DNA of 26,830 bases from Actinobacteria bacterium UBA5176 (GTDB lineage: Bacteria > Actinomycetota > UBA4738): positions 28,431-55,260 of the forward strand of contig DHWS01000105.1 in assembly GCA_002413305.1 (NCBI GenBank), written 5' to 3'. Below the pieces are notes generated by a model. It worked only from the letters and a program-made list of their open reading frames with translations, made no database searches and was not told the DNA's origin. Positions 1 through 26,830 of this stretch are shown here, one piece after another. Each line of letters starts with the position of its first letter. The first letter of the stretch is position 1. The position numbers and the translations under genes are program-made.

Positions 1-489
1 CGGACCTACCAGCTGAACTTCGGCGGCAACATGGACTTCATGAACATGCTCGAGCGGGAGCGCCTGACGTCGAAGAAGATCTCCAAGACGCAGTCGGTGC
101 AGAGCCAGCTGCGCGAGAACCTCGACAAGGAGAACATCCACATCGGGCCGTCGGACTACGTGCCGTGGTTGCAGGACCGGAAGTGGGCGCAGATCCGGCT
201 GGAAGGGACGGCCTTCGGCGATGTCCCGCTCACCGTCGAGATGAAGCTCGAAGTGTGGGACTCGCCGAATTCGGCTGGGATCGTGATCGACGCCATCCGG
301 TGCTGCCGGCTGGCCCTCGACCGCGGCGTGGCCGGCCCGCTGATCGGGCCCAGCGCGTACTTCATGAAGTCGCCGCCGGTGCAGTTCAGCGACGAAGCCG
401 CCCGGGAGATGGTCGAGGAGTTCATCCAGGGGAACGGTGCGTCGAAGAAGGCCGACTGGTCCGCGTTCTTCGACGCACACACCGCCTGA
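1..489 (+). CDS. ino1: Inositol-3-phosphate synthase, 3' part (5' end outside window)
   Basis: The frame is open from base 1 and ends at TGA 487-489, giving the last 162 residues of a protein whose start lies outside the window. It opens with [10 protein letters not shown] followed by [13 protein letters not shown], the highly conserved NAD-dependent myo-inositol-1-phosphate synthase signature, with the catalytic lysine cluster in SKKISKT. The family (EC 5.5.1.4) converts glucose 6-phosphate to inositol 3-phosphate in the cytoplasm. In actinobacteria this feeds phosphatidylinositol and mycothiol synthesis. Actinobacterial homologues are about 360 residues, so a little under half is present. 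The end is intact. An MFS gene follows after 17 nt on the same strand. Confidence 0.93.
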
Positions 490-491
490 GC

Positions 492-497
492 TAGAGC
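492..497 (+). promoter_or_regulatory. Possible -10 element (TAGAGC) before the MFS gene
   Basis: TAGAGC lies 9 nt upstream of the GTG start at 507, in the 17-nt gap after ino1, and there is no Shine-Dalgarno sequence. The layout resembles a leaderless start, but the hexamer is a weak match and co-transcription with ino1 is equally possible. Confidence 0.22.
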
Positions 498-506
498 ATC
501 ACGGGC

Positions 507-1997
507 GTGAGCGCCGGATCGCAGGCGCGTGCCCCGGGGACGTTCGCCCGCGCCCGTTCGGCGCTTCGGTCCCCCGACTTCTCCCTCCTGCTCGCCTGTC
601 GGCTGGCCAGCCAGCTCGCCGACGGGTTCTTCCAGGCGTACCTGGTCGCCGAGATCGTCTTCCTGAACCCCGAGGGACACTCGACCGCGGCCGGCGTGGC
701 GAAGGCGTACGCGCTGCTGGTGATCCCCTTCTCGGTCCTCGGGCCTCTCTCGGGCGTGCTGATCGACCGGTGGAGCCGCAGACGCATCCTGCTCGCGACG
801 CCGGTGCTGAAGGCGGCTGCCGTCGTGGTCCTGATCCCACTGGGAGGCACCTCGATCTGGCTCTACGTGCCGGCGCTCCTGGTCGTTTCGCTGAACCGGT
901 TCTTCCTGACGACCGCCACCTCGTCGATCCCCTCGCTGGTGGCCGACCAGGACCTGCTCATGGCGAACTCGATGTCGACCGTTGGTGGGACGGTGGTGAC
1001 GTTCGTCGGGATCGTCGTTGGAACGAAGCTGGTGAAGCCTCTCGGGGCGACAAGCGTGCTGTGGGCGGGGGCGGCGCTGTACCTCTTGGCGGGGTTCCTG
1101 GCCACCCGCATCCACCAGCCGCTTCGCGCCGTGCGCCCCGACGCGTCCGTGCGTGCCGAGCTGAGCCGGGTATTCGCCGACCTATGGTCCGGGGCGAAGC
1201 GCCTGGCGGCGACGCCGGTGGCGGCGGGTTCGATCACCTGCATCTCTGCCGACCAGTTCCTGGTGGGCTTCGTCACCGTGCTGTCCCTGGTGGTGTTCAA
1301 GCAGCGCTTCCACCAAGGGGTGGGGTCCTACGGGAACATCATCGCGGCCGGCGGCGCCGGGGTGCTGGCCGGGACGCTGACGGTGGGGCTGTTCGAGGAG
1401 CGCATGGAGAAGCCCCGCATCGTGGCGGTGGCGTTCGCCCTGGCCGCGGTGGTCTGCCTGGCGGTCGCGCCGGACATCGGCGGGGTAACGATCCTGCTGA
1501 CGTCGTTCGTCCTGGGGCTCACGTTCGCGTGGCGGAAGATCCCTGTCGACACCATGGTCCAGGAGGCGGTGCCCGACCGCTTCCGGGGGCGCGTGTTCGC
1601 TGTGTACGACATCACGTACTCCATGTCTCGGGTCGCCGCGGCCGGCCTGGCCGTCCTGCTGATCCCCCGCGTCACGGCGGGATGGCTGCTGTTCCTGGTA
1701 GGGGTGGTGTATGCGCTCCTGACGCCGGCACTCCCGGTGTGGGTCCGCCGGCCGCAGTGGGCTGAGCTACGGTTCTACGCGGGCGGACGCGCCGACGAGG
1801 TGCCGCGAACGGTGGTGTTCGGCGGCGAGGAAGCGCCCGTCGAGGTCCTCGCGTCCTGGATCGAGGAGCGGGATGGCGAACGCCTCCGCCGGTTCCGGCT
1901 CCGGACCGAGGCCGACGGGGTGATCCAGCTCTCCGCCCCCGAGACGGGCGGGCCGTGGCGCATCGAACGGGGAGCAGGCCCGGCCGAGCGGGGCTGA
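507..1997 (+). CDS. MFS transporter with C-terminal soluble tail
   Basis: This 496-residue protein starts at GTG 507. Residues from about 25 to 410 form a run of hydrophobic segments typical of a 12-helix major facilitator. The loop LSGVLIDRWSRRRIL near residue 85 matches the MFS motif between helices 2 and 3, and the general look is that of drug-efflux type permeases. The substrate cannot be told. After the last helix (ending near VWVRRPQW) comes a charged tail of about 80 residues with alternating hydrophobic positions and the segment EVLASWIEERDGERLRRF. It loosely resembles small actinobacterial DUF6504-type beta domains; this is a weak resemblance. The gene follows ino1 by 17 nt and may be co-transcribed with it. 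Confidence 0.85.
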   Translation: MSAGSQARAPGTFARARSALRSPDFSLLLACRLASQLADGFFQAYLVAEIVFLNPEGHSTAAGVAKAYALLVIPFSVLGPLSGVLIDRWSRRRILLATPVLKAAAVVVLIPLGGTSIWLYVPALLVVSLNRFFLTTATSSIPSLVADQDLLMANSMSTVGGTVVTFVGIVVGTKLVKPLGATSVLWAGAALYLLAGFLATRIHQPLRAVRPDASVRAELSRVFADLWSGAKRLAATPVAAGSITCISADQFLVGFVTVLSLVVFKQRFHQGVGSYGNIIAAGGAGVLAGTLTVGLFEERMEKPRIVAVAFALAAVVCLAVAPDIGGVTILLTSFVLGLTFAWRKIPVDTMVQEAVPDRFRGRVFAVYDITYSMSRVAAAGLAVLLIPRVTAGWLLFLVGVVYALLTPALPVWVRRPQWAELRFYAGGRADEVPRTVVFGGEEAPVEVLASWIEERDGERLRRFRLRTEADGVIQLSAPETGGPWRIERGAGPAERG

Positions 1998-2008
1998 CCC
2001 ACCCTCGC

Positions 2009-2014
2009 TAGGCT
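2009..2014 (+). promoter_or_regulatory. Possible leaderless -10 element (TAGGCT)
   Basis: TAGGCT fits TANNNT and ends 9 nt before the ATG at 2024 of the LarA-like gene. No ribosome-binding site is present, so transcription may begin at or next to the start codon. No clear -35 was found. Confidence 0.33.
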
Positions 2015-2023
2015 TCGGCGGTC

Positions 2024-3413
2024 ATGCACGATCGCCTGGTGTTCGGGGATGGCTGGATCGACGCCGAGCTGCCGAACGACGCGCGTGTGGTCGGGCCCGG
2101 GATCACCCTGCCGCTCCCTCCGACCGAGGACCTCGCCGGAACGGCGCGCGACGCGCTGGAGCACCCGGTCGACACGCCGCCGCTGGAGGAGATGTCGCGA
2201 GGCGCCCGAAGGGTCGTCGTGGCCTTCGACGACCCGACCGTCCCGTGCTACGCGCCGCTGTGGGCCACGGCCATGCCGCTGGTCCTGGACGCGCTCTCCC
2301 GCGCCGGAGTCGAAGAGGGAAGCATCACCCTGCTGTGCGCGAACGCGTTGCACCGCAAGTTCACGCACGACGAGCTGGCCCGCATCCTGGGCCAGGACGT
2401 CGTGGGGCCGGTTCGCCGCTGCCGGCCGCCTGCTCTGCCACGACGCCGAGGACCCGGAAGGACTGGTGCGCCTCGGAGAGACCGAGGAAGGCGCGCCGGT
2501 CGAACTCAACCGCCTCGCCGTCGACGCGGACCTGACCGTCTATCTGAACGCTTCGACCACCCGCGGCTTCAGCGGCGGATGGAAGTCGATCTGCGTGGGG
2601 CTTTCGAGCTACGCCTCGATCCACGCGCACCATTCGCCCGACACGATGAGCATGTCCACCGAGAAGAACCGGATGCACGACATGCTCGACCGGATGGGCG
2701 TGGTGGTCGAACGCGAGCTCGGCCCGAAGCGCTTCTTCAAGCTGGAGACGATCCTTTCCAACCCGATGCAGGTCCACACCGTCCTGGGCGGGAGCGTGGG
2801 TGCGACCAGGGCAGAGATCCTCCGCCTGACCCGCGAGCACCAGCCGCCGCGCCGGGAGCTCCTGGACGAGCGTGTGGACGTGGTGCTCTACGGCGTACCG
2901 GACTGGAGCCCGTACGCGGCGTTCAGCCACCTCAATCCCATCCTCGAGCTGATCTCCACCGGCCTCGGCTACCTGGGTGGGATGGTCGAGGCCCTGGGCG
3001 TGCCCGGTTGCACGGTGGTGCTGGCCACGCCGTGTCGGGACCGGTGGGACGACGTCCATCACCCCTCCTACCGCGAGGTGTGGGAGCGGGTCCTGCCGGT
3101 CACCCGCGATCCCAACGAGGCGCGGGAGTTATTCGAACCGGAGCTCGCCGCGCGCGGGGACTACGTGGACAAGTACCGGACCGGATTCGGGTTCCATCCG
3201 ACGCACGCCGTCATGGCCCTGTATCCACTGAAGCGCCTTCGCCACGCCGGGCGAGTGATCGTGGCCGGCGCCGAACAGCCGCACCTGGTTCGCCATGCCG
3301 GGTTCGAACCGGCCGCGACCGTCGAGGAGGCGCTCGGCATGGCGCGCCAGGTGCACGGTTCGGATCTCACCATGGCCGTGGTTCGCTACCCACCGGCGGC
3401 GAGCCGGGCGTGA
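2024..3413 (+). pseudogene. LarA-like nickel-dependent racemase family protein (DUF2088), frameshifted
   Basis: The first 128 residues (ATG 2024) read in one frame, and the remaining 334 or so read in another up to TGA 3411-3413. Removing one G from the GGGG run at 2404-2407 joins them into DVVGRFAAAGRLLCHDAED and gives one protein of about 462 residues, near the family's usual 420-430. Family marks are ALHRKFT (His110), GFSGGWKSICVG with the lysine that holds the nickel-pincer cofactor in LarA, and a following histidine in IHAHHSP. The residues equal to LarA Arg75 (here DDPTVP) and His174 (here STTRGF) look replaced, so lactate racemase itself is doubtful and another 2-hydroxyacid substrate is possible. 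Cofactor genes larB, larC and larE are not in the window. The indel may be a sequencing error in a homopolymer or a real inactivating mutation. Confidence 0.8.
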
Positions 3414-3422
3414 AGCCTCTTT

Positions 3423-3851
3423 TCAGCCCACCCGGCCGGCCCGGCTGAGCGGCCAGTAGCGCCAGGCGATGATGCCTCGCACGGCCGACCGGTCGACCGG
3501 CCCGAACTGCCGACTGTCGGTGCTTCGGTCCCCGTTGTCGCCGAGCAGCCAGAACTCGGCCGGGCCGAGCAAGAAGGGGCCGGCCTCCTCACCGGGGAGC
3601 GCGGCGACCCGCTTGACCATCTCGTACCCGGGCCGGCGAGGGTGTTCGACCAGGACGAGCGAACCACGAACCACCCGTCGTGGTCGTGTGGCGATGACGA
3701 AGTCGCCCGGTTCGAGCGTGGGTCGCATGCTCTCGCCGTCCACCGCGACGCGGAACGGGCGCCGCGGCACCCACCACGCCAGCACCGCGGCGGCCGCCAG
3801 CAACCGGAAGAGGCGCCGGGATCGACGGTGTCGGTTCGTCTCGGAATGCAC
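3423..3851 (-). CDS. sodX: Nickel-type superoxide dismutase maturation protease (S26 signal-peptidase family)
   Basis: This 142-residue protein has one hydrophobic segment (about residues 14-28) followed by a compact S26 peptidase domain. The serine nucleophile is in GESMRP (Ser41), the general-base lysine is in EMVKRV (Lys80), and LLGDNGDRSTDSR is the conserved box C-terminal to it. It is much shorter than a housekeeping signal peptidase I. It lies divergently from sodN with 70 nt between start codons. That is the known pairing in which this protease removes the SodN propeptide so that the N-terminal His-Cys hook can bind nickel. The open frame extends upstream to 4127, but that part overlaps sodN antisense, so GTG 3851 was chosen as the start. 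There is no good ribosome-binding site. Confidence 0.85.
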   Translation of the reverse strand: MHSETNRHRRSRRLFRLLAAAAVLAWWVPRRPFRVAVDGESMRPTLEPGDFVIATRPRRVVRGSLVLVEHPRRPGYEMVKRVAALPGEEAGPFLLGPAEFWLLGDNGDRSTDSRQFGPVDRSAVRGIIAWRYWPLSRAGRVG

Positions 3852-3863
3852 GATTCGGAGAGC

Positions 3864-3890
3864 GTGATAGCGTTGCTGCCTGACCGTCAA
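3864..3890 (-). promoter_or_regulatory. Possible sodX promoter
   Basis: On the minus strand TTGACG is followed after about 15 nt by TATCAC, which ends about 12 nt before the GTG start of sodX. The spacer is short for a sigma-70 promoter. The same 70-nt gap must also hold the sodN promoter, which could not be placed. The call is weak. Confidence 0.28.
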
Positions 3891-3909
3891 GCGCCCGTTC
3901 GGCAGTTCG

Positions 3910-3917
3910 AAAGGAGG
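3910..3917 (+). promoter_or_regulatory. Strong ribosome-binding site of sodN
   Basis: AAAGGAGG lies 4 nt before ATG 3922. It is among the strongest Shine-Dalgarno sequences in the window and fixes the sodN start. It contrasts with neighbours that lack one. Confidence 0.75.
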
Positions 3918-3921
3918 CACG

Positions 3922-4347
3922 ATGCTGGCGAAGCTCGCCGCACTTCTGGAGCCGAGTCGCCTCGCCCACGCGCACTGCGACCTTCCGTGCGGCGTGTACG
4001 ACCCGGCCCAGGCCCGGATCGAAGCCGAGTCCGTGCAGAAGATCCAGACGAAGTACCAGGACGCCGAGAACCAGAAGAAGCCATCGGAGTCGGCAGACGA
4101 CTTCCGCGCCCGCTGCCTGCTGATCAAGGAGGATCGCGCCGACCTCGTGAAGCACCACCTGTGGGTGCTGTGGACCGACTACTTCAAGCCCGAGCACCTC
4201 GAGGCGCACCCGCAGCTCCACGACCTCTTCTGGCGGGCCACCAAGGCCGCCGGCGACGCGAAGAAGTCGCAGGACCCGGCGCAGGGCCAAGGCTTGCTCG
4301 ACCTCATCAAGGAGATCGACGGGGTCTTCTGGGAGACGAAGAAGTAG
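3922..4347 (+). CDS. sodN: Nickel superoxide dismutase
   Basis: This 141-residue protein disproportionates superoxide to oxygen and hydrogen peroxide (EC 1.15.1.1). The diagnostic nickel hook HCDLPCGVYDP begins at His18. Residues 1-17 (ending RLAHA) are therefore a propeptide, and cleavage before His18 would leave a mature enzyme of 124 residues with His1, Cys2 and Cys6 as nickel ligands. Streptomyces enzymes are about 117 residues when mature with a 14-residue propeptide, so length and layout match. The propeptide is not a Sec signal, in line with a cytoplasmic enzyme. The maturation protease is divergent upstream, and a hairpin terminator follows the stop codon. Confidence 0.97.
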   Translation: MLAKLAALLEPSRLAHAHCDLPCGVYDPAQARIEAESVQKIQTKYQDAENQKKPSESADDFRARCLLIKEDRADLVKHHLWVLWTDYFKPEHLEAHPQLHDLFWRATKAAGDAKKSQDPAQGQGLLDLIKEIDGVFWETKK

Positions 4348-4369
4348 GACTGCCCGTCGAGTCCGCGTC

Positions 4370-4400
4370 GGGCCGGCGGGACGGCAGTGGCCGCCGGCCC
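4370..4400. terminator. Bidirectional hairpin terminator between sodN and pcnB
   Basis: A perfect 10-bp inverted repeat, GGGCCGGCGG at 4370-4379 and CCGCCGGCCC at 4391-4400, encloses an 11-nt loop. A T-containing tract (TTCGTCTATC) follows on the plus strand. It lies between the stops of two convergent genes, so it can serve both. Confidence 0.7.
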
Positions 4401-4405
4401 TTCGT

Positions 4406-5776
4406 CTATCCCGGGCCCTTCTCCTTCGCCCACGCGTCGAGCAGCGCGTAGGCATCGTCCTTCTCGATCGGGCCGCGTTCGATCCGCTCGTTCAGCAGGA
4501 ACTCCCGAGCCTCCCCGACCAGACGGCCGGGAGGCAGCCCGAGGCGCTCCATGATCTCGTTGCCGTCGAGCGGCGGTTTGATCTGCTGGAGGTTCTCCTC
4601 GACCGCTAGCCGCGCGATGCGCATCTCGAAGTCGTCCTGGAGGTCCGCCAGCGACTTCGCCTTCGCCGGATTGCGCGTGGTGCAGTCGGCCCGAACCAAC
4701 TGGTTCAGCGGGTCGAGCAGGTCGCCGGCGTCGCGGACGTAGCGCCGAAGGGCGGCGTCGTTCCAGCCCATCCGATACGTATGGAACCGGAGGTGCATCT
4801 CCACGAGCTTGACCACGTCCGCCACCACCTCGTTCGGGTACCGGAGCGCCTTCAGGCGAGCTTCGGCCATCCGCGCGCCGACCACTTCATGGTGATGGAA
4901 CTGCACGCCGTCCTCGGTGAACGCCCGCGTGGCCGGCTTGCCGATATCGTGCAGCAGCGCGCCCAGCCGCAGTACCGGGCGCGGCTCGCAGCGGGCGACG
5001 ACGGCGAACGTGTGCCGGAGCACGTCCTTGTGCCGCTGGACCGGGTCCTGTTCGAGCTGCAGCGCGGGGAGCTCCGGGAGGAATCGCTGGGCGAGCCCGG
5101 TGTCCACGATGAGCGCGAGCCCGGCCGTTGGGTCGGGGGCGAGCAGCAGGCGGGACAGCTCGTCCCGAACCCGCTCAGGAGAGACGATCAGCAGTCGGTC
5201 GGCCATCCGCTCCATCGCTTCGACCACTCGCGGCGCGGGCCGCAGACCGAGCGAGGCGACGAACCGAGCCGCCCGCAGCATCCGTAGTGGGTCGTCGCTG
5301 AACGACACGTCCGGTTCGAGCGGGGTGTCGAGGACCTTCGCAGCGAGGTCGCGCACGCCGCCGAACGGGTCGATGAACTCCCCCTCGGGCACGCGCACCG
5401 CCATCGCGTTCACGGTGAAGTCGCGCCGGGAGAGGTCGACCTCGAGCCGGTCCGAGAACGTCACGGTGGGGTGGCGGTCGTCCTCCCTATAGAGCTCCTT
5501 GCGGAACGTGGTGATCTCGATGAGGTGGTCGCCGGCCCGCGCGCCCACGGTGCCCCATCTGATCCCCTGGAGGTACCGGCGGTCGCCCCATCCACGCAGG
5601 ACCATCAGGGTCTGTTCCGGTTCGGCGTCCGTGGCGAAGTCAAGGTTGTCGCCGACCACCCGTTGGAGCAGCACGTCCCGGACCGCGCCCCCCACGAGAT
5701 ACAGCTGGAAACCGGCGGCCCGGAAGCGTTCGCCCAGCTCAGTGGCCAGGGGATCGATGTCGACGACCGTGCCCAT
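4406..5776 (-). CDS. pcnB: CCA tRNA nucleotidyltransferase / poly(A) polymerase family with HD domain
   Basis: This 456-residue cytoplasmic enzyme adds or repairs the 3' CCA of tRNA. The nucleotidyltransferase head has LYLVGGAVRDVLL (about residues 25-37), the RRDFTVNAMA motif, and SDDPLRMLRAARF of the neck. The C-terminal HD domain carries LGALLHDIGKPATR and FHHHEVVGARM. It matches mycobacterial PcnA along its length. One oddity is that the metal-binding DxD motif reads DNLDF, with Asn44 where family members have Asp. ATG 5776 is preferred because a TATGCT element lies 7 nt upstream on this strand; ATG 5788 is an in-frame alternative. The longer open frame upstream to 6802 is antisense to real genes. 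In M. tuberculosis this gene also stands divergent from the Nudix/murJ/sigM block. Confidence 0.93.
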   Translation of the reverse strand: MGTVVDIDPLATELGERFRAAGFQLYLVGGAVRDVLLQRVVGDNLDFATDAEPEQTLMVLRGWGDRRYLQGIRWGTVGARAGDHLIEITTFRKELYREDDRHPTVTFSDRLEVDLSRRDFTVNAMAVRVPEGEFIDPFGGVRDLAAKVLDTPLEPDVSFSDDPLRMLRAARFVASLGLRPAPRVVEAMERMADRLLIVSPERVRDELSRLLLAPDPTAGLALIVDTGLAQRFLPELPALQLEQDPVQRHKDVLRHTFAVVARCEPRPVLRLGALLHDIGKPATRAFTEDGVQFHHHEVVGARMAEARLKALRYPNEVVADVVKLVEMHLRFHTYRMGWNDAALRRYVRDAGDLLDPLNQLVRADCTTRNPAKAKSLADLQDDFEMRIARLAVEENLQQIKPPLDGNEIMERLGLPPGRLVGEAREFLLNERIERGPIEKDDAYALLDAWAKEKGPG

Positions 5777-5783
5777 GGGGCCG

Positions 5784-5789
5784 AGCATA
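5784..5789 (-). promoter_or_regulatory. Leaderless -10 element (TATGCT) of pcnB
   Basis: On the minus strand TATGCT is followed by 7 nt and then ATG 5776. There is no Shine-Dalgarno sequence. This spacing puts the transcript start at the start codon. Confidence 0.42.
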
Positions 5790-5836
5790 CCCGTCGACTT
5801 GGATGTCCCCGTACCGCAGAGGCCCATACCGCCGTC

Positions 5837-5861
5837 GTTTGCCCCGCAGGTCGATGGGTAG
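5837..5861 (+). promoter_or_regulatory. SigB/SigF-like general-stress promoter
   Basis: GTTT at 5837-5840, a 15-nt spacer and GGGTAG at 5856-5861 match the alternative stress-sigma consensus GTTT-N(13-17)-GGGTA known for Bacillus SigB and mycobacterial SigF. It lies 38 nt before the start of a GsiB/Em-like stress gene, the kind of gene this sigma class controls. Read from motif only. Confidence 0.6.
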
Positions 5862-5884
5862 ACACCAAGGGAAGCCCCGAGGTG

Positions 5885-5891
5885 AAGGAGG
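5885..5891 (+). promoter_or_regulatory. Ribosome-binding site of the GsiB-like gene
   Basis: AAGGAGG lies 8 nt before ATG 5900 and fixes the start of this 63-residue gene, which would otherwise be lost inside a longer spurious frame. Confidence 0.7.
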
Positions 5892-5899
5892 ACGATCCC

Positions 5900-6091
5900 A
5901 TGGCCGAGACGACGAAGATGTCGCGCGCCGAAGCGGGCCGCAAGGGCGGTCTCACCACCAAGCAGCGCCACGGGAACGAGTTCTTCGGACAGATCGGCCG
6001 CATCGGTGGAAAGAAGGGCGGCGAGACGACCAAGCAGCGCCACGGGGTCGAGTTCTACCAGCGGATCGGGCGCAAGGGCGGCTCGAAGTAA
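5900..6091 (+). CDS. Small GsiB/Em-like (LEA group 1, KGG-repeat) stress protein
   Basis: The protein is 63 residues long, very hydrophilic and glycine/lysine rich, without membrane segment or cysteine. Two copies of a roughly 20-residue repeat with core TTKQRHGxEF and IGRxGG (about residues 16-38 and 41-61) match the Em/LEA group 1 motif found in plant seed proteins and in Bacillus GsiB. Such proteins are disordered hydrophilins tied to desiccation and general stress; the exact action is not settled. The start is set by an AAGGAGG site and a SigB/SigF-like promoter lies just upstream. GsiB has five repeats against two here. The last codons and the stop lie within a tandem DNA duplication (6078-6132). 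Confidence 0.82.
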   Translation: MAETTKMSRAEAGRKGGLTTKQRHGNEFFGQIGRIGGKKGGETTKQRHGVEFYQRIGRKGGSK

Positions 6092-6132
6092 CCGCCCGGA
6101 ACCGTGCGGCTCGAAGGGCTGCCCGGAACCGT
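6078..6132 (+). repeat. Tandem duplication of about 28 bp at the 3' end of the GsiB-like gene
   Basis: Unit 1 (6078-6105) starts GCGGCTCGAAG and ends GCCCGGAACCGT. Unit 2 (6106-6132) follows at once with the same two blocks (6106-6116 and 6121-6132) and a middle of 4 nt in place of 5. Unit 1 covers the last codons and stop of the GsiB-like gene; unit 2 is non-coding. Confidence 0.75.
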
Positions 6133-6169
6133 CCGATCGTCGCGCCCCGGCCGCCGACGGCGCGTTTGG

Positions 6170-6175
6170 GATACT
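6170..6175 (+). promoter_or_regulatory. Leaderless -10 element (GATACT) of the YbaK-like gene
   Basis: GATACT is followed by 6 nt and then GTG 6182. No Shine-Dalgarno is present. It supports 6182 over the upstream GTG at 6104 as the start. Confidence 0.4.
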
Positions 6176-6181
6176 GCAGCG

Positions 6182-6670
6182 GTGCGGACCAGCGTCGACG
6201 TCCACAACCATCTGCTCGAACGGGACGTTCCCCACGAAGTGTTCGCCGCGGCGGGGAGACTGCGGTCGGCCGAACAGCTCGCCGCGGTCTTGGACCTGCC
6301 CCCCCAGGAGGTCGGCAAGGTCCTCATCTTCGAGAGCCGGAAGGGACCGGTGGCCGCCGTCGTGCCTTCGGGATTCGACGCCCACCTCCGGCGTCTCGCC
6401 AGGGCTGTCAGGCGACGGGACATCGCGCTGGCCAGTGACGACCGAGCGTCGGAGCTGACCGAGTACCTGACCGATGCGATCCCGCCCGCGGGTCTCCCCC
6501 AGGGGTTCGCCACCGTGGTCGACCGTTCGCTCGCGCGGGACGCCGTGCTCTACTTCTCGGGCGGCGAGGCCCGCTCCGTCCTGAAGATCCGGGGCACGGA
6601 CCTGGTTCGGGCCACCGACGCCGTGGTGGCTTCCATAGCCGTCCCCGCCCCCCCGCAGCCGGCTCGGTGA
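6182..6670 (+). CDS. YbaK/EbsC-type aminoacyl-tRNA deacylase domain protein
   Basis: The 162-residue protein has the YbaK/EbsC fold pattern: an N-terminal HNHLLERDVPHEVFAA strand-helix unit, a central KVLIFESRKGPVAAVVPSG strand, then LPQGFATVVDRSLARDAVLYFSGG, the equivalent of the conserved Gly-x-Pro/Val-x-Asp and Ser-Gly-Gly segments. Members remove wrongly attached amino acids from tRNA (often Cys-tRNA-Pro) in the cytoplasm; the substrate here is not known. The start at GTG 6182 fits the -10 element and the domain boundary. The stop overlaps the GTG of the Nudix gene (GTGA), so the two are translated together. The gene is not part of the M. tuberculosis version of this block. Confidence 0.75.
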   Translation: MRTSVDVHNHLLERDVPHEVFAAAGRLRSAEQLAAVLDLPPQEVGKVLIFESRKGPVAAVVPSGFDAHLRRLARAVRRRDIALASDDRASELTEYLTDAIPPAGLPQGFATVVDRSLARDAVLYFSGGEARSVLKIRGTDLVRATDAVVASIAVPAPPQPAR

Positions 6671-7128
6671 ACACCCGGTTCGAGCACTCCGCCGGCGGGG
6701 TGGTCGTTCGGTTCGCCCGGGACGGGCACGACGGCGCCGAGGACCCCGACGGAACGCAGGTGGCCCTGGCCGCCCGCCGCACACAGTCGGGCGACCTCGC
6801 ATGGGGGCTCCCGAAGGGGCTGGTCGAACCGGGCGAGGATCCGGCGGACACCGCGGTGCGGGAGGTCCGGGAGGAAACCGGCCTGGTGGCGGAGATCCTC
6901 AAGCCGCTGGGGGACGTCTCGTACTGGTTCGTGTGGGGCGGGGAACGCGTGAAGAAGAAGGTGACGTTCTTCCTGATGGAGGCGGTGGGCGGCGACATCG
7001 CCGACCACGACTTCGAGATGGAGGAGGTCCGGTGGTTCCCTCTGAAGGGATCGGACCGGACAGCCAGCTACCGGAGCGAGCGCGACATCCTGTGCCGGGC
7101 GGTCTCCGCGCTGAAGGCCGAACCGTGA
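6667..7128 (+). CDS. Nudix hydrolase (MutT4-like)
   Basis: The 153-residue protein carries a complete Nudix box at residues 51-73: G51, five residues, E57, seven residues, then REVREETGL, exactly GX5EX7REUXEEXGU. The family hydrolyses nucleoside diphosphates linked to another group and needs Mg2+. Substrates range from oxidised dNTPs to dinucleoside polyphosphates and cannot be told here. Its place between pcnB and the DUF6049/murJ genes equals that of Rv3908 (mutT4) in M. tuberculosis. It starts with GTG inside the stop of the YbaK-like gene (4-nt overlap). Confidence 0.9.
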   Translation: MNTRFEHSAGGVVVRFARDGHDGAEDPDGTQVALAARRTQSGDLAWGLPKGLVEPGEDPADTAVREVREETGLVAEILKPLGDVSYWFVWGGERVKKKVTFFLMEAVGGDIADHDFEMEEVRWFPLKGSDRTASYRSERDILCRAVSALKAEP

Positions 7129-7142
7129 CCCGGCTCCGCCGT

Positions 7143-7158
7143 GCCGGTGAGCACCGGC
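7143..7158. promoter_or_regulatory. Dyad symmetry between Nudix gene and DUF6049 gene
   Basis: GCCGGTG and CACCGGC form a perfect 7-bp inverted repeat around a 2-nt centre, 15 nt after the Nudix stop and 9 nt before the TACAAT element. It could be a binding site or a weak terminator; the small centre makes a hairpin less likely. Confidence 0.3.
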
Positions 7159-7166
7159 GGCGTGGC

Positions 7167-7172
7167 TACAAT
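7167..7172 (+). promoter_or_regulatory. -10 element (TACAAT) of the DUF6049-murJ operon
   Basis: TACAAT is close to consensus and ends 12 nt before ATG 7185. This would give a leader of only about 5 nt and starts the operon DUF6049, murJ and the TadE-like gene. Confidence 0.42.
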
Positions 7173-7184
7173 GTGGCCGCCTCC

Positions 7185-9218
7185 ATGCGACGCCTGATCA
7201 CGGCCCCCATCGGGCTGGCCCTTCTGCTGTGCGCTGGCTGGTCCCTCTGTCCGGCTGGCCTGCTGGGTGCCTTCGCCCAGCCGGCCGCGCCGCTGCCCTC
7301 CGCCACACTCACGCTCGTCTCGCAATCGGCGTGGAACGACGTGAAGCATCCGCTGCGGGTCACGGTCGCGGCGACGAACACGTCGTCAGTGCCCCTGTCG
7401 TCCCTTTCGCTGGAGCTCTCGATCGAAGCGCCCGCCCTGTCGCGTTCGGTGTACGAGCTCTCCCTTCGCGCCGACGCGACCCTGCTGCTCGCGCAATCGC
7501 AGTTCCCGCAGGAGGGAACGCTGGAACCCGGCGAGAGCCGGACCTTCTCGCTGGTGCAGAAGGTCGACCAGCTTGCCGGGCGAGGCGACAACGGGCTGTA
7601 TCCGTTGCGGATCCAGCTGCTGTCCTCCGAGGTGGTCGCGGCCACGTTTCGAACCCCGATGCTGTTCCTGATCGAATCCCCGAAGGTCCCTCTCAACTTC
7701 GCCTGGACCTGGGTGCTGGCCGAAACCATCCAGTACGACCCGGCAGGGGTCTTCCTCCCGGGCTCCATAGAAACCGACATCGCCTCGGGCGGGCGACTGG
7801 CCGACGCGGTCCAAGCCCTGCAGTCGGCGAACGACCCGGTGGACCTCGTCGTGTCGTCCGCGCTCGTCGACCAACTCCAGCGGATGGCCGGCGGATACCG
7901 GATCCGCGGCCCCTTCGGCCGGCTCCGTACGGTCCTGGCCGGCCAGGGCGGTGCGGCCGAAGCGTCGGCCCTCCTTCAGTCGCTCGCGTCGCTGGCGGCC
8001 AGACCGGGGACCGAGCTGGTTTCGCTCCCGCTCGGCGATGCCGACGAATCCGCCCTGATCAAGGCTGGGTTGACCGCTTCGGCCGATTCCCTGCTGACCC
8101 AGGGGCGGGAGTTGGTGGGTGGCGCACTCGGCGCCGCACCGTCGACATCGGTTGTCAGGCCGGTCTTCTCGCGCATGGACGCTCCGGGGGTGGAGCGGTA
8201 CGTGCGGCTGGGGACTCGGATCGCATTGATCGACACCGGGTTCTTCCCCATGACCCCAGAGCTGCGGCTCTCCGCTCCCCCGGTCGCGCGGGTGGTCGGC
8301 CGCCGGGCGACCGTCGACGCGGTGCTACCCGACCCGGGCGTGAACGACCAGCTCACCGCGGCGCAGACCGATCCGGTGCTCGCCGCGCACGCCGCCCTCG
8401 GGGAGCTGGCCTCTATCTGGCTGGAGGCCCCCGGGACCGTCGGGCGGGGCGCGGCCGTTCTCTTCCCCGAGACGCCCACCGTGTCGGCCGCCACCCTGGC
8501 CGCGTTCGCCCCGCTGGTGGCGAAGTCGCCGTGGCTGCATACGGTGTCCGCGACCGGGCTGGTCGCGGCCGTCGGCGATCTGCCTCGGTTCGGCATCGGC
8601 CGGCGGACCTATCCGACCTTCCCGGAGGACTACGTCGCATCGATCCAGGAGGCCCGGAACGACCTCACGCAGTTCCGGAACACGGCGACCGGCGCCGATC
8701 GGCTCATCGACGAACTCGGGCAGAACGTCCAGATCAGTCAGTCCTCGACGTTCCTGTCTGACCCTCGGTTCGGGGAGCCGTTCCTGGACGCGGTGGACCG
8801 GCGGATCAAGCGGACGTACGGCGCCGTCCACCTGGCCGTGAGCGTCATCACACTGACATCGCGACAGGGGCTCATCCCGCTCACGATCGTCAACGCCTCC
8901 GGATACCGGCTCCACCTGCTGATCCATCCTGTTTCGGACCTCCGGCTGACGTTCGAGGGCGGCAGCCGGGCGGTGGTGCTCACGTCGAAGGCCCAGACCA
9001 TCACCTTTCGGGTGCATGCAGCCACGACGGGCCGGATCCCGGTCACCATCCGGCTCCAGACGCTCGGGACCACCATCCCCCCGGAAACGATCGGGCAGGC
9101 GCAATTGGTCGTCCGGTCCACCGCATACAATCGCGTCGCCTTGTTCTTCACCATCGGAGCGGCCGTGTTCCTCCTGGCCTGGTGGGCGCGGAAGCTCGTC
9201 CCGCACCGCAAGCCATGA
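7185..9218 (+). CDS. DUF6049 family secreted, membrane-anchored protein (Rv3909-like)
   Basis: This 677-residue protein has an N-terminal signal peptide (about residues 1-32, hydrophobic LITAPIGLALLLCAGWSL, likely cleaved after AFA) and a single C-terminal membrane helix (VALFFTIGAAVFLLAWWA) followed by a short basic tail. The long outer part includes a beta-sandwich-like N-terminal region and, near residue 565, LIPLTIVNASGYRLHL, typical of the family's C-terminal Ig-like domain. Position between the Nudix gene and murJ matches Rv3909 of M. tuberculosis. Its function is not established; location and constant linkage to murJ suggest a part in cell-envelope assembly outside the membrane. Its stop overlaps the murJ start (ATGA). 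Mycobacterial homologues are somewhat longer. Confidence 0.82.
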   Translation: MRRLITAPIGLALLLCAGWSLCPAGLLGAFAQPAAPLPSATLTLVSQSAWNDVKHPLRVTVAATNTSSVPLSSLSLELSIEAPALSRSVYELSLRADATLLLAQSQFPQEGTLEPGESRTFSLVQKVDQLAGRGDNGLYPLRIQLLSSEVVAATFRTPMLFLIESPKVPLNFAWTWVLAETIQYDPAGVFLPGSIETDIASGGRLADAVQALQSANDPVDLVVSSALVDQLQRMAGGYRIRGPFGRLRTVLAGQGGAAEASALLQSLASLAARPGTELVSLPLGDADESALIKAGLTASADSLLTQGRELVGGALGAAPSTSVVRPVFSRMDAPGVERYVRLGTRIALIDTGFFPMTPELRLSAPPVARVVGRRATVDAVLPDPGVNDQLTAAQTDPVLAAHAALGELASIWLEAPGTVGRGAAVLFPETPTVSAATLAAFAPLVAKSPWLHTVSATGLVAAVGDLPRFGIGRRTYPTFPEDYVASIQEARNDLTQFRNTATGADRLIDELGQNVQISQSSTFLSDPRFGEPFLDAVDRRIKRTYGAVHLAVSVITLTSRQGLIPLTIVNASGYRLHLLIHPVSDLRLTFEGGSRAVVLTSKAQTITFRVHAATTGRIPVTIRLQTLGTTIPPETIGQAQLVVRSTAYNRVALFFTIGAAVFLLAWWARKLVPHRKP

Positions 9219-10927
9219 GCGGGCCGGAACGGCCCGAGGATCCGGCTCCCACCGCAAGTCTCCCGGTTCCCGCACCCGTCCCCGGCGATCCCGGCGAGAC
9301 CACCGAGACCTTCACCGAGACCCGGCAGGATTTCGTCCGGCATTCGGCCGTCATGTCGGTCGGGACGGGCCTGTCCCGGCTCACCGGCTTCCTGCGGCTG
9401 TTCGCCATGGCCTACGCGTTGGGCGTGGCGGAGAGCCGGCTGGCCGACGCGTTCAACGTTGCGAACACGACGCCGAACATGGTCTACGACCTGGCGCTCG
9501 GCGGGATCCTCTCATCGGTGTTCATCCCGGTGTTCGTGGAGCGCCTGGAACGTCACAGCCGCGAGGACGCGTGGCACACCGCGCGGTCGGTGCTGACCTT
9601 CGCCTTCATCCTCCTGTCCGCCATCACGATCCTGACGGTGATCGGTTCGAGGCTGATCACCCATCTCTACACGCTGGGCGTGCCGGCCGGGCAGCGGGAG
9701 GCCGAACGCGCCCTGGCCTCCTTCTTCCTGCGGTGGTTCATGCCGCAGATCGTCTTCTACGGCCTGGGGGCCGGGGTGGCCACCGGTCTGTTGAACGCGC
9801 ACCGAAGGTTCGCCGCGCCGATGTTCGCCCCGATCGTCAACAACCTCATCGCCACGGCGACGTTCTTCGCATTCGCCCTCGTCCCGGGTGCCCGGCACGG
9901 CACGATCCTCGTCACCACCACCCAGAAGTACATCCTGGCCACCGGCACGACGTTGGGGGTCGTGGGGATGACCGCGGCGCTCTGGCCCTCGCTGCGCAAG
10001 CTCGGCTTCCGGTGGCGGTGGACGCTGGACTTCCGGGACCCGGGGTTCCGAAAGATCGGGCGGCTCTCCGGGTGGGCGTTCGCGTACGCAGCGATCAACC
10101 AGGCCGGCCTGCTGGTGGTGATCGTCCTGGCCGGGAAGGTCGAAGGCGGGTACACCGCGTATCAGTCGGCGTTCATCTTCTTCCAGCTGCCTTACGCGAT
10201 CTTCGCCGTGTCGATCATGACGGCCCTCCTGCCGTCCCTTTCGTCCAGATGGGCCGAAGGCGACGTGGTCCGGTTCCGGTCGCAGATCGCGCAGGGGATC
10301 CGGGGGACGGCGTTCATCGTGATTCCGGCGGCCCTCGGCTACATCGCGCTGGCCGTCCCGATCGTCCACGTTCTGCTCCAGCACGGGGTGATGCACGCGA
10401 AGAGCACGGACCTGCTGGCAGCAGTCCTGCAGTACTTCTCGATCGGGTTGTTCAGCTTCTGCGTGTTCCAGCTGGAGCTGCGGGCCTTCTACGCGATGCA
10501 GGACACCCGGACGCCCGCCCTCGTAAATCTGTTCGCGGTTGGAATCAACACTGTAGCCGACCTCATCTTCGTCCGATTCCTCAAGGTGGAGGGACTCGCC
10601 CTGGGACACGCCACCGCCTACACGTTCGCCGCGATCACGTCGGCGATCATCCTTCGCCGCAGGCTCGGCAGCCTTGGCGGCCGGATGCTGGTGCCCGCCT
10701 TGGCGAAGATCCTCGTGGGGGGGCTGGCCGCGGGGGCCGTCTCCTTCGGCCTGTCGCACTGGGTGGCGGCCACGCTGGGGACGGGTTCGCTGGACCGCCA
10801 GCTCATCCAGGTGGTCGGATCCACCGCCGGCGGGATGCTCACGTTCGTCGCGGCCGCGATCGCCTTCCGGATGCCCGAGCTCCAGATGATCCGGCAGTTC
10901 GTGAGCGTGAGAGTGAGGAGCAGATGA
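9215..10927 (+). CDS. murJ: Lipid II flippase MurJ
   Basis: This 570-residue integral membrane protein of the MOP/MviN family moves lipid II across the cytoplasmic membrane for peptidoglycan synthesis. A proline-rich cytoplasmic stretch of about 45 residues precedes helix 1. The conserved start of the family follows, SRLTGFLRLFAMAYALG, then ADAFNVANTTPNMVYDLALGGILSSVFIPVF, with about 14 hydrophobic segments overall and the family's RAFYAMQDTRTP loop near residue 428. ATG 9215 overlaps the DUF6049 stop (ATGA) and is preferred to the upstream in-frame start at 9182. In M. tuberculosis the same-position gene (mviN, Rv3910) is fused to a pseudokinase and an outer domain; here the protein ends after the flippase and the kinase is a separate gene. 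Confidence 0.95.
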   Translation: MSGPERPEDPAPTASLPVPAPVPGDPGETTETFTETRQDFVRHSAVMSVGTGLSRLTGFLRLFAMAYALGVAESRLADAFNVANTTPNMVYDLALGGILSSVFIPVFVERLERHSREDAWHTARSVLTFAFILLSAITILTVIGSRLITHLYTLGVPAGQREAERALASFFLRWFMPQIVFYGLGAGVATGLLNAHRRFAAPMFAPIVNNLIATATFFAFALVPGARHGTILVTTTQKYILATGTTLGVVGMTAALWPSLRKLGFRWRWTLDFRDPGFRKIGRLSGWAFAYAAINQAGLLVVIVLAGKVEGGYTAYQSAFIFFQLPYAIFAVSIMTALLPSLSSRWAEGDVVRFRSQIAQGIRGTAFIVIPAALGYIALAVPIVHVLLQHGVMHAKSTDLLAAVLQYFSIGLFSFCVFQLELRAFYAMQDTRTPALVNLFAVGINTVADLIFVRFLKVEGLALGHATAYTFAAITSAIILRRRLGSLGGRMLVPALAKILVGGLAAGAVSFGLSHWVAATLGTGSLDRQLIQVVGSTAGGMLTFVAAAIAFRMPELQMIRQFVSVRVRSR

Positions 10928-11331
10928 GCGCACGCCGGTCGAAGCCCACCCTGCGGGGCGAACGAGGAGAGATCGCCTCGTCGCTCCTGCGCATCCTGCT
11001 GGTGTTCGTCCTGCTGGGCCTGGTGGCCAATGAGATCGGGCAGATGGTGATCACCAAGGTCCGCGTGGAGAACGCTGCCGCCGCGGGCGCGCAAGCGGGC
11101 GCCGACTCGTGGGCCGGGGTGAAGAACCTTCCGCTCGCCGAGGCGGCGGCCCTCTCCGGGACCAGGACCGCCGACCCGACAGCCGCGGTCTCCAAGTTCG
11201 AAGTCCTACCGGACGGGACCGCGGTGCTGACGGCGTCGGACGAGGCGCGCACCCTGTTCATGCAGCACATCCCCTTCCTCAAGAAGTTCACGGTCCAGCA
11301 GGCGAAGCAGTCCGAGAAGCACTCCGCCTGA
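10924..11331 (+). CDS. Small single-pass membrane protein, TadE-like N-terminus
   Basis: This 135-residue protein starts with ATG overlapping the murJ stop (ATGA). A charged start (RGERGEI) leads into one hydrophobic segment (about residues 19-41), then VRVENAAAAGAQAGAD, a helix pattern like that of TadE/TadG-type pseudopilins, and a soluble tail with a small beta section and a basic C-terminus. There is no catalytic motif. Tight coupling to murJ argues for a role at the envelope, but no function is known to me. It has no counterpart between mviN and sigM in M. tuberculosis. The TadE likeness is by eye only. Confidence 0.7.
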   Translation: MSARRSKPTLRGERGEIASSLLRILLVFVLLGLVANEIGQMVITKVRVENAAAAGAQAGADSWAGVKNLPLAEAAALSGTRTADPTAAVSKFEVLPDGTAVLTASDEARTLFMQHIPFLKKFTVQQAKQSEKHSA

Positions 11332-11377
11332 GCCACAGCTCGCCGGGGCGCTCCCCTGCCGCCAGGAAGGCCGCGGG

Positions 11378-11383
11378 TACACT
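11378..11383 (+). promoter_or_regulatory. Leaderless -10 element (TACACT) of the kinase-sigM-antisigma operon
   Basis: TACACT is followed by 7 nt and ATG 11391, with no Shine-Dalgarno. It begins a new transcript after the 59-nt gap behind the TadE-like gene. Confidence 0.45.
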
Positions 11384-11390
11384 GACCCAG

Positions 11391-12899
11391 ATGGAAGCGG
11401 TGGCGCCCGAGCAGCGCCTTGCCGGCCGGTACGTCCTCCAGGAGTCGATCGCATCGGGAGGGATGGCGTCCGTCTGGCGGGCGGTCGACGAGGTCCTGGC
11501 GCGCACCGTTGCGTTGAAGATCCTCCGCCACGACCTGGCACAGGACCCCGTGTTCGCCGAGCGGTTCCAGGCCGAAGCGGTCGCCGCAGCCCGCCTCACG
11601 CACCAGAACATCATCTCCACCTTCGACGCGGGCCAGGACGACGGGGTCCGCTACATCGTGATGGAGTACTTCGAAGGCCGGACGCTCCGCGACGTGCTCG
11701 ATGCCCGGGGCCCGCTCGAGCCCGACGACGCCATCCGATTGATCTTGCCGGTGCTTTCGGCCCTCGGGTTCGCCCACCAGAACGGCTTCGTCCACCGGGA
11801 CGTGAAGCCGGCGAACATCCTCGTGTCCGCCGACGGGAGGGTGAAGGTGGCCGACTTCGGGATCGCCAAGGCGGCCTTCGCCACCCACGACCTCACCCTC
11901 TCCGGCGCGGTCCTCGGCACGGTCCGGTACGTCTCACCCGAACAGGTGCAGAGCTCGGAGGTCGACCGTCGCTCGGACCTGTATTCGACCGGGGTGGTCC
12001 TGTACGAACTGCTGACCGGGCGGCCGCCGTTCGTGGCAGAGACCGACATCGCCACGGCCATGATGCGACTCACCACTGACCCGCTCCCGCCCAGGGCGAT
12101 CCGCCCCTCGATCCCCCGCGCGATGGAATCGACCGTGCTGAAGGCCATGGCTCGAAAGCCGGACGACCGCTTCGTCTCGGCCGAGTCCATGGGTGCAGCA
12201 CTGCAACGCTGCCTGTCCTTCGGCCCACCGACCCCAGCGACCGGCATCCCCCCCGCAGTCGGGCCCGGCAGGACGACACGATCTCGCGCTGCCGTCTCGA
12301 CGTTCCGCTCCTGGATGCTGATCCCGCTGGTCGTCGTGCTCCTGGGAGTCGCCGTGATCGCGGGCGGGCTCGCCCTGGGCCGGCTGCAGTTCGGTGGGCC
12401 GCTCGGACTGAAAGGGAAGCCGGGCGGCCGCTCGTCCGGTGAGACGGCGTCGCTTACGATCGCTGAAGCGAAGGATTACGACCCCCAGGGCGACGGCAGT
12501 GAGCACCCGGAATCGGTCGCCCTGGCCCACGACGGGACACCCGAGACCGCGTGGACGACGGACCATTACAACAGCGCCCGGTTCGGCGGCCTGAAGGACG
12601 GCCTCGGCCTGTGGATCGGGTTCGGGAGGACGGTCACCATCGACAAGGTCGCCATCGCCAGCCCGATCAGTGGGTGGACGTTCGAACTGAAACCGGGGGC
12701 GTTCGATCAGCCCGGTGACCCGCTCACGGCGTCCGACGGATCGGCCACGTTCACGGTTGGAGGCGGCGGGACCAAGACGGTCCAGCCGCCGGGGGTCAAG
12801 ACCGACGGCATCCTGATCTGGATCACGCAGCTCGGCTCGGACGGCGGACGGTTCGCGGCCGCCGTCGGCGAGGTGACGGTCGAAGGATCGCCGGGATGA
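11391..12899 (+). CDS. Ser/Thr protein kinase with transmembrane helix and discoidin-like outer domain
   Basis: This 502-residue protein has a PknB-type kinase domain at residues 14-275: glycine loop IASGGMASV, ATP lysine Lys43 in VALKIL, HRDVKPANIL (Asp137, Asn142), DFG at 155-157, and SPEQ. All catalytic residues are present, so an active kinase is expected. A linker leads to one helix (about 309-330), then an outer domain of about 150 residues (DYDPQGDG, HDGTPETAWTT, LWIGFGRTVTIDKVAI) of galactose-binding/discoidin type. This kinase-helix-outer-domain set matches the C-terminal part of mycobacterial MviN, where the kinase is inactive and recruits FhaA after PknB phosphorylation. Here it probably senses the wall outside and signals to MurJ or SigM. 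Its stop overlaps the sigM start (ATGA). Confidence 0.93.
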   Translation: MEAVAPEQRLAGRYVLQESIASGGMASVWRAVDEVLARTVALKILRHDLAQDPVFAERFQAEAVAAARLTHQNIISTFDAGQDDGVRYIVMEYFEGRTLRDVLDARGPLEPDDAIRLILPVLSALGFAHQNGFVHRDVKPANILVSADGRVKVADFGIAKAAFATHDLTLSGAVLGTVRYVSPEQVQSSEVDRRSDLYSTGVVLYELLTGRPPFVAETDIATAMMRLTTDPLPPRAIRPSIPRAMESTVLKAMARKPDDRFVSAESMGAALQRCLSFGPPTPATGIPPAVGPGRTTRSRAAVSTFRSWMLIPLVVVLLGVAVIAGGLALGRLQFGGPLGLKGKPGGRSSGETASLTIAEAKDYDPQGDGSEHPESVALAHDGTPETAWTTDHYNSARFGGLKDGLGLWIGFGRTVTIDKVAIASPISGWTFELKPGAFDQPGDPLTASDGSATFTVGGGGTKTVQPPGVKTDGILIWITQLGSDGGRFAAAVGEVTVEGSPG

Positions 12900-13525
12900 G
12901 CCCGTCGTTCCCCCGGGAACCGCACTGCGACGACCCATCCGACGCGGAGCTCGTCGAGCGCTTCCAGGGTGGGGACGACGGCGCGTTCGTCACGCTGATG
13001 GAGCGGCACGAACGGCGCGTGTACAACCTCGCGTTCCGCATGCTGGGCAAGACCGACGACGCCCGTGACGCCTCCCAGGACGCGTTCCTTTCCTGCTACC
13101 GGAACCTCCGCCGGTTCCGGGGCGACTCCGCGTTCTCGACGTGGCTGCACCGGATCACGGTCAACGCTTGCTACGACATGTTGCGTAAGAAGAGCCGGAC
13201 ACCGGCCCGGCAGGACGAGCTCCCCGAACCGCCCCCCACGCCCGATCACGCCGACCAGGCCTCGCTGTCGCTCGATGTCCAGCGCGCCCTGCTGGCCATC
13301 CCGCCCGAGTTCCGCGCCGCGCTGATCCTGCACGACCTCCAGGACGTGTCGGTCGAGGACGTCGCCGCGGCGCTCGACGTGCCCGTCGGCACGGTGAAGT
13401 CCCGCCTGCATCGAGGGCGGGCGGCGATGGGACGTGCGCTCGGCATCCGGCCGGACGCCGCGGCTCGGCCTGACCCCGGGGAACCCCACCCCTCGCCCGC
13501 CTCGTCCAAGCCGCCGAGCCCATGA
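12896..13525 (+). CDS. sigM: ECF RNA polymerase sigma factor, SigM type
   Basis: This 209-residue protein has sigma region 2 at about residues 35-102 (RHERRVYNLAFRMLG, DASQDAFLSCYRNLRRF, TWLHRITVNACYDMLR) and region 4 at about 128-182 (IPPEFRAALILHDLQ, VPVGTVKSRLHRGR). Regions 1 and 3 are missing, as in all ECF sigma factors. A proline-rich tail of about 25 residues follows. It directs RNA polymerase to a small stress regulon when freed from its anti-sigma factor. The start overlaps the kinase stop and its own stop overlaps the next start, so kinase, sigma and anti-sigma are translationally coupled. The position equals Rv3911 (sigM). Confidence 0.92.
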   Translation: MSPSFPREPHCDDPSDAELVERFQGGDDGAFVTLMERHERRVYNLAFRMLGKTDDARDASQDAFLSCYRNLRRFRGDSAFSTWLHRITVNACYDMLRKKSRTPARQDELPEPPPTPDHADQASLSLDVQRALLAIPPEFRAALILHDLQDVSVEDVAAALDVPVGTVKSRLHRGRAAMGRALGIRPDAAARPDPGEPHPSPASSKPPSP

Positions 13526-14376
13526 GCGATCCCACTTCTCGCATGCCTTCCGACGACGACGCGCACCCCAGCGCCCTCCTCGCGGCCTACGCCGACGGCA
13601 CCGCTTCCGAGCAGGATCGGGAGGCCGCAGAGGCCCACCTCGCCGGCTGCGCCGGATGCCGCGACGACCTGGAGTTCGCCCGCGCCGCCCTCGCGGCCGT
13701 GCGGAGCCTGCCCGAGCTCGAAGCTCCCGGTCTGGCCCGCGAGGGGCTGGCGGCCCTCGGGGTCCAGAGCGCGGAGGAGCCGCCGTCTCGCTCGGGCGTC
13801 TTCTCGTTCGACAGAGCCTCCCGTCAGCGACGGCCGTCGGTCGCGCAGCTCCTGTGGGGAACGGGCGTGGCCGCGGTCCTGGCGGTGGCGGCGGTGTTCG
13901 TCTTCTCGGCGTTGCACGGAGGCGGTTCGGCGACCTCGGCCACCAAAGGCGGCCCCGCGGCGGCCCCCACGGTCGCGGCCGCCCCCCCGGTCGCGATGAT
14001 CGCCTCGAACACGAACTACTCCGCGGATTCGGTGGGCGCGCTCGCGCAGCGCCTGAGCGCCGAGAAGCGCCTCGCGCTCGCGTCGGGCGCCTCCGGAACC
14101 CAGGCCCCCTCGGCGCCTCGAGCATCGGCCGGCGAGGACGAAGCCACCTTCGCCTCGAACTCTTCCGCGGCCATCGGCGCCCTGGCGTGCCTCCGGCGGG
14201 GTGGCGAGGCTGGCGGGACGACCGTCTACCTGGAGCAGGCCGGCTACCAAGGGACACCGGCGTCTATCGGCGGGTTCCTCCTTCCGGCCGTGAACGGCGG
14301 CCGCCCACACCTGCTGGTGTTCGTGGTCAGCCGGGACGGCTGCCAGTTCCTGTACGAGGTGCGGCAGGCGGGTTGA
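13522..14376 (+). CDS. Membrane anti-sigma factor with zinc-binding (ZAS) domain
   Basis: This 284-residue protein has an N-terminal ZAS motif in HLAGCAGC (His39, Cys43, Cys46), with a further histidine at 15, which binds zinc and the sigma factor in the cytoplasm. One membrane helix lies at about residues 109-131, followed by an alanine-rich linker and a 120-residue outer domain with two cysteines (ALACLRRGG and DGCQFLYEV) that could form a disulfide. It is coupled to sigM by ATGA. The position equals Rv3912 (RsmA), the SigM anti-sigma factor. The membrane anchor argues for a signal from outside, probably relieved by regulated proteolysis. Confidence 0.88.
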   Translation: MSDPTSRMPSDDDAHPSALLAAYADGTASEQDREAAEAHLAGCAGCRDDLEFARAALAAVRSLPELEAPGLAREGLAALGVQSAEEPPSRSGVFSFDRASRQRRPSVAQLLWGTGVAAVLAVAAVFVFSALHGGGSATSATKGGPAAAPTVAAAPPVAMIASNTNYSADSVGALAQRLSAEKRLALASGASGTQAPSAPRASAGEDEATFASNSSAAIGALACLRRGGEAGGTTVYLEQAGYQGTPASIGGFLLPAVNGGRPHLLVFVVSRDGCQFLYEVRQAG

Positions 14377-14394
14377 TCCCGCGCCACAGCCTGC

Positions 14395-14420
14395 GGAACA
14401 AGCCCGAGCCGGGGCCGGTT
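14395..14420 (+). promoter_or_regulatory. SigR/SigH-type promoter of trxB
   Basis: GGAAC at 14395-14399, an 18-nt spacer and GTT at 14418-14420 match the thiol-stress ECF consensus GGAAY-N(18-19)-GTT described for Streptomyces SigR and mycobacterial SigH. The -10 part ends 11 nt before ATG 14432. Thioredoxin genes are standard targets of that regulon. Which sigma factor reads it is not shown by the sequence; SigM-type factors also use GGAAC. Confidence 0.6.
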
Positions 14421-14431
14421 GCTATGCGAAG

Positions 14432-15364
<933 letters not shown>

Positions 15365-15393
15365 CGGTCTGGACATGAGGGTCCGAAGCGGCC

Positions 15394-15405
15394 GGGCGAT
15401 CGCCC
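15394..15405. terminator. Palindrome after trxB, possible weak terminator
   Basis: GGGCGATCGCCC is a perfect 12-bp palindrome 30 nt after the trxB stop, followed on the plus strand by the pyrimidine tract TCTCTTCCTC. As a hairpin the stem would be only 4 bp, so it may instead be a protein-binding site. Confidence 0.25.
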
Positions 15406-15474
15406 TCTCTTCCTCGTGATCGTCGTGGCCCTCCCGGCTCCGTGCGCGCCTTGGACCCTTCACCGGCGGCACCA

Positions 15475-15529
15475 TAGCCCGATGTTCGGCGCCCCCCGCC
15501 CACTACCGCGGGGTCGTGATCGGGGGCTA
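15475..15529 (+). other. Nested inverted repeats, possible structured RNA element
   Basis: The outer arms TAGCCCGAT (15475-15483) and ATCGGGGGCTA (15519-15529) pair with a 2-nt bulge. The inner arms CCCCGC (15494-15499) and GCGGGG (15508-15513) pair perfectly around an 8-nt loop. Together they would fold into a 55-nt two-stage hairpin. No T tract follows, so it is not a standard terminator, and no known RNA family was recognised. Confidence 0.35.
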
Positions 15530-15672
15530 GGCATTCCCGCTGGCGCGTTCGAACTACCTCTCGCTGATCGCCATCCAGAGCGACTGGCACATCGGGGGCT
15601 CGTGGCGGTTAACACGACCGGATGGCACACGATGGCCGGGACCGTGTACCTGGATCCCGCGTCCGGATGAGG

Positions 15673-15698
15673 GGAATAGTGTTCAGATACCTCCGGTT
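15673..15698 (+). promoter_or_regulatory. SigR/SigH-type promoter of trxA
   Basis: GGAAT at 15673-15677, an 18-nt spacer and GTT at 15696-15698 match the SigR/SigH consensus. It is followed by a leader of about 50 nt with a GAGAGGAG ribosome-binding site (15733-15740). The spacer length equals that of the trxB promoter. Confidence 0.63.
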
Positions 15699-15752
15699 AG
15701 GAGCAGCGGCAAGCGGGAACGAGATTCTCGAAGAGAGGAGATCCTACGGACC

Positions 15753-16085
15753 ATGTCTGACAACGTCATGCACGTGAGCGACCAGGACTTCGACATGCAG
15801 GTGCTCCAATCGGCCCAGCCGGTGCTGGTGGACTTCTGGGCCGAATGGTGCGTGCCCTGCCACATGGTCTCCCCGGTCGTCGAGGAGATCGCCCGAGACC
15901 ATGCGGATTCCATGAAGGCGTACAAGCTGAACGTCGACGACAACCCGGAGACGGCCCGGAAATACGCGGTGATGAGCATCCCGACCCTGATCGTCTTCCG
16001 GGACGGACGGGAGATGGCCCGGGTGATCGGAGCTCGCGGGAAGGACGCGATCCTCCGCGAGATCCAGGCACACCTGGCCGCATAG
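15753..16085 (+). CDS. trxA: Thioredoxin (WCVPC active site)
   Basis: This 110-residue cytoplasmic thioredoxin-fold protein reduces protein disulfides and is recharged by TrxB. The redox motif is WCVPC (Trp32, Cys33, Cys36) within VDFWAEWCVPCHMVSP; the usual form is WCGPC. The cis-proline is in MSIPTLIVF, and the buried Asp is in LVDFWAEW. Length is standard and there is no signal peptide. ATG 15753 lies 12 nt after a GAGAGGAG site; this spacing is a little long and the ATG five codons later is possible. A SigR/SigH-type promoter lies upstream. The valine between the cysteines may shift the redox potential. Confidence 0.95.
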   Translation: MSDNVMHVSDQDFDMQVLQSAQPVLVDFWAEWCVPCHMVSPVVEEIARDHADSMKAYKLNVDDNPETARKYAVMSIPTLIVFRDGREMARVIGARGKDAILREIQAHLAA

Positions 16086-16118
16086 CGTCGGAACCTTCGC
16101 CGCTCCAACACCACCGCG

Positions 16119-16133
16119 CCCGACGTCGTCGGG
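16119..16133. terminator. Hairpin between trxA and cwlM
   Basis: CCCGAC and GTCGGG form a perfect 6-bp stem with a 3-nt loop 33 nt after the trxA stop, followed by ACATCTT. It may be a weak terminator of trxA or an operator for cwlM, whose start is 27 nt further on. Confidence 0.38.
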
Positions 16134-16147
16134 ACATCTTCGACGGC

Positions 16148-16153
16148 TGTAGC
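16148..16153 (+). promoter_or_regulatory. Possible leaderless -10 element (TGTAGC) of cwlM
   Basis: TGTAGC is followed by 7 nt and ATG 16161, with no Shine-Dalgarno. The hexamer is a poor match, but the spacing agrees with the other leaderless candidates. Confidence 0.27.
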
Positions 16154-16160
16154 CCAGAAT

Positions 16161-17249
16161 ATGTCGGTGCGAACCGTTTCCCGAGGCGACCGAGGCGAGG
16201 CCGTGCTGGACATCCAGGCGCGCCTCTCCGCCCTCGGCTACCGGGTCGACCCCGAAGAGCACGGCGAGTTCGGGCCCGGGACCGAACAGGCCGTGCGAGC
16301 CTTCCAGCAACACCGCCAGCTCTTGGTGGACGGCATGATCGGCAGCCACACGTGGGAGGAGCTGGTGGAGGCGGGCTTCGCGTTCGGCGACCGCGTGCTG
16401 TACCTGCGCTACCCGTCCAACCGGGGGGACGATGTCCGAACGCTCCAGCGCATGCTGAACCTCCTGGGCTTCGACGCGGGCCGTGAGGATGGGATCTTCG
16501 GGCAGCGGACCGACCGCGCGCTCCGCGAGTTCCAGAAGAACGTGGGGCTGCCCGAGGACGGGATCCTCGGTGGGACCACCGTCGACGCGTTGAAGCGGCT
16601 GCGGCCGGTCGCGCCGGGGCCGGGCCGCGCGATGGTGCGGGAGTCCGAAGCGCTTCGCCGCCTGTCGGCGACCCTGGACGGCGCACGTGTGGCGGTGGAC
16701 GCGGGGCACGGTTCGGTCGATCCCGGAGCCGCGGGTCCGGCCGGAACGACTGAGGGGGCGGCCTCGTATCCCTTCGCGCAGGCGCTGTGCACCGAGCTGT
16801 CCGCGCGCGGGGCGAACCCCGTGATCCTGCGGACCGCCCAGAACGACCCCGCGGTGTCCGACCGGGCCCGGGCGGCGAACGAGTTCGGCGCCGAGGTTCT
16901 CGTGGCCATCCACTTCAACTCGGACGCGAAGCCGACCGCCGAGGGGGCGTCGACGTACTACTACGGGCGCGAAGGGTGGTCCTCGCCGGGCGGCCAGCGA
17001 CTGGCAGAGCTCATCCAGGAGGAGCTGACGTCGCGTCTGGGCCTGAAGGACGGCCGGACCCACCCGAAGGCGCTGCCGTTGCTCCGGGAGACCCGCATGC
17101 CGGCGGTGCACGTCGAGCCCTGCTTCATCACCAACCCGCGCGAGGAGGCGCTGATCCAGGACGGATCCTTCCGCAGCCAGGTCGCGTTCTGCCTGGCCGA
17201 GGCCGTCGAGCGCTTCTTCGGGCGGGGCAAGCCGAGCGAAGGCCCGTGA
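16161..17249 (+). CDS. cwlM: CwlM-like protein: two peptidoglycan-binding domains plus amidase_3 domain
   Basis: This 362-residue protein has two PG_binding_1 repeats (about residues 7-70 and 85-148; GDRGEAVLDIQARLSALGY, then GDDVRTLQRMLNLLGF), then an N-acetylmuramoyl-L-alanine amidase_3 domain (about 174-355). The zinc ligands appear intact: His183 in VAVDAGHG, Glu198, His251 in AIHFNSD; the catalytic Glu319 is in HVEPCFITN. There is no signal peptide or membrane segment. In mycobacteria CwlM is cytoplasmic, is phosphorylated by PknB and switches on MurA, the first step of peptidoglycan synthesis; that role is likely here but inferred. It lies next to trxB-trxA as in M. tuberculosis (Rv3915). 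Its stop overlaps the GTG of the molybdenum hydroxylase FAD subunit (GTGA). Confidence 0.92.
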   Translation: MSVRTVSRGDRGEAVLDIQARLSALGYRVDPEEHGEFGPGTEQAVRAFQQHRQLLVDGMIGSHTWEELVEAGFAFGDRVLYLRYPSNRGDDVRTLQRMLNLLGFDAGREDGIFGQRTDRALREFQKNVGLPEDGILGGTTVDALKRLRPVAPGPGRAMVRESEALRRLSATLDGARVAVDAGHGSVDPGAAGPAGTTEGAASYPFAQALCTELSARGANPVILRTAQNDPAVSDRARAANEFGAEVLVAIHFNSDAKPTAEGASTYYYGREGWSSPGGQRLAELIQEELTSRLGLKDGRTHPKALPLLRETRMPAVHVEPCFITNPREEALIQDGSFRSQVAFCLAEAVERFFGRGKPSEGP

Positions 17250-18112
17250 AGCCCGCGCCGTTCGACTACGCTCGGCCCCGAAACCTCCAGGAGGCCGTGG
17301 AGCTGCTGGCCGCCCGCCCGGACGAAGCGAAGATCCTCGCCGGAGGCCAGAGCCTCGTCCCGATGATGGCCTTCCGCCTGGCGACCCCCGACGTCCTGAT
17401 CGACCTGAACGGCGTCGGCGAGCTGGAGGGCGTGCGTCTCGAGGACGGCGCCCTCGTGCTCGGCGCGATGGCCCGTCACCGGGACGCGGAGGACTTCCGG
17501 GGGTTGCGAGACCGCTGTGCACTGGTGGCCGATGCGGTCGGCCTGATCGGGCACCCGGCCATCCGCAACCGCGGGACCGTGGGGGGGAGCATCGCCCACG
17601 CCGACCCCGCGGCCGAGTGGCCGGCGGTGCTAACCGCGCTGGGCGGCTCGGTGGTCGCGGCGGGGCCGAACGGAAGCCGGACGATCGGTGCCGGCGAGCT
17701 GTTCGACACGTACTTCACGACCACGCTCGCTGCAGACGAGATCCTGGCGGAGGTTCACCTCCCCCTACCGCCAGCCGGCGCAGGATCGGCGTTCATCGAG
17801 CTGGCCCGGCGGCACGGCGACTTCGCCCTGGCCGGGGCGGCCGTGGTGCTGGAGCTGGACGGGGAGATCGTGGCCGAGGCCCGCGTGGTGCTGATCGGGG
17901 TCGCCGACCGGCCGTTCCGGGCCGTGACGGCCGAGTCGTTCCTTCGTGGAGCCGCGGCAACGGACGAAACGCTCGCCCTCGCGGCGGCTTCGATCGGGCC
18001 GGAGATCGAACCGATGTCGGACGTGCACGGGTCCTCGGACTACCGTCGCCATGTGGCCGGGGTGATGCTTCGACGCGCGTTGGAGACCGCCCGATCGAGG
18101 GTGACGGCGTGA
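17246..18112 (+). CDS. Molybdenum hydroxylase (xanthine dehydrogenase family), FAD-binding subunit
   Basis: This 288-residue subunit of CoxM/XdhB type carries FAD and accepts electrons from the 2Fe-2S subunit. FAD motifs are AGGQSLVPMM (residues 32-41) and RNRGTVGGSIAHADPAAE (107-124), both complete. GTG 17246 was chosen because it lies in the cwlM stop (GTGA) and fits the family's N-terminus (FDYARPRNLQEAVELL). It overlaps the next gene in the same way. FAD, FeS and Mo subunits follow in that order, as in many aldehyde/xanthine/CO dehydrogenase-type operons. Within the local cassette the enzyme probably hydroxylates a pyrimidine ring (see findings). Confidence 0.92.
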   Translation: MKPAPFDYARPRNLQEAVELLAARPDEAKILAGGQSLVPMMAFRLATPDVLIDLNGVGELEGVRLEDGALVLGAMARHRDAEDFRGLRDRCALVADAVGLIGHPAIRNRGTVGGSIAHADPAAEWPAVLTALGGSVVAAGPNGSRTIGAGELFDTYFTTTLAADEILAEVHLPLPPAGAGSAFIELARRHGDFALAGAAVVLELDGEIVAEARVVLIGVADRPFRAVTAESFLRGAAATDETLALAAASIGPEIEPMSDVHGSSDYRRHVAGVMLRRALETARSRVTA

Positions 18113-18600
18113 GCAGGGAACCGCGCGAGGTGGTGCTCACCGTGAACGGCCGCCGGTACTCGGCTCGCGCCGAACCCCGCACCACACTGGCCGACTTCTT
18201 GCGGGACTCGCTGGGCCTGACCGGGACGCACCTCGGATGCGAGCACGGCGTGTGCGGGGCGTGCACGGTCCTGATGGACGGCCGCTCCGTGCGAGCGTGC
18301 CTGCTGTTCGCCGTCCAGGCCGAAGGCCACGAACTCACCACGGTCGAAGGGCTGGCACCCGAAGACGGGCAGCTCAGCTCCCTGCAGCAGGCGTTCCACG
18401 AGAAGCACGCCCTCCAATGCGGGTTCTGCACGCCCGGCTTCCTGCTCTCCGCGGCCGAGCTTCTGGATCTCAAGCCACACCCCACCGAGGACGAGGTTCG
18501 CGCCTGGCTGTCCGGCAACCTCTGTCGCTGCACGGGCTACCAGAACATCGTTGACGCGGTCCTGCTGGCTTCCTCGCGTCGGGAGGAGGGGGCGCGGTGA
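18109..18600 (+). CDS. Molybdenum hydroxylase, 2Fe-2S subunit
   Basis: This 163-residue electron-transfer subunit of CoxS/XdhC type has two iron-sulfur clusters. The N-terminal ferredoxin-like domain has Cys44, Cys49, Cys52 and Cys64 (GCEHGVCGACTVLMDG). The C-terminal helical domain has Cys104, Cys107, Cys139 and Cys141 (QCGFCTPGFLL, LCRCTGYQNI). All eight ligands are present. It starts with GTG in the stop of the FAD subunit and ends over the start of the Mo subunit, so the three are made together. Confidence 0.96.
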   Translation: MSREPREVVLTVNGRRYSARAEPRTTLADFLRDSLGLTGTHLGCEHGVCGACTVLMDGRSVRACLLFAVQAEGHELTTVEGLAPEDGQLSSLQQAFHEKHALQCGFCTPGFLLSAAELLDLKPHPTEDEVRAWLSGNLCRCTGYQNIVDAVLLASSRREEGAR

Positions 18601-20975
18601 GCACGCGGATGTTCGGCGAACCCGTTCCGCGGACCGAGGACACCCGGTTCCTCACTGGTCGCGGCCGGTACACGGCGGACTTCGAACCCGGGGCGGCACA
18701 TGCGGCGTTCGCCCGGTCGGACCTTCCGCACGCGCGGATCCTGTCGATCGACACCGAGGGCGCCAAGGCCGTCGACGGCGTGCTGGGCGTGTTCACCTAT
18801 CAGGACCTGGAGGGCCAACTGGCCGAACGACTGCCCGTGCTGGTTCCGAGCGACGCTCTGATCGCCCCCCACACCCAGTACGCGCTGGCGAAGGACGAGG
18901 TCTGCTACGCCGGCGAGGTGATCGCCATGGTCGTCGCCCGCGACCGCCCCACCGCGGAGGATGCGCTCGAGCGCATCCGGGTCGAGTACGAGCCACTCAC
19001 CGCCGCCGTCTCGCTCGCGGGGGCGGCCAAGGGCGAGCCGCTCGCTCATCTCGACATGGCCGACAACGTGGCGGGCGCGATCACCGAAGAGGCCGGCGAC
19101 GTGGCCGCCGTGTTCGCCACGGCGCCTCACGTCTTCGAGTGGGAACTCCGGATGGAGCGGAGCGCGTCGATGCCGCTTGAGGGGCGAGCGGTCGTGGCGC
19201 GGTACGACGAGCTCGAAGACCGTCTCCTCCTCCACGACGCCACCCAGGCCCCGACCGGGGTTCGGTTCGGTCTGGCCATGTTGTTCGGCATGGAGATCGA
19301 ACGCGTCCATGTGGTCGCCCCCGACGTGGGCGGTGGGTTCGGCGTGAAGGTCATCCAGTTCTATCCCGAGGAGGTCATGGTCCCGTGGGCGGCCCGGCGC
19401 CTGCGTACTCCCGTGAAATGGGTCGAAGACCGGCGCGAGCACTTCATCGGCTCGAACCAGGAGCGAGGGCAGATCCACCACGTGCGGGTGGCAGCCGGCG
19501 TCGACGGCCGGATCCTCGCCCTGGAGGATCGCTTCGAGCACGATACCGGCGCGTACTGCTCGTACGGGTTGATCCTGCCGATCATCACGGCCGCCCAGCT
19601 CCCCGGGCCCTACAAGCTCGCGAACTATCGCTACGAGATGCGGTCGATCTTCACCAACACGGTCCCCACGTCGCCGTATCGCGGGGCGGGGAGGCCGCAC
19701 GCGGCGTTCGTCATGGAGCGGGTCATCGAACACCTCGCCGGGGAGCTCGGGTTGGACTCGCTGGAGGTGCGGCGGCGCAACTTCGTCCAGCCGGACGAGT
19801 TCCCGTATCACGTCGGGGTGACGTTCCAGGACGGCGGCCCGACGGTGTACGACAGCGGCGACTATCCGCGCGGCCTGGCCAGGCTGCTGGACCAGCTGGA
19901 CCTCGAGGCGACACGCGCCGAGATCGAACGGGGCCGCGCCGACGGACGGCTCCTGGGGCTCGGGTTCGGCGCGTACGTCGAAGGCACCGGGATCGGGCCG
20001 TACGAGGGCGCCTCGGTGTCGATCGGGCCTGACGGGTTGGTCTCGGTGGGGACCGCGCACGGGACGCAGGGGCAGGCCCACGAGACCGTGTTCGCGCAGA
20101 TCGTGGCCGACGAGCTCGGTGTCCCGATGGACCGGGTCCGGGTGACCACCGGCGACACCCGTCGCCTCGGGTTCGGCGTGGGGACCTACGCGTCACGGAC
20201 CGCCGTGGTCGGCGGGAACGCCGTGCTGCGCGCGGCGTCGGAGGTGAAGCGGCAGGCGGCGGCCGTTGCCGCACGCGTCATGGAGGTCGCGCCCGAGGAT
20301 CTGGTGTTCGAGGACGGCGCGGTCCATGTGGCGGGCGCGCCGGACCGTTCGATCCCCCTAGGGCGCCTGGCGATGGCCTCGAACCCCACCAGGTACGCCT
20401 TCGGTGTGGATGCGGAGGAGGGAGCCCGCCTTTCGCAGCTCGCCTACGCCGGCGGCGACCGGCCCCTCCCCGAGGGCTCGAAACCAGGCCTGGCCGCCGT
20501 TGAGTACTACTCGCCGTCCGCAGGGGTGTTCGGCTTCGGCTTCCATGCGGCGGTGGTGGACGTCGACCCCGATACCGGGTTCGTCCGGGTTCTTCGCTAT
20601 GTCGTCCACCACGACTGCGGTCGCATCATCAACCCGATGGTCGTGGAGGGACAGATCCACGGCGGTGTCGCGCAGGGGATCGGCGGGGCGTTGTACGAAC
20701 GGATCGCCTACAGCCCCGACGGGCAGATCCTGAACGCGAGCTTCATGGACTTCCTGATGGTCACCGGTGCCGAGATGCCGCGCATCGAACTCGTCCACAC
20801 GGAGACCCCCTCGCCGAGCAACCCGCTCGGCATCAAGGGGGTCGGAGAGGCGGGCACGATCCCGGTGAGCGCGGCCATCGCCAATGCCCTTTCGGACGCG
20901 CTCGGCGTCCCGGTCGACCGCATGCCGATGATGCCGGAGGACGTGTTGGAGCTGCTGCGCACCGCCCCTGGTTGA
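18597..20975 (+). CDS. Molybdenum hydroxylase, molybdopterin-binding large subunit
   Basis: This 792-residue catalytic subunit of the xanthine dehydrogenase family holds molybdopterin cytosine dinucleotide and hydroxylates its substrate using water. Key sites are GGGFG (245-249), PYRGAGR (360-366) and the catalytic glutamate in KGVGEAGT (Glu751). The active-site loop is of the YRGAGR type and lacks the AYxCSFR loop of true form I CO dehydrogenase, so aerobic CO oxidation is not supported. The substrate cannot be read from sequence. Adjacent barbiturase-type, amidase and MatB genes point to uracil or thymine. The stop is 6 nt from the convergent amidohydrolase stop with no terminator between them. 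No cofactor-insertion genes (CoxD, XdhC) are in the window. Confidence 0.94.
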   Translation: MSTRMFGEPVPRTEDTRFLTGRGRYTADFEPGAAHAAFARSDLPHARILSIDTEGAKAVDGVLGVFTYQDLEGQLAERLPVLVPSDALIAPHTQYALAKDEVCYAGEVIAMVVARDRPTAEDALERIRVEYEPLTAAVSLAGAAKGEPLAHLDMADNVAGAITEEAGDVAAVFATAPHVFEWELRMERSASMPLEGRAVVARYDELEDRLLLHDATQAPTGVRFGLAMLFGMEIERVHVVAPDVGGGFGVKVIQFYPEEVMVPWAARRLRTPVKWVEDRREHFIGSNQERGQIHHVRVAAGVDGRILALEDRFEHDTGAYCSYGLILPIITAAQLPGPYKLANYRYEMRSIFTNTVPTSPYRGAGRPHAAFVMERVIEHLAGELGLDSLEVRRRNFVQPDEFPYHVGVTFQDGGPTVYDSGDYPRGLARLLDQLDLEATRAEIERGRADGRLLGLGFGAYVEGTGIGPYEGASVSIGPDGLVSVGTAHGTQGQAHETVFAQIVADELGVPMDRVRVTTGDTRRLGFGVGTYASRTAVVGGNAVLRAASEVKRQAAAVAARVMEVAPEDLVFEDGAVHVAGAPDRSIPLGRLAMASNPTRYAFGVDAEEGARLSQLAYAGGDRPLPEGSKPGLAAVEYYSPSAGVFGFGFHAAVVDVDPDTGFVRVLRYVVHHDCGRIINPMVVEGQIHGGVAQGIGGALYERIAYSPDGQILNASFMDFLMVTGAEMPRIELVHTETPSPSNPLGIKGVGEAGTIPVSAAIANALSDALGVPVDRMPMMPEDVLELLRTAPG

Positions 20976-20981
20976 ACCTCG

Positions 20982-22112
20982 TCAGGCTCGAACCACGGCC
21001 GCCACGATGTTCCCGCCCGGCGGGCCCTGGTGGCTGTTGCGCTCTCCCCCACTGACGTAGTTCGTCGTCCGGCCGGTCACGCTGGCCACGAGCATGCCGC
21101 CCAGTGCCTTGCCGATCTGATACCCGTCATGGTCGTCGAGCAGGGTGATGTGCTGGCCGCGAACCTCGTCCTCGCCCGGGATGACGGACTTCGCGAACAC
21201 GTGGACCAGGCGCGAGAGGTCATCCTCTGAAGGGAGGCAGTCGAACTCCAACCCAGCGGAGCGCAAGGCGCCACGGACCCCTTCGGCGTCGATGAAATCC
21301 TTGGTCACTCCGTGTCCGATGCGAAGCTCGCTGTCCGACGACGCGGAGTTGCCGAAGATCAGCACCTCTCCGTGTCGCTTCTCACCGCCTGAGGAGGTCA
21401 TCGCCACCGACGAGTACAGGTCCCAGTCACGCCGAACCGCCTCGTCGGACAGCCGGCCCTCGGGCACCTCCCCGAGGGCCATTGCCGCACCGAGCGCGGC
21501 GGCATCGTTCGCGTACGCGCCGGCGCCCTCCGGGCCGAAGGTGAGGTCGCGCGTGACCACGGTGTGGCCGCGGGCTTCGGCATCCTTGATGCCGGCGGTG
21601 GTCAGGCCGGGGACCTTCACCATGGCCAGGTGCACGTCCGCCGGATCGGCGATCCCCGCGTCGGCCATCGCGCGGCCGGCGGCCTCGGCGACCTTCCGGA
21701 TCATGCCCATCCGGCCGACCTCTTCGGGCAGGATCGCTTCCGAACCCGCGATGCCGACCACCAGGCGCTTGCCGCCCGTCCCGCCCGCCTCGGGCACCTC
21801 CACCCACTCGCGGGTCACCGCGGTGATGTGCGGGGTGATGACCCCGGGGCAGCCGCCGGACAGGACGAACGTGACCCGCTCCGCGACTTCGTCGGCCGGG
21901 ATCCCCAACAGCTCGGCCGTCCAGGCTCGGAGCGCGATGTCGGCCAGCACCCGGCCCCAGTCGTCGTGGAAGCCGGTCCCCTCGGTCTTCCCCGCCAGGG
22001 CCACCAGGTTCTCGGCCGTCACGCGGCCCGAATCGGCCAGCTCCTGCAACCTCGACGTGTCGTTCGGAGCCATCATCGGGCACACGTACAGTTCGACTCG
22101 CTGAACCTTCAT
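20982..22112 (-). CDS. Ring-opening amidohydrolase, barbiturase/cyanuric acid hydrolase family
   Basis: This 376-residue protein has the threefold architecture of the AtzD/barbiturase family, one lysine and one serine per repeat: Lys42 (AGKTEG) with Ser85 (LSGGCPGV), Lys166 (MVKVPGL) with Ser240/241 (VAMTSSGGE), and Lys308 (VFAKSV) with Ser354 (YVSGGE). The end, HQGPPGGNIVAAVV, is typical. Family members open barbiturate to ureidomalonate or cyanurate to carboxybiuret. Barbiturate is preferred here because a malonate-activating enzyme and an amidase lie next door. The first Ser box reads SGGCPG where I recall SGGTxG in characterised members, so this may be a separate subgroup. ATG 22112 overlaps the amidase stop (ATGA) and has GGAGG 7 nt upstream. 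The frame further upstream is antisense. Confidence 0.85.
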   Translation of the reverse strand: MKVQRVELYVCPMMAPNDTSRLQELADSGRVTAENLVALAGKTEGTGFHDDWGRVLADIALRAWTAELLGIPADEVAERVTFVLSGGCPGVITPHITAVTREWVEVPEAGGTGGKRLVVGIAGSEAILPEEVGRMGMIRKVAEAAGRAMADAGIADPADVHLAMVKVPGLTTAGIKDAEARGHTVVTRDLTFGPEGAGAYANDAAALGAAMALGEVPEGRLSDEAVRRDWDLYSSVAMTSSGGEKRHGEVLIFGNSASSDSELRIGHGVTKDFIDAEGVRGALRSAGLEFDCLPSEDDLSRLVHVFAKSVIPGEDEVRGQHITLLDDHDGYQIGKALGGMLVASVTGRTTNYVSGGERNSHQGPPGGNIVAAVVRA

Positions 22113-23632
22113 CCACCCACCTCCCACGTCATCCAGGGTGCGGGCGCTCGTTCCTCCATCAACGCGCGGGCGACCGCCAGGACCTGGTCCTCCCGGAACG
22201 GCCGACCCACCACCTGCACACCGACCGGCAGGCCCTCGGCCGAAGCTCCGAACGGAACGCTGGCTGCCGGGACGCCGAAAAGGCTGATCAGTCGGGACGG
22301 GACCAGCACGTCCCACATCGACTGCTGGCGTCCGCCCACGCTGGGTGCCGGACCGTCCACCGGGTAGGCAGGAACCGTGGCCACGGCCATCAGCAGGATC
22401 GGAGATCGTTCGAGGCACGCAAGCAGTTCGGCTCGGAGGCGGTCACGCTCCTGCCACAGGACGGCCGGATCGCTGGCGGGCTGGCGGCGTTCGGCCTCCT
22501 CCGCGGTGGCGATGGCGGCGCGGACGTCCTCGCCCACCTCGCCCTCGCGGCCCCGGACCAGACGCCGGACGTCCTGGAGCCGGTCGAGCTCCCGGATGTC
22601 CGCGTACAGCGAACCGGCCCGCTCCAGGAAGTCCGGCGCTTCCCCCGCGAGCGCGACGCCCCGGCGCTCAAGGGCCGACCCGGCATCCCGGACCGCCTGT
22701 ATGACGTCATCACGCGGCGCTGGCCACGCGGGTCCCTCCCACATCACCACCGTGGCCGGCAGCGCGCCCGTGGAGGGCCGCAGTTCGGCGGGAACGGCGA
22801 AGGGGTCGAGGCCGTCCGGTCCCGCGACGGTCCGCAGGGCCAGTTCGAGGTCCTCCACGGATCGCGCCAGCGGCCCGACCACCTGGGCCCGCCCCTGGAG
22901 GGTCACTTCGTTCGGAACGAAGGGCTCCTGGAGGGTGGGGGCGGGGAGCTGGCCCGTCCCCGCGATCCGACCGGCGGTCGGACGAAGAGCCAGGACGCCG
23001 GTGCAGTGCGCGGGCCACCGCAGGGATCCACCGAAGTCGGTCCCCAGGCCGAGCGGCGAGCAGCCGGACGCGACGGCGGCCGCCTCGCCCCCACTCGAGC
23101 CGCCGGGGCTGAGCCGCCGAAGGGCCGGCGCCACCGGGTTGATGGTCTCCCCGAACCGCGCATTGCGCGTGTACGGGAACATGCCCCACTCTGGGCAGTT
23201 CGTCTTCCCGATGAGGATCGCGCCCGCGGCCCGGAGCCTCGCAACTGCGGTCGCATCCAGCTTCGGCACGAACTCCCCCAGGAACCGCGTGCCGGCGGTC
23301 GTTCTCACGCCGGCCGTCGCGATGAGGTCCTTCACGGTGAACGGCACGCCCGCCAGAGGGAGCTCCCCGCCGCCACTCTCGGGACCGTCGCCGGATGCGC
23401 CGTTGCCGCCGGCCAGCGTCCGGTCGAGGCGCGCGGCTTCCTCCAGCGCCCCCTCCGCCCGGAGCGTGACGATGGCGTTCAAGGCCGGGTTGGCGCGTTC
23501 GATCCGTTCGAGGTGCGCCGCCACGACCTCCCGGGCGGAGACGGTCCGGCCTCGAACCATCCGGGCGAGTTCGGTCGCCGTCCGTCCGGCGAGCTCGACC
23601 GCGCCCTCGATCCCCACGTTCCCCCCAGTCAA
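22109..23632 (-). CDS. Amidase-signature family hydrolase, candidate ureidomalonase
   Basis: This protein of up to 507 residues has a complete amidase-signature triad: the lysine in PFTVKDLIATAG (about residue 100), the cis-serine in SPGGSSGGEAAAVASG (about 175) and the nucleophile serine in GLGTDFGGSLRWPA (about 199). Members hydrolyse amide or ureido bonds, and the family includes GatA, AtzF and fatty-acid amide hydrolase. It is the first gene of a two-gene minus-strand operon with the ring-opening amidohydrolase (ATGA overlap), which suggests it acts on that enzyme's product; for ureidomalonate this would release urea and malonate. The annotated start is TTG 23632; GTG 23617, five codons later, is equally possible. 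No GatB or GatC partner is near. Confidence 0.88.
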   Translation of the reverse strand: MTGGNVGIEGAVELAGRTATELARMVRGRTVSAREVVAAHLERIERANPALNAIVTLRAEGALEEAARLDRTLAGGNGASGDGPESGGGELPLAGVPFTVKDLIATAGVRTTAGTRFLGEFVPKLDATAVARLRAAGAILIGKTNCPEWGMFPYTRNARFGETINPVAPALRRLSPGGSSGGEAAAVASGCSPLGLGTDFGGSLRWPAHCTGVLALRPTAGRIAGTGQLPAPTLQEPFVPNEVTLQGRAQVVGPLARSVEDLELALRTVAGPDGLDPFAVPAELRPSTGALPATVVMWEGPAWPAPRDDVIQAVRDAGSALERRGVALAGEAPDFLERAGSLYADIRELDRLQDVRRLVRGREGEVGEDVRAAIATAEEAERRQPASDPAVLWQERDRLRAELLACLERSPILLMAVATVPAYPVDGPAPSVGGRQQSMWDVLVPSRLISLFGVPAASVPFGASAEGLPVGVQVVGRPFREDQVLAVARALMEERAPAPWMTWEVGG

Positions 23633-23662
23633 CCTCGCTGGACCGGCCGCGCCGGCCCTGGC

Positions 23663-23672
23663 ATCCTAGCGA
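23663..23672. promoter_or_regulatory. Overlapping divergent -10 elements of the amidase operon and matB
   Basis: On the minus strand TAGGAT (23668-23663) fits a -10 about 30 nt before the amidase start. On the plus strand TAGCGA (23667-23672) ends 7 nt before ATG 23680 of the malonyl-CoA synthetase. The two share bases in a 47-nt gap, so the divergent units may be controlled together. Confidence 0.35.
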
Positions 23673-23679
23673 ACCGGCC

Positions 23680-25143
23680 ATGTTCCTTCCTTCGATCGCC
23701 GACCCATCGGATCGACCGGCACTCGTCGCCGGCGGGCGTTCGCTCTCCTACCGTGAGCTGAGCGCCGCGGCGTCGGCTCTGGCGGCGCGCCTTGAGGGAG
23801 TCGGGCGTGTTGCTCTCTGGGCCTCACCTCGCCTCGAGACCTGCGTCGGCGCGCTCGGCGCGCTCCTGGCCGGGGTGCCCGCGGTCCCCATCAACCCGAG
23901 GATCGGTTCCAGCGAACTCCACCACGTCCTGGTGGACAGCAGCCCGCAAGCGGTGATCGCTTGTGATGACGAAGCGCTCCCCGCGCCCTTCGCCCGGCTG
24001 CCGAGGCTGGTCCCGGATCTGCAGGCGCCGGGGCGGGCGCTCCCGCCCGAACCGGACGACGAAGCGGTGGCGTTCCTCTTCTACACGTCCGGGACCACCG
24101 GCCCTCCGAAGGGCGTGCTGGTGCCTCGGCGCGCCGTGGCGTCGAACCTGGACGCGCTGGCGGCCGTTTGGCGATGGACGGACCGAGACGTCCTCACGCA
24201 CGGCCTGCCACTGTTCCATGTGCACGGGCTGGTCCTCGGCGTGCTGGGCCCCCTCCGGGCCGGCGGGACGCTTCGATATGTCGGCCGGTTCTCGCCGGAG
24301 GAGATCGCCGCAGAGCTTCGGGCCGGCGCGACCATGCTGTTCGCCGTCCCGACCATGTACCACGTGCTGGCCGAGGCGGCGGAACGGGATCCGACGGTGC
24401 GCGACGCGCTTGGGGGGGCGCGCCTGCTCGTGTCCGGCTCCGCCCCCCTGCCGATCCGGGAGTTCCGGCGCATCGAAGCGGCCACCGGCCGGCGGATCGT
24501 CGAACGGTACGGGCTGACCGAAACGCTCATGAACTGCGCCACGCCGAGCGATGCCGAGCCGCGTCCCGGCTCCGTCGGTCCGCCGCTTCCTGGGGTCGAC
24601 CTCCGCCTCGTGGACGACGAGGGCGGCGCTCTCGACCCGGACGACAGCGAGTCGATCGGAGAGGTGCTCGTCCGCGGACCGAACCTCTTCCTCGGCTACC
24701 TCAACCGTCCGGAGGCGACCGCGGAGGTCGTCCGTGACGGGTGGTTCAGCACGGGCGACCTGGCAACCCGGGATGCCGGTGGCTGGGTTCGGATCGTGGG
24801 CCGGCGGGCGACCGACCTCATCAAGACCGGCGGGTACAAGGTCGGGGCCGGTGAGGTCGAAGCCGCGCTGCTCGAGCATCCCGCAGTCACGGAGGCGGCG
24901 GTCCTCGGCGAGCCGGACGACCGCCTTGGAGAACGCATCGTGGCCTGGGTGGTGCTTCGTCCCGAAGCGGCGGGCTCCGCCGCCTCACGGCCCTCGGCGG
25001 CCGAGCTGGCCGATCATGTCGCCGCATCGCTGGCACCCCACAAGCGTCCCCGCGAGGTCCGGTTCGTGGACGCCCTACCACGCAACGAGATGGGAAAGGT
25101 CCGCAAGGGTGCGCTTCGCGAGCCGCCCTCGGGTTCGGCCTAG
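23680..25143 (+). CDS. matB: Malonyl-CoA synthetase (MatB-like acyl-CoA ligase)
   Basis: This 487-residue ANL-superfamily ligase makes malonyl-CoA (or methylmalonyl-CoA) from the acid, ATP and CoA. Motifs are FYTSGTTGPPKGVLVPRRA (about 142-160), LPLFHVHGLVLGVLGPLR, VERYGLTETLMN (near 275), WFSTGDLATRD and the C-terminal lysine in PRNEMGKVRKGAL. From memory, the sequence follows Streptomyces coelicolor MatB almost block by block and has its short length, clearly closer than to acetyl- or long-chain acyl-CoA synthetases. No decarboxylase or MatC transporter is next to it, so malonate probably comes from the neighbouring amidase. The stop overlaps by 4 nt with the end of a possible small minus-strand gene. 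Confidence 0.9.
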   Translation: MFLPSIADPSDRPALVAGGRSLSYRELSAAASALAARLEGVGRVALWASPRLETCVGALGALLAGVPAVPINPRIGSSELHHVLVDSSPQAVIACDDEALPAPFARLPRLVPDLQAPGRALPPEPDDEAVAFLFYTSGTTGPPKGVLVPRRAVASNLDALAAVWRWTDRDVLTHGLPLFHVHGLVLGVLGPLRAGGTLRYVGRFSPEEIAAELRAGATMLFAVPTMYHVLAEAAERDPTVRDALGGARLLVSGSAPLPIREFRRIEAATGRRIVERYGLTETLMNCATPSDAEPRPGSVGPPLPGVDLRLVDDEGGALDPDDSESIGEVLVRGPNLFLGYLNRPEATAEVVRDGWFSTGDLATRDAGGWVRIVGRRATDLIKTGGYKVGAGEVEAALLEHPAVTEAAVLGEPDDRLGERIVAWVVLRPEAAGSAASRPSAAELADHVAASLAPHKRPREVRFVDALPRNEMGKVRKGALREPPSGSA

Positions 25144-25319
25144 GGCGTCCCGGCCGTGTCGTGCCTCGTGCCCGGCCGCGCCCGAGCCGCCCGGCCCCGC
25201 GTCGCCCGGTCCACGACCAACGCAAGCGCTATCCCCAGCCCGACCGCCTGGACGGTTCGGCGCACCTCCGCGACGTTCGGAGCCGATCGCGTTCGCAACG
25301 TCCGTCTTGGCACGCCCAC
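25140..25319 (-). CDS. Possible small membrane protein downstream of parB
   Basis: A 59-codon frame begins with GTG directly after the parB TAG, in the same frame as parB, and ends at TAG 25140. A GC-rich third codon position and one hydrophobic stretch (VQAVGLGIALALVV, about residues 25-38) flanked by arginines suggest a tiny single-pass protein. There is no clear ribosome-binding site, and an internal GTG at residue 19 is another start. No homologue is known to me. It may be only the parB 3' untranslated region. Confidence 0.3.
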   Translation of the reverse strand: MGVPRRTLRTRSAPNVAEVRRTVQAVGLGIALALVVDRATRGRAARARPGTRHDTAGTP

Positions 25320-26183
25320 CTACTCTGGAGCCAGCCCGGGGCCCGAACCGATGATCTCGGACACGATCCGCTCGAGGTCCTCCTTCGAGCCGAACTCCAC
25401 CACGATCCGGCCCTTTCGCTTGCCAAGTGAAACGCGCACCCGGGTCGCGAGCTGTTCGCTCAGGATCTCTTCGACCTCGGCCATCGCCGGGTCCGGGGTG
25501 CGGGACGACGCCGAGCCCCTGGTCACGGGATGCTCCGCGTAGCTCCGCACGAGCTCTTCGACCTGCCGCACGGAAAGCCCTTCGGCGGCGACACGCAACG
25601 CGAGCATCGACCTGGCCTCGTCGTCGGGGAGCCCAAGGAGCGCCCGCGCGTGTCCCGCCTGGATCCGCCCCTCCGCGAGGAGCCGCTGGACTTCCCCCGG
25701 AAGCGACAGCAGCCGCATGGTATTGGCCACATGAGCGCGCGAATATCCGAGCCGCTCCGCGACCGTCTCCTGGGTGACGCCCAGATCCTCCAGGAGCTCC
25801 TGGAACGCCGCCGCCATCTCGAGTGGGGCGAGGTCCTCCCGATGGAGGTTCTCGATCAACGCCTCGCGAAGCGATTCGGTGTCGTCCGTCTCGCGCACGA
25901 TGGCCGGGATCGTGGCCAGCCCCGCCAGACGGGCCGCTCGGAGCCGCCGCTCTCCGGCAACCAGCTCGTAGCCGGAATCACGCCGCCGGACCACGATGGG
26001 CTGCAGCACGCCGACCTCCCGGATCGAACGGGCCAGGGCCGCCAGCGGCTCCTCATCGAACTCCAGCCTCGGTTGGCGCGCGTTCGGCGCGACCGCGCTC
26101 ACCGGGATCTCGAGCAGACCACCCTGCTCCGCCGCCCCCGGGATCAGTGAGGACAGACCGCGACCCAGACCACCTCGCTTCAC
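25320..26183 (-). CDS. parB: Chromosome-partitioning protein ParB
   Basis: This 287-residue protein binds centromere-like parS sites, clamps DNA using CTP and works with ParA to move origins apart. The N-terminal KRGGLGRGLSSLIPG tail is the ParA-stimulating segment. The CTP-binding boxes are GERRLRAARLAG (77-88) and ENLHREDLAP (111-120). A helix-turn-helix lies at about 135-160 (TVAERLGYSRAHVANTMRLL) and a C-terminal dimerisation domain at about 235-280. GTG 26183 overlaps the parA stop (GTGA) and has GAGGAGGG 5 nt upstream, so it is chosen over an upstream in-frame ATG at 26216. No consensus parS was seen in the window. Confidence 0.96.
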   Translation of the reverse strand: MKRGGLGRGLSSLIPGAAEQGGLLEIPVSAVAPNARQPRLEFDEEPLAALARSIREVGVLQPIVVRRRDSGYELVAGERRLRAARLAGLATIPAIVRETDDTESLREALIENLHREDLAPLEMAAAFQELLEDLGVTQETVAERLGYSRAHVANTMRLLSLPGEVQRLLAEGRIQAGHARALLGLPDDEARSMLALRVAAEGLSVRQVEELVRSYAEHPVTRGSASSRTPDPAMAEVEEILSEQLATRVRVSLGKRKGRIVVEFGSKEDLERIVSEIIGSGPGLAPE

Positions 26184-26830
26184 TCTCGCCCTCCTCTCGG
26201 CCTCCCGAGCATCCACCGGCGCCTCGAACCCGCTCCCTCCGCAGCTCGATCCATGCCCGGAGATGGCGCTTCCGGGTGATCCACCGGCCCTCTATCTCCG
26301 CCTTGGCCCTCCGGTGACGACACATCCAGCTCCTCGGGTGACGACAGCTCCGCGTCCTCCGCAGGTGACGGTTCCATCTCCGCTGCGGTGTCAGACTCCT
26401 CGGACCCGGCTTGTGGCTCGGTGACTTCAGCCACGACCTCGGGCGTAGCGAAAGGTCGCGTTCCCCGCATATCCATTGCCTCCAGATCCTCGTCGATGGC
26501 GCCGAATGTCTCCGGCCCGCGTTCGAGGAGCTCCTGGGCGAGCTTCCGGTACGCCTGGGCACCCTTCGACGCGGAGTCGTACTGGGTGATCGGCTTCCCG
26601 TAGCCCGGGGCCTCGGCCAACCGGACGGATCTGGGTATGACACTCTCATACACTCGAGATCCGAAGTACGCCCGGACTTCGGAAACCACCTGATCCGCGA
26701 GCTTGGTCCGGCCATCGAACATCGTCATCACGATGCCGGTGAGCCGCAACGTCGGGTTGACGTTCTGCTGCACCAGTCGCACGTTCCGAAGCAACTGACC
26801 GAGGCCCTCCAGCGCGTAGTACTCGCACTG
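26180..26830 (-). CDS. parA: Chromosome-partitioning ATPase ParA, 3' part, with acidic C-terminal extension
   Basis: The frame is open from the window edge (QCEYYALEGLGQLL, the conserved ParA/Soj segment) and gives the last 216 residues. The Walker A part lies outside the window. Conserved pieces present are LTGIVMTMFDGRTKLADQVV, VIPRSVRLAEAPGYGKPI and the usual last helix YRKLAQELLERG. About 110 further residues, rich in Glu, Asp, Pro and Ser, follow before the stop; most chromosomal ParA proteins end near ELLERG. ParA is the ATPase that drives origin segregation on the nucleoid. It is translated with parB through a GTGA overlap. A real extension is favoured because the frame stays open to the parB junction. 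Confidence 0.92.
   Translation of the reverse strand, partial: QCEYYALEGLGQLLRNVRLVQQNVNPTLRLTGIVMTMFDGRTKLADQVVSEVRAYFGSRVYESVIPRSVRLAEAPGYGKPITQYDSASKGAQAYRKLAQELLERGPETFGAIDEDLEAMDMRGTRPFATPEVVAEVTEPQAGSEESDTAAEMEPSPAEDAELSSPEELDVSSPEGQGGDRGPVDHPEAPSPGMDRAAEGAGSRRRWMLGRPRGGRE

Follow-up and report, generated by a model that had tools for sequence, protein, structure and literature searches.

What do the six neighbouring open reading frames (ORFs) at positions 17246-25143 of the window (the whole stretch of 26,830 nucleotides analysed here) do in the soil bacterium that carries them? The initial annotation read them as a complete candidate oxidative route from uracil to malonyl-CoA. In Rhodococcus, pyrimidines are oxidatively degraded through uracil/thymine dehydrogenase, barbiturase and ureidomalonase (Soong, Ogawa and Shimizu, as cited in PMC3758960). 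Every step of that pathway has a candidate family in the cassette; the differences are that the ring-opening enzyme is of Group V, not a Group VI barbiturase, and that a MatB-like ligase is attached. To our knowledge, uracil/thymine dehydrogenase and ureidomalonase are activities without assigned genes, and no paper assigning them turned up in the open-licence literature searched, which leaves subscription papers mostly outside. The locus and its relatives provide concrete, co-occurring gene candidates for both.

We consider it probable (about 0.6) that the cassette is an oxidative route for uracil, or for cytosine after deamination, with a Group V enzyme in the barbiturase slot. Gene identity, motifs, neighbourhood, clade and co-occurrence were observed directly; every substrate named is a prediction from them. 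The Mo/FAD/2Fe-2S enzyme would hydroxylate uracil at C6 to give barbiturate, the Group V cyclic amide hydrolase (CyAH) would open the barbiturate ring to ureidomalonate, the amidase would split this into malonate and urea, and the MatB-like ligase would convert malonate to malonyl-CoA. The Group V CyAH would thereby fill the slot held by Group VI barbiturase in genomes with the same type of molybdenum (Mo) hydroxylase.

Organization of the cassette

Each of the six ORFs gave a strong Pfam match in a profile search, and ORFs, Pfam matches and motifs together confirm the families first named here: a three-subunit Mo hydroxylase, a CyAH, an amidase and a MatB-like ligase, arranged in three transcription units (Table 1). 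Since the Mo genes converge on the CyAH-amidase pair, across a gap of 6 bp, and ligase and amidase point away from each other, their ORF starts 47 bp apart, the cassette is not one operon. Four-base GTGA/ATGA overlaps are found at the cwlM-FAD, FAD-FeS, FeS-large and amidase-CyAH joins, the GTG start of the FAD subunit overlapping the stop of the left-flanking gene, which is presumably cwlM, a name taken from its position. The TTG start of the amidase is a mechanical ORF start, and the true start may lie further in. The same families adjoin in named Chloroflexi/Dormibacterota records, which argues that the cassette is more than a chance grouping.

Table 1. Features of the cassette and its flanks, in window coordinates
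Feature	Position	Strand	Domain matches
Left flank, peptidoglycan amidase (cwlM)	16161..17249	+	PF01471, PF01520
Mo hydroxylase FAD-binding (medium) subunit	17246..18112	+	PF00941 158 bits, PF03450 92 bits (FAD_binding_5/CO_deh_flav_C)
Mo hydroxylase [2Fe-2S] (small) subunit	18109..18600	+	PF01799 110 bits, PF00111 37 bits (Fer2/Fer2_2)
Mo hydroxylase molybdopterin (large) subunit, candidate uracil dehydrogenase	18597..20975	+	Ald_Xan_dh_C/MoCoBD_1/MoCoBD_2
CyAH (Toblerone family), Group V type, candidate ring-opener	20982..22112	-	Amido_AtzD_TrzD PF09663 374 bits
Amidase-signature enzyme, candidate ureidomalonase	22109..23632	-	PF01425 286 bits
MatB-like acyl-CoA ligase, candidate malonyl/methylmalonyl-CoA ligase	23680..25143	+	AMP-binding/AMP-binding_C
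Right flank, ParB	25320..26216	-	PF02195, PF17762, PF23552
ParA-like frame after ParB	26180 to window end		

The candidate ring-opening enzyme belongs with Group V

The CyAH matches PF09663 and keeps the three Ser-Lys dyads of the Toblerone superfamily, as judged by eye in HMMER alignments; it also passes the superfamily model TIGR02714. Its best solved relatives are 5hy0 (424 bits), which we take to be the Group V enzyme of Frankia, the cyanurate hydrolase 6bum (294 bits) and the barbiturase 5hwe (228 bits). It shares residue indels of +4, -2 and +2 with Group V, and in the CyAH tree a 100/100 branch leaves it on one side together with 5hy0, where it joins 5hy0/L125/L127 with support of 97/89. 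The four actinobacterial Group V members found are 52-54% identical to it, and an amidase directly adjoins the CyAH in two Group V loci (L127 and L128), as in the window. Its dyad residues also line up, by eye, with those of barbiturase Bar (5hwe), but Bar-type enzymes are only about 40-48% identical to the window CyAH and lie on the opposite side of the 100/100 branch. By its sequence, then, the enzyme belongs with Group V, and the earlier label 'barbiturase-family' is true only at the superfamily level. We know of no substrate assigned to Group V, which would here gain a testable candidate.

According to PMC3758960, Group VI barbiturases bear the signature Asn195, His321, Lys325, Val345 and Ser/Ala346, a steric role being proposed for the Val; PMC9118981 defines cyanuric acid hydrolases (CAH) by two Arg (R194, R324) and the motif SGGxExQGPxGGGP. 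Our residue comparison covered the columns Arg194, Thr320, Arg324 and Ser343-Gly345 plus printed stretches. The window enzyme has Asn and Lys in place of the two Arg, as in barbiturase, and a Gly-Gly pair at the positions of barbiturase Val and Ser/Ala/Gly; cyanurate hydrolases also have Gly-Gly. The barbiturase His falls on a gap or a Tyr, depending on the alignment. A strict Group VI barbiturase was rejected: Asn and Lys are present, but the Gly pair, the lack of His and a position outside the Bar clade do not fit. The strict label is also unsupported because AZC_3203 of A. caulinodans, the one Group V member reported as examined (PMC3758960), hydrolysed neither barbiturate nor cyanurate.

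The CyAH search gave matches in 82 of 394 genomes, a few of them weak or fragmentary. Forty regions were taken, 35 of them Bar-like, and 13 of these 35 entered the CyAH tree, from which L014, L070, L013 and L061 were left out. L129 (genome G494) was grouped as Bar by default and lands next to L128 at the end of a very long branch; L127b, labelled Group V, is placed by the tree on the side of the cyanurate hydrolases.

Amidase and ligase

The amidase carries the motif GGSSGG and clusters with the amidases that adjoin Group V CyAH in genomes G473 and G664 (SH-aLRT 99, quick tree). It reaches no cut-off among the best 25 NCBIfam models listed. Its identity is 29-32% to the amidases of the Chloroflexi/Dormibacterota loci and 29-45% to 26 others outside its family, in a quick tree with long branches. 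Because these amidases form no one clear orthologous group, the step is weak by sequence, and we regard the enzyme as a weak candidate for ureidomalonase, from a generic family.

The ligase carries ERYGLTETLMN and matches the 'Malonyl-CoA Ligase' 3nyq at 594 bits over nearly its full length, the next solved relative scoring 278. We take 3nyq to be MatB from Streptomyces, which accepts malonate as well as methylmalonate; as the closest solved relative it supports the label MatB-like for the window ligase. The protein passes NF005858 'acyl-CoA synthetase' (652 against a cut-off of 575) and stays below NF005702 'malonyl-CoA synthase' (347 against 558). Ligases of the Chloroflexi/Dormibacterota loci are 39-41% identical to it, and that of L012, the only one scanned, is closer to NF005702. 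We therefore propose a MatB-like enzyme, as a candidate malonyl-CoA ligase. To call the pathway 'complete' was too strong, given the NF005702 result, the distance of the amidases across phyla and the presence of a MatB-like gene in five of the seven sufficiently long Chloroflexi/Dormibacterota loci, the other two missing it.

Could the substrate be a 5-substituted pyrimidine? Thymine would be oxidized by the Mo enzyme to 5-methylbarbiturate, opened by the Group V CyAH, and processed by the amidase to methylmalonate and by the ligase to methylmalonyl-CoA. The methylmalonate activity ascribed to 3nyq would fit, as would the Gly-Gly in place of barbiturase Val345 and Ser346, which leaves room in the pocket, and the failure of one Group V enzyme on plain barbiturate would be accounted for. 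However, the residue argument is weak, cyanurate hydrolases being Gly-Gly too, and the cytosine-deaminase-like genes of relatives (below) point to uracil; we hold this substrate to be unlikely.

The molybdenum hydroxylase

With 2Fe-2S, FAD and molybdopterin subunits and the catalytic Glu motif, the enzyme is a Mo hydroxylase of the xanthine oxidase family. We found CEHGVC and CGFC in the 2Fe-2S subunit, AGGQSL and TVGG in the FAD subunit, and PYRGAGR and GVGE in the large subunit, whose best solved relative is quinoline 2-oxidoreductase 1t3q (463 bits). The large subunit passes NF040766 (CODH_aero_grp5; 1060 bits, cut-off 950), named 'aerobic carbon-monoxide dehydrogenase large subunit', as do all five other clade members tested and none of five paralogues tested. 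Unlike this name, the gene context argues for pyrimidine and not CO oxidation. Form I CO dehydrogenase was rejected: PYRGAGR replaces AYxCSFR, the active-site loop that we take to be typical of form I, and the TIGR02416 score is 491 < 991. AYxCSFR occurs in none of the 46 rows of the large-subunit tree.

A 100/99 branch of that tree separates 27 large subunits (three of the window family, ten from Chloroflexi/Dormibacterota CyAH loci and 14 from Bar-type-CyAH genomes) from 19 homologues, among which are counted the different, distant Mo hydroxylases of L051 and L150, both with Bar-type CyAH. Frames of fewer than 600 aa and those scoring below the limit, including L181 and the broken L013 copy, were left out; L197-L199 stand outside the tree and were placed in the clade by identity only (64-66%).

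Co-occurrence and related loci

Taking as present a large subunit at least 53% identical to that of L167, with the two best first-look candidates scored per genome, we found both CyAH and Mo gene in 23 of 396 Actinomycetota genomes, CyAH only in 3, Mo only in 7 and neither in 363. A close Mo relative thus accompanies 23/26 CyAH genomes versus 7/370 without CyAH (Fisher p 4e-28, kinship ignored). Two of the three CyAH-only genomes carry cyanurate-hydrolase residues, and 20 of the 21 sampled genomes with Bar-type CyAH have the Mo gene. In the window's own order, the three genomes (of 27) with CyAH are exactly the three with a large subunit 81-100% identical; other matches there reach at most 47% over more than half the length, and up to 60% in short C-terminal pieces. 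Since the Mo clade is common to, and co-occurs with, barbiturase-type CyAH, the Mo hydroxylase is supported as the first step. In other actinobacterial Bar-type-CyAH genomes, too, a Mo hydroxylase of this type adjoins an amidase, so the novelty first claimed for such a locus was drawn too narrowly.

A nucleobase permease and cytosine-deaminase-like genes are present in all six Chloroflexi/Dormibacterota loci long enough on both sides: NCS2 with a cytosine-deaminase-like gene in L006, L008, L011 and L012, and NCS1 with cytosine deaminase and adenine deaminase in L002 and L005. Of two deaminases scanned, that of L002 passes the cytosine deaminase model and that of L012 fails; the permease of L012 passes the model for the NCS2 superfamily and fails the uracil-permease and RutG models. 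These neighbours support the pyrimidine role proposed at the outset.

A substrate outside uracil chemistry, some other N-heterocycle or a cyclic imide, is rather improbable. It would agree with Group V having no assigned substrate known to us, with quinoline 2-oxidoreductase as the solved protein closest to the large subunit, and with the adenine deaminase or phosphorylase-family genes that adjoin some relatives. Against it, nucleobase-type permeases and deaminases recur, and genomes and loci bearing Bar-type CyAH have members of the same Mo clade.

The CyAH tree joins the window family with Chloroflexi/Dormibacterota (100/99), a union that the Mo data reject (AU p 0.0003; tested after the tree was seen). 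The trees therefore disagree as if the ring-opener had been exchanged and the Mo enzyme retained. In CyAH-less genomes, hydantoinase A/B-type enzymes accompany the Mo clade at L197 and L201, and by ORF reading at L198 and L199; FdrA-like genes were called from ORF clusters and Pfam. We tentatively suggest, at somewhat less than even odds, that uracil dehydrogenase in Actinomycetota, Chloroflexota and Dormibacterota is this Mo clade, which now goes under the name 'CO dehydrogenase group 5', and that its partner for ring opening can change between Group VI barbiturase, Group V CyAH and hydantoinase A/B-type enzymes; Group V would then act on barbiturate or a 5-substituted barbiturate. If so, NF040766 would be giving the name aerobic CO dehydrogenase to many pyrimidine dehydrogenases, and sequence-based estimates of CO-oxidising potential would be affected.

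Several observations weaken the uracil route: the patchy link to the ligase, the generic amidase, the separated pieces in sister genome G007 and the seven genomes with the Mo gene and no CyAH. The assignment of Group V to the barbiturase slot is weakened by the inactivity of AZC_3203 on barbiturate, the Gly-Gly of the window enzyme and the lack of the Mo clade near the four other Group V loci found: no member was found in L125, L126 and L128 or the L126/L128 extensions, and the only Mo match of G473 (Group V) is a 31% homologue in L181. With its ring-opener relabelled as Group V, the joint uracil-to-malonyl-CoA pathway still appears better supported than when first proposed.

Two further points against the route come from Bar-type loci: the distant Mo hydroxylases of L051 and L150, and regions L130-L164 (CyAH 38-45% identical to the window's; at most 20 kb each), which contain the Mo clade in only 5 of 35 cases. 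A carbamate-kinase-like gene occurs in 30 of these 35 Bar-type regions. Some Bar-type CyAH loci carry AllG/AllH, and L135 carries hydantoinase A.

Genomic setting

The refuting condition named at the outset, genes scattered in relatives without conserved linkage, does not hold across phyla, where linkage is kept in Chloroflexi/Dormibacterota. Within the window's family linkage is broken: in G007 the Mo genes share no contig with the CyAH, amidase and ligase genes, and the arrangement is unlike the window's. The copies in G002 and G007 are 63-67% (FAD subunit) and about 75% ([2Fe-2S] subunit) identical to the window's.

Chance neighbours or an assembly chimera are very improbable. The genome is a draft in 176 contigs, and six relatives have the cwlM-parB junction without the cassette (about 0.13-0.3 kb from cwlM to parB), two of them carrying cassette genes elsewhere. 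However, Chloroflexi/Dormibacterota records show this gene set side by side, GC is 0.66-0.74 across all 1-kb steps, cwlM and the FAD gene overlap cleanly by 4 bp, and a CyAH protein identical to the window's was counted on 13 contigs, the longest of 87 kb.

That the CyAH is a cyanuric acid hydrolase with an AtzE-like amidase is scarcely credible: one source gives the name cyanuric acid amidohydrolase to many of the best 120 relatives listed, and TIGR02714 is passed, but the CAH-defining Arg pair is Asn and Lys, the CAH motif is altered to SGGERNSHQGPPGGN, a 100/100 branch separates the enzyme from CAH, and neither NF052395 (319 < 360) nor the AtzE models (NF006631, 200 < 461 bits; TIGR02715, 197 < 426 bits) are reached.

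Two negatives also count against the uracil route: in the window's genome (81% complete), neither an NCS2 permease nor a urease alpha domain was found. A plasmid search returned 132 records, all below 60% identity. The genome has one NCS1 permease, which is not specific to cassette genomes, since 24 of the 27 genomes of the order have NCS1.

A probable uracil-to-malonyl-CoA cassette

The best reading of the cassette is a pathway from uracil to malonyl-CoA. The initial annotation had correctly observed the cassette genes at 17246-25143 and had joined them into a route through barbiturate, ureidomalonate and malonate (with urea). This route remains the best reading, but its ring-opening enzyme, a cyclic amide hydrolase (CyAH, PF09663), comes from a group for which we know of no substrate, and the last two steps, by amidase and ligase, are candidate assignments based on broad families. 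All motifs that we searched for in the cassette proteins were found; the MatB-like ligase was negative with the NCBI ligase model NF005702. The cassette is of interest in that it offers candidate genes for enzymes that, to our knowledge, have had no assigned genes, suggests a substrate that can be tested for Group V hydrolases and points to the likely misnaming of one protein group.

Features of the cassette, its flanks and a related locus
Feature	Position	Strand	Orientation
Left of cassette: PolyA_pol/HD, DUF6049, MurJ, protein kinase, sigma-70, zinc-finger genes, TrxB, TrxA, peptidoglycan amidase (cwlM)
Molybdenum (Mo) hydroxylase FAD, 2Fe-2S and molybdopterin subunits	within 17246-25143	+
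CyAH and amidase		-	convergent
MatB-like ligase		+	divergent
Right of cassette: ParB and ParA-like frame		opposite
Cyclase-family gene (PF04199), locus L012	15207-15989

Genomic position in the window family

The window belongs to a draft genome of 2.99 Mb in 176 contigs, 81% complete. We found ParB loci in 23 of the order's 27 genomes, this one included. Among the 22 others, six (G002, G004, G005, G006, G007 and G016) have cwlM and parB convergent and adjoining, with nothing inside a gap of about 0.13-0.3 kb, and the remaining 16 have no cwlM near parB within flanks of up to 1.5 kb. The window cassette therefore sits in a junction that is empty in these six relatives; it fills the junction (17246-25320), its first gene sharing 4 bp with cwlM.

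All four functions are found together in the three genomes of the window family, the G002 ligase aligning as two pieces. However, G002 and G007 carry their cassette genes away from the junction, with the Mo genes on a contig separate from the one that holds CyAH, amidase and ligase, which counts against strict single-locus conservation within the family. The G007 sequence past CyAH and past the Mo genes excludes the window-type arrangement; the CyAH contig of G002 stops within CyAH, and no CyAH was found in about 1 kb of its Mo contig beyond the large subunit. The two aligned pieces of the G002 MatB-like gene are separated by a gap (L070:4681-6017), as if the gene were broken or misassembled.

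The molybdenum hydroxylase

The window large subunit scores 1060 with the NCBI model CODH_aero_grp5, above the cut-off of 950. Five other group members score 1138-1503 and five paralogues 561-724, so that in this small test the cut-off separates the group. In a tree of 46 rows, one clade (100/99) unites 3 sequences of the window family, 10 from CyAH loci of Chloroflexi/Dormibacterota and 14 from genomes with barbiturase-type (Bar-type) CyAH; 19 others fall outside it, two of which (L051 and L150) are nevertheless near Bar-type CyAH genes. This model (NF040766) labels the window protein (18597-20975) and those of L012, L167, L170, L178 and L197 as aerobic CO dehydrogenase. Genomic context suggests that the group is a pyrimidine dehydrogenase rather than a CO dehydrogenase.

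Linkage to ring-opening enzymes

We compared 14 named loci, including L014, apparently from G002 of the window family, the set being otherwise of the Chloroflexi/Dormibacterota kind. CyAH adjoins the Mo large subunit in 12 of them, the other two stopping at CyAH or 0.5 kb past it, and an amidase lies ahead of CyAH in 13, the fourteenth beginning within CyAH. All eight loci that extend far enough (L002, L005-L009, L011 and L012) have a cyclase-family gene after the FAD subunit, a MatB-like gene is present in five of the seven long enough to show one, and a nucleobase permease and a cytosine-deaminase-like gene occur in all six with enough sequence on both sides.

In 396 Actinomycetota genomes, CyAH occurs in 26, an Mo large subunit at least 53% identical to that of region L167 in 30 (29 full-length, one partial at 73%), and both in 23: the three of the window family and 20 with a Bar-type CyAH, as judged by residue signatures. 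The two genes share a contig in 10 of these 20, 5.7 to 33 kb apart, and lie on different contigs in the other 10. Of 12 extended regions (L165-L176), 11 have an amidase match no more than about 2.5 kb from the large subunit, a weak one in L175 (60 bits); none was found within that distance in L168. The link is looser in a wider Actinomycetia set, where the Mo clade appears in 5 of 35 Bar-like regions (L130-L164, up to 20 kb each) and additionally in G444, about 19 kb from CyAH (L178).

Is the ring-opener a barbiturase?

Among solved structures, the window CyAH best matches 5hy0 of Group V (424 bits), followed by cyanuric acid amidohydrolase 6bum (294) and barbiturase 5hwe (228). Three indels are common to it and 5hy0: an insertion of four residues, a deletion of two and, in the metal loop, an insertion of two. 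In the CyAH tree, which has flagged long branches, two window-family and 11 Chloroflexi/Dormibacterota enzymes form one group (100/99), which joins 5hy0, L125 and L127 (97/89); a 100/100 branch separates this side from the barbiturase and cyanurate-hydrolase references.

A structure paper later than that of Peat et al. reportedly found no substrate for class V either. The 5hy0 fragment, which we take to come from Frankia, exactly matches L126 of G478, presumably Frankia EuI1c. According to Peat et al. (2013, PMC3758960), Group V includes Frankia sp. EuI1c, and AZC_3203, the sole member examined, showed neither barbiturate nor cyanurate activity. Where cyanurate hydrolases carry two Arg residues (PMC9118981), both barbiturase and the window CyAH have Asn and Lys, whereas Val and Ser of barbiturase are replaced by Gly-Gly in the window enzyme.

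In the Mo tree, the Chloroflexi/Dormibacterota enzymes are sister to those of Bar-type genomes, and a forced union with the window family is rejected (AU p 0.0003); the CyAH tree unites the two. This disagreement is most simply read as an exchange of the ring-opener with retention of the Mo enzyme, in which case the two ring-openers would be functional equivalents.

In G473, a Group V CyAH adjoins an amidase (L127:1-11596, L181), and a second CyAH lies in the tree on the side of the cyanurate hydrolases. This genome also has a UreG-family frame, a urease-like frame (read by eye) and an ABC permease, with matches to cytosine deaminase (69%) and an NCS1 permease (52%) further up.

Variant loci

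An amino-acid-kinase-family gene, which we read as a putative carbamate kinase, was matched in 30 of the 35 Bar-type regions L130-L164. Some Bar-type loci also encode AllG (PF06545), AllH (PF11392) and an FdrA-like protein with a CoA-ligase domain; L063:3104-8188 and L056:6288-8125 carry these with the kinase. A carbamoyltransferase-type split by this set would give carbamoyl phosphate and not urea. Barbiturate breakdown may end there in an ATP-yielding carbamoyltransferase reaction. AllFGH with carbamate kinase act in oxamate/allantoin breakdown, according to PMC12625717 and PMC9843812. Hydantoinase A is present in L135.

The regions L197, L198 and L199, from three genomes of a different family that lack any PF09663 match, encode an Mo large subunit 64-66% identical to that of the window, with AllG, a ligase and an amidase nearby. 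Pfam identified hydantoinases A and B and an FdrA-like gene in L197 (2713-12059), which also has a cyclase; hydantoinase-A-like frames were recognized by reading only in L198 and L199.
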